64,000 bases of DNA. It comes from Hydrogenophilus sp. (GTDB taxonomy: Bacteria > Pseudomonadota > Gammaproteobacteria > Burkholderiales > Thiobacillaceae). A program made the position numbers and the translations under genes. Below, piece by piece: positions 1-64,000 of the stretch. Below the pieces are notes generated by a model. That model was given only the letters and a program-made list of their open reading frames with translations. It had not been told where the DNA came from and did no database searches. The first letter of the stretch is position 1; each line of letters opens with the position of its first letter. The stretch covers positions 62,001 through 126,000 of the forward strand of contig DYFK01000011.1 of the NCBI GenBank assembly GCA_020725265.1, read 5' to 3'.

Positions 1-1
1 C

Positions 2-1267
<1,266 letters not shown>

Positions 1268-1302
1268 GCCCGGAGACTACGCCCGGAAGCGGATGGCCTG
1301 GC

Positions 1303-2931
1303 TCAGCCGCGACGATTGCCGCCGGCGACCATCCGGTACTCGAACAGCCGGCATTCGAGCGGGCCGTTGAACAACGGCACGCGCCGGCTGGCGGCCAGGC
1401 CGATGCGCTTGGGCAGTTCCGGATCGGCCGACAGCAGCCAGGCGGTCCAGCCCGGGAAATGCTGTTTCAGGTTATCGCCGACGGCTTCGTAGAAGGCGCC
1501 GGGATCATCGATTTCCAGACGCACGCCATAGGGCGGGTTGCTGACGATCACGCCGCTCGGCGCGGGCGGATCGACGTTGAGGAAATCGGCTTCCATGACG
1601 CGCACGCAGTCGAGCAGCCCGGCCGCCTTCAGGTTGAGGCCGGCCGCGCGGATCATGTCCGGGTCGATGTCGGAACCGTAGATCGGTAGCGGCCGCCGCT
1701 CCAGCGCCGCCGCCTCGGCGTTCTTGCGCAGGCGCGCCCAGGCGACCCGGTCGAAGTCCCTGAGATTCTCGAACGCGAAATGGCGGGCCAGGCCCGGCGC
1801 GATGTTGAGCGCGATCATGGCCGCTTCCAGCAACAACGTGCCGCCGCCCATCATCGGATCGTAGAGCGGCGTGTCCGGCGTCCAGCCGGACAGCCGAAGC
1901 ATGCCGGCGGCGAGGTTCTCGTTGAGCGGCGCCGCCGCCGCCTGCACCCGGTAGCCGCGCCGGTTGAGCGGCTCGCCGGACAGGTCGAGGTAGAGGGTGT
2001 AACGATCCGTGCTCAGGAACAGCGTCAGCGGCACGTCGGGATGCCGGGTATCGACGCTCGGACGCTCGTCCATGACCTGGCGGAAGCGGTCGCAGACCGC
2101 GTCCTTGACCCGGAGACTGACGAAATTGAGGCTTTTCAGCGGGCTGTTCTTGCCGACCGTGGTCACCGCCAGGGTGCGCGTCACCTCGAACAGCGCCGGC
2201 CAGTCGACCGCCAGCGCCGCCTGGTAGAGGTCTTCCTCGCGCTGGTAACGGCCTTCCGCCAGCCGGCGCAGGACGCGAATGGCGAGCCGGCTCCACAGAT
2301 TGACCTTCCAGCCGAGTTCGGCATCGCCGGTGAAGGCAACGCCCCCGGAGGCGGGCACCGGATCGGCGGCACCCAGGTCGGTCAACTCCAGCACCAGCTC
2401 GGGCTCCAGGCCGCGCGGGCAGGACGCGAAATACTGGTGCGTCCGCTGGGTCGCGACCCGCGCTGACCGATCCGGCCTGTTGTCCGGCCTGTTGCCTGGT
2501 CTGTTATCCGGCTTGCTGTCCGGCAGCGGTCGACGCCGGCTATCCGCCGGCGCGGGCCGGGGCGCGCGGGTTGGCGCGGCGTCGGTCCGCGCCGGACGCT
2601 TGCGCGGCTCGGCGGCCGGATCGGCCTTGACCGGGCGGCCGGAGCGGTTCAGGCGGCCGGGCATTTCGGCGGTGGCCGTCCGTCGACGTGGAGCATCCTC
2701 CGTCGGCGCCGCCGGGCCACGCTTGCCGGCGCGCGGCGCGCGCGTGGTCGGCGCTTCGGCGGCGGTTGGCTTGTCGGTGGCGGCCTTGCTCGCCAGGCTC
2801 GGGCGCGGGCGCGGGTTGTGGCGGCCACGCACCGGCGGCCGCCCCGGCTGAACTTGCTTTTCTCCCCCGGCATCGGGTTTGATGCGCAGGGTGTTGCGTT
2901 TGGGTTTATCCGATGGAGAAGACAAGGGCAT
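1303..2931 (-). CDS. THUMP-domain class I SAM-dependent RNA methyltransferase (RlmL-type) with basic N-terminal tail
   Basis: Predicted to methylate guanine N2 in 23S rRNA, by similarity of its core to the first half of RlmL. The 542-residue protein has about 165 N-terminal residues rich in Arg, Pro, Ala and Lys (low complexity, probably disordered), then a THUMP-like RNA-binding region beginning near THQYFASCPRGLEP, then a methyltransferase fold with DPMMGGGTLLLEA and the catalytic NPPYGVRLE motif. The second (RlmK) half of E. coli RlmKL is absent. The ATG at 2931 lies inside the 5' end of the divergent thioredoxin-like gene, so the two genes overlap at their starts by 19 bases. A TTG two codons in has better spacing from the GAGGA site and is an alternative start. 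Exact target base is inferred, not shown. Confidence 0.88.
   Translation of the reverse strand: MPLSSPSDKPKRNTLRIKPDAGGEKQVQPGRPPVRGRHNPRPRPSLASKAATDKPTAAEAPTTRAPRAGKRGPAAPTEDAPRRRTATAEMPGRLNRSGRPVKADPAAEPRKRPARTDAAPTRAPRPAPADSRRRPLPDSKPDNRPGNRPDNRPDRSARVATQRTHQYFASCPRGLEPELVLELTDLGAADPVPASGGVAFTGDAELGWKVNLWSRLAIRVLRRLAEGRYQREEDLYQAALAVDWPALFEVTRTLAVTTVGKNSPLKSLNFVSLRVKDAVCDRFRQVMDERPSVDTRHPDVPLTLFLSTDRYTLYLDLSGEPLNRRGYRVQAAAAPLNENLAAGMLRLSGWTPDTPLYDPMMGGGTLLLEAAMIALNIAPGLARHFAFENLRDFDRVAWARLRKNAEAAALERRPLPIYGSDIDPDMIRAAGLNLKAAGLLDCVRVMEADFLNVDPPAPSGVIVSNPPYGVRLEIDDPGAFYEAVGDNLKQHFPGWTAWLLSADPELPKRIGLAASRRVPLFNGPLECRLFEYRMVAGGNRRG
2473..2530 (-). repeat. 12-base tandem repeats in the methyltransferase tail
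   Basis: About four imperfect copies of a 12-base unit related to CTGTTGTCCGGC encode NRPGNRPDNRPDR-like tetrapeptide repeats in the basic tail. Such repeats can change copy number without shifting the frame. Confidence 0.7.
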
Positions 2932-3434
2932 TCCTCAAGAAACTGGTTCCCAGCCCGGTCACGGCGATCCTGATCGGGCTGATCGTGTATCTCTGGTTCC
3001 GGCCGCCGGCGTTCGTCGACGACCTCGCCGATCCGGCGCCGGCGGTGCCGGAACTCGCCGAACTGCGCGGCAAGGTGGTGCTGGTCAACTTCTGGGCGAC
3101 CTGGTGCCCGTATTGCCGGCACGAGATGCCGGCCATGCAGGCGTTCTACCGCGATCACCAGGCGCGCGGGTTCGAGATTGTCGCCTACAGCATCGACGAA
3201 ACCCAAGCCGAGGTCGACACCTTCATGCGCGACAAGGGCTATACCTTCCCGGCGCCACTGGCGACGCGGGCGGTGATCGAAGCATTCGGCGGGGTGTCGC
3301 GGGTACCGCTGTCGTTCGTCGTCGATCGCGACGGCGTCATCCGCCACCGCATCGCCGGCCAGGTCCACGCCGGCCGGCTCGACGATCTGATCAGTCCGCT
3401 GCTGGCGGCGCCGGCTCCGGGCGCGACTCGCTGA
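2913..3434 (+). CDS. Membrane-anchored thioredoxin-like protein (TlpA/ResA type)
   Basis: A 173-residue thiol-disulphide oxidoreductase, probably facing the periplasm. Residues 15-32 form an uncleaved hydrophobic anchor, followed by a thioredoxin fold with active site W64-C65-P-Y-C68 and the cis-proline region SRVPLSFVVDRDG. TlpA/ResA proteins reduce disulphides, often of apocytochrome c or other exported proteins; the substrate here is unknown. The start codon lies inside the divergent methyltransferase gene and has no strong ribosome site, so the exact start is less sure. Its 3' end overlaps the convergent DinB gene by 44 bases. Confidence 0.88.
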   Translation: MEKTRAFLKKLVPSPVTAILIGLIVYLWFRPPAFVDDLADPAPAVPELAELRGKVVLVNFWATWCPYCRHEMPAMQAFYRDHQARGFEIVAYSIDETQAEVDTFMRDKGYTFPAPLATRAVIEAFGGVSRVPLSFVVDRDGVIRHRIAGQVHAGRLDDLISPLLAAPAPGATR

Positions 3435-3939
3435 GCAGCCGCTCCATCTCGCGCCGGTAGTAGACGAAATCCATCTCCGGACAAGGCGCGCCCAGGCGGG
3501 TGGCGACCGCCGAAATCTGGCCGCGATGGTGCGCGTAATGGGTGAACAGGTGGGTCAGCGCGTCGCGCACCCACATGATGCGCGGCTTGCCGTCACCGCC
3601 GCGGAAGGCGATCTGGTCATCGTAGAACTCCGGCACCTGCGCCTCGATCCAGCCTTGCAGCTTGCGGGTTTCCCGGCGCAGCGCGGTTTTCAGTTCACGC
3701 CAGTCCGGGTTGTGGATGATCTTGTAATCGACCTCCGGCGTCTCGCCACGCAGCCGCGCCAACCAGACCTGACTGACCACCAGCATGTGGTCGACGGTGT
3801 GATGGATGCTCCGGAAGAACAGGCCATGGTCGCCGGCGATGGCTTCCTCGTTGAGATGATCGAGCGAGCTGAACAGGACTTCGTTGGCCCAGTGCTGATA
3901 ATCGGCCTGGATCACGTAATAGCTTTTCCAGGTGTACAT
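3391..3939 (-). CDS. DinB family protein
   Basis: A 182-residue helical protein of the DinB/YfiT metalloprotein superfamily. The family signature is seen in FFRSIHHTVDHMLVVSQVWLA near the N-terminus (His of the first metal site) and THYAHHRGQI near residue 140, which supplies further His ligands. Members are four-helix bundles that bind a divalent metal; some are thiol-dependent transferases, but the role of this one cannot be read from sequence. The start at 3939 (MYTWKSYY) is preceded by GGGAGA and gives a family-typical length; an open frame extends upstream but crosses into the apbE gene. It follows apbE by 23 bases and may be co-transcribed with the glutathione operon. Confidence 0.88.
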   Translation of the reverse strand: MYTWKSYYVIQADYQHWANEVLFSSLDHLNEEAIAGDHGLFFRSIHHTVDHMLVVSQVWLARLRGETPEVDYKIIHNPDWRELKTALRRETRKLQGWIEAQVPEFYDDQIAFRGGDGKPRIMWVRDALTHLFTHYAHHRGQISAVATRLGAPCPEMDFVYYRREMERLLSESRPEPAPPAAD

Positions 3940-3962
3940 GCGGCATCTCCCGTGCGCGTGAG

Positions 3963-5021
3963 TTAATCGATGATCCGGATGGCGGGCGCGGGTTCCGGCC
4001 AACGCAGCCGCGCGTGCAGCGCGCGCGTGACCTGGATGCCGCCATCGGCGCCAATATACAGCGCTTCGGCGATTCCCATCCGGGTCGCCATCGCGCGCCA
4101 GCCGCCGGAGCCGGCGATGAACACCGGCTTGCTGGCGACATCGGACAGGGTGCCGGCGCCGGCGCCGGCCGCGATCACGGTCGCCGCCTGGGTGTGCTGG
4201 ACCGGCTGGCCGTCGCGCGGATCGATCAGGTGGCAATAACGCCGGCCGTCGACCTCGAAATAACGTTGGTAGTCACCCGAGGTGCCGATCGCCTCGCCGT
4301 CACGCAATTCCAGGGTCGCCAGCGCGCCGGCGCGGCGCGGGTGCTGGATGCCCACCGTCCACGGTTTTCCGCCTTTGTCGCCCAGCGCAAGGATGTTGCC
4401 GCCGATGTTGATCAGGGCGTTGTCGATACCCGCCGCGCGCAGGCTGGCGGCGGCGCGGTCGAGCGCATGGCCCTTGGCGTAGCCGCCCAGATCCAGACGG
4501 ACCGCCGGATTGGCGCCGATCAGCGTGTCGCCCTCGAAGCGCAGGTCGGCCATGCTCGGCGCCGCCGCCACCAGACGCGCGACCTCGGCCGGATCGGGCA
4601 GGCGCGGCGCGTACTGGTCGTCATGGAAGCCCCAGAGCCGGACCAGGTTGCCGATGGCCGGATTGAACAGGCCGTCGCCCCGGATCGACATGGCCCGGGC
4701 ATCGCGCAGTATCGCCGCCAGCTCCGGCGACAGCGACACGCGCGCCGGGTTGGCCGGCGTCGCCCGCGCCAGCGCCGCGTTGACCTGGTCCAGCTCGCCC
4801 GGCTGCCAGGCGTGCAGGCTTTGGTGCATCCGGTCGAACTCGCGCAGTACCTGGTCGGTGGCGGCGCGCGCCCTGGGCTCGTCGACGCCGGCGATGGTGA
4901 CCTCGACCAGGGTGCCGAACACGTAGGCCTGCTGCCGGTACGGCCGTTCGCCACAGGCCGACAGCCAAAGCAGCGCGACCAGCGCCAGCACGCCGGCCAG
5001 ACCGCGCTGGCGACGGTTCAC
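3963..5021 (-). CDS. apbE: FAD:protein FMN transferase, lipoprotein
   Basis: ApbE attaches FMN through a phosphoester to Thr or Ser of target flavoproteins (for example Na-NQR, RNF or FMN-bind domain proteins) in the periplasm, using FAD and Mg. The 352-residue protein has a lipoprotein signal ending LSAC (Cys22), then core motifs [34 protein letters not shown] and the DPRDGQP loop with the following T-rich site, all typical of the family. The start is a GTG at 5021 that overlaps the gshB stop as GTGA, so translation is coupled. It is the last gene of gshA-gshB-apbE. No obvious flavoprotein target is adjacent. Confidence 0.92.
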
Positions 5022-5965
5022 GCCACCGCTCCGAGCCGCCCTTCCAGCGCGTCGAGGAAACGGGCGGCGACGTCGAAGCCGGTCTGGTCGGTGATTTCGC
5101 GGAAGCAGGTCGGACTGGTGACGTTGACCTCGGTGAGCCGGTCGCCGATGACATCGAGGCCGACCAGCAGCAGGCCGGCCGCCTTCAGGGTCGGCCCGAG
5201 CGCCTCGGCGATCTCGCGGTCGCGCGCCGACAGCGGCCGCGCCACGCCGGTGCCGCCGGCGGCCAGATTGCCGCGCGTCTCGCCCTCGGCCGGAATGCGC
5301 GCCAGGCAATAGGGCACCGGCTCGCCGTCGATCACCAGCACGCGCTTGTCGCCGTCGACGATCTCCGGCAGGTAGCGCTGCGCCATCACCGTCTCGGCGC
5401 CGTGGCGGGTGGCGGTCTCCAGGATCGCGCCCAGATTGGGATCGCCCGGCCGCAGCCGGAAGATGCCGGCGCCGCCCATGGCGTCGAGCGGCTTGACGAT
5501 GATGTCGCCGTGCTCGGCGAGGAATGCCCGGATCTGGCCGGCATCGGCGCTGACCAGCGTGGGCGCGATGAAATCGGGAAAGCGCGCGATCGCCAGCTTC
5601 TCGTTGAAATCGCGCAGCGCCGACGGCCGGTTGAACACCCGCGCGCCTTCGCGCTCGGCCATCTCCAGCAGCCAGGTCGCGGTCAGATAGCCTTGATCGA
5701 AGGGCGGATCCTTGCGCATCAGCACCGCGTCGAAGCCGGCCAGTTCGCGCCATTCCGATCCGCCACGCGCGAACCAGGGATCACCGCCGGCAAGCATGAC
5801 GGCGGCGCAACAGCCGAACACGCGGCCGCCACGCCAGGCCAGACCGCCGGCCTCCATCGCGTACAGGCGATGACCGCGCCGGTCGGCCTCGGCCATCATG
5901 GCGTAGGTCGAATCCTTGTGGACCTTGAAGGATTCCAGCGGATCGGCGATGAACAGCAGGTTCAT
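5018..5965 (-). CDS. gshB: Glutathione synthetase
   Basis: Joins gamma-glutamylcysteine and glycine with ATP, the second step of glutathione synthesis in the cytoplasm. The 315-residue protein has the GshB N-terminal domain ([20 protein letters not shown]) and an ATP-grasp domain with [16 protein letters not shown], the [16 protein letters not shown] segment, [16 protein letters not shown] (glycine-rich loop) and metal-binding EVNVTSPT. Length and motifs match the E. coli family. It starts at 5965 in an ATGA overlap with gshA and ends in a GTGA overlap with apbE, showing a tightly coupled operon. Confidence 0.97.
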
Positions 5966-7263
5966 GCCCGCTCCGGATCGGTCTGTTCCAGTTCGATCGC
6001 CGCCGCCAGCGCGGCCAGCCGGGCGAGCACGCCGTAGGTGTAGAAGCGGTTGACCGGCGCGTCCGGACGCAGGCCGCAATCGCAGAAGCTGCCGGCTTCG
6101 TCGAAGGCGAGCGGGACGAAGTGCATGCCTGGCGAGTTCAGATTCTCGTCGGCGCCGCGGCCGGTATGGACGCGGTAAAAGCCGCCGATGACGAAGTGGT
6201 CGATCATGTAGACGACCGGCTCGGCGACCGCCTCGTTGATGCTCTCGAAGGTGTGCACGCCCTCCTGCACCAGCACCTGGGTGACTTCCAGGCCTTCCTT
6301 GACCACCGCCATCTTGTTGCGCTGCTTGCGGTTGAGGTCGCGCACGTCGTCCGGCGACTTGACCGTCATGATGCCCATGCCATAGGTGCCGGCATCCGCC
6401 TTGACGATGACGTAGGGGGCCTTGTCGATGCCGTATTCCGCGTATTTGACCCGGATTTTCCGGAGCACCTCGGCGACGTGTTCGGCCAGGCAATCCTCGC
6501 CCGGTTTCGCGTCGGCGCCGCGGGCCTGGAAATTCACCTCGACGCAATTGGCGTGATAGGGATTGATCAGCCAGGGATCGATGCCGATCAGGCCGGCGAA
6601 TTCGCGCGCGATCCGGTCATAGGCGGCGAAATGGTTGGACTTGCGCCGGGTCGCCCAGCCGGCGTGCAACGGCGGCAACATGGTCTGGGCCGGGTCCAGT
6701 CCTTTCAGGATGTCGGGCGCGCCGGCCGAGAGGTCGTTGTTGAGCAGGATCGAGCAGGGATCGAAATCGTCCAGATGCAGGCGGTCGCCGCTCCGGCGCA
6801 CCGGTTCGAGCAACAGCTCGCCACCGTCCGGCAGATCCAGCCGGAGCGGTTCGACCAGATCCGGAATCAGGCTGCCGAAACGCACGCTCAACCCGGTCTT
6901 GCGGATGATGTCGGCGAGCGCGGCGACATTGCGCAGATAGAACAGGTTGCGGGTGTGATTTTCCGGAATGATCAGGAAACGGCGGGCGTCGCCGCACATC
7001 TTCTCCACCGCCACCTGGGCGGCCTGCACCGCCAGCGGCGCGAAATCCGGATTCAGGTTGTTGAAGCCACCGGGGAACAGGTTGGTGTCGACCGGCGCCA
7101 GCTTGAAGCCGGCGTTGCGCAGGTCGACCGAGCTGTAGAACGGCGCCGCGTGCGCCATCCACTGCCGGCGGAACCAGTGCTCGATATCCGGCTGGGCGTC
7201 GATGACGTGGCGTTCGAGGTCGAGCAGGGGGCCGGTGAGCGCGGTGGTGAGGTGGGGAACCAT
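5962..7263 (-). CDS. gshA: Glutamate-cysteine ligase, Acidithiobacillus-type
   Basis: Makes gamma-glutamylcysteine from glutamate, cysteine and ATP, the first and usually rate-limiting step of glutathione synthesis. The 433 residues do not resemble E. coli GshA but match the separate family first described from Acidithiobacillus ferrooxidans and common in betaproteobacteria: [37 protein letters not shown], and an ATP-grasp-like part with [16 protein letters not shown]. Its stop overlaps the gshB start (ATGA). The start [11 protein letters not shown] at 7263 is chosen by family alignment; the ribosome site is weak. An in-frame extension upstream overlaps the pilin gene and is rejected. Confidence 0.93.
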
Positions 7264-7318
7264 GAGGCGAACGGCTGATGAAAACCCGAGTTTACCGCCC
7301 GCCGCGCCGGACGGTCGT

Positions 7319-7783
7319 TCAGCAGCCGGTGTCGATCCGGGTGATGACCGGCGGGGTGGCGGCGTCGGTGGCCCCGCTATAGGTGACGGTGCAGGCGCCG
7401 ACGTCGCCGCCCCGGATTTGCAGGGTGACGACGCCATCGTCGATGCCGATCGTAAGGTCGGCGGCAGCCTCCAGACCGGCGGCGGCGACGATGCCGCCAA
7501 CGGCGCCAGCCGGATAGCCGTATGCCAGCTCGACCCGGGTGCCGTTGATGTCCAGATACTGGCCGGAAGCAGCGTTCATGCCCAGCACCAGCGCTTCGGA
7601 ATGGGCGATGGTGGAGGCCGCGCGCACCTCGCCGTGGAGGTCGACCACCCGCTCCCGACGCGCATCGGCGCGCAGGTCGAGGAACCGGGGCAGGGCAATG
7701 GCGGCCAGGATGCCAAGAATGACGACGACCATGGCCAATTCGATCATGGTGAAACCCGGTTGGCCCGGGCGCGCTGGAATCAT
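7319..7783 (-). CDS. Type IV pilin-like protein (orphan pseudopilin)
   Basis: A 154-residue prepilin. Residues 1-12 are a short leader ending in G, then the class III signal FTMIEL with Glu5 of the mature protein and a long hydrophobic helix (about 13-33), so it should be processed by prepilin peptidase and assembled into, or onto, a pilus or pseudopilus. The C-terminal part is a small globular domain with two Cys near the end (ACTVTY and TGC), which could form the disulphide typical of pilins. The start at 7783 is backed by AGGAAG. It stands alone, 56 bases before gshA and divergent from trmL, about 20 kb from the type II secretion genes, so its machine is unknown; MSHA-like pilin is another possibility. 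Confidence 0.85.
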   Translation of the reverse strand: MIPARPGQPGFTMIELAMVVVILGILAAIALPRFLDLRADARRERVVDLHGEVRAASTIAHSEALVLGMNAASGQYLDINGTRVELAYGYPAGAVGGIVAAAGLEAAADLTIGIDDGVVTLQIRGGDVGACTVTYSGATDAATPPVITRIDTGC

Positions 7784-7946
7784 GGCGATCTTCCTATCGA
7801 AACGGGCTTTGCCGCGAGATTACGGCAAAGCAGCGCGCGCCGGTGTCGCGAAATCTTGCGAACCTTCCGTTCCCCCGGACGGTCGGAGCCGCGTCACCAA
7901 TGATCCCGGGGTAAATTACCGGCCGGATCCCGCCGCCTCCGCAACC

Positions 7947-8411
7947 ATGTTTGAAATCGTCCTGGTCCACCCGGAAATCCCGCCCAACACCGGCAATGTC
8001 ATCCGCCTGGCCGCCAACACCGGCTGCCGGCTGCATCTGGTGCGTCCGCTCGGCTTCGATCTGAGCGACAAGAACCTGCGTCGCGCCGGCCTCGATTACC
8101 ACGAATACGCCGAGCTGCGCGTGCATGACGACTGGCCGGCATTGCGCGCGGAACTGGCCGGCCGACGGCTGTTCGCGTTCACCACGAAAGCCGCTCGCGG
8201 CCTCGCCGAGGCCCGTTTCGAGGCCGGCGACGCGCTGGTGTTCGGCCCGGAAACGCGCGGACTGGATGCTGAGCTGCTCGCCGGCTTCCCGCCCGAGACC
8301 CGCCTGCGCCTGCCGATGCGGCCAGGCCAGCGCAGCCTGAACCTGTCCAACGCCGTGGCGGTGGTGGTGTTCGAGGCCTGGCGCCAGCACGGCTATGCCG
8401 GCGGCGTCTGA
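7947..8411 (+). CDS. trmL: tRNA (cytidine(34)-2'-O)-methyltransferase
   Basis: TrmL methylates the 2'-OH of the wobble base in certain tRNA-Leu species using S-adenosylmethionine. The 154-residue protein is a minimal SPOUT enzyme with motif 1 HPEIPPNTGNVIRLAANTG, motif 2 FGPETRGLD and motif 3 RSLNLSNAVAVVVFE, which together form the trefoil-knot cofactor site. Length is normal for TrmL (about 155). It is the first of a run of plus-strand genes, followed at 67 bases by a TPR protein and then yggX and ubiE. Confidence 0.95.
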   Translation: MFEIVLVHPEIPPNTGNVIRLAANTGCRLHLVRPLGFDLSDKNLRRAGLDYHEYAELRVHDDWPALRAELAGRRLFAFTTKAARGLAEARFEAGDALVFGPETRGLDAELLAGFPPETRLRLPMRPGQRSLNLSNAVAVVVFEAWRQHGYAGGV

Positions 8412-8478
8412 CCGCCACCTTGCATTGACCATTGCCGCCCCCATCCTGGTCTTTCCCCGATATCGTCGCGAGACCGCC

Positions 8479-8808
8479 ATGAGCGCGCTGGAAACCTTCG
8501 AAAAGCTGCTGACCCAGGGCAAGGACAACGCCCTGCTCCGCTATTCGCTCGGCAACGAACATCTGAAACTCGGCAATGCCGACGCGGCGGTCGCGCACCT
8601 GCGCGCGGCGCTGGCCTTCGACGCCGGTTATTCGGCCGCCTGGAAGCTGCTCGGCAAGGCCCTGGTCGAAGCCGGCGATCAGGCCGGGGCGCTGGCCGCC
8701 TACCGCCAGGGCATCGCCACCGCCGAGGCCCGCGGCGACATCCAGGCGGCCCGGGAAATGACCGTGTTCGCGAAGCGTGTCGAGAAGCAACTGAACGACG
8801 CCGGCTGA
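8479..8808 (+). CDS. Small tetratricopeptide-repeat protein
   Basis: A 109-residue protein made of about three TPR helix pairs: ALLRYSLGNEHLKLGNADAAVAHLRAA matches the first, SAAWKLLGKALVEAGDQAGALAAYRQG the second (in two pieces of the consensus W-LG-Y-G-A-Y-A-P). TPRs are protein-protein scaffolds, so it probably binds a partner in the cytoplasm; there is no signal peptide. Short TPR proteins of this form are often found beside yggX or trmL in betaproteobacteria, but the partner is not known. The start MSALETFEKLL is chosen because it begins the first helix; the upstream open frame overlaps trmL. Confidence 0.82.
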   Translation: MSALETFEKLLTQGKDNALLRYSLGNEHLKLGNADAAVAHLRAALAFDAGYSAAWKLLGKALVEAGDQAGALAAYRQGIATAEARGDIQAAREMTVFAKRVEKQLNDAG

Positions 8809-8877
8809 CGCGCTGATGACCCCACGCCGGCCTTCGGCTACCATCCCCATCCATTTTTCGCCAACAGGAGCAAGCAC

Positions 8878-9144
8878 ATGGCCCGCACGGTCAACTGCGT
8901 GAAGCTCGGCCGCGAGGCCGAGGGTCTGGACTTTCCACCACTGCCCGGCGAACTCGGCAAGCGCGTGTTCGAGAACATTTCCAAGGAAGCCTGGCAGGGC
9001 TGGATCAAGTTGCAGACCATGATCATCAACGAGAACCGACTCAACCTTGCCGATGCCCAGCACCGCAAGTACCTGATGGAACAGGCGGAAAAGTATTTCT
9101 TCGGCGAGGGCGTCGGCGCTCCCGAAGGCTTCCGTCCGCATTGA
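8878..9144 (+). CDS. yggX: Probable Fe(2+)-trafficking protein YggX
   Basis: An 88-residue YggX-family protein, linked in enterobacteria to protection of iron-sulphur clusters from oxidative damage and to iron handling. The conserved N-terminal Cys ([10 protein letters not shown]), [15 protein letters not shown], the [14 protein letters not shown] core helix and the C-terminal FFGEG region are all present and the length is normal. A good ribosome site (AACAGGAGC) precedes the ATG. It sits 10 bases before ubiE, so the two are likely co-translated. Confidence 0.95.
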
Positions 9145-9154
9145 TCGGCGGACC

Positions 9155-9895
9155 ATGACCGACAAGCGGACCCATTTCGGCTTCGAGACCGTCGCCGAGC
9201 ACGAAAAGGCACGCAAGGTCGCCGAGGTCTTCCATTCCGTGGCGGACCGCTACGACGTCATGAACGACCTCATGTCGATGGGCCTGCACCGGGTCTGGAA
9301 GCGTTTCCTGGCGTTGCACGCGCGCGTGCGGCCGGGCGCCCGGATCCTGGACATCGCCGGCGGCACCGGTGATGTCGCCCGCCTGCTCGCGGAGGAGGCC
9401 GGCCCGACCGGCGAGGTCTGGCTGACCGACATCAACGGCTCCATGCTCGGCGTCGGTCGCGACCGCATGCTCGACCGCGGTCTGGTGCTGCCGGTGGCGC
9501 AATGCGACGCCGAGAAACTGCCGTTCCCGAGCGATCATTTCGATCTGGTCACGGTCGCCTTCGGCCTGCGCAACATGACCCACAAGGAAGACGCGCTGGC
9601 CGAGATGCGGCGCGTGCTGAAACCCGGTGGCAGACTCATGGTGCTGGAATTCTCCAAGGTCTGGAAACCGCTGGCGCCACTCTATGACCTGTATTCCTTC
9701 CAGTTGCTGCCGCGCATGGGCGAGCTGGTCGCCAAGGATGCCGACAGCTATCGCTACCTCGCCGAATCGATCCGCATGCATCCGGACCAGGAGACGCTGA
9801 AGGCCATGATGGAGTCGGTCGGCTTCCGCCGGGTCGACTACTTCAACATGACCGTCGGCGTGGTCGCCCTGCACGTCGGCCACAAGCTCGACTGA
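9155..9895 (+). CDS. ubiE: Ubiquinone/menaquinone biosynthesis C-methyltransferase
   Basis: UbiE performs the C-methylation step in ubiquinone (and menaquinone, if made) synthesis using S-adenosylmethionine; its product feeds the complex I encoded later in this window. The 246 residues contain [21 protein letters not shown] motif [13 protein letters not shown], the family signature [25 protein letters not shown] and the C-terminal [15 protein letters not shown]. Length agrees with the E. coli enzyme (251). Confidence 0.96.
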
Positions 9896-10032
9896 CCGGC
9901 GCGCGCGCCTGGCGCGCATGCCCCTTGCCGGCCCGGGGTTGAATCTGGCGCCGGCGCCCGGACAATTTCCCCATCCCCGTCATGGCCCGGCATCGCCGGG
10001 TGTGTGTTTTCCGTCCCTTAGCCGAGGTTTTC

Positions 10033-10845
10033 TTGGACGCTCACGCCCTTGCTCCCGAAGAGCATTTCATCCGGAACGAACCCTATTACCAACCGATCGG
10101 CAATGAGATCGCGATCTTCGAGGCCGCCTACCGGCACCGGCTGCCGGTGTTGTTGAAAGGTCCTACCGGCTGTGGCAAGACCCGCTTCATGGAATACATG
10201 GCCTGGCGCCTGAAGCGGCCGCTGATCACGGTGTCCTGCCATGACGACCTGACCGCCTCCGACCTGGTCGGCCGCTATCTGGTCAAGGCCGGCGAAACGG
10301 TCTGGGTGGACGGCCCGCTGACGCGCGCGGTCCGGGTGGGGGGCATCTGTTATCTCGACGAGATTGTCGAGGCGCGCAAGGACACCATGGTGGTGATTCA
10401 TCCGCTCGCCGACGACCGCCGCACGCTGCCCATGGAAAAACTGGGCCAGTTGCTGGAAGCGTCCGACGATTTCTGCCTGGCGATTTCCTACAACCCCGGC
10501 TACCAGAGCGTGCTCAAGGATCTCAAGCAATCGACACGGCAACGTTTCGTCGCGCTGGAGTTCGATTACCCGGCGGCGGAACTGGAACGCAAGATCGTCG
10601 CCAACGAATCCGGCGTCGACCCGACCATGGCCGACAAGCTGGTGAAGTTCGCGCGCATGACCCGCAACCTCAAGGGCAGTGGCCTGGAGGAAGGCGCCTC
10701 GACCCGCCTGCTGGTGCATGCCGGCAAGCTGATCAACGGCGGCATCGATCCGGTGACGGCATGCCGGAGCGCGGTCGCGCAGGCGGTCACCGACGATGCC
10801 GACATGCTGGCGGCGATCCAGGAACTGTCCTCCTCGGTATTCTGA
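10033..10845 (+). CDS. cbbQ: CbbQ/NirQ/NorQ-type MoxR AAA+ ATPase
   Basis: A 270-residue AAA+ ATPase of the CbbQ/NorQ family. With a VWA partner these proteins remodel and activate target enzymes: RuBisCO for CbbQ-CbbO, nitric oxide reductase for NorQ-NorD. Walker A GPTGCGKT is at 43-50, Walker B is in [12 protein letters not shown], sensor region AISYNPGYQ and the C-terminal [16 protein letters not shown] follow. The best start is a TTG at 10033 with GAGG five bases upstream, giving the usual CbbQ length; an ATG at 9982 is the alternative. The cbbO-type gene follows after 11 bases. The choice of CbbQ over NorQ rests on overall resemblance, and neither target enzyme is in the window. Confidence 0.88.
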
Positions 10846-10856
10846 GTTCGCCACCC

Positions 10857-12989
10857 ATGGCCAGCCACCTCCGTTCCGCCGCCGAAATCACCGAGCTGCT
10901 GGAAAGCTGGCTGGAAGCCGATTTTTCCTTCCGCAAGGTCGGCCCGACCGCCGAAAAGCTGGCGACACTGGCCGCCGAGGACCAGGACTTCATCCTGGAC
11001 TGGGTGCGACGCGTCGCCAGTTCCAATCTGGAGGTGGCCTGGCAGTTCGCGCGCCGGGCTCCGGCGCTGGTCGGCAGCATGGACCGCCGCCTGATGGAAG
11101 CCTGGGTGCTGGGCGCCTGCGATGTCTATGATCGCCAGGGCTTGCGCCATGCCCTCACGGTGATGGAGGAAGCCGACCAGTGGGTGGGCAATCTCGCCAG
11201 CCGGCAACTGGAAATGACCGCCGGCGTGCTGTTCGACGAAATCGCCGGCGTGCTCGGCAACTTCGTGCGCGGCCTGTCCGGGCGCCGCCTGACCCTGGAA
11301 CAGGGCAAGCACATCCATACCGACACCGACAAACTCTACCTGCCCGGCGTGCTCGCCCGTTTCCCAAGCGCCGAAGACAACTTCAAGCTTGCGAAAGCCA
11401 TGGCCACGCTGCTCTGGGCGCAAACCCGCCATGGCACCTTCCGCGCCGATCTGGCCGTCGCCTGCGCCGGCTTTCCCGATCCGGCGCGCGCGCTCGGCCA
11501 GCTCCACGCCCTGGAAACCCTGCGCCTGAGCGCCCGCATCGCCGAGGAGCTGCCCGGTCTGCATCGGGATATGGAACGCCTGAAACGGGAATTGGGCGAA
11601 GGGCTGCCGGCGGGCTGGGAGCGTTTCGCCGAACGCCTGTCCACGCCCGAGGCCAATATCGAAGACAGTCTGATCCTGCTCGGCGACGCCTATCAACTGC
11701 CCGACTTCATCCCCTGGTGCTACCAGGGTGAACTGCGCCCGGACGCGGTGGCCGCCGCGTTCGCCGCGCGCCGGGAGAAGGAAAAGGCGCGCCTGCGCGT
11801 GAAACTGGCCGAGCTGCTGGACGAACAGAGCCGGCATCGCGAAACCGGTGCCAGCGCGGAACCGCCGGACGACAAGACCTTCGAGGCCGAAGTCGACGAC
11901 GAAGACGGCCGGCTGGACCTGGAGCTCACCCTGGATGGCCAGCCGATCGCGCCTCCCGAGGACGTCAAGCAGCTGATGACCTCGATCTATCTCGATTTCG
12001 GCGACATCCCCCCGGAATACCTGGTCCCGGCTGGAGACGGCGAATACGATGCCAGCCTGCTCGGTGAGCAAAGGGCCGATCCGGACGCGGTCTGGCAGGG
12101 CACCTATCACGAGGAAGGCGCCAGTTTCTATCCCGAGTGGGACATGGGCCGCCAGCATTACCGCAAGAACTGGTGCGTGATGCGCGAGAAGGACGTCACG
12201 CCGGTGTTCGACGGCTTCCATCGTGAAACCCTGGAAAAGCACGCCGGCCTGGTCAAGCATCTGCGCCGCGCGTTCGAGGCCATGCGCGACGAGAACCGTC
12301 TGCTCAAACGCCAGGCCTACGGCGACGACGTCGACATCGACGCGCTGGTCGAGGCCATCGCCGATGCCCGCGACGGCAGCGAAATGTCCGACCGCCTGTT
12401 CGTGCGCACCCACCGCGCCGAGCGCAACATCGCGGTGGTCTTCATGGTCGACATGAGCGGCTCCACCAAGGGCTGGATCAACGAAGCCGAGCGCGAGGCG
12501 CTGGTGCTGCTGTGCGAAGCCCTGGAACGGCTGGGCGACCGCTACGCGATCTACGGATTTTCCGGCATCACGCGCAAACGCTGCGAACTGTTCCGCGTGA
12601 AGACCTTCGACGAACCCTACAACGACGAGGTCAAGGCACGCATTTCCGGCATCCGCGCCCAGGAATACACGCGCATGGGCTTCGCCATCCGCCATCTCAC
12701 CGATCTGTTGAAAAAGGTGGAGGCGCGCACCAAGGTGCTGGTGACCCTGTCGGATGGCCGACCGGACGATTATTTCGACGTCTATCGTGGCCAGTACGGC
12801 ATCGAGGACACGCGCATGGCGTTGCTGGAAGCGCGGCGCGCCGGCGTGCATCCGTTCTGCGTCACCATCGACCGCGAGGCGCGCGACTATCTGCCGCACA
12901 TGTACGGCGCCGCGCGCTACGTGATCCTCGACGACGTCGCCGAACTGCCGTTCAAGGTTTCCGACATCTACCGCCGCATCACCACATGA
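10857..12989 (+). CDS. cbbO: CbbO/NorD-type von Willebrand factor A protein
   Basis: A 710-residue partner of the preceding AAA+ ATPase. The N-terminal 350 residues are helical and adapt the target enzyme; a central acidic stretch (near EAEVDDEDGRLDLE) links to a C-terminal VWA domain (about 520-705) with an intact MIDAS motif D532-M-S-G-S-T, followed by TRMGFAIRHL and LSDGRPDDY, which complete the metal site. In CbbQO and NorQD systems the VWA metal site docks onto a target acidic residue while the ATPase hexamer remodels it. Its stop overlaps the start of a 96-residue gene as ATGA. Size and domain layout fit CbbO better than typical NorD, but this is inference. Confidence 0.85.
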   Translation: MASHLRSAAEITELLESWLEADFSFRKVGPTAEKLATLAAEDQDFILDWVRRVASSNLEVAWQFARRAPALVGSMDRRLMEAWVLGACDVYDRQGLRHALTVMEEADQWVGNLASRQLEMTAGVLFDEIAGVLGNFVRGLSGRRLTLEQGKHIHTDTDKLYLPGVLARFPSAEDNFKLAKAMATLLWAQTRHGTFRADLAVACAGFPDPARALGQLHALETLRLSARIAEELPGLHRDMERLKRELGEGLPAGWERFAERLSTPEANIEDSLILLGDAYQLPDFIPWCYQGELRPDAVAAAFAARREKEKARLRVKLAELLDEQSRHRETGASAEPPDDKTFEAEVDDEDGRLDLELTLDGQPIAPPEDVKQLMTSIYLDFGDIPPEYLVPAGDGEYDASLLGEQRADPDAVWQGTYHEEGASFYPEWDMGRQHYRKNWCVMREKDVTPVFDGFHRETLEKHAGLVKHLRRAFEAMRDENRLLKRQAYGDDVDIDALVEAIADARDGSEMSDRLFVRTHRAERNIAVVFMVDMSGSTKGWINEAEREALVLLCEALERLGDRYAIYGFSGITRKRCELFRVKTFDEPYNDEVKARISGIRAQEYTRMGFAIRHLTDLLKKVEARTKVLVTLSDGRPDDYFDVYRGQYGIEDTRMALLEARRAGVHPFCVTIDREARDYLPHMYGAARYVILDDVAELPFKVSDIYRRITT

Positions 12990-13276
12990 ACACGCCCACC
13001 GCCCCCCTGGAAATCCGTGCCGGCGATTACTACAGCAACGGCGCCTACGGTCGCGGCTGGGGCGTGCGCCAGGTGCTGGCGTTCTCCCTCGACCCGGAAA
13101 CCGGCGAGGAAACGGTATCGTTCCGCGGCATCGCCGGCACCTGCCGGCGCAAGACCGGCCTGTGCGCGCTCGACGAATTCCGCCGCTGGGCGCGCTACCA
13201 GGTGGCGCTCAACGAGAACAGCTGGCAGCGTGTTGGCGATTACCTGGAAGCGTGGCCGGATGCGAGGGATGATTGA
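12986..13276 (+). CDS. Conserved-looking 96-residue protein, translationally coupled to cbbO
   Basis: I do not recognise this family. The product is a small soluble protein with no signal or membrane helix. It opens with a beta-rich stretch (LEIRAGDYYSNGAYGRGWGVRQVLAF), has two Cys in GTCRRKTGLCALDEFRRW, and ends with an acidic helix. Its ATG overlaps the cbbO stop (ATGA), the clearest sign that it is real and works with the CbbQ/CbbO pair, perhaps as an adaptor. A strong two-way terminator follows 5 bases after its stop, closing the operon. Confidence 0.75.
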   Translation: MNTPTAPLEIRAGDYYSNGAYGRGWGVRQVLAFSLDPETGEETVSFRGIAGTCRRKTGLCALDEFRRWARYQVALNENSWQRVGDYLEAWPDARDD

Positions 13277-13281
13277 GACAT

Positions 13282-13311
13282 GAAAAAAGCCGCCCGAAGG
13301 CGGCTTTTTTC
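13282..13311. terminator. Bidirectional rho-independent terminator
   Basis: A perfect 13-bp stem (GAAAAAAGCCGCC against its complement) with a CGAA tetraloop. A-run and T-run flank the GC core, so it serves both the plus-strand cbbQO operon and the convergent OmpA-family gene. Confidence 0.93.
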
Positions 13312-13327
13312 ATCGGCATCAAACCGG

Positions 13328-14749
13328 TTACTTGCCCTTGGCGATCACTTCGATCTCCACGCGGCGGTTGGGCGCGTGGCATTCCTTCAGTTTGGCCTTG
13401 GGCAGGGCGGCATCGCACTGCACGACGGTCTGGGTATCGCCCATGCCACTGGTCATGATCACGCCCGGTTTGACACCCTTGGCGACCAGGTAGGACTTGA
13501 CCGAACGCGCTCGCGCCTCGGACAGTTTCTGGTTGGCCGCGGACTTGCCGGTCGGATCGGCGTGGCCGACAACCTTGATCTGCTCGATGTTGCCCATGGC
13601 CTTCAGTTTCGCCACCACCTCGTCGAGGCTGGCCTTGCCTTCCTTGGACAGATCCCGGATGCCGGATTTTCCAGACCGGAACAAGGCGTCGCCGGCGAGA
13701 ACCATCTTGTTGCTGGCGGCGGCCGGCGTGGGCTCGGTAGCCGGCGCGGGTTCCGCCACCGGCGCGGCGGCCATGGGAGCCTGCGCGGCGACGGGGGCCT
13801 GAACGGCGGGGGCCTGGGCAACCGGAGGCTGGGCAGCCGCCGAGGTGGCGGCCTCGACGGCGGGTGCCTGAGACGCGGCCGGGGCCTGCATGGCGGCCGG
13901 CGCCGAATATGGCAACTGCGTATAGGCCGGCGGAGTCGGCAGATTCAGTGTGGGCAGGGACGGCAGCGACGGCAGGGACGGTAGCGCGGACAGGTTCAGG
14001 CCAGGAATGAAGCCCGACAGATTGCCGAGCATGGCGACCGGATCCCACATCGCGAAACTGCCAGCGCCTTGCACCGGCGGCGGTGGCGTCCAGGTCAACC
14101 AGCTGCTGGTGCCCTCGCCATAGGAGTTGGGGTTGACGATCGCGCCCATCATGCCCGTGTAGAGCGCCGGATTGGCCATGTTGCCCATCAGGTTCCACGC
14201 GCGCGGATCCAGACCAGCCATGCCCCAACGAATGTAGGTGTTGGGGTTGAACGTGTTCAGCATCATGTTCCACAGCTTGGGATCGATCGGCACCATGGCC
14301 CAGCGCATCAGCTTGCCCGGATCGGAAAGTTGCGTGAACAGCGCGGTATAGAAGTTGGGGTCCAGGCTGGCCGCGCTCCACTTCAGGTAGATGTTGGGAT
14401 CGGCGAACTGGACCACGTTCCGCACCGCGTCCGGATGCGCCATGCTGTTCATCATGTTGAGCCAGCCGCCCGGATCCATCATGCCGTTCATCATGGCGAT
14501 GTAGAAACCCGGCTCGGTCACCGCGTTGGTCCAGGGCACGAACACGGCCGGGTCCTTGAACGCCGACAGGTTGCGGGTGAAATCGGACATCCGCGCGAGC
14601 CAGTCCTCGGGCGTGGCCGGGATCGCGTTCTTGGCGGCTTCGCGGGCGGCGGCCTGACCGGCGAAGGTGGGGATTTCGGTGGTTCCGACCGCGGCCAGGG
14701 CGGGCGTTGCCGCGAATGCGATCGCGAAGGTGATGAACTTCAGTTTCAT
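13328..14749 (-). CDS. OmpA-family protein with N-terminal proline/aromatic tandem repeats
   Basis: A 473-residue secreted envelope protein. A signal peptide (1-19, ending ALA) is followed by a domain (66-210) of twelve repeats of 12-13 residues with the pattern P-x-x-(Y/W/F) and D or N before the proline. Next comes a hydrophobic SLPSLPSLP-type segment (about 240-265), a long Ala/Pro linker (about 275-365) that could span the periplasm or cell wall, and a C-terminal OmpA peptidoglycan-binding domain (about 370-470) with VVGHADPTGKSAANQKLSEARA and NRRVEIEV. There is no beta-barrel. It likely tethers the repeat domain to peptidoglycan; what the repeat domain binds is unknown. The ATG at 14749 has AAGGGAA upstream. 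It is monocistronic, with its own promoter and terminator. Confidence 0.92.
   Translation of the reverse strand: MKLKFITFAIAFAATPALAAVGTTEIPTFAGQAAAREAAKNAIPATPEDWLARMSDFTRNLSAFKDPAVFVPWTNAVTEPGFYIAMMNGMMDPGGWLNMMNSMAHPDAVRNVVQFADPNIYLKWSAASLDPNFYTALFTQLSDPGKLMRWAMVPIDPKLWNMMLNTFNPNTYIRWGMAGLDPRAWNLMGNMANPALYTGMMGAIVNPNSYGEGTSSWLTWTPPPPVQGAGSFAMWDPVAMLGNLSGFIPGLNLSALPSLPSLPSLPTLNLPTPPAYTQLPYSAPAAMQAPAASQAPAVEAATSAAAQPPVAQAPAVQAPVAAQAPMAAAPVAEPAPATEPTPAAASNKMVLAGDALFRSGKSGIRDLSKEGKASLDEVVAKLKAMGNIEQIKVVGHADPTGKSAANQKLSEARARSVKSYLVAKGVKPGVIMTSGMGDTQTVVQCDAALPKAKLKECHAPNRRVEIEVIAKGK
14120..14554 (-). repeat. Twelve 12-13-residue P-x-x-aromatic repeats
   Basis: Prolines fall at residues 67, 80, 93, 106, 118, 131, 144, 157, 169, 182, 194 and 207, that is every 12 or 13 residues, mostly preceded by Asp or Asn and followed three residues later by Tyr, Trp or Phe, with Met-rich or Trp-containing helices between. 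Example units are PNIYLKWSAASLD and PNTYIRWGMAGLD. Confidence 0.9.
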
Positions 14750-14787
14750 GGCGTTCCCTTTCAGCAAATCTTGAAAAAACAGCATAT

Positions 14788-14807
14788 TAGAATTACGCAA
14801 TATTCTA
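14788..14807. promoter_or_regulatory. Inverted repeat over the -10 of the OmpA-family gene
   Basis: TAGAAT and ATTCTA are exact inverted halves separated by 8 bases. The minus-strand -10 hexamer is one half, so a bound protein would block transcription. This AT-rich patch stands out in GC-rich surroundings. Confidence 0.5.
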
Positions 14808-14831
14808 GTCGCCGAAAATTCGACAGGTAAA
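14802..14831 (-). promoter_or_regulatory. Putative sigma-70 promoter of the OmpA-family gene
   Basis: On the minus strand TTTACC, an 18-base spacer and TAGAAT (5 of 6 to consensus). The start point would fall near 14795, about 46 bases before the ATG. Confidence 0.55.
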
Positions 14832-14891
14832 CAAGGACCATCCGTCCGGCGGAAATTACCACGTGTCCATGTTGCAAAAGCCGATAAACGA

Positions 14892-14917
14892 AACGGGCCG
14901 GGGTTACCCGGCCCGTT
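14892..14917 (-). terminator. Rho-independent terminator after hppA
   Basis: An exact 11-bp GC-rich stem (AACGGGCCGGG) with a 4-base loop, 18 bases after the hppA stop, followed on the minus strand by TTTCGTTT. Confidence 0.8.
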
Positions 14918-14935
14918 CACGGCATTGGCGCCGGA

Positions 14936-16981
<2,046 letters not shown>

Positions 16982-17147
16982 TGCCACATCTCCTTGAAAG
17001 ACACCAATTGCGTTGAGCCAAACGTCTTACCGCACCGCCTCCCCAGACTGTGGGGTTTCCGTTCCGCCCGGCTGGAACCGGGTCTCGATATAAAAACCGC
17101 GATGTCCTCATTGCCGATGGACAGGATCGCCATGTAACCAACCACGT

Positions 17148-17366
17148 TCAATATTCACGTCCAGAGGCCAGGCCACCTTCGAAACGGGTGCCCGGCTCGA
17201 ACCCGAAAACGCTGGTCAGATCCAGCTCACGAATCAGGCCATCCACCGCCGCCTGACCGTGTTCCTTCTGAACTTCGGAAAGGATCAGCTTGGCGGAGTT
17301 GGCGTTATAGAAACCGCCAAAGTCGGCCTGCACCTTCAACAATTGTCGTGCTCGATCCAGCGTCAT
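17148..17366 (-). CDS. Small protein of unknown function between pfp and hppA
   Basis: A 72-residue soluble helical protein, not recognised. It starts MTLDRARQLLKVQADFGG and contains FYNANSAKLILSEVQKEHG, an amphipathic pattern with no signal or membrane helix. It lies 45 bases after the PPi-phosphofructokinase on the same strand and 166 bases before hppA. The ATG at 17366 is used because a TTG at 17384 lies inside a hairpin. Coding is supported by amino acid composition and position only. Confidence 0.6.
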   Translation of the reverse strand: MTLDRARQLLKVQADFGGFYNANSAKLILSEVQKEHGQAAVDGLIRELDLTSVFGFEPGTRFEGGLASGREY

Positions 17367-17381
17367 GCCGCGCAATGTAAC

Positions 17382-17404
17382 CAAGGGCGCCGATGGCGCC
17401 CTTG
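17382..17404 (-). terminator. Hairpin after pfp
   Basis: A 10-bp perfect stem (CAAGGGCGCC) with a 3-base loop, starting 8 bases after the pfp stop. There is no clean T-run, so it may be a weak terminator or an mRNA-stabilising hairpin. Confidence 0.5.
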
Positions 17405-17411
17405 ATCCTGG

Positions 17412-18668
17412 TTAAAGCTTGAACTCCGGCAGCTTCTTGGCCACCGCGACGTTCTTCAGGGTGACGTAGACCGGCAGGCCGTTCGCGTACTTCGGATAAT
17501 CCTCGCCCTGAATCAGGCCAGTCAGGTACTTGCGGCATTTGTCGGTAATGCCATAGCCATCCTTGCTGATGAAATCGCGCGGCATGAATTTCTCCACGTT
17601 GGCGACATCCTTCAGTTCGGCGTGGCCGATCTTGTACTTGTAGGGCTCGTCGGACAACCGCACGATGGTCGGCATCACCGAATTCCTGCCCTTGACGGCC
17701 AGCTCGACCGCGGCCTTGCCCAGTTCGTAGGCCTGCTTGACGTCGGTCTTGGAAGCGATATGGCGGGCGGCGCGTTGCAGGTAATCAGCCACCGCCCAGT
17801 GGAATTTATGACCAAGCGCATCCTTGATCATGTTGGCCACCACCGGCGCGGCGCCACCCAGTTGCGCATGGCCAAAGGCATCGCGGGTGCCCTGCTCGGC
17901 CAGGAATTTGCCGTCCGGGTAATGGCAGCCCTCGGACACCACCACGGTGCAATAGCCGTGTTTCTTGACGTTCTCGTCGACCTTGGCGAGGAACTTCTTC
18001 TGATCGAATTCGATTTCCGGAAACAGGATCACCACCGGAATGCCCTGATCGGCGACCAGACCACCGGCGGCGGCGATCCAGCCGGCGTGACGGCCCATGA
18101 CCTCGACCACGAAGATCTTGGTGGACGTCTTGGCCATGGAGCGCACGTCATAGGAGGCTTCCAGCGTGGACACGGCGATGTACTTGGCGACCGAGCCGAA
18201 ACCCGGGCAGCAGTCGGTGATCGGCAGGTCGTTGTCGACGGTCTTGGGCACGTGGATGGCCTGCACCGGGTAGCCCATCTTCTCGGACAACTGGCTGACC
18301 TTGTAACAGGTATCGGCGGAGTCGCCACCACCGTTGTAGAAGAAGTAGCCGATGTTGTGCGCCTTGAACACTTCGATCAGGCGCTCGTATTCGCGCTTGT
18401 TGGCCTCCAGGCTCTTGAGCTTGAAGCGGCAGGAACCGAACGCACCGGACGGCGTGGAACGCAGTGCGGCGATGGCTTCGTCGCTTTCCTTGCTGGTGTC
18501 GATCAGATCCTCGGTCAACGCGCCGATGATGCCGTTGCGGCCGGCGTAGACCTTGCCGATGACGTCGGAATGCTTGCGCGCGGTTTCGATGACGCCGCAG
18601 GCGGAGGCATTGATGACGGCGGTCACGCCGCCGGATTGCGCGTAGAACGCATTCTTTTTCTTGGCCAT
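17412..18668 (-). CDS. pfp: Pyrophosphate-dependent 6-phosphofructokinase
   Basis: Interconverts fructose 6-phosphate and fructose 1,6-bisphosphate using PPi instead of ATP, reversibly, so it can serve both glycolysis and gluconeogenesis or the Calvin cycle. The 418-residue protein has the phosphate-binding NGGGDSADT and PKTVDND motifs; Asp in GGGDS and Lys in PKTVDND are the residues that distinguish PPi users from ATP users (Gly in both places). MGRHAGW and the sugar-binding EGCHYPDG follow. A strong AAGGAG precedes the ATG. It neighbours hppA and adk. A terminator lies only 24 bases before the start codon. Confidence 0.95.
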   Translation of the reverse strand: MAKKKNAFYAQSGGVTAVINASACGVIETARKHSDVIGKVYAGRNGIIGALTEDLIDTSKESDEAIAALRSTPSGAFGSCRFKLKSLEANKREYERLIEVFKAHNIGYFFYNGGGDSADTCYKVSQLSEKMGYPVQAIHVPKTVDNDLPITDCCPGFGSVAKYIAVSTLEASYDVRSMAKTSTKIFVVEVMGRHAGWIAAAGGLVADQGIPVVILFPEIEFDQKKFLAKVDENVKKHGYCTVVVSEGCHYPDGKFLAEQGTRDAFGHAQLGGAAPVVANMIKDALGHKFHWAVADYLQRAARHIASKTDVKQAYELGKAAVELAVKGRNSVMPTIVRLSDEPYKYKIGHAELKDVANVEKFMPRDFISKDGYGITDKCRKYLTGLIQGEDYPKYANGLPVYVTLKNVAVAKKLPEFKL

Positions 18669-18691
18669 GTCGATGCTCCTTCGATATGTAC

Positions 18692-18719
18692 AAAAAAGCG
18701 CGCCGACGGGCGCGCTTTT
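18692..18719 (-). terminator. Rho-independent terminator just before pfp
   Basis: An 11-bp stem (AAAAGCGCGCC and its complement), loop of 4, then TTTTTT on the minus strand. It ends the adk-small ORF transcript and lies 24 bases before the pfp ATG. Confidence 0.88.
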
Positions 18720-18728
18720 CAAAGATGG

Positions 18729-19079
18729 TTAACGGACACCGGCGTCCTGGGCGCGCCGGTCGTGTTCCTGTTCCTGGACCTTGAGCAAGGTGATCAGGCA
18801 ATCGCCAAGGCTGTCATATTCTTCCTGCCCGGTCCCGAACCGGTCCTTGACGGAATAGAAGAACATCGCCCGGTAGCCAGCCGGACCGGTCTTGGCGACC
18901 ACGAACGCGCAGCCATCCTCCTTCCAGTACAGGGCTGGACACTGCGTCAGCTCGCGGTCGGCGGGCGACAGCCGGACCTCGGTTTCGACTTCCGCGACAT
19001 CGACGTCGCGGCCGAACCGCTCCTTCAGCGTGGCGCGGGCCAGCGACAGGTCGGACGCGGAAAAACCGGGAATGCTCAT
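18729..19079 (-). CDS. Protein of unknown function between adk and pfp
   Basis: A 116-residue soluble protein that I do not recognise. It contains LARATLKERFGRDVDVAEVETEVRL (helix then strand), the segment CPALYWKEDGCAFVVAKTG and RAMFFYSVKDRFGTGQEEYDSLGDC, suggesting a small alpha/beta domain with three Cys. The ATG at 19079 is preferred over a TTG 9 bases upstream. It follows adk by 13 bases, so it belongs to the adk transcript, which ends at the terminator 10 bases after this gene. Confidence 0.75.
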   Translation of the reverse strand: MSIPGFSASDLSLARATLKERFGRDVDVAEVETEVRLSPADRELTQCPALYWKEDGCAFVVAKTGPAGYRAMFFYSVKDRFGTGQEEYDSLGDCLITLLKVQEQEHDRRAQDAGVR

Positions 19080-19092
19080 ATCGGACAACCGC

Positions 19093-19860
<768 letters not shown>

Positions 19861-19901
19861 TCAATTTTTTGTATTTGGTTATAAGGTCAGATTATTGCGA
19901 G

Positions 19902-19938
19902 GCCACGCCGGACGTTCTGAGTGACGCTCCGGCGTGGC
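19902..19938 (-). terminator. Possible terminator hairpin after the small secreted protein gene
   Basis: A 10-bp stem (GCCACGCCGG and complement) with a 17-base loop, 13 bases after the gene's stop. No T-run follows, so the call is weak. Confidence 0.4.
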
Positions 19939-19950
19939 GGCGCGTGGAGC

Positions 19951-20319
19951 TTAGCGCGCGCGTTCGCGAGTCAGGACTTCCAGGGTCAATTGCAAGGCAT
20001 CCAGACGCTTCTCCAGCTGCTCGACACGCGCCTTCATGGCCGCGTGTCGCTCGCAGTCATACGCCATGCGCGCGCATGGCGGACGCCCCGGGCCATCACC
20101 CATGCGCATCATGCCGCGCATTTCCTGCATGCCCTTGCCCGCCGGCATGGCTTCCTTGATGCCAGACTTGGCGCAAGGCTTGCCGCCGCCCAGACTATCC
20201 ATCGGCGTCGCGCTCAGGGTGGCGGGCGCGGCGGCTTCGGGCGCCGCCTCCTGAGCCAGCGTCGGCTGAGCGATGAAGCCGGCCAGCGCCAGCACGGCAA
20301 TCAGCAAAGCTTGTTTCAT
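19951..20319 (-). CDS. Small secreted protein, Met-rich with C-terminal coiled coil
   Basis: A 122-residue protein of unknown function. Residues 1-22 are a signal peptide (MKQALLIAVLALAGFIAQPTLA). The mature part has an Ala/Pro-rich start, a Met/Gly segment (MPAGKGMQEMRGMMRMGDG), three Cys (GKPC, PPC, YDC) and a C-terminal heptad-like helix (VEQLEKRLDALQLTLEVL) that probably oligomerises. A good site, GAGGAG, precedes the ATG. Met and Cys content would suit metal binding in the periplasm, but this is only a guess. It stands alone between adk and the diverging GGDEF gene. Confidence 0.78.
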   Translation of the reverse strand: MKQALLIAVLALAGFIAQPTLAQEAAPEAAAPATLSATPMDSLGGGKPCAKSGIKEAMPAGKGMQEMRGMMRMGDGPGRPPCARMAYDCERHAAMKARVEQLEKRLDALQLTLEVLTRERAR

Positions 20320-20515
20320 GTTCGATCTCCTCATTGGTGGTTGCGAAGAAAACCCGCAGGGTCGGCCGGACGATACCATCACCACCTCGCCACGCCCTTG
20401 CCTTCGTGGCCAGACGGCACCGCCGGCCGGTCCGTGAATGACGCCGGCCGACAATCTTGGTTCCTTGCCGGTGATGAAACCGAAAACCCCATGTCCGACT
20501 CAAGTTCACGCCGAT

Positions 20516-21775
20516 ATGCCCGATAGTAGCGGGATTGTCCGTCCCGCCACCGCGATGAACCCGCCTCCACATCCCGCCAGTCCGATTTCTCCGGGGCGTC
20601 GCCTGGGCGCCGGTTTCGCGTTGCTGATCGTGTTGATGATCGCGCTGGTGGCGCACGCGGTCTGGCACATCCGAGATCTGGAACAACGGATGCATACTCT
20701 CGCCGAAGTCCGCAACCGAACCATCCAGCTCGCCACCGATCTGCAGGAGGCCTCCTACAACCTGCACAACGCCCTGGTTTACCAGGCGCTGGCGACCGAC
20801 CCGTTCGAACGCGACGACAACTTCCAGCTCTACAACCGCTGGGTCTTTCAGGTCGGCAAGGCGCGCGCGGCGTTGAAGGAAATGGCGCTGGATGATTTCG
20901 AGCGCGACAACCTGGCCCGCCAGGATCCGCTGGTTCACGAGATCGCGCAGATGCATGAAACCGTCATCGATCTCGCCGCGCGGGGAGACCGCGATCTGGC
21001 GCAGGACCAACTGGCCGTGGTGTTGCGTCCGCTCAACCTGCGCTACACGGAGATGGTCGACGAACTGCGCCGACACGCCCGCGACCGCATCACCGAAGCC
21101 CTGGCCGACACCCGCGACGCCACCCGTCAGGCGATCACCCTGCACCTGACCCTGGGCGGTCTGCTGCTGGCATTGGCGCTGTTGATCTCGATCGTCACCA
21201 GCCGGCTGCTGAAACGGCACACGGAAACCATCCTCGGCCAGATGGCGGCGCTGGAGGAGGCAGGTTCCCGCCTGGAGCATCAGGCCAATCACGATCCGCT
21301 CACCGGCCTGGCCAACCGCGCGCTGTTCTATCGGCGCCTGGAGGACGCCATCGTCCACGCTGGCCAGGAGGATTTTTCACTGGCGGTGATGTATGTCGAT
21401 CTCGATGATTTCAAGCTGGTCAATGACACTCATGGCCATGCCATGGGCGATGCGTTGCTGCGCGAGGTCGCCGACCGGCTGCGCCGGGTGGTGCGGGTCG
21501 CGGATACTGTCGCCCGCCTGGGGGGTGACGAGTTCGCGGTGTTGCTGATGGGTATCGACAAGACCACGGAATGCCCGGAACTGTGCGACAAGATCGAACA
21601 GGCGGTGACCGAGCCGTTCCTGGTCGACGGCATCGCGCTGAGCCCGGCGTGCAGCATCGGTCACGCCATTTTCCCGAAGGACGGCGACAGCCTGGACAAC
21701 CTGCTGGCGTCCGCCGACACCCACATGTATCAGGTCAAGCGAGCGCGTAAAGGCGATCGCGGCGAGGCCGGCTGA
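20516..21775 (+). CDS. Membrane diguanylate cyclase (GGDEF)
   Basis: Predicted to make cyclic di-GMP from two GTP. About 419 residues: membrane helix (near LGAGFALLIVLMIALVAHAVW), a helical periplasmic sensor of about 150 residues resembling the four-helix type found in chemoreceptors, a second helix (LTLGGLLLALALLISIVTS), then a GGDEF domain with DPLTGLANRALFYRRL, DDFKLVNDTHGHAMGD and an intact LGGDEFAV active site. No RxxD inhibitory site is obvious five residues before it. The start is uncertain: ATGs at 20438, 20474, 20516 and 20555 are in frame and none has a strong ribosome site. Its end lies 19 bases from the convergent gspD. Confidence 0.9.
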   Translation: MPDSSGIVRPATAMNPPPHPASPISPGRRLGAGFALLIVLMIALVAHAVWHIRDLEQRMHTLAEVRNRTIQLATDLQEASYNLHNALVYQALATDPFERDDNFQLYNRWVFQVGKARAALKEMALDDFERDNLARQDPLVHEIAQMHETVIDLAARGDRDLAQDQLAVVLRPLNLRYTEMVDELRRHARDRITEALADTRDATRQAITLHLTLGGLLLALALLISIVTSRLLKRHTETILGQMAALEEAGSRLEHQANHDPLTGLANRALFYRRLEDAIVHAGQEDFSLAVMYVDLDDFKLVNDTHGHAMGDALLREVADRLRRVVRVADTVARLGGDEFAVLLMGIDKTTECPELCDKIEQAVTEPFLVDGIALSPACSIGHAIFPKDGDSLDNLLASADTHMYQVKRARKGDRGEAG

Positions 21776-21794
21776 ACGCCACCACCGGTGGGCA

Positions 21795-24041
21795 TTACCG
21801 TCTGGGCGTCGCGCCCAGTTCGGTGGTGGTCGCCTTCAGACGCAGTGGCACCGGACCGCTGGCGGGCGCGTCCGGGGTTTCCCGACTCGCGGCAGGATCA
21901 ACGGCGGTTTCGTAGCGGCTGCTGTCCAGACTCCGGATCATGTCCTCCAAGCCGTAAATGCGGCGCCGGTATTCCTCGGTCACGGCGGTCGCCTGCTTGA
22001 CGGTCTGCAACACCCTGGGCGTGATCAGCACGATCAGCTCGGTGCGGTTGTCGGAGCGCGTCTGGGTACCGAACAATCCTCCGACCAGCGGAATCTGGGA
22101 AAGCAGTGGCAGACCTTCGGAACCACGCCCGGTCTCTTCCTTGATCAGGCCGGCCATGATCAGGGTTTCGCCGGATTGCACGGTGACCGTGCTTTGCGCC
22201 GAGCGCTTCTGGATGGTCGGTGAGTCGATGGTGGAGGAAGTTGTCTTGCTGGCGTTGCTGATTTCCTGATTGATCTCCAGCGTGACCAGACCGCTGGCGT
22301 TGACACGTGGGGTCACCGTCAGCATGACGCCAGTGTCCAGATACTGGACACTGCTGATGACACCGGTGGCGGTATTGGTCGCCGACTGGGTCTGGGTGAT
22401 GGTGGGCACCCGGTCGCCGACCTGGATCGAGGCCTTCTGGTTGTCGGCCACCGTGATGTGCGGCGAGGAGATGATCTTGAGCTTGGAATCGGTCGCCAGC
22501 ATGTTGAGCACCGCGCTGATGTCGCCGGACTTGCTGGTCCACGAATAGGCGAGTCCGGGCGCCAGTTTCTCGATGCCGGTGGCGCCGGTGTCGAGCTGAC
22601 CGGAGATGCGATTGCCGTTTTTCATGAACCATTCGAGACCGAAGGTCAGCTCGTCCTTCAGAGAGATTTCGGCGATGGTCACTTCGATCAACACCTGGCG
22701 CGGCACCACGTCGAGCTTGCGCAACGCGGTCTCGATGGCCTCGTAATCGGCGGCGCTGGCAAGGATCAACAGAGCGTTGTTGTCCTTGTCGGCGATCACG
22801 CGCACGTCCTGGGGCAATGCCAGGGAATCGCCACCGCCGGCACCCGCCGGCGGCGCCGCGGCCGGACGCGTTTCCGACGGCCTGGCCTCGGCCGGCCGCG
22901 ACTCCGTGGATTTGATTTCCACCGGCTGGGCGCCTGGCGCCAGGGTCGGCGAAGGCATGGCCTTGGCGGCGGATTTCTTGCCGAAGGCATCGTTGAGCAG
23001 GCTGGCAAGCAGGTCGGCCTTGCCGTTCTGCACCGGGTAGACAAACAGGCGCGGACCACCACCACCCGAACCGCTGCGATCCAGGCGCTCGATCCAGATG
23101 CGCGCCTGGTCGAGATATTTGACCTGTGGCGTCACCACCAGCAGGGCATTGAGCCGTTCGATCGGCACCAGACGCAAGGCGCCGGCCAGCGGCCCCAGGT
23201 TCTTGTCGCCGAACAGCTTCTCGATGTCGCCAATGGCGGTCTTGACGTCGATATTCTGTAAGGTGAACAGGCCGACCGACATGCCGGCGATCCAGTCGAC
23301 GTCGAACATGTCGATGGTCTCGAACATGTGCCGCAACTCCGGCTCGGTGCCGGACAGGACCAGCAGGTTGCGCAACAGATCGACGCGCACCGCGCCCGGC
23401 TCGGGCAATACCGGCTCCAGCAGCTTGGCCATATCGGCGGCGCCGATGAACTTGAGCGGCACCACCTGGATGCTGTAGCCATTGGCCAACGGTTTGCCGA
23501 TCTCGCCCAAACGCGGCGTCAGGTTGCCCTTGCCGGCCATGTTCGAGGGCACCACCTGATTGACGCCGTCCTCCTGCTTGAGCAGCACGGCACCGCTCAT
23601 GCGCAGCACGGTTTCCAGGGTCGGCAGCACGGCGGCGCGAGGAATCGGTCGCTTGGTATGAAGCGTGATGGTCCCGGCCACGCGCGGGTCCATGATGTAG
23701 CTTTCCTTGAGGATGTCGGAGAGGATGGTCTTGACCACTTCCCGTAAATCCGCGCCCTCGAAATTGAGCGTGACCTCGCCCTTCTTGTCCTGATGGGTCT
23801 GGATGGTCGGCGCCTTGACCATGACGCCGGTGCCTGGAAACAGGCGGACCTTGTCGTCCTCGGGCTGCTTGCCGCCGAAGGAACGGGTCTGATACTGGTG
23901 CGGCGCCGATTTCAAGGTCGGTTTGGCCTCGTCCGAGGGTTTGTCGCCGACGCCGGCGCAACCGGTCGCAAGCAAGGCTACCAGCAGTGGCGGGAGCAGG
24001 CGAACGCCATGCCGGGGCTGAGTCGATTTTCCGCGTTTCAT
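21795..24041 (-). CDS. gspD: Type II secretion outer-membrane secretin
   Basis: Forms the outer-membrane channel through which folded proteins leave the cell. The 748-residue lipoprotein precursor has signal LLVALLATGC (Cys28 lipidated), N0-N3 periplasmic domains (for example LNFEGADLREVVKTIL and repeats of IERLNALLVVTPQ), a Pro/Ala/Ser-rich insert (about 365-395) and the secretin core with VPLLSQIPLVGGLFGTQ and TELIVLITPRVL. The lipobox means it may reach the outer membrane without a separate pilotin. It is the last gene of the gsp operon rather than an early one, as in many betaproteobacteria. Confidence 0.95.
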   Translation of the reverse strand: MKRGKSTQPRHGVRLLPPLLVALLATGCAGVGDKPSDEAKPTLKSAPHQYQTRSFGGKQPEDDKVRLFPGTGVMVKAPTIQTHQDKKGEVTLNFEGADLREVVKTILSDILKESYIMDPRVAGTITLHTKRPIPRAAVLPTLETVLRMSGAVLLKQEDGVNQVVPSNMAGKGNLTPRLGEIGKPLANGYSIQVVPLKFIGAADMAKLLEPVLPEPGAVRVDLLRNLLVLSGTEPELRHMFETIDMFDVDWIAGMSVGLFTLQNIDVKTAIGDIEKLFGDKNLGPLAGALRLVPIERLNALLVVTPQVKYLDQARIWIERLDRSGSGGGGPRLFVYPVQNGKADLLASLLNDAFGKKSAAKAMPSPTLAPGAQPVEIKSTESRPAEARPSETRPAAAPPAGAGGGDSLALPQDVRVIADKDNNALLILASAADYEAIETALRKLDVVPRQVLIEVTIAEISLKDELTFGLEWFMKNGNRISGQLDTGATGIEKLAPGLAYSWTSKSGDISAVLNMLATDSKLKIISSPHITVADNQKASIQVGDRVPTITQTQSATNTATGVISSVQYLDTGVMLTVTPRVNASGLVTLEINQEISNASKTTSSTIDSPTIQKRSAQSTVTVQSGETLIMAGLIKEETGRGSEGLPLLSQIPLVGGLFGTQTRSDNRTELIVLITPRVLQTVKQATAVTEEYRRRIYGLEDMIRSLDSSRYETAVDPAASRETPDAPASGPVPLRLKATTTELGATPRR

Positions 24042-24103
24042 CTTCGTGCCTTCAGAGTCTCGGGGCGCGCCGGCCAGTCCGGGCGGTACGGGGTTGCTTC
24101 ATG

Positions 24104-24724
24104 TCAGTTCCTCGCCGGCACGCGCCGCAGCGCGCGCGCGGCCTGGGTGGCGGCGGCGTTGCCCGGTGGCACGGCCGCGGCCGGTGGCACGACCGCGGCC
24201 GGCGACGCCGCCTTGGGGCTGGGCGCGACCTTCATCACCAGCACCTCGATGTCGTCGTACTGGCTGAGCGTGGCGCGCTCCGGTTCCACCGACTGGATCA
24301 GGATGCCATTGATGGTCTGCCCCTGCTCGACCCGCCGGGTCTTGCCGCTGGCCACGTCTCGCAACACCACGTAACTGGCCTCGGGCAGGATCATCGTGCC
24401 CATCAACTGGAACTGGCCCTTCTGCATGGTCGGCTTGGGCGGCGGTTCTGGTGGTGGTGGTGGTGGTGGCGGCGGCGGCGGCCGACGGCTGGGCACGAAC
24501 AAGGGCCGCTCCAGCGTCTGGCGAAAATGTTTCTCGGCCGCTGGCAAGGTGAAATCGGCGGGCAGGGTCACGGTCACCGGCTCGGCGGTCATCGTCACCG
24601 GCTCCGGGACTTCCAGGTGGGGCTGCCCTCCCCAATCGAGCCGGTCGCCGATCACCACGGCCAAGCCGGTGTTGAGCGCGGCCCAGCCCAGGAACGCAAG
24701 GTGTCTAACGTCGAGCGGGAGCAT
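24104..24724 (-). CDS. Type II secretion GspC/GspN-like inner-membrane protein
   Basis: A 206-residue protein with a short N-terminal membrane helix (LAFLGWAALNTGLAVVIG), a periplasmic linker containing eleven consecutive prolines and a homology-region-like beta domain (FQLMGTMILPEASYVVLRD through QGQTINGILIQSVEPE), then an Ala/Pro tail. The beta domain resembles the HR domain of GspC, which contacts the N0 domain of GspD; its position between gspM and gspD fits GspC or the GspN of reduced systems. The start overlaps gspM by 20 bases. There is no PDZ domain. Confidence 0.8.
   Translation of the reverse strand: MLPLDVRHLAFLGWAALNTGLAVVIGDRLDWGGQPHLEVPEPVTMTAEPVTVTLPADFTLPAAEKHFRQTLERPLFVPSRRPPPPPPPPPPPEPPPKPTMQKGQFQLMGTMILPEASYVVLRDVASGKTRRVEQGQTINGILIQSVEPERATLSQYDDIEVLVMKVAPSPKAASPAAVVPPAAAVPPGNAAATQAARALRRVPARN
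24450..24482. repeat. Trinucleotide microsatellite (GGT)6(GGC)5
   Basis: A pure triplet run that encodes the eleven-proline stretch of the GspC/N-like protein on the minus strand. Copy-number change would alter linker length without a frameshift. Confidence 0.9.
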
Positions 24725-25298
24725 CGTTCTTCCTGATCCGGGCCAGGCCGGATACGTCCATTTGCAGCATGACCTCGGGCTCGACATCGTGACGCGGCAC
24801 GAAATTACCGCGCACCGTCGACTGCACCGCGAGATTGTCAACGAACAGATAAGGCTGCGTCGCCTCCAGGGAATGCAGCATCTGCTGGACACCGCCCAGC
24901 TTGCCGCGCAGGCGCATGTTCAGGGAAATCTGGCGATAACCGTCGTGATCCTTGTGCGGCGCCACCTGCATGCTCTCGGCGCGCAGGCCGTTGGCCTCGA
25001 TCAGGGTCTGGACGATTTGCTGGATATCGGCCGCCGCCAGCGCCGGCGCGCTCGCCTTCAGGAAAAACTTGTCGGCATCGCGCGTCTTGATGTCGGTGAT
25101 CGCCCGCTCATAATCGACGCGCATGCCCGCGATCCGGTTGTAGCGGGCGAGCAGGTCGAGCTGGGTCTCGATGGCGGCGTCGTAATGAGCATGCAGGCGC
25201 CGATCGATCTCGATCACCGCGTAAACGGCGGCCACGATCAGGGCAATCAGCAGCCCTAACGCCAGGGCACGGCTTTCGGCGGGACGCAACGGTCGCAT
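24705..25298 (-). CDS. gspM: Type II secretion inner-membrane protein GspM
   Basis: A 197-residue bitopic protein: short cytoplasmic start, membrane helix (ALALGLLIALIVAAVYAVI), then a coiled region and a ferredoxin-like periplasmic domain (ADIQQIVQTLIEANGLRAES through LHSLEATQPYLFVDNLAV) of the GspM/PilO kind. It should pair with GspL in the inner-membrane platform. The ATG at 25298 overlaps the gspL stop as TGATG. Confidence 0.88.
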   Translation of the reverse strand: MRPLRPAESRALALGLLIALIVAAVYAVIEIDRRLHAHYDAAIETQLDLLARYNRIAGMRVDYERAITDIKTRDADKFFLKASAPALAAADIQQIVQTLIEANGLRAESMQVAPHKDHDGYRQISLNMRLRGKLGGVQQMLHSLEATQPYLFVDNLAVQSTVRGNFVPRHDVEPEVMLQMDVSGLARIRKNDAPARR

Positions 25299-26548
25299 CA
25301 ACGAGTCCTTTCCGCCGGTTTCGTGCCAGCTGGCTGGCGTGGCTTGGCCTGGGCGCGCCGGGCCGCCGCTTCCGCCTTCGCCTTTTCGCGCGCCTCCGCC
25401 TCCGCCTTCTGGGCGGCGACCACCTCCTCCAGCGTGAAGACCTTAAGGCGCGCGGCGAGCTGGAAACGCTCCAGGTTGTTGCGACCTTTCACCAGCGGCG
25501 AGCGGAATGCCGCGTCCTCGGTCAGGCGGGATTTTTCGAACAGTCGGATCAGTCCGGTGGACGAGCCGGTCTCGCCATGCACGATCAGTTCATGCCCCTT
25601 GATTTCGAGTTGGTTCAGCCAGGTGTCGTCGGGCAGCAGGCGGGTGGTTTCCTCGATCAGCGCGACCGCCGCCGGCCGCGCGTATTTCCTTTCCAGCGGG
25701 TACCGGTAGTCGGCGGTGACCCGTTCCAGCTCCTGGCGCAAATCCTCGATCGCGGCGGCTTTCTGTTTCGCCGGGCCAACCTGAGCGATCAAGGCGATGG
25801 CGACTTCCCGCTTCTGCCAGAGCGGCACCGCGAAGGCCCCAGCGATCAGCGCCAGCGTCACCAGTGCCATGACCGCGTAGCCCAGCCAGGTCAGCCAGCT
25901 GGTCGCGGGGCGGGCATGGGGCGGCAACAGATTGGCGTAGCGCGGGATACCGATGATTTCATCGATCGGCGAGACGGTGGCGGCCTCGCGCCCCCATGCG
26001 CGCAGCAACGCCAGCGATTCGTCGATCGGGCGCCGGGCCGCCACGGTCAGCTCGACGCCGAAGCGTTCGGCATGGCCGGGGTCGACGCCCAGCTCACGAT
26101 GGTCGAAATGCGCCTGATCGGCATTGAACGGGGTATGGCGGCCAAGTTCGAAACCCAGCACCTGGCGCAGGTTGGCCCTGGCCATGGCAGGCAGGACGAT
26201 GCGCTTGCGCAACACCCGATCGGCGGGAATGGCGATGCCGATCGGATGGCGCCGATGGCGCCGGATCAGGGTATCGAATTCGAGTTTGCGAGCGGCCGGA
26301 TCGGCCTGGCTGGCCAGGTCGATCCGGCCGATCTCCTGGGCACCACTCTTCTGGTAACGACGGAAAACCGCCTGGCGTTCATCCGCTTCCATCCACACGA
26401 AGCCAGAGGCGGCACGCGGATATGGGCGCAGCCGCGCCGGGACAAGTCCGACGAGTTCGCGGCCCCACCAACGGAAAAAGTGCCGAATGCCGGCGAAACT
26501 GCCGGTCGCGGCGCCTGGCGCGCGGATTGACGGGTAACTGCCGGCCAT
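25298..26548 (-). CDS. gspL: Type II secretion inner-membrane protein GspL (PilN-like)
   Basis: A 416-residue platform protein. The cytoplasmic part (to about 210) has a PilM/actin-like fold remnant with RKRIVLPAMARANLRQVLGFEL, which recruits the GspE ATPase in known systems. One membrane helix follows (about 222-245, GYAVMALVTLALIAGAFAVP), then a PilN-like periplasmic domain (LIEETTRLLPDDTWLNQLEI) and a Lys/Ala-rich coiled tail (KAEAEAREKAKAEAAARRA). Its stop is coupled to the gspM start. Confidence 0.9.
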   Translation of the reverse strand: MAGSYPSIRAPGAATGSFAGIRHFFRWWGRELVGLVPARLRPYPRAASGFVWMEADERQAVFRRYQKSGAQEIGRIDLASQADPAARKLEFDTLIRRHRRHPIGIAIPADRVLRKRIVLPAMARANLRQVLGFELGRHTPFNADQAHFDHRELGVDPGHAERFGVELTVAARRPIDESLALLRAWGREAATVSPIDEIIGIPRYANLLPPHARPATSWLTWLGYAVMALVTLALIAGAFAVPLWQKREVAIALIAQVGPAKQKAAAIEDLRQELERVTADYRYPLERKYARPAAVALIEETTRLLPDDTWLNQLEIKGHELIVHGETGSSTGLIRLFEKSRLTEDAAFRSPLVKGRNNLERFQLAARLKVFTLEEVVAAQKAEAEAREKAKAEAAARRAQAKPRQPAGTKPAERTR

Positions 26549-26566
26549 GTCTGTTCGTCGAACGTC

Positions 26567-27499
26567 TCAGGGAGTAACGGGTGAATCGGTCCGCGCGGCG
26601 GGACGCGGTCTATCTTCCCGCCAATCCAGGAAGGCATAGGGATGGCTGGAATCGCCTCCCGTCAGCCTGACCACGGCTTCGCGCACGAAAACCTCGCCGC
26701 CAGCCAACGTCGCTTCGGACCGAAAATTATATACCACGCCGCCAGCCCCCCCCGAGAACGCCGCCGCCGGCGGGAATGGGGGGGGCGGCAGGCCTTCTTC
26801 CAGCGCCGCCTGACGATCCGCCAGATAGGTTTCCACCGCGGCCGGGTCGACATCGGGAATCGCCATCAGCACCTGGCGCGGCGCCAGCGCGGGATTGAAG
26901 CCGGCCGAACCGGAATGAACGGTCAGCGCGCCGGCCACACCGGCATAGATCTCCGGGGTCATGCCCAGTACCGACTTGAGTTCATCAATGGTCCGGAAAT
27001 TGGCGTTGGCAGGCACATGCTTGAGGCCCGCGGCCCGGTAATCGTCGCGCTCGGCGCCGGATGGGCGCGCCAGATCGTCGTTGTCGCGCCAGTCCTGGAT
27101 GGCGTCGACCAGCGCGATGGCGTCGCCCTCCTCGACGCCGGCCGAACGGAACAGCCCGACCAGCAGCGGTGCCTGGGCGTTGTTGAGGTCGATGAAGGCG
27201 GATTCGTCGACCGTCGTGACACGCACCCCGGCGTCATCCAGCGTGAAGGAATGAGTCCGCCCATCCGCTCGCCAGCGTTCACCATCGGCCACCGGACGCG
27301 ACATCTCGTGGATGGCCCGATGCACGCCGGCGTCGGCATAGGCCCGCGCTTTCGCCAACGCGACCTGGTTGCCGCCGATCAGCACCTGAGTGCGCGCGCT
27401 GAGGACGAAACTGGACACGATGACGGTCAGCAACGCCACCACCCAGAGCACGATGACCAGGGCGATGCCGTGTTGCTCGGTGGCGGGTGTCGCGTTCAT
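26567..27499 (-). CDS. gspK: Type II secretion minor pseudopilin GspK
   Basis: The 310-residue pseudopilin-tip protein. An N-terminal leader ends in G before IALVIVLWVVALLTVIVSSF; GspK lacks the usual Glu5 and this one does too. The large globular domain contains DLNNAQAPLL, the DWRDNDDLARPSGAE metal-site region, FRTIDELKSVLGMTPE and a SAM-like helical part. GspK caps the pseudopilus with GspI and GspJ. Two 8-base G/C runs (26746-26753 and 26778-26785) lie in its 3' part. Its ATG overlaps the gspJ stop (ATGA). Confidence 0.93.
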   Translation of the reverse strand: MNATPATEQHGIALVIVLWVVALLTVIVSSFVLSARTQVLIGGNQVALAKARAYADAGVHRAIHEMSRPVADGERWRADGRTHSFTLDDAGVRVTTVDESAFIDLNNAQAPLLVGLFRSAGVEEGDAIALVDAIQDWRDNDDLARPSGAERDDYRAAGLKHVPANANFRTIDELKSVLGMTPEIYAGVAGALTVHSGSAGFNPALAPRQVLMAIPDVDPAAVETYLADRQAALEEGLPPPPFPPAAAFSGGAGGVVYNFRSEATLAGGEVFVREAVVRLTGGDSSHPYAFLDWREDRPRPAARTDSPVTP

Positions 27500-28167
27500 C
27501 GGCAGCGCTTGTTGAAGTCGTCCCAGACGCAGGCGGTGGCGGCGCTCTGGGCGATCGCGACGACGATATCGGGCCAGCGTTCGCCATCCTTGCCGGTCAG
27601 ACGCATGCGCAGCAGGCTGGGCAACCGGGTTTCACTATGCCATTGGTCCTGCCAGGCCGGCTCGACCAGATCGCTATCGGCGCCGAAGTAGGACCACTCG
27701 ATTTGCTCCAGCGCGCGCGCCAGCACCACCTGTTCCGAATCGTCGTCGAACTCGAATCCGGAGTCCTCCGGATCCGGCAGACGCCAGCGCATGCGCAACT
27801 CGACGCCATCATCGGCGCGCGAGCTCGTCAGCTCGACCAGATGGATGCCACCGGTACCCAGCCGAGCCGGGATCGGCGCGGCGAAACGCACGGCATCGCG
27901 CTCGCCCTCGAACGCCAGCGCTTCGGTGGTGTCTTCCCGCCGCCAGCGCAAGGGGTGGGTCATGACCAACTGCCGGCGCAGAAACTCGATCACCACGTTC
28001 TGCCGGGAACCGGCCTCGATCCGTTTCTCGCCGGCGTCCCAGCCCTGGCTGGCCAGACGCAAGCCACCATAGAGCAGGACCAGGATGAAGCCAAGCAGGG
28101 TGATGCCGATCACCATTTCCAGCAGAGTGAAGCCGGCCTGGCGGCGGTGAGCTAGCGGTGGCGTCAT
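27496..28167 (-). CDS. gspJ: Type II secretion minor pseudopilin GspJ
   Basis: A 223-residue prepilin-like protein with leader ending QAG and mature start FTLLEMVIGITLLGFILVLL. Glu5 is present. The C-terminal domain has the beta-rich GspJ pattern (VVIEFLRRQLVMTHPLRW near residue 50 and VLARALEQIEWSYFG later). It forms the tip complex with GspI and GspK. It overlaps gspK (ATGA) and gspI (4 bases). Confidence 0.92.
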   Translation of the reverse strand: MTPPLAHRRQAGFTLLEMVIGITLLGFILVLLYGGLRLASQGWDAGEKRIEAGSRQNVVIEFLRRQLVMTHPLRWRREDTTEALAFEGERDAVRFAAPIPARLGTGGIHLVELTSSRADDGVELRMRWRLPDPEDSGFEFDDDSEQVVLARALEQIEWSYFGADSDLVEPAWQDQWHSETRLPSLLRMRLTGKDGERWPDIVVAIAQSAATACVWDDFNKRCR

Positions 28168-28601
28168 GGCTTCGGCACCGCCCTGAGCGTGGTCAGGCGC
28201 AGAACGGGGGCGGCCTCGTCAGCGTCGGCCAGCGTGACGTCGAGATCGATGCGTTTGAGTTCGACCGGCGTGGCGACCGCATCGAACACCGCGTCCGCGT
28301 CCACATGTGGCGTCACCCGCGCGCTCCAGCGGTATCCAGGTTCCGCCTCGCCGCTGATTTCTCCGTCGGTCAGTGGCTTCTCGACGCCCAGCCCGGCCAG
28401 CACCGATTCCGCCACCGCCACCGCTTGCGCGCGTCGCTCGGCGTCGCCGATATTGCGCAGGCTACCGGAAAAAATGCGCATGATGGTGCCGAGCGACACC
28501 GCCAGGATGACGAAGGCGACCAGGATTTCGAGCAGAGAGAAACCGCGCTGGCGCGGGTCCGAACGGGGGAAAAGGCGACTCACGGATATCGCGCGGGTCA
28601 A
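28164..28601 (-). CDS. gspI: Type II secretion minor pseudopilin GspI
   Basis: A 145-residue prepilin-like protein; leader to G, then FSLLEILVAFVILAVSLGTIM with Glu5. GspI starts the tip complex. The start is probably TTG at 28601, overlapping the gspH stop as TTGA, which matches the coupling seen throughout the operon; a GTG at 28583 giving a shorter leader is possible. Confidence 0.9.
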   Translation of the reverse strand: MTRAISVSRLFPRSDPRQRGFSLLEILVAFVILAVSLGTIMRIFSGSLRNIGDAERRAQAVAVAESVLAGLGVEKPLTDGEISGEAEPGYRWSARVTPHVDADAVFDAVATPVELKRIDLDVTLADADEAAPVLRLTTLRAVPKP

Positions 28602-29035
28602 TCGCGGATCGCGACGTCCCCGGTCAGCCAGTCGATGTCGACCCGGTAGCGGATACCACCACTGGCGATCGTGATGGCGCCACCGGTGGAACCGCCATCC
28701 GGGTAGAAGCGAATGGCGGCGACCTTGTCGTCGACCGCCTCCGCGCGGGCGGTGAACACGGCCAGCTCGACCCGTTCCGGCAGGCGGTACTCGCGGGCAT
28801 CGCCGCTGACACGGAAACGGCGCCGCTCGACGTCAACGGTCAGCGTCGACTCCTGGCGGCCGGTGATGGCCTGGCCGCGTGCCTTACGCAAACCCGCCGC
28901 GACCTGACGGGCCGCCGCGCGGATTTCGGTACCACCACCGGACGAGAACATCGGCGGCACCAAGGCATACATCATGCCCGCCAGCGCCATCACCACCAGA
29001 ATCTCCAGCAGCGTGAAACCGCGCTGGCCACTCAC
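28598..29035 (-). CDS. gspH: Type II secretion minor pseudopilin GspH
   Basis: A 145-residue prepilin-like protein: very short leader (MSGQRG), mature start FTLLEILVVMALAGMMYALV, and a beta-rich C-terminal domain with ARQVAAGLRKARGQAI, typical of GspH/FimT. It starts with GTG at 29035, four bases after gspG ends. Confidence 0.92.
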   Translation of the reverse strand: MSGQRGFTLLEILVVMALAGMMYALVPPMFSSGGGTEIRAAARQVAAGLRKARGQAITGRQESTLTVDVERRRFRVSGDAREYRLPERVELAVFTARAEAVDDKVAAIRFYPDGGSTGGAITIASGGIRYRVDIDWLTGDVAIRD

Positions 29036-29039
29036 CGGA

Positions 29040-29474
29040 TCACCAGCTCACCAGATCTTTGTTCTCGCCATCACCGCCCTCGCGGTTGTCGGCACCGAGC
29101 GAGGACAAGTCATAGGGGCCGTGCTGGCCGGGCGAGGCATAACGGTAGTCATTACCCCAGGGATCCTTCGGCACTTCCTTTTTCTTCAGGTAGGGGCCGT
29201 TCCAGCGGTCGATGCCGCCGGGTTGCTGAACCAGCGCCTGCAAGCCCTCCTGGCTGCTCGGATAACGGCCGACGTCGAGCTTGAACAGATCCAGCGCCGA
29301 GCCGAATTCCTCGATCTGCAACTGCGCGGAATCCGACTTGGCGCCGCCCAGGTAACCGATCACGCGCGGTCCGGCCAGCGCCGCGAGCAGGCCGAGGATG
29401 ACCAGCACCACCAGCAGTTCGATCAGGGTGAAGCCACGCATCGCGCGGCCGGGATGTTTCTTGTCTGTTCGCAT
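29040..29474 (-). CDS. gspG: Type II secretion major pseudopilin GspG
   Basis: The 144-residue main subunit of the pseudopilus that pushes substrates through the secretin. Leader MRTDKKHPGRAMRG, mature start FTLIELLVVLVILGLLAALA, then GLQALVQQPGG and the calcium-site region VPKDPWGNDYRYASPGQHG near the C-terminus, all diagnostic of GspG. Confidence 0.96.
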   Translation of the reverse strand: MRTDKKHPGRAMRGFTLIELLVVLVILGLLAALAGPRVIGYLGGAKSDSAQLQIEEFGSALDLFKLDVGRYPSSQEGLQALVQQPGGIDRWNGPYLKKKEVPKDPWGNDYRYASPGQHGPYDLSSLGADNREGGDGENKDLVSW

Positions 29475-29510
29475 GGGGGACTCCGAAGTTTTCGTAAGGG
29501 GCTTTGAATC

Positions 29511-30722
29511 TCAACCGGTCAGTTCGTTCACGCTGAGGATGGCGACCAGGATGGACATGATGATGCCGCCGATGATCAGGCCGAGGCCGAGAATCAACAC
29601 CGGCTCCATCAAACCGAGCATGCGCTTGACCGCGGTCTGCACCTCCCGGTCGAAAACGTCGGCGACCTGGAACAGCATGTCCTGTAGTCGTCCGGTTTCC
29701 TCGCCGACCATGACCATGTGCACGGCCAGGCCGGGGAACACCCCGGTTTCCAGCAACGGCCGGCCCAGCCCCTTGCCTTCGCGCAACTGGGCGATGACGC
29801 CGTCCAGACGCTCCGCCATGTAGCTGTTGGTCAGGGTCTCGCGCACGATCGACAGTGCCGACAGCAAGGTGACCCCGTTGGCCAGCAAGGTGCCGAGCGT
29901 GCGCGAGAAGCGGGCGACCTCGATGCGCGCGACCAGTTCGCCGACCAGGGGCATGCCCAGGAACCGGGCATCCCAGTGATAGCGGCTGTCGGGGTTGGCC
30001 ATCTGCTGGCGCATGAACAGATAGGCGATGTAGACACCGGCCAGCAGCGCCCACCACCATTCCTGAAGGAATTCGCCGAGGCCGACAACAATCTGGGTCG
30101 GCAGCGGCAGGGCCTTGCCGGAATCCTCGAACATCTGGGTGAATTGCGGCACCACGAAGATCAGCAGCACGACCACCGATAGCGCAGCGACCACGACCAG
30201 AATGGACGGGTAGATCAACGCCGAACGCACGGTCTCCCTGAGTTCCTTGGAGCGCTCCATGAACTCGGTCAGGCGCGCCAGCACGGTCGCCAGCGTGCCG
30301 CTGGTCTCGCCGGCGCGGATCATGTTCAGGTAGAGCCGGGAAAATACCCCGCCGCGCGCCGCCATCGCCGAGTGCAGGGTGGCACCGCCGCGGACATCCT
30401 CGCGTATCTGGCCGACCAGCTCGCGCACGGCTTCGTTGTCGGACAGGTTGATGACGATTTCCAGGGCGCGATCGAGCGGCAGGCCAGCCTTGAGTAGCGT
30501 GGCGATCTCGCGCGTGAACATGGCGATTTCATCCTGGCCGACCTTGCCGCGACGGGCACCGAACGACAGCATGCCACCGCCGGCCCGGGTTTCATCGACG
30601 CGCAGTGGCATATAGCCCATGTTCTGCAGGCGATGCGCCACCGCGTTGGCATCATGCGCCTCCATGTCGCCGTCCAGTTGCTCGCCGGCGGCATTGATCG
30701 CCTGATAACGGAAGAACGGCAC
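29511..30722 (-). CDS. gspF: Type II secretion inner-membrane platform protein GspF
   Basis: A 403-residue polytopic protein with two repeated cytoplasmic T2SSF domains (first with FTREIATLLKAGLPLDRALE, second with FSRTLGTLLANGVTLLSAL) and three membrane helices (near 170, 220 and 375). It anchors the assembly ATPase GspE to the pseudopilus base. GTG start at 30722, four bases after gspE. Confidence 0.95.
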   Translation of the reverse strand: MPFFRYQAINAAGEQLDGDMEAHDANAVAHRLQNMGYMPLRVDETRAGGGMLSFGARRGKVGQDEIAMFTREIATLLKAGLPLDRALEIVINLSDNEAVRELVGQIREDVRGGATLHSAMAARGGVFSRLYLNMIRAGETSGTLATVLARLTEFMERSKELRETVRSALIYPSILVVVAALSVVVLLIFVVPQFTQMFEDSGKALPLPTQIVVGLGEFLQEWWWALLAGVYIAYLFMRQQMANPDSRYHWDARFLGMPLVGELVARIEVARFSRTLGTLLANGVTLLSALSIVRETLTNSYMAERLDGVIAQLREGKGLGRPLLETGVFPGLAVHMVMVGEETGRLQDMLFQVADVFDREVQTAVKRMLGLMEPVLILGLGLIIGGIIMSILVAILSVNELTG

Positions 30723-30726
30723 CCTC

Positions 30727-32415
<1,689 letters not shown>

Positions 32416-32532
32416 TCCAGACTGGCTAGCATTTCGTGGGGCGGCAGGATACCGCTTTTCACCACGCGCCGGAGGATCGGGGCGCCTGGACGGTCAACCG
32501 GCGGGGCCGTCCGTCGAGTGATCGGGTCCGGC

Positions 32533-34143
32533 TCAGTCGCCCAGCCGGAAACGCCCGACCAGTTCGTTCATTTCGCGCGCCAGCTCCACCAGTTCCTCGC
32601 TGACCTTGCGCGTCGCCACCGCTTCACTGGCGGTCTGTTCAGCGATCCGGCCGATATTGCCGACACGCTGGTCGACCCCCTCGGTCAGACCTGCCTGATC
32701 ACGCACGCTTTCGGCCACATGCGCGTTCAGATCACGGATATCGGCGACTCGGACCACGATCTGGTCGAGCCCGAGGGCGGCCGATTCCAGTTCGCCACTG
32801 TGTCGGGTGGCTGCCTCGCGCGCCTCGTTCATGGCCGCCACCGCGCGCCGGGCCTCCTCGCGCAGATGCAGGACGATCTCCTCGATACTGCCGGTCGACT
32901 GGTGCGACATGTTCGCGAGCTTGCGGACCTCGTCGGCGACCACCGCGAAACCGCGCCCCATCTCGCCGGCGCGCGCGGCTTCGATCGCGGCGTTGAGCGC
33001 GAGCAGGTTGGTCTGCTCGGCGATGCCCTTGATCACCTCCAGGACATTGCTGACTTCCTGGCTGCGTCGGTCCAGCGCCTCGATCACTTCGGCGGCCTGA
33101 CGGATTTCATCGACCAGAGTCTGTATACCCTGAATCGCCTCGCGCGTCGTGCGCGTGCTGCGCACCGCGTCGCGGTCAGCCTCCACCGAAGCGGCCGCGG
33201 TCCGCCCGGCGCTTTCGCCCGCCTCGCCGGCGATACGCTTGAGATCGTCGAGCGATCGCGCCGTCGCCCCGGCCTCGCGTAATTGCTCGCCGGCGGCATC
33301 GGCGGTCAGCACCGATACCGAAGCGACGCGCTCGGCGGCGGTGGACAGCCGTTTCGAGGTCGCCGCCACCGATCCCAGACTGCCGGAAAATTTCTCCAGC
33401 ATGCGGTTGATCGCTTGGGCCAGCGCGCCCACCTCGTCCTTGCTGGCGAGATGGATGCGCCGGGTCAGATCGGCATCCCGTTCGACCACCAGCATGGTCT
33501 CCCGGATCTTCAGCAAGGGCTGGATCACGATCCGACGCAACAACAGCACCACCATGCCGATCCCGATCACCGACAGCACGAGATTGACCATCGCCACCGT
33601 CAGCGCGCTCTGGCGGAATTCGGCATCCAGTTCATCAAGCGAATAGGTGGTTCGAACCGCGCCGAGGATGGTGCCCTCGGGAACCTGGTGACAATCCAGA
33701 CAATTGGTGCCGTGATGATTGGTACTTGCCGGCAGGGGCGTCACGACGGTGACGAAGCGGCCTTGCTCATCCTCATCCAGGACCGCGACCCGCTCACCCT
33801 TGACACCGCGTTCCTCGTGTTCGCCCTCGGGCTTGACCGTCCGCGAACTCACCCCATCCAGTGTGCCCGGCGCATGCACCAGCCGGATTTCCCTCACCCC
33901 GGGCATTTCCAGGTATTTCTCGCGCAGGCTTTCCTGCTGCGCCATGGTGCCGGTCAGCATCATGGTGTTGACGCCATCGAAATAGGACAGGGTCAGATCA
34001 CGTGCCTTGTCCATGGCGATCTCGACAGCGAGCGCGCGCTCGTTGCGCGCCGTCAACGCGGTCGAAATCGCCAGGGCGACAATGAACAACAAGGAGATCG
34101 TCAGAACGATCTTGGCTTGAACCGACAGGGAAGCAGTGGGCAT
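32533..34143 (-). CDS. Methyl-accepting chemotaxis protein with periplasmic c-type haem motif
   Basis: A 536-residue chemoreceptor. Membrane helices at about 10-32 and 183-205 frame a periplasmic sensor of about 150 residues that contains C148-L-D-C151-H152, a covalent haem c attachment site. Sensors of this form (PAS-like or DUF3365-like domains with one haem c) are known in chemoreceptors and kinases of metal- and sulphur-cycling bacteria and respond to redox state or small gases. A HAMP domain follows ([20 protein letters not shown]), then the signalling coiled coil with hairpin tip [20 protein letters not shown]. It would signal to CheA at a cell pole. No che genes are adjacent; a sigma-28 promoter lies upstream. 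Confidence 0.93.
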
Positions 34144-34252
34144 GATGACGGCTCGCGATGATTGGAGGACGGAACACCGCGCGGATGACGGATCGGCGCC
34201 CGCGCCAGCCAGGAGCGGAAGCTCGCGTCGCCCTCGCGCGGCGGCTACGCGT

Positions 34253-34279
34253 TTATCGTCAACCTCGTATACAACTTTA
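34253..34279 (-). promoter_or_regulatory. Sigma-28 (FliA) promoter of the chemoreceptor gene
   Basis: On the minus strand TAAAGTTG, exactly 11 bases, then GACGATAA: 14 of 16 positions match the sigma-28 consensus TAAAGTTT-N11-GCCGATAA. The transcript would start near 34246, leaving a leader of about 100 bases. It predicts co-expression with late flagellar genes. Confidence 0.85.
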
Positions 34280-34289
34280 ACTTAAGTTA
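34278..34289. promoter_or_regulatory. 12-bp perfect palindrome next to the sigma-28 -35 element
   Basis: TAACTTAAGTTA is fully symmetric and overlaps the upstream edge of the sigma-28 -35 box. It could be an operator; no family is recognised. Confidence 0.4.
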
Positions 34290-34325
34290 TAGACACGACA
34301 AACGCGAACCGTCTCGCGCCCGAAT

Positions 34326-35771
34326 CTATTGCAAGGTCATCTGCATCGCCTGGGAGCACAAGGCGAACAGCGGTTGCGGCAGGATTCCGAGCAGCAACAC
34401 CCCCAACCCATTCACGGTCAGCAATGCTTGGGCATCGCCAACCCGCCGCAACGGCGCGGCGTCGGCCGCCGGAGCATCGAAATAAAGCAGCTTGACCACG
34501 CGCAGGTAGTAGAACGCGCCGATCAACGAGAACAGCACGGCCACTACCGCCAGCCAGACGAGACCGGCACCGACCAGGGCCTGCAGGATGGAAAGCTTGG
34601 CGTAGAAACCAACGAACGGCGGGATGCCAGCCATCGAGAACATCAGGATCGCCATCAGGGCGGCCAGCCAGGGATAACGCTGATTCAACCCCTTGAAATC
34701 ATCGAGGTTTTCCGCCTCGCGGCCATTCTGGGACAGATACGTGACCAACCCGAACGCGCCCAGGCTCATCAGGACGTAGGCGATCACATAGAACAGGCCG
34801 GCCGTATAACCGGCGAACGTACCCGAAAGGATGCCCAGCAACAGGAAACCCATGTGCGAAATGGTCGAATAGGCAAGCATGCGCTTGATGTTGGTCTGCA
34901 TGATCGCGGCCAGGTTGCCGATCGCCAGGGACAGCACGGCCATCACCGCCAGCATGCCTTGCCAGTCGTCCACCGCTGGATGCAGGCCATCGACCAGGAT
35001 GCGCATGGTGAAGGCGAAGGCAGCCAGTTTCGGCGCGGAACTGATGAACAGGGTGACCGCCGTCGGCGCGCCCTGGTAGATGTCCGGCACCCACATGTGG
35101 AAAGGCGCCACGCCGAGCTTGAAGCCCAGGCCGGCAACCACGAACACCAGCCCGAATGCCAGCACGAGATCGTCCCTGACGCCGGCGTGCACGGCCTCGG
35201 CCAGCTCGGGCAGGGCGAGCGTGCCGGTCAGGCCGTAAAGCAGGGACATGCCGTAGAGCAGGAAACCGGAAGCCAGGGCGCCAAGCACGAAATACTTCAT
35301 CGCCGCCTCGGTGGCGCGCGCCGATTCCCGTTGCAGCGCGACCATCGCATACAGCGACAGCGACAGCAGCTCGAGGCCGACGTAAAGCACCAGGAAGTGA
35401 TTGGCGGAAATCATCACCATCATGCCGAGCAGCGCGAACAGGGCCAGCACGAAGAATTCGCCCTTGAAAAGATCACGCGCGGCCAGATAGGGGCGCGAAT
35501 AGATCACCACGGCGGCGGTGGCGATATAGGCCATGAGCTTGAGCACGTCGGCCATGGCATCGTCGACGAACTGTCCGCCAAAGGTGTACTGGACCTGGGG
35601 CACGCTGGTGAACACGGTGATCGCCGCCGCGCCGGCCAGCGTCGCCAGGGTAAGCACGTAGGCGAGCGCGCGCGCGCGCGTGAACGCATCGGCCAGCAGC
35701 ACCACGCAGCTCATGGCCAGCACGAAAATCTCGGGCAGCGCGGGCATCAGGTCGGGCATCGAAAAATTCAT
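34326..35771 (-). CDS. nuoN: NADH-quinone oxidoreductase subunit N
   Basis: A 481-residue antiporter-like membrane subunit of complex I, last gene of nuoA-N. About 14 helices; the proton-channel signature is seen in [19 protein letters not shown] (with the key Lys before PFH), in [16 protein letters not shown] and in the discontinuous-helix region near YLSQNGRE. It starts 15 bases after nuoM. Confidence 0.96.
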
Positions 35772-35786
35772 CGCGGAGACTCTCGT

Positions 35787-37280
35787 TCAATAGACCAGCT
35801 TGCTGTGCGCCACGTGCGACAGCAGATTGTCGACCGAGGCGTGCATCACCTCGGTGAAGGGCAGCGGATACAGGCCCATGCCGAGCACGCACAGCGCGAG
35901 CAGGCCGAGCACGACGAATTCACGCGAATCCAGATCCTTCATGGCGTCGACGTGTTCATTGGCGACCGGCCCGAACACCACGCGCTTGTACATCCACAGG
36001 GTGTAGGCGGCACCGAAGATCAGCGTCGTCGCGGCAAGGAAGGCCCACCAGAAATTCACCTGCACGGCACCCAGGATGACCATGAATTCGCCGACGAAAC
36101 CCGACGTGCCGGGCAGACCGGCGTTGGCCATGGCGAACAGCATGAAGAACGCGGCGAACTTCGGCATGCGGTTGGCGACGCCGCCGTAGTCGGCGATCTG
36201 GCGAGAATGCACGCGGTCGTACATGACGCCGACGCACAGGAACATGGCGGCGGAAATGAAGCCGTGCGAGATCATCTGGATCAGGCCGCCCTCGATGCCC
36301 AACGGGTTGAACAGGAAGAAGCCGAGGGTGACGAAACCCATGTGGGCGATCGACGAATACGCGATCAGCTTCTTCATGTCCGCCTGCGCCAGCGCCACCA
36401 GGCCGATGTAGACCACGGCGATCAGCGACAGCGTGACGATGATCCAGGCGTATTCACGCGAGGCGTCCGGCACGATCGGCAGGATGAAGCGCAGGAAACC
36501 GTAGGCGCCCACCTTCAGGGTAATCGCCGCCAGCACCACCGAGCCGCCGGTGGGCGCCTCGACGTGCGCGTCCGGCAACCAGGTATGCACCGGCCACATC
36601 GGCACCTTCACCGCGAAGGCGAAGAAGAAGGCGACGAACAGCAGGGTCTGCGCGGTCATCGACAGGCCGACTCGGTGCCAGGTCAGGATCTCGAAGCTGC
36701 CGCCACTCTGGAAGTACAGGTACAGCAGCGACACCAGCATCAGCAGCGAACCGAGCAGGGTATACAGGAAGAACTTGATCGCCGCGTACACCCGATTCGG
36801 GCCGCCCCACATGCCGATGATCAGGTACAGCGGGATCAGCATGGCCTCGAAGAACACGTAGAACAGCACGCCATCCAACGCCGAGAACACGCCATTGAGC
36901 AGACCGGACTGGATCAGGAAGGCCGCCATGTACTGGCCGACGCGATCGCGGATCACCTGCCAGCCAGCCAGCACCACCAGCACCGTGGTCAGGCTGTTGA
37001 GGATCACGAACAACATGGAGATGCCGTCCACGCCCAAGTGATAATGGATGTTGAACATCGGCACCCAGGTCGCCAGCTCCTCGAACTGCATCGCCGGCGT
37101 GCCGTACTCGAAGCCGGTCCACAGCGGAATGGTCACCAGGAAACCGAGCAACGAGCCGATCAGCGCCAGCGTGCGCTGGCCGTCGGCGTTGCGGTCGCCA
37201 CCGGTGACCAGGATGAGCACACCGGCCGCGATGGGCACCCAGATGGCGAGACTTAGCAGGCCGATCCCTTCCATCATCAT
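35787..37280 (-). CDS. nuoM: NADH-quinone oxidoreductase subunit M
   Basis: A 497-residue proton-pumping, antiporter-like subunit of complex I. Conserved helix 5 Glu region LIPLYLIIGMWGG, the KVPMWPVHTWLPDAHVEAP channel motif and QADMKKLIAYSSIAHMGFV are intact. Three ATGs in a row (37280, 37277, 37274) could serve as start; the first is given. Confidence 0.96.
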   Translation of the reverse strand: MMMEGIGLLSLAIWVPIAAGVLILVTGGDRNADGQRTLALIGSLLGFLVTIPLWTGFEYGTPAMQFEELATWVPMFNIHYHLGVDGISMLFVILNSLTTVLVVLAGWQVIRDRVGQYMAAFLIQSGLLNGVFSALDGVLFYVFFEAMLIPLYLIIGMWGGPNRVYAAIKFFLYTLLGSLLMLVSLLYLYFQSGGSFEILTWHRVGLSMTAQTLLFVAFFFAFAVKVPMWPVHTWLPDAHVEAPTGGSVVLAAITLKVGAYGFLRFILPIVPDASREYAWIIVTLSLIAVVYIGLVALAQADMKKLIAYSSIAHMGFVTLGFFLFNPLGIEGGLIQMISHGFISAAMFLCVGVMYDRVHSRQIADYGGVANRMPKFAAFFMLFAMANAGLPGTSGFVGEFMVILGAVQVNFWWAFLAATTLIFGAAYTLWMYKRVVFGPVANEHVDAMKDLDSREFVVLGLLALCVLGMGLYPLPFTEVMHASVDNLLSHVAHSKLVY

Positions 37281-37296
37281 TTCTTTCGTTTTCTCG

Positions 37297-39318
37297 TCAG
37301 CCGCGCGCGAACCAGGTGGCGAGCAGCAGCACGCCGATGATCATCGCGAACGCGTAGTGGTAGATGTAACCGGATTGCAAGTGGCGCACGACACTGGCGA
37401 TGCGCCCGACCAGGCGCGCGCTGCCATTGACGATGGCACCATCGATGGCGGCAACGTCGCCCCAGCGCCAGAAGCGGCCACCGAGCATGCGCGCGCCACG
37501 CGCGAAGAACCAGTCGTTGAACTCGTCGAACCCGTATTTACGCTCAAGGATGCGATACAGCACACCGAACTTCCCGGCCAGCATGGCCGGGATGTCGGGC
37601 CGCTTCATGTAGAAGAACCAGGACAGCGCGACGCCAGCCAGCGCCAGCCAGAACGCCGGCGTTTGCAGGGCGTGCAGGGCCATGGCGAATGGACCATGGT
37701 AGGTCTCGGCGAATTTGGCGAAGCCATCGTGTTGTGGCGCGACGCTGACGGCATGGCCGAACCAGTTGCCGAACAGCAGCGCATCCACCGTCAGATAGCC
37801 GATGGCCAGCGACGGGATCGCCAGCAGGATCAACGGCAATGTCACCACCCATGGCGTCTCGTGTGGCGTGTGGTCGCCATGACCATGATCGCCGCCATGT
37901 CCGTGACCGTGCGGCACGTCCTTGCCCGCTTCGTGGTCCCCGTGATGCGCATTGTGGAAACGCTCCTTGCCGTGGAACACCAGGAAATACATGCGGAAGG
38001 AATAGAACGCGGTCACGAACACGCCCAGCGTGACGGCGAAATAGGCGAAGCCGGAACCCGCGAGATCAGAATATTTCACCGCCTCGATGATGCTGTCCTT
38101 GGAATAGAACCCGGACAGGAACGGCGTGCCGATCAGCGCCAGCGAGCCGATCAGCGAGGTGATCCAGGTGATCGGCAGGTACTTGCGCAGGCCGCCCATG
38201 TAGCGGATGTCCTGGTTGTGGTGCATGGCGATGATCACCGAGCCGGCGGCGAGGAACAGCAGCGCCTTGAAGAAGGCGTGCGTCATCAGGTGGAAGATCG
38301 CCACCGAATACGCCGAGGCGCCCAGCGCCACGGTCATGTAGCCAAGTTGGGACAGCGTCGAATAGGCGACGACGCGCTTGATGTCGTTCTGGATGATGCC
38401 CAGGAACCCCATGAACAGCGCGGTGATGGCGCCGATCACCATGACGAAGGACAGCGCCGCGTCGGACAGCTCGAACAACGGCGACATGCGCGTCACCATG
38501 AAGATGCCGGCTGTCACCATGGTCGCCGCGTGGATCAGCGCGGAGATCGGGGTCGGGCCTTCCATCGAGTCCGGTAGCCAGACATGCAGCGGGAACTGGG
38601 CCGACTTGCCCATGGCACCGATGAACAGCAGGATGCAGATCACCGTCAGCACGCCCCAGGTGTGGCCGTCGATCAGGCTCAGCGTGCGGCTGGCCAGATG
38701 CGGCGCCATCTGGAACACCTGCGCGTAATCCAGGGTGCCGAAGTAATGCCAAACCAGGCCGATGCCGAGCAGGAAACCGAAGTCGCCGACGCGGTTGACC
38801 AGGAAGGCCTTGAGGTTGGCGTAGATCGCGGTCTCGCGGGTATACCAGAAGCCAATCAGCAGGTAGGACACCAGACCCACCGCTTCCCAGCCAAAGAACA
38901 GTTGCAGGAAGTTGTTCGACATCACCAGCATCAGCATGGAGAAGGTGAACAGCGAGATATAGCTGAAGAAACGCTGGTAGCCGGGATCGTCGGCCATGTA
39001 GCCGATGGTGTAGACATGCACCATCAGCGACACGAAAGTCACCACCAGCATCATCAGCACGGTCAGCCGGTCGATCAGGAAGCCGATCTCCAGGCTCAGG
39101 TCGCCGCTGGTCAGCCAGGTGTAGACCGGCCCGTTGTAGGTATTGCCGGCCTGGACGTCCTGGAAGATCACCAGCGAGGCGACGAAGGCGATGGCCACGC
39201 CGAGGATGGTGACGACGTGCGCTCCGGCGCGACCGATCAACCCGCCGAACAGCCCGGCGACGATGGCGCCCGCCAGCGGCGCCAGGGGTACGACGAGATA
39301 CAGCGTCTTCATGTCCAT
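37297..39318 (-). CDS. nuoL: NADH-quinone oxidoreductase subunit L
   Basis: The 673-residue distal pump subunit of complex I, with the long C-terminal lateral helix that braces NuoM and NuoN. Motifs GWEAVGLVSYLLIGFW, KSAQFPLHVWLPDSMEGPT and NDIKRVVAYSTLSQLGYM are intact. Between late helices there is a His-rich loop with 11 His in about 33 residues (GHGHGGDHGHGDHTPH). It starts five bases after nuoK. Confidence 0.96.
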   Translation of the reverse strand: MDMKTLYLVVPLAPLAGAIVAGLFGGLIGRAGAHVVTILGVAIAFVASLVIFQDVQAGNTYNGPVYTWLTSGDLSLEIGFLIDRLTVLMMLVVTFVSLMVHVYTIGYMADDPGYQRFFSYISLFTFSMLMLVMSNNFLQLFFGWEAVGLVSYLLIGFWYTRETAIYANLKAFLVNRVGDFGFLLGIGLVWHYFGTLDYAQVFQMAPHLASRTLSLIDGHTWGVLTVICILLFIGAMGKSAQFPLHVWLPDSMEGPTPISALIHAATMVTAGIFMVTRMSPLFELSDAALSFVMVIGAITALFMGFLGIIQNDIKRVVAYSTLSQLGYMTVALGASAYSVAIFHLMTHAFFKALLFLAAGSVIIAMHHNQDIRYMGGLRKYLPITWITSLIGSLALIGTPFLSGFYSKDSIIEAVKYSDLAGSGFAYFAVTLGVFVTAFYSFRMYFLVFHGKERFHNAHHGDHEAGKDVPHGHGHGGDHGHGDHTPHETPWVVTLPLILLAIPSLAIGYLTVDALLFGNWFGHAVSVAPQHDGFAKFAETYHGPFAMALHALQTPAFWLALAGVALSWFFYMKRPDIPAMLAGKFGVLYRILERKYGFDEFNDWFFARGARMLGGRFWRWGDVAAIDGAIVNGSARLVGRIASVVRHLQSGYIYHYAFAMIIGVLLLATWFARG

Positions 39319-39322
39319 CGCG

Positions 39323-39628
39323 TCAGCCCTTGAGTTTGTCGAGGTCTTCGACGTTGATGGTGCGCATGCTCCGGAACAGCACCACGAGGATGGCCAGGCC
39401 GATGGCGGACTCCGCCGCCGCCACGGTCAGGATGAAGAACACGAATACCTGGCCGGCGAGATCGTCCAGATAACGGGAGAAGGCGATGAAGTTCATGTTC
39501 ACCGCCAGCAGCATCAGTTCGATCGCCATCAGGATGACCAGCACGTTCTTGCGATTCAGGAAGATGCCCACCACGCTGATTGCGAACAGGATGGAACCCA
39601 GGATCAGGTAATGATTGAGGCCGATCAT
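39323..39628 (-). CDS. nuoK: NADH-quinone oxidoreductase subunit K
   Basis: A 101-residue three-helix membrane subunit of complex I. The two conserved buried Glu are in [15 protein letters not shown] and [14 protein letters not shown], and both are present. Start overlaps the nuoJ stop (ATGA). Confidence 0.97.
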
Positions 39629-40242
39629 TCATCGTCTCCCTTGGGCGCTTCCGGCTTCTGTGGCTTGAGGTTGACCAAACGGACGCGGTCCGCGCGCTTC
39701 ACCCTGACCTGATCCGCCGGATTGAGACGCTTGCTGTCCGGCCGCGTCCGGTGGGTCAGCGCGATCGCCGCCACCATCGCCACCAGCAGGATCACCGCCG
39801 CCAGTTCGAACGGATAGACGTAGTCGGTGTACAGCACGCGCCCCAGTTCGGCGGTGTTGTTGTAATCGGCCGGTCGCGGTGTCGGCGCGGCCAGGCCGAA
39901 GTCCTTGCCCCCCAGCACCAGGACCATCTCCACCACCATGAGGCCGCCGACCAGCGCCCCGGCCGGCAGGTAACTCCAGAAGCCGCGGCGCAATTCCTCG
40001 ATATTGATGTCGAGCATCATCACCACGAACAGGAACAGCACCATGACCGCGCCGATGTACACCAGTACCAGGGTAATCGCGAGGAATTCCGCCTCCAGCA
40101 GCATCCACAAGCCGGCGGCGGTAAAGAACGCCAGCACCAGCGCGAGCGCGGCATGCACCGGATTGCGCGCGGTGATCACGCGCAACGCCGACAGCAGCAG
40201 GATGGCGGAGAAGAAGTAGAAGATGAAGCTGGTGAAATCCAT
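39625..40242 (-). CDS. nuoJ: NADH-quinone oxidoreductase subunit J
   Basis: A 205-residue five-helix subunit of the complex I membrane arm next to the quinone site. The helix 3 pi-bulge region ([19 protein letters not shown]) is conserved. The C-terminal 35 residues are a charged cytoplasmic tail (Lys/Arg-rich) longer than in E. coli. Confidence 0.95.
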
Positions 40243-40265
40243 GGTGATCCGGTCTTGGTCTCGGG

Positions 40266-40757
40266 TCAGCGATAACGCGCGTCATCCGCGCGGTCACGGG
40301 CGATCTGTTCTTCATACTGGTCGCCCACCGCCAGCAGCATGTCCTTGGTGTAGTAGAGGTCGCCACGCTTCTCGCCGTGATATTCGAGGATGCGGGTCTC
40401 GACGATGGCATCGACGGGACAGGCCTCCTCGCAGAAGCCGCAGAAGATGCATTTGGTCAGATCGATGTCGTACACGGTGGTCCGACGCGTGCCGTCGGCG
40501 CGCTGCTCGGATTCGATCTTGATCGCCATGGCCGGACACACCGCCTCGCACAGCTTGCAGGCGATGCAGCGTTCCTCGCCGTTCGGGTAGCGTCGCTGCG
40601 CGTGCAGGCCACGGAAACGCGGGCTTTGCGGCGTCTTCTCCTCAGGAAACTGCACGGTGATCTTGCGCGCGAACAGATGGCGGCCGGTCAGCGCCATGCC
40701 GCGCACCAGCTCGGTGAGCAGGAAAGTATCGAAGAAGGTCTTGATCCGGTTCAGCAT
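40266..40757 (-). CDS. nuoI: NADH-quinone oxidoreductase subunit I
   Basis: The 163-residue peripheral-arm subunit holding clusters N6a and N6b. Two 4Fe-4S motifs are complete: [16 protein letters not shown] and [23 protein letters not shown] precedes the ATG at 40757; an open frame upstream overlaps nuoH and is not used. Confidence 0.97.
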
Positions 40758-40768
40758 GCCGTCCTCCG

Positions 40769-41797
40769 TCAGCGGAACAGATGGCCGTACGGCGTTTGCA
40801 TGGCCGCGCCGACGACGATGATCCAGGCCAGGGTCACCGGAATGAACACCTTCCAGCCCAGGCGCATGATCTGGTCGTAGCGAAAGCGCGGGAAGGTGGC
40901 GCGGAACCACAGGAACAGGAACAGCACGAACGACATCTTCGCGGCGATCCAAAGGAAACCGTCGGGCAGGAACGGCAACGGCGACAGCCAGCCGCCCAGG
41001 AACATGATGCTGGTGAGGCCGGCGATCAGGATCATGTTGGCGTATTCGGCGAGGAAGAATACCGCGAATGCCATGCCCGAATATTCCACGTGGAAACCGG
41101 CGACGATCTCGGACTCACCCTCGGCGACGTCGAATGGCGCTCGGTTGGTTTCCGCCACGCCGGCGATCAGGTAGACGATGAACAGCGGAAACAGCGGCAG
41201 CCAGTACCATTGCCAGAAGCCACCGCGCTGCGCGTTGACGATCTCGATCAGATTGAGGCTACCCGCCGACATCAGCACGCCGACCAGGGCGAAGCCCATG
41301 GCGATCTCGTAGGAAACGATCTGCGCCGACGAACGCATGGCGCCCAGGAAGGCGTACTTCGAGTTGGATGCCCAGCCGGCGATGACGACTCCGTACACCC
41401 CCATCGAGGTGATCGCCATGATGTACAGCAGGCCGGCGTTGACGTTGGCCAGCACCAGCCCCTCGGTGAACGGGAACACCGCCCAGGCCGCCAGTGCCGG
41501 CGCGATGGCGAGCACCGGACCGAGCAAGAACAACCCCTTGTTGGCGCCACTCGGGACGATGATTTCCTTCATCAGCAGTTTGAGGCCGTCGGCGATGGGT
41601 TGCAGCAGGCCGAGCGGGCCGACGCGATTGGGGCCGATGCGCACCTGCATGTAGCCGATGACCTTGCGTTCCGCGTAGGTCAGGTAGGCCACGGCGATCA
41701 TCAACGGGGCGACGATGGCCACGATCTTCACCAGTGTCCATACCGGCAACCAGGCTGGTCCGAGCAGTTCCGCGACGGGCGCGAGCAGATTTTCCAT
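40769..41797 (-). CDS. nuoH: NADH-quinone oxidoreductase subunit H
   Basis: A 342-residue membrane subunit with eight helices that forms the quinone-access chamber. [20 protein letters not shown], the acidic loop [20 protein letters not shown] and the C-terminal [13 protein letters not shown] motif are intact. Start MENLLAPV at 41797 lies one base after the nuoG stop. Confidence 0.97.
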
Positions 41798-41798
41798 G

Positions 41799-44123
41799 TC
41801 AGGCCCTCTCCAGACCGAGGCTTCCCAGACGCGCGCCAAGCATCGCGGTCAACGGGTGCGACGCGGCGATGCGCACCGTATCGACGGCAAGTCGATCGTC
41901 GCGGCGAATGGGTAGCACCGCCTCGACGCCATCCTGGCGCACACGCACCATGCCCCCCTCATCCAGCCCCAGGCTGGCAAGCAGATCGCCGCGCACCCAG
42001 ACCACCGGCGCGGCCGCGTCGGCGGTCGCCTGCAACGCGCGGGCGCGACGGACCAGCGGGTCGAGCTGGTGGATCGGCGTTTCCCCCAGACGCTCCAGGC
42101 CGGTGCAGGCGGAACCATGCGCGACGAGCGCATCGCATGTGTTGTCGAGACGGGCCGGGATGCCTTCCTGCCCACCCGGCAAGGCATCGGCGCGCACCGC
42201 ATTGACATCGTCGTAATCGAAACCGCCGAGATTCAGCAGATTGCCGAGCACGCGCAGGACTTTCCACGCCGGCCGAGCGTTACCGCGCGGCTTGACGGCG
42301 CCATGGAAAGTCTGGAGGCGGCCTTCCATGCTGACATAGGCGCCGCCGGTCTCGGTGAACGGCGCGATCGGCAGCAGCACGTCGGCGTAATCCAGCGCCC
42401 GCGACTTGAAAGCGGTCAGTTGCACGACGAATTCCGCCGCGCGCATCGCCACCGTGGCGGTGGTCGCGTCGTGCGCATCGAGTTCCGGCTCGACGCCGAG
42501 CAGCAGGTAGGCGGCACGCGGCTGGGCCAGCATATCGCTGGCATGCAGGCCGTTCGGTCCGGGCAGCGCGCCGACCAGTTGCGCGCCGACGCTGTTGGCG
42601 GCCACCGACAGGAAGCCGAGGCTGGCGCCGCAGGCCTTGGCGACGATCCGCGCCAAGGCGTGGATGCGGTCGGCGTCGGCATGGTTCTGCGCCACCGCGC
42701 CGAGCAGCACCGCCTTGCGCTCGCCACCCAGCAGGCTGGCGGCGATGCCGCGCGCGGCGTCATCCGCGCTCACCCCGGCCAGCGCCGCGCTGGTCTCGAG
42801 CGGCGCGCTGGCCTCGCCGAGAGCGACGGCGATGCGCGCCAGGGCGTCGCCCAGGGCGGACGGCTTGACGATGGCCTTGCCGGCCACCCCGCACAACAGG
42901 TCGTCATCGGCGCTGTGCACCACGTTGAGCTGCGCGCCGCGCTTCACCGCCTTGCGCAGGCGTTGCGCGGCCAGCGGCTGTTCCTTGCGCAGCGTCGAAC
43001 CGACCAGCAGCACGCGTTCCAGGTCGTCCAGCGCCGCCACCGGCATGCCCAGCCAGCGCGCGCCCGCGCCGACGCTGGCGCCGGCCTGCGCCAGACGGTG
43101 ATCGATGTGCTCCACGCCGAGCCCGCGCAGCAGCTTGCTGAACAGGTACAGCTCCTCCACCGTCTGGTGCGGCGAAGCAAGGCCGCCGATGGCGCCCGCG
43201 CCCTGCTGCTCGGCGATCCGCCCGAGGCGCGCGGCGACATGTTCCAGTGCGTCCTGCCAGCTCGCCTCGACCCACTTGTCGCCCTCGCGCAGCAGCGGCA
43301 TGGTCAGCCGCTCGTCGCTGTTCAGCGCCTCGTAGCTGTAGCGGTCGCGGTCGGCGATCCAGCATTCGTTGATCGCCTCGTTCTCGCGCGGCACCACGCG
43401 GAACACCTTGCCGTCCTTGACGTGCACCTGCAGGTTGGTGCCCAGGCCGTCGTGCGGGCTCACCGCCAGCCGGCGCGACAACTCCCAGCTGCGCGCCGCG
43501 TAGCGGAACGGCTTGGAGGTCAGCGCCCCCACCGGGCACAGCTCGATGACGTTGCCGGACAGTTCGTGGGTGACCTGCGCCTCCAGGAAGGGCATCACCT
43601 CGGTATGTTCACCGCGTCCCGGCATGCCCAGTTCCATCAGGCCGGCGATCTCCTGGCCAAAGCGCACGCAGCGGCTGCAATGGATGCAGCGGGTCATGTC
43701 GGTGGCGATCAGCGGGCCAAGTTCCTTTTCCCGCACCACGCGCTTGGGCTCGCGGTAATGCGAGGCGGAACCGCCATAGCCGACCGCCAGATCCTGCAAC
43801 TGGCACTCGCCGCCCTGGTCGCAGATCGGGCAGTCGAGCGGATGGTTGATCAGCAGGAACTCCATCACCCCCTTTTGCGCGGCGATGGCCTTGACCGAGC
43901 GGGTATGCACCTTCATGCCGTCGGTCACCGGCGTGGCGCAGGCTGGCAGCGCCTTCGGCGCCTTCTCCACCTCCACCAGGCACATGCGACAGTTGGCGGC
44001 GATGGACAGCTTCTTGTGATAGCAGAAATGCGGGATGTGGATGCCGAGCTGGTTGGCCGCGTCCATCACCGTCGCGCCCGGCGCGACATCCAGTTCCCTG
44101 CCGTCGATCTCGATCAGGGGCAT
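41799..44123 (-). CDS. nuoG: NADH-quinone oxidoreductase subunit G
   Basis: The 774-residue largest peripheral subunit. The N-terminal 220 residues carry cluster N1b ([17 protein letters not shown]), N5 ([14 protein letters not shown], with the His ligand) and N4 (CIHCSRC and a later CPVGAL). The remaining part is a molybdopterin-oxidoreductase-like fold without cofactor ligands; the extra N7 cluster Cys set seen in E. coli is missing. It starts at 44123 ([11 protein letters not shown]), one base after nuoF. Confidence 0.95.
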
Positions 44124-44124
44124 A

Positions 44125-45411
44125 TCAGTTTCCCACCTGGCAACGCTTGTGTTCGATGTGGTACGCGAACTCGTCATGGAAATGCTTGACGAAGCTGATC
44201 ACCGGCCCCACCGCCGCCTCGCCCAGCGCGCAGATGGTGTTGCCGCCGATGTTCTTGCCGATGCGCGCCAGTTCGTCGAGGTCCTCGGGCCGGCCCTGGC
44301 CGTGCTCGATGCGCTGCACGATGCGGTACAGCCAGCCGGTGCCCTCGCGGCAGGGCGTGCACTGGCCGCAGGATTCCTCGAAGTAGAAATAGGACAGGCG
44401 CTGCAGCGCGCGCACCATGCACACCGTCTCGTCCATGACGATGACCGCACCGGAACCGAGCATGGAGCCGGCCTTGGCGATGGCGTCGAAGTCCAGGGTC
44501 AGGTCCATCATCACGTCGCCGGGCAGCACCGGCGCGGAAGACCCGCCGGGGATCACCGCCTTCAGCTGGTGGCCGTTGCGCACGCCGCCGGCCATCTCCA
44601 GCAGTTCGGAAAACGGCGTGCCGAGCGGAATCTCGTAATTGCCCGGCTTGTTGACGTGGCCGGAGATGGAAAAGATCTTGCTGCCACCGTTGTTCGGCTT
44701 GCCCAGTTCCAGGAAGGCCTGGCCGCCGTGGCGCATGATCCAGGGGATGGAGGCCAGCGTCTCGGTGTTGTTGATGGTCGTCGGCTTGCCGTACAGGCCA
44801 TAGCTGGCGGGAAACGGCGGCTTGAAGCGCGGCTGGCCCTTCTTTCCCTCGATGGATTCGAGCAGCGCGGTTTCCTCGCCGCAGATGTAGGCGCCGTAGC
44901 CGTGATGCGCGAACAGGTCGAAATCCCAGCCGGAACCGAGGATGTTCTTGCCCAGGAAGCCGGCGGCGCGCGCCTCGGCCAGCGCCTTTTCCCAGGACTG
45001 GTACTGCTCGAAGATTTCGCCGTGGATGTAGTTGTAGCCCGCCACCGCGCCCAGCGTGTAGCCGGCGATGATCATGCCCTCGATCAACTGGTGCGGGTTA
45101 TGGATGAGGATGTCGCGATCCTTGAAGGTGCCCGGCTCGCCCTCGTCGGTGTTGCACACCACGTACTTCGGCCCCGGCACCGCGCGCGGCATGAAGCTCC
45201 ACTTCAGGCCGGTGGGGAAGCCGGCGCCGCCGCGCCCGCGCAGCGCGCTGGTCTTGACCTCGGCGATGATGGCCTCGGCCGGCGTCTTCTCGGCGAGTAT
45301 CTTGCGCAGCGCCTCATAGCCGCCGTGCGCGGTGTAGGTGGCGAGCGACGCGGGATCGTCGTGCGCGAGGGTCCACAGGCAGACCTGGGTGTCGGGTGTG
45401 TTCAGGCTCAT
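44125..45411 (-). CDS. nuoF: NADH-quinone oxidoreductase subunit F
   Basis: The 428-residue NADH-oxidising subunit with FMN and cluster N3. FMN/NADH site [35 protein letters not shown] and the cluster motif [13 protein letters not shown] with a distant fourth Cys ([10 protein letters not shown]) are all present. A 91-base gap with hairpins separates it from nuoE. Start [10 protein letters not shown] follows a G-rich site. Confidence 0.97.
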
Positions 45412-45421
45412 AGACCACCCC

Positions 45422-45469
45422 CGCGCTTGCATGCGCGAACCAACATGCAAGCGCGCCCCCCGAGGGGGC
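45422..45469. repeat. Two tandem hairpins between nuoE and nuoF
   Basis: First a perfect 12-bp inverted repeat (CGCGCTTGCATG, loop of 10), then a 6-bp GCCCCC/GGGGGC hairpin with a 3-base loop. No T-run follows on the minus strand. It looks like an mRNA-processing or repetitive intergenic element inside the operon rather than a terminator. Confidence 0.7.
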
Positions 45470-45502
45470 ATTCGCCTGACTTGAGGCGGCTCCGCGTCAT
45501 GC

Positions 45503-45976
45503 TCATGTCATGTCATCCAGCAGCTTGTCCACCGACTCGGGGGTCAGGTGGGTATGCATCATGTGGTTGTTGTGCAGGCACAGGGGGCCGTGGCCGCAGG
45601 CGCCCATGCACTCGCCTTCCTTCAGCGTGTAGCGGCCATCCTCGGTGGTTTCGCCGAAACCGATGCCCAGCTTGGCCCGCATGCGCTCGGCGACCGCGTC
45701 GGCGCCCTGCAACTGGCAGGGCAGGTTGGTGCACAGGGTGACCTTGTGGCGGCCCACCGGCGCCAGGTCGTACATGTTGTAGAAGGTCGCCACCTCATAG
45801 GCGGCGATGGCCGGCATCCGCAGATAGGTGGCAACGTACTCGATGGCGTCCTTCGACAGCCAGCCCAGCTCCTGCTGGGCGATGCGCAAGGCGCTCATCA
45901 CCGCCGACTGCTTGTGCTCCGGCGGGTACTTGGCGATTTCCTGATCGATCAGGGCGAGGGATTCGGGTGTCAGCAT
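45503..45976 (-). CDS. nuoE: NADH-quinone oxidoreductase subunit E
   Basis: A 157-residue thioredoxin-like subunit carrying the N1a 2Fe-2S cluster. The four ligands are in [10 protein letters not shown] (Cys pair) and [11 protein letters not shown]. The N-terminal helical domain ([22 protein letters not shown]) is normal. It follows nuoD by three bases. Confidence 0.96.
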
Positions 45977-45979
45977 GGC

Positions 45980-47233
45980 TTACCTGTCGATGTCGCCGAA
46001 GACGATGTCCAGCGTGCCGATGATCGCCACCACGTCGGCGATCATGTGGCCGCGCGACATTTCATCGAGGCCGGCGAGGTGCGAGAAGCCGGGCGCGCGC
46101 AGTTTCAGGCGATACGGCTTGTTGGCGCCGTCCGACACCAGGTACACGCCGAACTCGCCCTTGGAATGCTCCACCGCCGCGTAGCATTCGCCCTCCGGCA
46201 CGTGCATGCCCTCGGTGAACAGCTTGAAGTGGTGGATCAGCTCTTCCATGTTCGACTTCATCGCCTCGCGCGACGGCGGCGCGATCTTGTGGTCGTCGAC
46301 GATCACCGGCCCCGGATGGGTCTTCAGCCAGGCCACGCACTGCTGGATGATGCGGTTGCTCTGGCGCATCTCTTCCATGCGCACCAGGTAGCGGTCGTAG
46401 CTGTCGCCGGTGCGGCCGACCGGGATTTCGAAGTCGAGGCGGTCGTAGACCTCGTAGGGCTGCATCTTGCGCAAATCCCAGGCAATGCCGGAACCGCGCA
46501 GCATCGGCCCGGTAAAGCCCAGCGCCTTGGCGCGCTCCGGATCGACCACGCCGATGCCCACCGTGCGCTGCTTCCAGATGCGGTTGTCGGTGAGCAGCGT
46601 CTCGTACTCGTCGACGTAGCCGAAGAAGCGGTTGGAGAAATCCTCGATGAAATCGAGCACGCTGCCCTGGCGGTTCTCGTTCAGGCGGCGGATGTCGGCC
46701 TCGTTCTGCCGCTTGTTGGCCTGGTATTGCGGCATGCGGTCCGGCAGGTCGCGGTAGACGCCGCCCGGACGGTAGTAGGCGGCGTGCATGCGCGCGCCGG
46801 ATACCGCCTCATAGACGTCCATCAGGTCCTCGCGCTCGCGGAAGGCATAGAGGAACACGGTCATCGCGCCGATATCCAGCGCGTGCGTGCCCAGCCACAG
46901 CAGGTGATTGAGGATGCGCGTGATCTCGTCGAACATCACGCGGATGTACTGCGCGCGCTCCGGCACCTGGATGCCCGCCAGCCGCTCAATGGCCATGCAG
47001 TAGGCATGCTCGTTCTGCATCATGGACATGTAGTCCAGACGGTCCATGTACGGCACCGATTGCAGGAAGGTCTTGGTTTCCGCCAGCTTCTCGGTGGCGC
47101 GATGCAGCAGACCGATGTGCGGATCGGCGCGCACCACCACCTCGCCATCCAGTTCCAGCACCAGGCGCAGCACGCCGTGCGCGGCCGGGTGCTGCGGTCC
47201 GAAGTTGATGGTGTAGTTGCGAATCTCGGCCAT
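45980..47233 (-). CDS. nuoD: NADH-quinone oxidoreductase subunit D
   Basis: The 417-residue 49-kDa homologue that lines the quinone site. [16 protein letters not shown] with the quinone-site His, [12 protein letters not shown] and the C-terminal [17 protein letters not shown] are conserved. It is separate from nuoC, unlike the E. coli NuoCD fusion. Start at 47233 shares one base with the nuoC stop (TGATG). Confidence 0.97.
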
Positions 47234-47850
47234 CAGGCGGCACCTCCGCGCCGGCCGACATCGCCGTAATGATCCTCGCGCACGATGCGCGGCGTGATCT
47301 CGCGCGGATCGATGCTCACCGGCTGGTACACCACGCGCTTGAGCTCGGGGTCGTAACGCATTTCCACATGACCGGAAATCGGGAAATCCTTGCGGAACGG
47401 ATGGCCGACGAAGCCATAGTCGGTGAGGATGCGGCGCAAATCGGGATGGCCATCGAAGACGATGCCGTACAGGTCGAACGCCTCGCGCTCGAACCAGTTG
47501 GCCGCCGGCCACACCTCCACCAGCGAGGCGATCAGCGGCAGGTCGTCATCGGCGCAGAAGGCGCGCACGCGCAACCGGTGGTTGCGCTTCACCGACAGCA
47601 GATGCAGCACCACGGCAAAGCGCGACCCTTCGCAGGACTCATCCTTCCACGCCGAATAATCGACGCCACACAAATCCATCATCAGGTCGAAGGCCAGGTT
47701 CGGCTCATCGCGCAGCGTGGTGGCCACCTCGATCCAGTCGGCGGCGGCGACCTCGATGGTCGCCTCGTCCAGCGCCACCTTGGACTTGAGGATCTTGTCG
47801 CCCAGCGCTTCCTCGACGCGCGCGAGCAGGACTTCCGGAGTAATCGGCAT
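47233..47850 (-). CDS. nuoC: NADH-quinone oxidoreductase subunit C
   Basis: A 205-residue 30-kDa homologue with the signature [20 protein letters not shown], followed by [19 protein letters not shown]. It packs against NuoD in the connecting part of complex I. Confidence 0.96.
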
Positions 47851-47868
47851 GAGAGCGTCAGCTTCCTG

Positions 47869-48345
47869 TCAGCGGGCGATGGTGTTGGTACGGCGGATCT
47901 TCTTCTGCAACTGGATCAGGCCGAACAGCAGCGCCTCGGCGGTCGGCGGGCAACCCGGCACGTACACATCCACCGGCACGATGCGGTCGCAGCCGCGCAC
48001 CACCGAATACGAGTAATGGTAATAACCGCCGCCGTTGGCGCAGGACCCCATCGACACCACCCAGCGCGGCTCGGCCATCTGGTCATACACCTTGCGCAAA
48101 GCCGGCGCCATCTTGTTGCACAGCGTACCGGCGACGATCATCAAATCGCTCTGCCGCGGGCTGGGCCGGAAGACGATGCCGAAACGGTCGAGGTCATAAC
48201 GCGACGCGCCCGCCTGCATCATCTCGATGGCGCAACAGGCCAGACCAAAGGTCATCGGCCACAACGAGCCGGTACGAGTGTAATTCACCACCGTGTCGAC
48301 CGTGGTGGTGATGAAACCTTTATCGAGTACGCCTTCGATGCTCAT
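47869..48345 (-). CDS. nuoB: NADH-quinone oxidoreductase subunit B
   Basis: The 158-residue subunit with cluster N2, the last electron donor to quinone. The adjacent Cys pair [10 protein letters not shown], the Cys of [10 protein letters not shown] and that of [12 protein letters not shown] complete the 4Fe-4S site. Confidence 0.97.
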
Positions 48346-48387
48346 GGTTCGCTCGCTTGCAATCGTCGATTTGCCGCCGGTGCCGGG

Positions 48388-48744
48388 TCACTCCCAGTCC
48401 AGGGCACCCTTCATCCACTCGTAGACGAACCCCACCACCAGGATGCCCAGGAACAGCATCATGGCCAGAAAACCGAACATACCCAGTTCATCCAGCACGA
48501 TCGCCCAGGGAAACAGGAAGGCGATTTCCAGATCGAACAGGATGAACAGGATGGCTACCAGGTAATAGCGCACATCGAACTTCATGCGCGCATCCTCGAA
48601 AGCCTCGAAACCGCATTCATAAGGGGAGAGCTTCTCGGCGTCCGGCTTGCGCGGCGCCAGCAGACCACCCGCCAGCATCGGAACCACACCCACCGCCAAA
48701 CCGACCAGGATGAACAACAACACCGGAAAATAATTCTCGAGCAT
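48388..48744 (-). CDS. nuoA: NADH-quinone oxidoreductase subunit A
   Basis: A 118-residue three-helix membrane subunit, first gene of the nuo operon. The loop motif [21 protein letters not shown] with the conserved Cys, and the Asp/Glu of [14 protein letters not shown], are intact. Confidence 0.97.
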
Positions 48745-48793
48745 CGATCCCCCAATTGACGCCTGACGACGCCCGCCGCGTCGAGGAGGCCGG

Positions 48794-48823
48794 AGTGTAG
48801 GCGCCGACGGTTACTGGTGTCAA
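48794..48823 (-). promoter_or_regulatory. Sigma-70 promoter of the nuo operon
   Basis: On the minus strand TTGACA (perfect -35), an 18-base spacer and TACACT (4 of 6). The start point is near 48787, about 43 bases before nuoA, just downstream of the tRNA-Leu terminator. Confidence 0.75.
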
Positions 48824-48835
48824 GGCAACGGACAG

Positions 48836-48862
48836 AAAAAAACCCATTGATATCAATGGGTT
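48836..48862 (-). terminator. Rho-independent terminator after tRNA-Leu
   Basis: A 22-base perfect palindrome (AACCCATTGA plus its complement around a TA centre) followed on the minus strand by seven T. It ends the secG-tRNA transcript 36 bases after the tRNA. Confidence 0.9.
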
Positions 48863-48897
48863 ATTAAATACATCCGCGAGGATATAAAGAAATTCGA

Positions 48898-48982
48898 TGG
48901 TGCCGACGGCGAGACTCGAACTCGCACGACTTTCGTCACTGCCCCCTCAAGACAGCGTGTCTACCAATTTCACCACGTCGGC
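48898..48982 (-). tRNA. tRNA-Leu (anticodon GAG)
   Basis: The minus strand folds as a class II tRNA: acceptor GCCGACG/CGTCGGC, D arm with GGTAGACAC, anticodon stem CTGTC/GGCAG with loop TTGAGGG (anticodon GAG, reading CUU/CUC), long variable arm TGACGAAAGTCGT, T arm GCGAG-TTCGAGT-CTCGC, and an encoded ACCA end. It lies 32 bases after secG in the conserved secG-tRNA-Leu-nuo arrangement. Confidence 0.97.
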
Positions 48983-49014
48983 ATGCCAAAACCCGGAGCC
49001 CGGGCCAACCTACC

Positions 49015-49347
49015 TCACTTGGGAATCGCCCCGGACTTCTCCCCCGCCCCCTCCGGCACCGCCGGAACCGCTTGCGCGGGCACCGGCTTGGCGACAGGAA
49101 CCAGGCGGGTTTCGTGCTTCTGGCCCGCGAAGTAGGTCAACCCCATGCTGGTCAGAAAGAAAACCGTGGCCAGCGCCGCGGTTGCCCGCGACATGAAATT
49201 CGCGGAGCCGCTCGCGCCGAACAGGCTTCCGGACGACCCGCTACCGAATGCGGCCCCCATGTCGGCACCCTTGCCATGCTGGAGCAATACCAGCCCAACC
49301 ACGGTCGCGGCGACCAGAATGTGCACAATCAGAAGCAGAAATTCCAT
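49015..49347 (-). CDS. secG: Protein translocase subunit SecG
   Basis: A 110-residue two-helix membrane protein of the SecYEG channel. Helix 1 (LLLIVHILVAATVVGLVLLQ), the conserved HGKGADMGAAFGSG loop, FGASGSANFMSR and helix 2 (ATVFFLTSMGLTYFA) are typical; the C-terminal Pro/Ala tail is variable. The ATG at 49347 has GGTGG five bases upstream and is preferred to a GTG at 49356. Confidence 0.95.
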   Translation of the reverse strand: MEFLLLIVHILVAATVVGLVLLQHGKGADMGAAFGSGSSGSLFGASGSANFMSRATAALATVFFLTSMGLTYFAGQKHETRLVPVAKPVPAQAVPAVPEGAGEKSGAIPK

Positions 49348-49377
49348 CAATACCACCTATCCCTTCACGCGCCCGAC

Positions 49378-50124
49378 TCAGGCCGCCCGGCAAATCGCCA
49401 AAAACTCATCCGCCTGCAGGGAAGCGCCGCCAATCAAGCCACCATCGATATCCGGCTGCGCGAACAGTTCGGCGGCATTCGCCGCCTTGACGCTACCACC
49501 ATACTGGATGACGAGACCATCGGCGACCACCGGATCAAGCGCGCGCAATTTCCCGCGAATGAATGCATGCACGGCCTGCGCTTGCGCGGGAGTAGCGGTC
49601 TTGCCGGTACCGATCGCCCATACCGGCTCATACGCGACCACGCAATTCGCCAGCGAAGCAACCCCGGCCTTGGCGATCACGGCATCCAACTGGCGACCGA
49701 CCACCTGCTCGGTAACCCCTGTCTCACGCTCTTCCAGGGATTCCCCCACACAGAGAATCGGCACCAGCCCGGCCGCTTGCGCGGCCAGAAACTTGTCCGC
49801 CACCACCTCGTCGCTCTCGCCGTAAAGCGCGCGCCGCTCGGAATGGCCGACAATGACATATTTGCATCCAAAGTCATTCAGCATGGCGGCCGACACTTCG
49901 CCAGTGAACGCACCCTTGCCATGCTGACTCATGTTTTGAGCCCCCCAGGCAATGCCGCCACCGGACAGCTTGGCGCTCACCGACGCCAAATACGGGAATG
50001 GGACGCAGACCGCCATTTCCGCCTTGACGTCACCCGCCCCGGCCAGCAGCGCGGACAGCAAGGCTTCGTTGTCGGCCAGATTGCCGTGCATCTTCCAATT
50101 GCCGGCGACGATTTTGCGGCGCAT
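49378..50124 (-). CDS. tpiA: Triosephosphate isomerase
   Basis: Interconverts dihydroxyacetone phosphate and glyceraldehyde 3-phosphate. The 248-residue TIM barrel has NWKMHG with the catalytic Lys, VIVGHSERR with the electrophilic His, VAYEPVWAIGTGKTAT with the catalytic Glu and flexible loop 6, and QYGGSVKAANA. GAGGGA precedes the ATG. It has its own promoter and leads into secG. Confidence 0.97.
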   Translation of the reverse strand: MRRKIVAGNWKMHGNLADNEALLSALLAGAGDVKAEMAVCVPFPYLASVSAKLSGGGIAWGAQNMSQHGKGAFTGEVSAAMLNDFGCKYVIVGHSERRALYGESDEVVADKFLAAQAAGLVPILCVGESLEERETGVTEQVVGRQLDAVIAKAGVASLANCVVAYEPVWAIGTGKTATPAQAQAVHAFIRGKLRALDPVVADGLVIQYGGSVKAANAAELFAQPDIDGGLIGGASLQADEFLAICRAA

Positions 50125-50150
50125 CGATATTCCCTCTCAGAAAGCGGCGC

Positions 50151-50179
50151 ATCTTAGCCAGTTGGGCTGAGCCGGTCAA
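50151..50179 (-). promoter_or_regulatory. Sigma-70 promoter of tpiA
   Basis: On the minus strand TTGACC, a 17-base spacer and TAAGAT. Start near 50144, about 20 bases before the tpiA ATG. Confidence 0.65.
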
Positions 50180-50215
50180 TCGAACCACCCGACAAGAGAC
50201 ATCCGTTCATGAACA

Positions 50216-50458
50216 TCACTCTTCAGGTTGCTCCAGATATTTCTGCAGACGGCGTTCGATCATGTGCCGATCAAAACGCCACTCCTCGATCAGGTTGATG
50301 GCCAAGGAGAAGGTCTTGTTGTTGAGATCGTACATGCGGCCAAGTTCGAAGGCCGCCCCCGACTCCAGCGCTTGGCAGAGTTCCCTGAGAATGGGGGAGG
50401 CTTCGCTATCCGGATTGTTGCGGATGTACTTGGCGATGGATTTGACGGCATTGGCCAT
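50216..50458 (-). CDS. 80-residue protein of unknown function, predicted Pho regulon member
   Basis: A small, probably all-helical cytoplasmic protein that I do not recognise. It begins MANAVKSIAKYIRNN, contains ILRELCQALESGAAFELGRMYDL and ends with a charged helix (WRFDRHMIERRLQKYLEQ). No signal, membrane helix or metal motif is seen. The ATG has GAGGAAAAC upstream. It takes the place downstream of pstB where phoU usually lies, but it is far too short and unlike PhoU. A three-repeat Pho box with a spaced -10 lies between pstB and this gene, so it should be induced separately under phosphate starvation. Confidence 0.82.
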   Translation of the reverse strand: MANAVKSIAKYIRNNPDSEASPILRELCQALESGAAFELGRMYDLNNKTFSLAINLIEEWRFDRHMIERRLQKYLEQPEE

Positions 50459-50546
50459 GCTGTTTTCCTCAAGCGTTGCGGAATGGACAAGACTGATGCG
50501 CGAAGCTCGTTCCAGACAGTGAACGAAGCTCCGCGCGCCCTCGCTC

Positions 50547-50591
50547 AGCTTAGCAGCGGGACATTACCGTTTGATGTCAGTTTTATGACGG
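50547..50591 (-). promoter_or_regulatory. Pho box and -10 before the 80-residue gene
   Basis: On the minus strand CCGTCAT-AAAA-CTGACAT-CAAA-CGGTAAT: three 7-base PhoB half-sites at 11-base steps. The first two match the CTGTCATAAAACTGTCAT consensus at 16 of 18 positions. TAAGCT follows 10 bases later as -10, the same spacing as before pstS. Confidence 0.8.
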
Positions 50592-50607
50592 CCGGTACAT
50601 GCATCCA

Positions 50608-51435
50608 TCAGCCGAAGCGGCCGGTGATGTAATCCTCGGTCTGCTGCTTCTTCGGTTTGACGAACAGGGAATCGGTGTTGCCGAATTCGATCAGATCGCC
50701 CATGTACATGAAGGCCGTGTAATCGGATATCCGCGCCGCCTGCTGCATGTTGTGGGTGACGATGACAATGGTGTAGCGGCTCTTCATTTCATCGATCAAT
50801 TCCTCGATCTTGGCGGTCGAGATCGGATCGAGCGCGGAGGCCGGCTCATCCAGCAGCAACACCTCGGGCTCCAACGCGATGGCGCGGGCAATCACCAAGC
50901 GCTGCTGCTGACCGCCGGACAAGCTCATGCCGCTTTCCTGCAAACGGTCCTTCACCTCGTCCCAAAGGGCGGCGCCGCGTAGAGATTTTTCCACGGCTTC
51001 GTCCAGCGTCTTCTTGTCGTTGACGCCCATGATGCGCAGGCCATACGCGACGTTTTCGTAAATCGACTTGGGGAAGGGATTGGGTTTCTGGAACACCATG
51101 CCGACCCGACGGCGCAGCAATGCGACGTTGACATCGCGATCGTAGATGTTCTTGCCATCCAGCAGGATCTTGCCTTCGACCCGGCAGATATCGACCAGAT
51201 CGTTCATGCGATTGAAGCAACGCAACAACGTCGATTTTCCGCAGCCGCTGGGGCCGATGAAAGCGGTCACGCGCTTGTTCGGGATGGCCAGATTGATCGA
51301 CTTGAGCGCCTTCGATTCACCGTAATACAGATCGAGGTTCTCGACCCGGATCGCGATCTCGTCGGTCTGCTCGGTCGGTTTGCGCCCCAGATCCCCGATT
51401 TGCATGGCATGGGTTTTTTCGGTGACTTCACTCAT
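50608..51435 (-). CDS. pstB: Phosphate ABC transporter ATP-binding protein
   Basis: The 275-residue ATPase of the high-affinity phosphate importer. Walker [15 protein letters not shown] loop [15 protein letters not shown], signature LSGGQQQRL, Walker [14 protein letters not shown] and the switch His in [13 protein letters not shown] are intact. The start [11 protein letters not shown] at 51435 has AAGGACG upstream; a 10-codon upstream extension is unlikely. It is 36 bases after pstA. Confidence 0.97.
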
Positions 51436-51471
51436 GTTTCGTCCTTCAATCGATAAATTCGGCAACGGGGA

Positions 51472-53127
51472 TCAGACGCCTTCAAGGCCGCGCATGCGCT
51501 CGCGCAACCGGTTGCGTAGACGGATCGCGAACAGGTTGAGCACGACGATGATGATCACCAGCAGCAACGCGGTGGCGTACACCAACGGACGCGCCGCCTC
51601 GACGTTCGGGCTCTGGAAGCCGACGTCGTAGATGTGGAAGCCGAGGTGCATGAACTTGCGTTCCAGGTGCAGGAAAGGGAAATTGCCATCCAGCGGCAGG
51701 CTCGGCGCCAGCTTCACGACGCCGACCAGCATCAGCGGCGCCACTTCACCGGCGGCGCGCGCCACCGCCAGAATCAGCCCGGTCATCATGGCCGGACTGG
51801 CGATCGGCAGCACGGTGCGCCACAAGGTTTCCGCCTTGGTGGCGCCAAGCGCCAGACTGCCCTCGCGAATGCTGCGCGGCACCCGTGTCAAGCCCTCCTC
51901 GGTCGCCACGATGACCACCGGAAGGGTCAGCAAGGCCAGCGTCAGAGAAGCCCACAGGATGCCGGGACTGCCGAACACCGGAGCCGGGTGCGACTCGGGG
52001 AAGAACAGCTGATCGATATTGCCGCCCAGGAAATAGACGAAGAAACCAAGACCGAACACGCCGTAGACGATCGATGGCACCCCGGCCAGGTTGTTCACCG
52101 AGATACGGATCACCCGGATCAGCGGACCCTGCTTGGCATACTCGCGCATGTACACGGCCGCGATGATGCCGAGTGGGGTCACCATAACCGACATCATGAG
52201 CACCATCATCACGGTACCGAAAATGGCCGGGAAAATACCGCCCTCGGTATTGGCTTCACGCGGGTCGTCAACGATGAACTCGATGAACTTGTGGATGTAG
52301 TAGCCGATCTTCTGGAAGATGTTCATGTCGTTCGGCATCAAGGCATCGGCTACCTTGGCGAACGGAATCTCGACTTCCTGACCATCCATGGTGACGGCGA
52401 CGAAGCTATCCCGCTCGATATCCTGGCGGAGTTGATCCAGCTTCTCCTGAAGCGCGCCAAACTTGCCGTTGAGCACCTCGCGCTCGGCCTCGAATCTGGT
52501 CTTGTCGGCTTCGGTCAGGGTGCCGCGCAGTTCCAGCTTGCGTTCCTTCAGGCGCAGCTTTTCAAGCTGGTAATTGAGGCGACCGATATCCACTTTCTCG
52601 ATACGTACCGCCTGGCTGAAGAGATCATTCGACCGTTCCAAGCGCTTTTTCAGCTCCGCCCAGGCGGCGGGACCATCGGCAACCACGACGCCGGCTTCCT
52701 TGACCACCTTCAGGTGACCGTAGAAATTACCCCACTCGCGGCGCTCGACCGAGATCAGATCCTTGGGATAGGTGAACTCGCCCAACATCGGCGCCGGATA
52801 CCACTTGAAGTCGGTGCCGGTGATGTCACGGTTACCTTGCTTGATCAGATAGCGGTAGGTGAATTTATCGGTCGAGTCGATGTTGTAACCCGATTCGCGC
52901 AAGCGGATCAGGGAAACTTCCTCCTTTTCCCTGACCTCGCCAATCAGCCGGGTCTGGCTGCCGTCCGGCTGGGTGAACATGACCTCGGCGACAGGCTTCG
53001 GCCACCAGTGCACCAACCCCTTGGCGGCGGTCAGCCAGACCACCGCGTACACCATCACCAAGGACAAGGCCACGGCTCCGGCGGTCGTCCAAATCCAGGG
53101 ATCGCCATCCTTGAACCATTTACGCAT
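51472..53127 (-). CDS. pstA: Phosphate ABC transporter permease PstA, long form
   Basis: A 551-residue inner-membrane permease. The C-terminal 290 residues are a normal PstA with six helices and the coupling motif EGSLALGATKAETLW. In front is a long N-terminal region (one helix near 15-35, then periplasmic alpha/beta and a coiled coil around LEKLRLKERKLELRGTL) of the DUF3333 kind found in long PstA proteins of proteobacteria. It pairs with the equally long PstC; the two extra domains probably meet in the periplasm. Confidence 0.93.
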   Translation of the reverse strand: MRKWFKDGDPWIWTTAGAVALSLVMVYAVVWLTAAKGLVHWWPKPVAEVMFTQPDGSQTRLIGEVREKEEVSLIRLRESGYNIDSTDKFTYRYLIKQGNRDITGTDFKWYPAPMLGEFTYPKDLISVERREWGNFYGHLKVVKEAGVVVADGPAAWAELKKRLERSNDLFSQAVRIEKVDIGRLNYQLEKLRLKERKLELRGTLTEADKTRFEAEREVLNGKFGALQEKLDQLRQDIERDSFVAVTMDGQEVEIPFAKVADALMPNDMNIFQKIGYYIHKFIEFIVDDPREANTEGGIFPAIFGTVMMVLMMSVMVTPLGIIAAVYMREYAKQGPLIRVIRISVNNLAGVPSIVYGVFGLGFFVYFLGGNIDQLFFPESHPAPVFGSPGILWASLTLALLTLPVVIVATEEGLTRVPRSIREGSLALGATKAETLWRTVLPIASPAMMTGLILAVARAAGEVAPLMLVGVVKLAPSLPLDGNFPFLHLERKFMHLGFHIYDVGFQSPNVEAARPLVYATALLLVIIIVVLNLFAIRLRNRLRERMRGLEGV

Positions 53128-53139
53128 GATTAGTCTTCC

Positions 53140-55416
53140 TTACAGAGTGCTGTATTTACGGCGCAGGCGGTCCCGGATCAGCTCGGCCACGGTGTTCACC
53201 GCGAAAGTGAAGGCAAACAGCACCAGTGCCGAGAAGAACAACAGGCGATAGTGGGTGGTGCCCACGGCGGCTTCCGGCATTTCGACGCCGATGTTGGCGG
53301 ACAGGGTTCGGAAACCGGTGAAGATGGACAGGTCCATCACCGCGGTATTGCCGGTCGCCATCAGCACGATCATGGTCTCGCCCACCGCGCGGCCCATGCC
53401 GACCATGATGGCCGAGAAGATGCCGGGGCTGGCGGTCAGCAGCACCACATTGAACAGGGTCTGCCAGGGCGTGGCGCCGAGCGCCAGAGAGCCGGTGGTC
53501 AGGTGCTTGGGCACGCTGAACACGGCGTCCTCGGCGATCGAGAAGATGGTCGGGATGACCGCGAAGCCCATGGCGACGCCAACCACCAGCGAGTTGCGCT
53601 GTTCATAGGTCCAGCCCAGCTCGTTGCTCACCCAGTGCGGCATGTCGCCGCCGAAGAAAACCGCCTCGATCGGATGGCCGATCTGGATCGAGAGCCAGAT
53701 CACCACGATGATCACCGGGATCAGCATGGCCGCTTCCCAACCCGCCGGCACCCGGTCGGTGATGTTTTTCGGCAGCAGATGCCAAAGGTAGGCCGTGATC
53801 ACGAAACTGAACGGCAGCAGGAAGATCGCCACCAGGGTACCGGCCAGATTGTTGTCGACGAAAGGCGCCAGCCAGAGACCGGCCAGGAAACCGAGAATCA
53901 CGGTCGGCAGCGCCTCCATGATCTCGATCGACGGTTTCACCACGCCACGCATTTTTGGCGACATGAAGTAGGCCGCGAAAATGGCGCCCAGCACTGCCAG
54001 CGGCACCGCCACCAGCATGGCGTAGAAGGCCGCCTTCAAGGTGCCGAAGGTGAGCGGCGCGACGCTGAACTTGGGCTCGAAATCAGACGTCGCGGCGGAC
54101 GACTGCCAGTTGTATTCCGGCTCCTGATAGCTTTCGTACCAGACCTTCTGCCAGAGCGAGTGGAACGATATCTCGGGGTAGTCGTTCTCCACCCGCGCGG
54201 TCTGGATGCCGCCGTCGGCCGCCTCGACCAGCACCGCGTTGGCGCGCGGCGACAGACCCACCGCGCGAACCGGCTGGTCGCCCGTGTCCCGGGTCAACAC
54301 CAGCTTGCGCGACGTGGCGTAGTACAGGCCCAGATTGCCTTTGTCGTCACCGACCAGGAAGCCCTTGCGGAAATGTTCCGGGGCGATGGCAGTGACCGCG
54401 CCTTGCATTGGCTTGAAATCACGGATGCGGGTGAGCTGATTGTTGTTGTCGTCGTCGCGAACCTGGAACCATTGCGTCAACTCGCCCTTGCTGCTGCCGA
54501 TGATCAGCGAGAAACCGCCGGACAGAATGGTGGCGGCGGTGACCCGCTCGTTTTCCGGCACCAGCGCCACGGTCTGTTTCAGGCTGGGCGCGGACTTGTC
54601 CATGACATCGTAGTGACTGACGAGACGACCACCATGAATGACATAAAGGTCACGCTGCTTCACTTCCAGGATCAACTGGCTGACTTCACCCTCCACCGGC
54701 TCAAGAACCTGATGGCTGGCCTCGGTGGTGACTTCGCCGGTGATCATGTTCTCCCGGCTGGAGAACGCCGCCAGGACCAGACGGCCATCATCGGTCAGAG
54801 CCACCGCGGTGGCTTCGTCGCCTTGATGTTGGATACTCAACTGCTTGAGCGCGCGACCTTCCGGATCAACCACCAGCGGCTCTCCGCCAAGTGGATAGTC
54901 CAAACTCGGCGCGATGGTGCGAATGTCTTTGGCGTGATCTTCCGGATCCACTTCGAAGGTCACCTTGAAGGCTTGCTCAACCACCAGCATGCGTCCATCG
55001 CTAAGACCGTAAGCCACCTTGCGCTGCGATGGATCACCCGCCGCGAAGGTAGTGATGGTCACGCCCTCGGGCAGGGTCACACCGGCCTCGCCACGCGCCT
55101 TGCCATCGCCGAGATTGAAGAAATAAGCCTTGCCCTGCGCAGTGAAGCGCACGCCGATTTCAGCCTGCTCTTCGGTGGTCAGATGCACGGTGCGATCCTG
55201 GAGCGTGCCGATGGCCGGCAGATTTTCCAGCCGGTCCATGGACGCGGGCAAAAAGATCGGCACCACCACGCTGGCCAAGTAGAAGAAGATCAAGCTGATG
55301 GCGATGATCACACTCAACCCGCCGAAGGTCATGACGTGCTTGAACAGCTTGTCCTTGGCCATGCGGCGGCCGGTATACCCGCCCACCTTGATGATGTTCT
55401 CTTCAATCTTTTCCAT
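53140..55416 (-). CDS. pstC: Phosphate ABC transporter permease PstC, long form
   Basis: A 758-residue permease, more than twice the length of E. coli PstC (319). After one helix (about 32-55) comes a periplasmic region of about 390 residues with repeated beta-propeller-like strands (for example DGRMLVVEQAFKVTFEVD, DDGRLVLAAFSS, DKGNLGLYYATSRKLVL), then the membrane domain with SLALGATPWQTLFNV as the coupling helix. Long PstC proteins are known in pseudomonads and betaproteobacteria; the propeller's role is not established. A terminator lies between it and the upstream lipoprotein gene. Confidence 0.93.
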   Translation of the reverse strand: MEKIEENIIKVGGYTGRRMAKDKLFKHVMTFGGLSVIIAISLIFFYLASVVVPIFLPASMDRLENLPAIGTLQDRTVHLTTEEQAEIGVRFTAQGKAYFFNLGDGKARGEAGVTLPEGVTITTFAAGDPSQRKVAYGLSDGRMLVVEQAFKVTFEVDPEDHAKDIRTIAPSLDYPLGGEPLVVDPEGRALKQLSIQHQGDEATAVALTDDGRLVLAAFSSRENMITGEVTTEASHQVLEPVEGEVSQLILEVKQRDLYVIHGGRLVSHYDVMDKSAPSLKQTVALVPENERVTAATILSGGFSLIIGSSKGELTQWFQVRDDDNNNQLTRIRDFKPMQGAVTAIAPEHFRKGFLVGDDKGNLGLYYATSRKLVLTRDTGDQPVRAVGLSPRANAVLVEAADGGIQTARVENDYPEISFHSLWQKVWYESYQEPEYNWQSSAATSDFEPKFSVAPLTFGTLKAAFYAMLVAVPLAVLGAIFAAYFMSPKMRGVVKPSIEIMEALPTVILGFLAGLWLAPFVDNNLAGTLVAIFLLPFSFVITAYLWHLLPKNITDRVPAGWEAAMLIPVIIVVIWLSIQIGHPIEAVFFGGDMPHWVSNELGWTYEQRNSLVVGVAMGFAVIPTIFSIAEDAVFSVPKHLTTGSLALGATPWQTLFNVVLLTASPGIFSAIMVGMGRAVGETMIVLMATGNTAVMDLSIFTGFRTLSANIGVEMPEAAVGTTHYRLLFFSALVLFAFTFAVNTVAELIRDRLRRKYSTL

Positions 55417-55474
55417 TTTTCACCGCGCTGCTCACGCCTGGAACCTCGCCCACTGTCTGGACGCACAAAAAAGA

Positions 55475-55495
55475 GCCGGATCACCGGGATCCGGC
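55475..55495 (-). terminator. Rho-independent terminator inside the pst cluster
   Basis: An 8-bp stem (GCCGGATC) with a 5-base loop, followed on the minus strand by CTCTTTTTTG. It lies 36 bases after the lipoprotein stop and 58 bases before pstC. Confidence 0.82.
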
Positions 55496-55530
55496 CCACA
55501 CGCCGCTCCGGGCGGCGTTACTCGATCGTA

Positions 55531-56157
55531 CTACTTGGCCTTGCGCAGGGCGTTGAATTGCTCGACCAGCGCGACCGGGCGACCAGCCTTGACGGTTTCC
55601 TTGTTCAAGCCGTAGATCACGGTTTCGCCATTGGGACCGGTGCCGATCTCGGTGAAGGTGTAGATCATTTCACCGTGTTCCTTGTAGTCCTTGAAGTCCT
55701 TCCAGTCGCCGAAAACATAGAAGCGGCCGTCCTTGAACACCTCGCCGTAGAACGGTCCGGTCGGCTCATACTTGCCGTCGTAGAGCAGCTCGGCTTTCGA
55801 GGGCTTGGCCAGATCGTCGGCTTCCTTCTTCTGGATGCCGAACACCAGGGTGGCGCCATCCGGTCCTTCACCCACGCGGGTACGGGTGAAGATGAGCTCA
55901 TTGGTGTGCATGAACTCGAGGTAGTTGGCCTTGTCGGCGATCGGGTAGATGCGGCCATTCTCGTGGAACACCACGAAATAGTGCTCGGTCGGCTGCGCGA
56001 CCGGAGCGGCGGCGGGAGTCGCGGCGGCGGGAGCGGGAGCGGCCGCGGCCGGCTTCGCCTGAACAGCCGGCTGGCTGGTGGCGCAGGCGCTCAGTGTGCC
56101 CATGGTCAGCAGTGCGACCAAGGAATACGACAGGAAACGCGGCTGAGTGGTCAGCAT
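55531..56157 (-). CDS. Lipoprotein with duplicated domain, between pstS and pstC
   Basis: A 208-residue lipoprotein of unknown function. Signal peptide with lipobox LSAC (Cys25), an Ala/Pro linker (29-57), then two copies of a domain of about 53 residues: the first at 60-113 (FHENGRIYPIADKANYLEF and GEGPDGATLVFGI) and the second at 137-189 (FKDGRFYVFGDWKDFKDY and GTGPNGETVIYGL). Both halves share G-R-x-Y, a G-x-GP-(D/N)G-x-T turn and a final (F/Y)G. It follows pstS by 79 bases and so should be induced by phosphate starvation. A periplasmic or outer-membrane helper for phosphate capture is plausible but unproven. Confidence 0.85.
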   Translation of the reverse strand: MLTTQPRFLSYSLVALLTMGTLSACATSQPAVQAKPAAAAPAPAAATPAAAPVAQPTEHYFVVFHENGRIYPIADKANYLEFMHTNELIFTRTRVGEGPDGATLVFGIQKKEADDLAKPSKAELLYDGKYEPTGPFYGEVFKDGRFYVFGDWKDFKDYKEHGEMIYTFTEIGTGPNGETVIYGLNKETVKAGRPVALVEQFNALRKAK

Positions 56158-56184
56158 GATAGGTTCTCCATCTGTGGATCAGAA

Positions 56185-56212
56185 ACCGGGCCGCGAACAA
56201 GCCGGGCCCGGT
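56185..56212 (-). other. Hairpin between pstS and the lipoprotein gene
   Basis: An 8-bp stem (ACCGGGCC) with a 12-base loop and no T-run. Such structures after binding-protein genes often protect the 3' end and raise the level of the first message. Confidence 0.5.
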
Positions 56213-56236
56213 GGTCACGCGGGTGGATCGCGTCGA

Positions 56237-57223
56237 TCAGTTGATACCCAGGTCGGCCAAGGCCTTGGCGGCCAGGCTGGCCGGCAGCGGCACGAAACCA
56301 TCCTTGATCACGACTTCCTGCCCCTGTTTGGACAGAACCAGTTTGACGAACTCGCGCTCCAGCGGCGGCAGCGGCTGGTTGGGGCGCTTGTTGACGTAGA
56401 AGTACAGCACGCGGGACAGCGGGTAGGTGCCGTCGATGGCATGCACGGCATCGGCTTCGACGAACGGCTGACCATCCTTGGCCGCCAACGGCAGGGCGCG
56501 CACACCGGAGGTCTTGTAGCCGATGCCGGAGTAACCGATGGCGCCGATCTGGCCGGTCACGCTCTGCACCACCGAGGCGGAACCCGGCTGTTCGGCCACG
56601 TTGCGCTTGAAGTCACCCTTGCACAGGGCTTTTTCCTTGTAATAGCCGTAGGTGCCGGACACCGAATTGCGGCCATACAGAGCGATGTTGCGGTTGGCCC
56701 ATTCGCCGGTCATGCCAACCTGACCCCAACGGGTGATGTCTTCCTTGCCGCCGCACTTGCGCGTGGCGGAGAAGATGGCATCAACCTGAGGAATGGAAAG
56801 GCCGGGAATCGGGTTGTCCTTGTTGACGTACACGGCCAGGGCATCGATGGCGGCCGGCACCGGAGTCGGCTTGTAACCGAATTTCTTCTCGAAGGCTTCG
56901 ATTTCCTTGGCGTTCATCAGTCGGCTCATGGGGCCGAAGTTGGCGGCCCCTTCGATCAGGGCCGGCGGCGCGGTGGAGGAACCGGCGCCCTGGATCTGGA
57001 TGTTGACGTTGGGGTAGTTGCGCTTGTAGGTCTCGGCCCACAGGGTCATCAGGTTGTTCAGGGTGTCGGAACCGACGCTGGTGAAGTTGCCGGACACGCC
57101 GCTGGCCTTGGTGTAGGAGGGCAATGCCGGGTCAACCTTGACGGCCTGGGCGAACGCGCCCTGAGCAACGAAAGCGGTACCGGCGACAACGCCGAGCGCC
57201 ATGGCGATTTTCTTGATAAACAT
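56237..57223 (-). CDS. pstS: Periplasmic phosphate-binding protein
   Basis: The 328-residue binding protein that delivers phosphate to PstCAB. Signal peptide 1-25 (ending AFA), then phosphate-site segments [51 protein letters not shown] and [10 protein letters not shown]. It belongs to the PstS branch with SDT and SGTYG sites rather than the E. coli form. AGGAG lies before the ATG. It is the first gene after a strong Pho box. Confidence 0.95.
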
Positions 57224-57291
57224 GTCTACTGACTCCTGTATCGGGGGGGAAACTCACGTGGACGCCACCTGGCGCGGCATCCATGCGAACC

Positions 57292-57336
57292 ATCCTATAC
57301 AGGGCGGATTACAGAATCATGACAGCCAGACTACAA
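57292..57336 (-). promoter_or_regulatory. Pho box and -10 before pstS
   Basis: On the minus strand TTGTAGT-CTGG-CTGTCAT-GATT-CTGTAAT: three PhoB half-sites at 11-base steps, the last two near consensus. TAGGAT follows after 10 bases as -10 (57292-57297). The outermost half-site lies within two bases of the glmM stop codon. Confidence 0.88.
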
Positions 57337-57337
57337 A

Positions 57338-58696
57338 TTACCCGGCCACGGCGCGCACCGATTCGGCGATCCGCTCCGCCGCCTGACGCACCCGAAAATC
57401 ATCGCGGCCTTCGACCATGACCCGGATCAACGGCTCGGTTCCGGATGCGCGCAGAACCACGCGCCCCTCCCCGGCCAGTTCGGACTCGGCCGTCGTTACC
57501 GCTTCGGCGATTTCAGCCTGGCCGTCAAGACGGAAGCCTCGATCGACACGGACGTTGATCAGCACCTGCGGGTAGATCGCGCACGCGCGGGTGTAGTCGG
57601 CCAGCCCCTGGCCGGAACGGCGCAACGCGGTGAGCACCTGCAACGCGGAGACGATGCCATCGCCGGTGGTGTGCTTGTCCAGGCAGAGGATGTGGCCGGA
57701 CGATTCTCCGCCCACCAGCCAGCCCTCCTGTTGGAGCAACTCCAGCACGTAGCGATCGCCGACCTTGGCGCGCCGGAAATCACAACCAAGCGCCTTCAAG
57801 GCCTGTTCGGTGCCCAGATTGGTCATCTGGGTGCCAACCACGCCCCCCTGTAGCGAGCCGCTCTCCTTGCGGTACCGGGCAATCGCGTAGACCAGCTTGT
57901 CGCCATCCATGATCACGCCGGCGGCATCGACCATCATCAGGCGGTCGCCATCGCCATCCAGGGCGATGCCGACATCGGCGCGATGCTGGCGCACCGCCCG
58001 CGCCAACGCCTCCGGATGGGTGGCACCGCAATCCTTGTTGATGTTGAAACCGTTGGGTGCGTTGCCGATGGCGATGACATCCGCGCCCAGTTCGTGGAAC
58101 ACGTGTGGCGCGATGTGATAGCCGGCACCGTTGGCGCAATCGACCACGATACGCATGCCGCGCAAGTCGAGATCGTTGGGAAAGGTGCTCTTGCAGAATT
58201 CGATGTAACGCCCGGCGGCGTCATCGACGCGCTTGACCCGGCCGAGCTGCTTGGACGCCGCGGTCTGCATCGGCGCGTCAAGCGCGGCCTCGATCGCCAG
58301 CTCCACTTCATCGGGCAGCTTGGTGCCCGACGCCGAAAAGAACTTGATGCCGTTGTCCTCGAACGGATTGTGCGAGGCCGAGATGACGACGCCGGCCTGC
58401 AAGCGCAGCGCCCGGGTCAGATAGGCGACCCCCGGCGTCGGCATCGGCCCGGTCAGGCGCACGTCGACGCCGGCGGCGGTAAGACCGGCCTGCAACGCCG
58501 ATTCCAGCATGTAGCCGGAAATCCGGGTGTCCTTGCCGATCAGCACCGCTGGATGCTCGCCATGCAGCGCGTCATGCTCGGCCGCCACCAGCACCTTGCC
58601 GGCGGCATAACCCAGACGCATCGCGAAGTCCGGTGTGATCGGCGGTTCGCCAACCCGTCCGCGCACGCCATCGGTGCCGAAATATTTTCTGCTCAT
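57338..58696 (-). CDS. glmM: Phosphoglucosamine mutase
   Basis: Converts glucosamine 6-phosphate to glucosamine 1-phosphate for UDP-GlcNAc, feeding peptidoglycan and LPS. The 452-residue enzyme has [11 protein letters not shown], the phosphoserine loop [18 protein letters not shown], metal loop [11 protein letters not shown], sugar loop GGESSGHI and the phosphate-binding [15 protein letters not shown]. Its ATG overlaps the folP stop (ATGA). Confidence 0.97.
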
Positions 58697-59538
58697 TCCC
58701 TGTCTCCCAGTGCTTCAAGAATTTTCAATGCATCCATCGTGGCGGCGACGTCATGCACGCGCAGCACGGCGGCACCGCGCGCGGCCGCGAGCAAGGCCGC
58801 CGCCGCGCTGCCGACTTCGCGCCGATCCACGGCCCTGCCGGTGATGGCGCCGATCATCGATTTGCGCGAAACCCCGATCAGCACCGGCGCCAGTCGCGAC
58901 ATCCAAGGCAACGCGCGGAACAGCCCGATATTGTGCGACAACGTCTTGCCGAAGCCGAAGCCAGGATCGATCAGCAAACGCTCGGCCGCGATGCCGGCGG
59001 CGATGGCGGCGTCGCGTCGGGCACGCAGATAGGCCGCGACCTCCACGACCACATCGTCATAAACCGGCTCCGATTGCATCGTGCGCGGCGAGCCGCGCAT
59101 GTGCATGAGGCAGACGCCACAGTCGGAAGCCGCCACGACGTCGAGCGCCCCCGGCGATTCCAGGGCGCGAACATCGTTGATCATGTCGGCGCCAGCAGCA
59201 ATGGCCGCGCGCATCACCACCGGTTTCATGGTGTCGACCGAGAGCGCGATCCCCTGATCGCGCAACGCTTCCAGCACCGGCAGCACGCGCGCCATCTCAC
59301 GCTGTTCGTCTACCGGACTCGCCCCCGGCCGGGTCGATTCGCCACCGATGTCGAGAATGTCCGCGCCTTCCTCGCGCAGGCGCAACGCGTGCTCGATCGC
59401 GCGTTCCGATGAATCCAGGCGGCCACCATCGGAAAAGGAATCCGGCGTGACGTTGACGATGCCCATGACCAGCGGACGGTCGAGCGGAAAACGAAATCGT
59501 CCACAACGAAAAAAGGACGCGCCGGCGTCAAAGCTCAT
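58693..59538 (-). CDS. folP: Dihydropteroate synthase
   Basis: Condenses 4-aminobenzoate with the pterin diphosphate in folate synthesis; the target of sulphonamides. The 281-residue TIM barrel has [49 protein letters not shown] and GVSRKSMIG. The start [10 protein letters not shown] at 59538 is chosen; an in-frame extension upstream overlaps ftsH. Confidence 0.96.
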
Positions 59539-59578
59539 GCGCGTCCCCGTGGATGGATGGTGCGGATACCAGCCGGCC

Positions 59579-61471
59579 TCAGGCCTCTTCCGCCGGCGTC
59601 GCGCCGGTCGGTGCCGGAGCGCTCGGTTCACTGTCGGCGTTGTTCCGTCGCGGCGGCGCGACCGGCTTGGGTGGACGCGGCTCGCGGCCGGACATGATGT
59701 CCTCGATCTGGTCGGCGTCGATGGTTTCCCATTGCAGCAGCGCGGCGGTCATGGCCTCGACCTTGTCGCGGTTCTCCTCGAGGATGCGCCGCGCCAACGC
59801 GTACTGCTCGTCGATGATACGACGCACTTCCTTGTCGACCAGTTGCATGGTCGCCTCGGACACACTCTTGTGCGTGGTCACCGAACGACCCAGAAATACC
59901 TCGCCCTCTTCCTCGCCGTAGACCATGGGGCCAAGGTTGTCGGACATCCCCCATTGGGTGACCATGCGCCGAGCGATATCGGTCGCGCGCTGGAAATCGT
60001 TGGAAGCGCCGGTGGTCATCTGGTTCATGAACAACTCCTCGGCGATGCGGCCACCGAACAGCACGGCGATGGTCGACAGCAGACGGATGCGATCCTGGCT
60101 GTAGCGGTCCTCGGTTGGCAACTGCATGGTCACGCCCAGCGCCCGGCCACGCGGAATGATGGTGACCTTGTGCACCGGGTCGGTTTTCGGCATCAGACGC
60201 GCGACCACGGCATGGCCGGATTCGTGGTAGGCGGTATTCCTGCGCTCTTCCTCGGGCATGATCATCGAACGCCGTTCGGCCCCCATCATGATCTTGTCCT
60301 TGGCGCGCTCGAAGTCCTCCATGTCGACCACCCGCTTGTTGGCGCGGGCGGCGAACAACGCCGCCTCATTGACCAGGTTGGCGAGGTCCGCGCCGGAAAA
60401 TCCGGGCGTGCCGCGGGCGATGATGTCGGCCTTGACGTCCTGCGCCATCGGCACCTTGCGCATGTGCACCAGCAGTATCTGCTCACGGCCGCGGATGTCG
60501 GGTAGCGGCACCACCACCTGGCGGTCGAAGCGACCGGGGCGCAACAGCGCCGGGTCGAGCACATCGGGCCGGTTGGTGGCGGCGATGACGATGACGCCCT
60601 GGGTCGCCTCGAAGCCGTCCATTTCCACCAGCAACTGGTTCAGGGTCTGCTCGCGCTCGTCGTTGCCGCCACCGAGCCCGGCGCCGCGCTGACGGCCGAC
60701 CGCATCGATCTCGTCGATGAAGATGATGCAGGGCGCGTGCTTCTTGGCCTGCTCGAACATGTCGCGCACTCGGGCGGCGCCGACGCCGACGAACATCTCG
60801 ACGAAATCGGAACCGGAGATCGAGAAGAACGGCACCTTGGCCTCGCCAGCGATCGATTTCGCCAGCAGGGTCTTGCCGGTTCCCGGCGAACCGACCATCA
60901 GGACACCACGCGGGATGCGGCCACCGAGCTTCTGGAAGCGGCTGGGGTCGCGCAGGAATTCGACCAGCTCGCCGACTTCCTCCTTGGCCTCGTCGCAGCC
61001 GGCGACATCCGCGAAGGTAACCGGGTTGGTGTCCTGATCCAGCAGGCGCGCCTTGCTCTTGCCGAACGAGAACGCGCCACCCTTGCCACCGCCCTGCATC
61101 TGGCGCATGAAGAAAATCCAGACGCCAATCAGTAACAGCATCGGGAACCAGGATACGAAGATGCTCATCAGCATCGATGGTTGTTCCTCTGGCTTTGCCT
61201 CGACCTGCACGCCGTTCTTGAGCAGATCGGACACCAGCCAGGGATCCGACGGCGAATAGGTGGTGAAACGCTGGCCATCGGCGCGCACCCCGCGCAGCAC
61301 ATGCCCCTCGATGGTGACCTTGGCGACATCGCCCTGACGCACGGCCTCGATGAACGAGGAATAATCGATCTGCGATTGCGCGGTCTGGCGGGTGTTGAAC
61401 TGATTGAACACCGTCATCAACACCAGCGCGATGACCAGCCAGATGCCGACGTTCTTGAAGAGATTGTTCAA
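59579..61471 (-). CDS. ftsH: ATP-dependent zinc metalloprotease FtsH
   Basis: A 630-residue membrane AAA+ protease that degrades misfolded membrane proteins and regulators. Two N-terminal helices (8-24 and about 103-120) frame a small periplasmic domain; then Walker [19 protein letters not shown], Walker [13 protein letters not shown], the second region of homology [19 protein letters not shown], and the zinc site HESGHAVV. It starts with TTG (codon for the first M of [11 protein letters not shown]), supported by AAGGAG at good spacing and by family alignment. Confidence 0.97.
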
Positions 61472-61504
61472 TTTGACTCCTTGGCGGCCGTCGCCGCCGA
61501 CGCA

Positions 61505-61533
61505 ATTAACACGGACATTCGAAGTTAGTCCAA
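61505..61533 (-). promoter_or_regulatory. Putative promoter of ftsH
   Basis: On the minus strand TTGGAC, a 17-base spacer and GTTAAT, in the 75-base gap after rlmE. Start near 61498, about 27 bases before the TTG start codon. Confidence 0.5.
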
Positions 61534-61546
61534 TTCCCGGCCAGCT

Positions 61547-62185
61547 TCAATCCTCGGCGCGCGTTCCGGATTTTGGCGAACGCGCCAGCAGATAAACTTC
61601 GCGACTGCTGTCACGCGACGCCTTGGGCTTGCGGATCATCACCGAAGCAAATGCCATACGCGCGCGCCTGACATAGTCCTCGAAGCCGGCACCCTGAAAA
61701 ACCTTGACCAGAAAGGCCCCGTTTGGTTGCAACCAGCGTTCGGCGAATTCCAATGCCAATTCGGCCAGATGATAGGCGCGAGCCTGATCGGCGACCACCA
61801 CGCCCGAGATATTGGGCGCCATGTCACTGATTACAAGATCAGCGCGCTGGCCGCGCATGGCGACCTCCAATTCGGTCAGGGCCGCGTCGGCGGTGAAATC
61901 TCCCTGAATGAAGGTCACACCATTCATTCCGACCATTTCGATCAGATCGATACCGATCACGCGCCCCTGTCCGCGCAGGCGTTCCGCCGCCACCTGACAC
62001 CAGCCACCAGGCGCGCAGCCCAGATCGACCACCAGCATGCCGGGGCGGAGGAGCCGATCCCGCTCATCCAGTTCAATCAGTTTGTAGGCCGCGCGCGAAC
62101 GGTAACCCTGTTCCACCGATTGACGAACGAAATAGTCGTTGACGTGGCGATGATGCCAGGCCCGGGTTTTGGCTTGTCGCTTCAT
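61547..62185 (-). CDS. rlmE: 23S rRNA (uridine(2552)-2'-O)-methyltransferase
   Basis: RlmE (FtsJ/RrmJ) methylates U2552 of 23S rRNA late in large-subunit assembly. The 212-residue protein has the substrate helix QGYRSRAAYKLIELDE with catalytic Lys, SAM motif VVDLGCAPGGWCQVA, catalytic Asp in VISDMAPNISG and Lys in FLVKVFQG. Start MKRQAKTRAWHHRH at 62185 gives normal length, though no strong ribosome site is seen. It is divergent from yhbY. Confidence 0.96.
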   Translation of the reverse strand: MKRQAKTRAWHHRHVNDYFVRQSVEQGYRSRAAYKLIELDERDRLLRPGMLVVDLGCAPGGWCQVAAERLRGQGRVIGIDLIEMVGMNGVTFIQGDFTADAALTELEVAMRGQRADLVISDMAPNISGVVVADQARAYHLAELALEFAERWLQPNGAFLVKVFQGAGFEDYVRRARMAFASVMIRKPKASRDSSREVYLLARSPKSGTRAED

Positions 62186-62300
62186 CGGCAACCGTGCGCG
62201 CGCATAACCGAGGCAGGGGGATGAAAACATCCATTGGCTTCGGCGATGTACTCGCGACTTGGAAAATTGTCTACCATTACCAGCTTTTCCGGAGATTTCG

Positions 62301-62594
62301 ATGCGCCTGCTCACGCCCGATCAACGCAAATTCCTCAAGGCCCAGGCTCATGGCATTAAGCCCGTGGTCATGATCGGCAATCAGGGCCTGACCGAGGCCG
62401 TGGTCAAGGAAACCGAACGCGCGCTCGCCGCCCATGAACTGATCAAAATCAGAGTGCTGGGCGATGATCGCCAAGCGCGCGAGAGCTATCTTGCCGATTT
62501 GTGCGCGACGCTCGACGCCGCGCCGGTCCAGCACATCGGCAAACTGTTGCTGCTCTATCGGCCCGCGGAGAAACCCAGGCTGGTCTTGCCCTGA
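62301..62594 (+). CDS. yhbY: Ribosome assembly RNA-binding protein YhbY
   Basis: A 97-residue CRM-domain protein that associates with pre-50S ribosomes. LTPDQRKFLKAQAHGIKPVV, the GNQGLTEAVVKE loop (the GxxG motif) and HELIKIRVLG are conserved. GGAG precedes the ATG at 62301; an open frame upstream is not used. It faces rlmE across a 115-base intergenic region. Confidence 0.96.
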   Translation: MRLLTPDQRKFLKAQAHGIKPVVMIGNQGLTEAVVKETERALAAHELIKIRVLGDDRQARESYLADLCATLDAAPVQHIGKLLLLYRPAEKPRLVLP

Positions 62595-62604
62595 ATCCGA
62601 CCGG

Positions 62605-63060
62605 TCAGCGCGCATGCTGCTTGGCCAGCAACACCAGCCCAAGCAAGCTGTTGATCAGATACACCACGCTGGCGACGCCATGCCAGGTAGCGAAGCGATC
62701 ACGGAACAGGCTGTCCATGACATCCCTGGGAAGCGCCGCTTCCTTGAGCTGGGCCAGAATCGGCTGGATGCCGAAATGGCCGGCCAGGGTCAACAACAAC
62801 ATCAGCACGACCACCCAGAAGAACGTCTGGGCCAGTGCCGCGCCACCATGCCGGACCAGACGGAACATCAGCAGCCAGGTGGCGGCCACCACACCGACCC
62901 AGGCCATGGCGTCGAACATCCTGCCCGCCAACATGCCGGCCAGCACCCGATCGTCCAAGTGATGGAACAGCAAGGGGGCGACCAGATAGCCCACCGCCCA
63001 CAGGCCACCGACCCAGAGCGCTAGCGCCCAAATCGCAAGCAGATCGGGCAGGCGTTTCAC
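62605..63060 (-). CDS. DUF4149 family membrane protein
   Basis: A 151-residue protein with four membrane helices (near LLAIWALALWVGGLWAVGYL, FDAMAWVGVVAATWLLMF, FFWVVVLMLLLTLAG and SVVYLINSLLGLVLLA). The family is found next to greA in many betaproteobacteria; its function is unknown. The start is GTG at 63060, two bases after the greA stop, so the two are co-translated. It ends 10 bases from the convergent yhbY. Confidence 0.88.
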   Translation of the reverse strand: MKRLPDLLAIWALALWVGGLWAVGYLVAPLLFHHLDDRVLAGMLAGRMFDAMAWVGVVAATWLLMFRLVRHGGAALAQTFFWVVVLMLLLTLAGHFGIQPILAQLKEAALPRDVMDSLFRDRFATWHGVASVVYLINSLLGLVLLAKQHAR

Positions 63061-63061
63061 G

Positions 63062-63538
63062 TCAGAGGTAGTGGACGTCGACGATTTCGAAATGGCGCAG
63101 GCCGCCAGGCGCATGCACGTCGGCGACATCCCCCGCGTACTTGCCGATCAAGGCGCGGGCAACCGGAGAGCTGACCGAAACCTTGCCTTCCTTGATATCG
63201 GCCTCGTCATCGCCAACGATCTGATAGCGGACTTCGTCGCCGGTTTCAGCGTCGACCAATTCGACCGTGGCGCCGAACACCACGCGACCGTCGGCGTCGA
63301 GATGACGTGGGTCGATGATCTGGGCGTTGGCCAGCTTGCCCTCCAGCTCCTTGATACGGCCTTCGATGAACCCCTGCTTTTCCTTGGCGGCGTCATACTC
63401 CGCGTTCTCGGACAAATCACCATGCGAGCGCGCCTCGGCGATCGCCGCGATCACGCTGGGGCGCTCGACGCTTTTCAAGCGTTGCAGTTCGACGCGTAAC
63501 TTTTCCGCGCCAACCACCGTCAGTGGAATCTTGTTCAT
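63062..63538 (-). CDS. greA: Transcription elongation factor GreA
   Basis: A 158-residue factor that rescues backtracked RNA polymerase by stimulating transcript cleavage. The N-terminal coiled coil carries the tip acidic residues in [20 protein letters not shown], followed by the FKBP-like domain with [21 protein letters not shown] lies upstream of the ATG. It follows carB by 15 bases. Confidence 0.97.
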
Positions 63539-63553
63539 GGGTAAAACCTCGAA

Positions 63554-64000
63554 TCAATGCAGACGCCGATGCAGTTCCTGCAACGGATAGACGGTGATCT
63601 CACGCCTCTCCTTCATGCCCAGGCACGCTGCCTTCGCACCAGCCAGCGTAGTGAAATAGGGAATGTTCTGGGCCAACGCGGCGGCGCGGATCGCGAACGA
63701 ATCCTTAACCGCGCGTTTGTCCTCGACGACGTTGATGATCAACTGGATTTCCCTATTCTTGATCATGTCGACGATATGCGGACGGCCTTCAGCGACCTTG
63801 TTCACGCGATTCACTGGCACTCCGGCCGCTTCGATTGCCGCCGCGGTTCCGCGTGTCGCGAACAGGCGAAAGCCGAGCTCATGCAGGTGCAGACCGATTT
63901 CCGCGACCTGCGGGTGTTCGGGGTTGCGCACCGAAACGAATACATTGCCCTCGCGCGGCAGCTTCACACTGGCGGCATACTGCGCTTTCAGGAACGCCTC
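63554..64000 (-). CDS. carB: Carbamoyl-phosphate synthase large chain, C-terminal end (start outside window)
   Basis: The last 148 residues of CarB, cut by the window edge. This is the methylglyoxal-synthase-like allosteric domain: FVSVRNPEHPQVAEIGLHLHELGFRLFATRGTA is recognisable in part, with NKVAEGRPHIVDMIKN and the phosphate-site region INVVEDKRAVKDSFAIRAAAL; in E. coli it binds UMP, IMP and ornithine. The frame is open through base 64000. Confidence 0.95.
   Translation of the reverse strand, partial: EAFLKAQYAASVKLPREGNVFVSVRNPEHPQVAEIGLHLHELGFRLFATRGTAAAIEAAGVPVNRVNKVAEGRPHIVDMIKNREIQLIINVVEDKRAVKDSFAIRAAALAQNIPYFTTLAGAKAACLGMKERREITVYPLQELHRRLH

Follow-up and report, generated by a model that had tools for sequence, protein, structure and literature searches.

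The pst locus and the place of phoU

In pstSCAB-phoU operons phoU has a known place, as set out in passages of PMC4415409. In the DNA of Hydrogenophilus sp. analysed here (the window, i.e. the whole stretch of 64 kb), the gene that follows pstB codes for a protein of 80 residues, labelled X below. What is this protein, is it under Pho control of its own, and does it act on phosphate uptake or on something else? The genes on the minus strand run in the order folP, glmM, pstS, pstC, pstA, pstB, X, tpiA, then secG and a nuoA-like gene. The last two labels are presumptive, being assigned from the sequence alone. The features discussed are as follows:

57308..57336, minus strand: Pho box of pstS, the reference promoter (sequence and matrix)
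56237..57223, minus strand: pstS family gene (TIGR02136; family model)
53140..55416, minus strand: pstC, long type, 758 aa (best NCBIfam model PstC, just below its cut-off)
51472..53127, minus strand: pstA, long type, 551 aa (family model)
50608..51465, minus strand: pstB (TIGR00972; family model)
50563..50591, minus strand: predicted Pho box of X (sequence), half-sites CCGTCAT, CTGACAT and CGGTAAT separated by 4 bases each, in 11-base steps
50547..50552, minus strand: TAAGCT, a -10-like element of X, 10 bases 3' of the Pho box, 3/6 to TATAAT
50466..50470, minus strand: GAGGA, likely ribosome-binding site of X, 7 bases 5' of the ATG (read from the sequence)
50216..50458, minus strand: X, ATG start, 80 aa (80 codons), with pstB upstream and tpiA downstream
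49378..50124, minus strand: tpiA, the next gene downstream of X, a host gene outside the system (family model)

The original prediction had X in the usual position of phoU. As far as position goes this holds, and no phoU was found after pstB in the window. A replacement of PhoU by X is unsupported and was rejected, because phoU is present elsewhere in the genome (on contig C12, about 5 kb from phoB and phoR, with a second PhoU-family gene on C10) and because X has no likeness to PhoU: the two differ in length, X gave no match to PF01895 or TIGR02135, and profile comparison of X with the two host PhoU proteins returned a probability of 0.1%.

Relatives were compared in a family sample of 36 loci, one per contig because most of L002–L026 repeat contigs of L031–L053; a partial locus (L056) and a split gene of one genome (G017) were left out of the count, and the relatives are not independent counts. 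The long-type PstC/PstA pair of the window is shared with L039, L043 and L068 (75–86% identity). Most relatives carry a canonical pst type (323 and 280 aa) between glmM and tpiA, with a PstB about 60–66% identical to that of the window, and X is present with either type. The pst genes (50608–57223 in the window) look as if they had been exchanged in place while X stayed.

X is a conserved protein, predicted to be all-helical

The ratio dN/dS of X was 0.03–0.16 in 8 of 9 pairs, the ninth being saturated; on this basis X is a real protein under selection. Four helices are predicted (residues 2–14, 20–33, 39–44 and 47–75), and the AlphaFold2 model is confident (mean pLDDT 90) and all-helical, with the last helix continuous. 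Among 82 aligned sequences W60 is invariant, K6, L27, L31, F50 and R61 are conserved in at least 90%, and D63 and Y43 are also common. Residues 38–57 fit the hydrophobic spacing of a helix-turn-helix, so that X may bind DNA; against this stand the unbroken last helix of the model and the acidic residues found at positions 38–57 in distant copies.

Sequence searches gave no significant match of X in Pfam, NCBIfam, PHROG or PDB; those against PHROGs and PDB yielded chance-level matches alone (e.g. cyclin A2 at E 0.06). A Pfam scan of the 82 sequences at E 0.01 produced weak matches to four families, without YtfK, DUF1127 or IraP among them; Pfam has models of all three. Structure searches with the model returned nothing above the level of common helical arrangements, an absence which proves nothing. 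A quick tree of the 82 short sequences has many weak branches, with 13 changes of the Pho-linked label. The literature (open papers, by titles and abstract openings, with the best part of the matches for some searches) contained no report on the family, and the passages of PMC12604563 searched contain nothing on small proteins. X is an undescribed family, for which no Pfam or NCBIfam model was found, among the small proteins of the phosphate-starvation response.

A candidate PhoB promoter upstream of X

The PHO box is described in part of PMC4415409 as two 11-base direct repeats. The 149-base gap between pstB and X holds, as originally reported, three half-sites at exact 11-base steps, followed by ten bases and then the TAAGCT element, which is in place albeit weak. 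Counted against CTGTCAT, the three half-sites match at 17 of 21 positions, a count that recurs in the window at the pstS promoter alone. Among 20 Markov copies of the window none had a site of at least 16/21, and sites of at least 15/21 numbered 0.4 per copy. The geometry of the pstS promoter is similar, in line with the earlier observation: its three half-sites match at 4, 7 and 6 of 7 positions and are followed by ten bases and TAGGAT.

A site matrix was trained on pstS promoters alone (25 sites kept from 32 loci of the same genomes, none from X). Its starting consensus was our own assumption. With this matrix the 64 kb window contains four matches of at least 11 on both strands taken together, all of them in the promoters of pstS (25.5 and 12.2) and X (16.3 and 14.6). 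Scanning with the sigma-70 consensus did not list the X promoter. Its weak -10 element and its absence from that scan would fit an activator-dependent promoter, without proving one. The host genome encodes PhoB (TIGR02154) and PhoR (TIGR02966), both over cut-off.

Conservation of the arrangement within the family

In 35 of the 36 family loci (L066 being the exception) pstB is the first identified gene met within 1 kb on the upstream side of X or of a kinase-X pair; the widest gap measures 584 bases, and small unidentified ORFs may lie inside the gaps. A forward Pho site of at least 11 occurs in this upstream gap in 24/36 loci, and a reverse one in 0/36. The 24 divide into 13 of the 21 loci without the kinase and 11 of the 15 with it; of the 12 loci without a site of at least 11, four are kinase-X loci (L047, L048, L050 and L065). 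Upstream regions of other genes reached 11.1 in about 5% of 798 controls, or in 6.8% of 355 controls when intergenic regions alone were taken; some of these controls belong to genes neighbouring X. A set of 141 upstream regions of house-keeping genes, which includes duplicates, has six that reach 11.1, all of them of the nuoA-like gene of three loci, each counted twice. Given the specificity in the window and the 24 forward against 0 reverse sites in the family, the view of the Pho site of X as a meaningless chance occurrence was rejected. The recurrence of the site in relatives makes Pho control of X, separate from that of the other pst genes as first proposed, likely at the level of sequence. 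Pho-like sites of 18.9, 15.5 and 11.3 also precede the nuoA-like gene in L070, L069 and L061, respectively.

The kinase referred to is a PRK14725-type pyruvate kinase, encoded between pstB and X in 15/36 family loci (L034, L035, L038–L040, L043, L045, L047–L053 and L065; incomplete in L049); its stop codon lies 9–13 bases 5' of X where this was read, and in 11 of these 15 loci it is the kinase gene that the Pho site precedes. Remnants of the kinase gene are seen in L031, L044 and L046. Downstream of X the family has either tpiA or, on the opposite strand, glycosyltransferase and metallophosphoesterase genes resembling agt and plcP. These two neighbour names are provisional, given by Pfam/NCBIfam resemblance. 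The order glmM-pst-X-tpiA is common in the family.

Gene and Pho site go together

The Pho site and the X gene go together: they are displaced jointly in one genome and missing jointly in one genus. In the former (G029), X lies on a contig other than that of pstB-tpiA and is preceded by two overlapping site matches, each of 17.4 (L066); from pstC through to the nuoA-like gene no site of at least 12 occurs. In the latter (g6), three genomes have pstB followed by tpiA, with X missing; two of them (L187 and L188) have sites solely before pstS, and the third (L191), which begins after pstS, has none. Since this genus lives without X, X is not essential to the Pho response. X is likewise missing from two further genomes that have pstB (G033 and G025).

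Genome G031 (98% complete; locus L037) yielded neither a PhoR at 1e-50 nor a PhoB over cut-off; it keeps pstSCAB and X after pstB, X lacking a site (2.9) and pstS having a middling one (15.0), and because of the latter the loss of PhoB is uncertain. In L069 PhoB is present over cut-off, yet no site precedes X, which starts about 100 bases after pstB.

Distribution outside the family

A 40-row profile found X in 69 of 399 genomes of the host order, 9 in its own family and 60 in fifteen other families; over 369 genomes spread across the class it matched two, both of the host order. An 82-row profile matched 2/321 genomes in the class and 4/249 in the phylum, again all of the host order. No homologue outside this order was thus found by genome profile searches of the class and phylum samples. 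Plasmid searches returned two Comamonadaceae plasmids, which added nothing further.

Of 73 distant matches, 65 were examined, on 64 loci, and the other eight were left out; some gene calls at these loci come from a codon-usage script, which misses some genes. Near X there are pst genes in 8/64 loci, so that homologues by pst genes, the absence of which would have spoken against the original prediction, were found in the host's family and in two others: in five loci of f15 pstS and pstC flank X, all on one strand (L057 and L107–L110; in L107 with two further genes), and three loci of f23 have it beside plcP and a pst operon. A plcP-like gene is near X in 10/64 loci, three of which are those of f23, and a PRK14725-type pyruvate kinase adjoins X in one locus (L130) of another family; in all, 16/64 loci have pst, plcP or the kinase nearby. 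Eleven further loci have a forward site of at least 14 (five in f28, four in f50, one in f49 and one in f34). The remaining 37/64 have neither such neighbours nor such a site.

Over the 65 distant copies, forward sites do not clearly exceed reverse ones (16 versus 11 at 11.1 and 7 versus 8 at 16; Wilcoxon 0.04). Several of the reverse sites face a divergent neighbour, which is plcP in the case of f23 and, in f35, a gene of GGDEF-EAL type; counts of GGDEF-EAL neighbours are uninformative, this domain being common. In f51 and f30 the homologues lack both a forward site and a neighbouring pst, plcP or kinase gene. The link of X to Pho is firm in its own family, fair in f15 (11/14 loci), f23 (3/5), f28 (5/10) and f50 (4/5), and unproven in the remaining families.

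Likeness to known small proteins

Passages of PMC8600398 describe YtfK, an activator of SpoT in E. coli, as a small protein whose gene is preceded by PhoB sites, and which is PhoB-induced in phosphate starvation and binds a regulatory enzyme. X resembles it in being small and in having a PhoB site before its gene (predicted in the case of X), but the ytfK gene has two Pho boxes and further promoters, and X has no sequence match to YtfK. The DUF1127 proteins (SDPs of Agrobacterium and YjiS of E. coli), which according to part of PMC12501420 tune phosphate uptake by binding PhoR, are likewise small; they differ from X in often having fewer than 50 residues, no DUF1127 match occurs in the 82 sequences, and X is kept in a genome in which no PhoR was found. 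IraP is small and helical. Excerpts of PMC10957080 state that it acts in phosphate starvation by sequestering the adaptor RssB, and that ppGpp induces it at its promoter. It differs from X in this mode of induction, and the 82 sequences contain no match to it. Lipid-remodelling clusters in which plcP stands with glycosyltransferase genes, under a Pho box, are described in sections of PMC4796936; X recurs beside genes resembling those of plcP-agt clusters while itself resembling no enzyme of that pathway.

Possible roles of X

The reading we prefer, to which we give about equal measures of belief and doubt, is that X represents a family, so far undescribed and confined in our searches to the host order, of small proteins predicted to be all-helical, that in the host's family it most likely belongs to the Pho regulon, and that it acts as a PhoB-induced adaptor. 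From established PhoB biology we infer that, upon phosphate exhaustion, phosphorylated PhoB would bind the half-sites at 50563–50591 and switch X on apart from the pst operon. The protein might then bind another protein via conserved residues on one face of the long last helix (W60, R61, D63 and their neighbours), as a small starvation-induced adaptor that is neither a transporter part nor an enzyme. By analogy, and conjecturally, its likeliest targets would be proteins of core physiology outside the Pst/PhoR pair; the recurrence of X beside pst, plcP-like and pyruvate-kinase genes would follow from targets of this kind. The target is placed outside Pst/PhoR, with modest confidence, because X is kept where no PhoR was found and has lipid-remodelling and carbon genes as neighbours at other loci.

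X could alternatively regulate phosphate sensing or uptake by feedback; it would then bind PhoR, PhoU or PstB and set the stop of uptake. The Pho site, the place after pstB (and between pstS and pstC in another family) and the precedent of small DUF1127 proteins binding PhoR (as described in part of PMC12501420) all argue for it. However, X stays after pstB of different types, persists in G031, where neither PhoR nor PhoB was found, and has many distant copies away from pst. Its identity also tracks that of tpiA (rho 0.62) and glmM (0.67) more than that of PstB (0.38), which is supporting and not decisive, since secG correlates still worse (0.16). A role of this type is possible but doubtful, and the original suggestion of a small regulator of PstB or PhoR loses ground accordingly: X outlives the exchange of pst genes and, in other families, often lies away from them.

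It is unlikely that X is instead the partner of a phosphate-saving enzyme, either the PRK14725-type pyruvate kinase or the plcP-glycosyltransferase lipid-remodelling set, even though the kinase gene separates pstB from X in 15/36 family loci and adjoins X in L130, and plcP-like genes are near X in 10/64 distant loci. X persists at loci with no kinase gene or just a remnant of it (L031, L044 and L046), and also at loci that have no plcP nearby, the window among them; moreover, among the 399 genomes of the order, X is present in 69, the kinase in 50 and both in 17. On account of this overlap the kinase was rejected as the sole partner of X.

Were X an ordinary house-keeping protein, its adjacency to pst would be inherited and the Pho site would be minor or would merely separate X from the pst operon. 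The f51 and f30 homologues without Pho links (in f51, for instance, beside an obgE-like gene) and the common order glmM-pst-X-tpiA are consistent with such a role; the other Pho-linked arrangements of X in other families, the Pho site it has in G029 though away from pst, its presence in just 69/399 genomes of the order and its absence from genus g6 make it quite improbable.

Very unlikely, too, is that X is a functional (not a descended) betaproteobacterial counterpart of YtfK, which would couple starvation to the stringent response via SpoT or ObgE; the lead, a thin one, comes by analogy from the same kind of control and size as YtfK and from an obgE-like neighbour in two f51 loci, ObgE being a proposed partner of SpoT in E. 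coli (passages of PMC8600398).

Annotation easily overlooks small proteins induced by stress, and the examples of YtfK and DUF1127 show that such proteins steer the phosphate response. The presence of X could mark phosphate-starvation loci in environmental genomes.

Other features of distant homologues

Several features of the distant loci may be added. In L107, L109 and L110 a tiny gene (74–75 aa) lies between pstS and X and shares its last few bases with the start of X. In L125 and L132 (f51) the X homologue is 107 bases downstream of an obgE-like GTPase gene. Homologues in f28 and f51 possess a long tail after the 80-residue core, rich in alanine, proline and lysine or other charged residues (tailed homologues: L113, L114, L118, L122, L125, L132, L133, L138, L155, L157 and L162). 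Possible phosphate-starvation genes are found near X homologues in three sets of loci: endonuclease I in L113, L114, L118, L122 and L138, a phytase-like esterase in L148, L149 and L152, and phosphoketolase with an acetate-kinase family gene in L141, L146 and L151.
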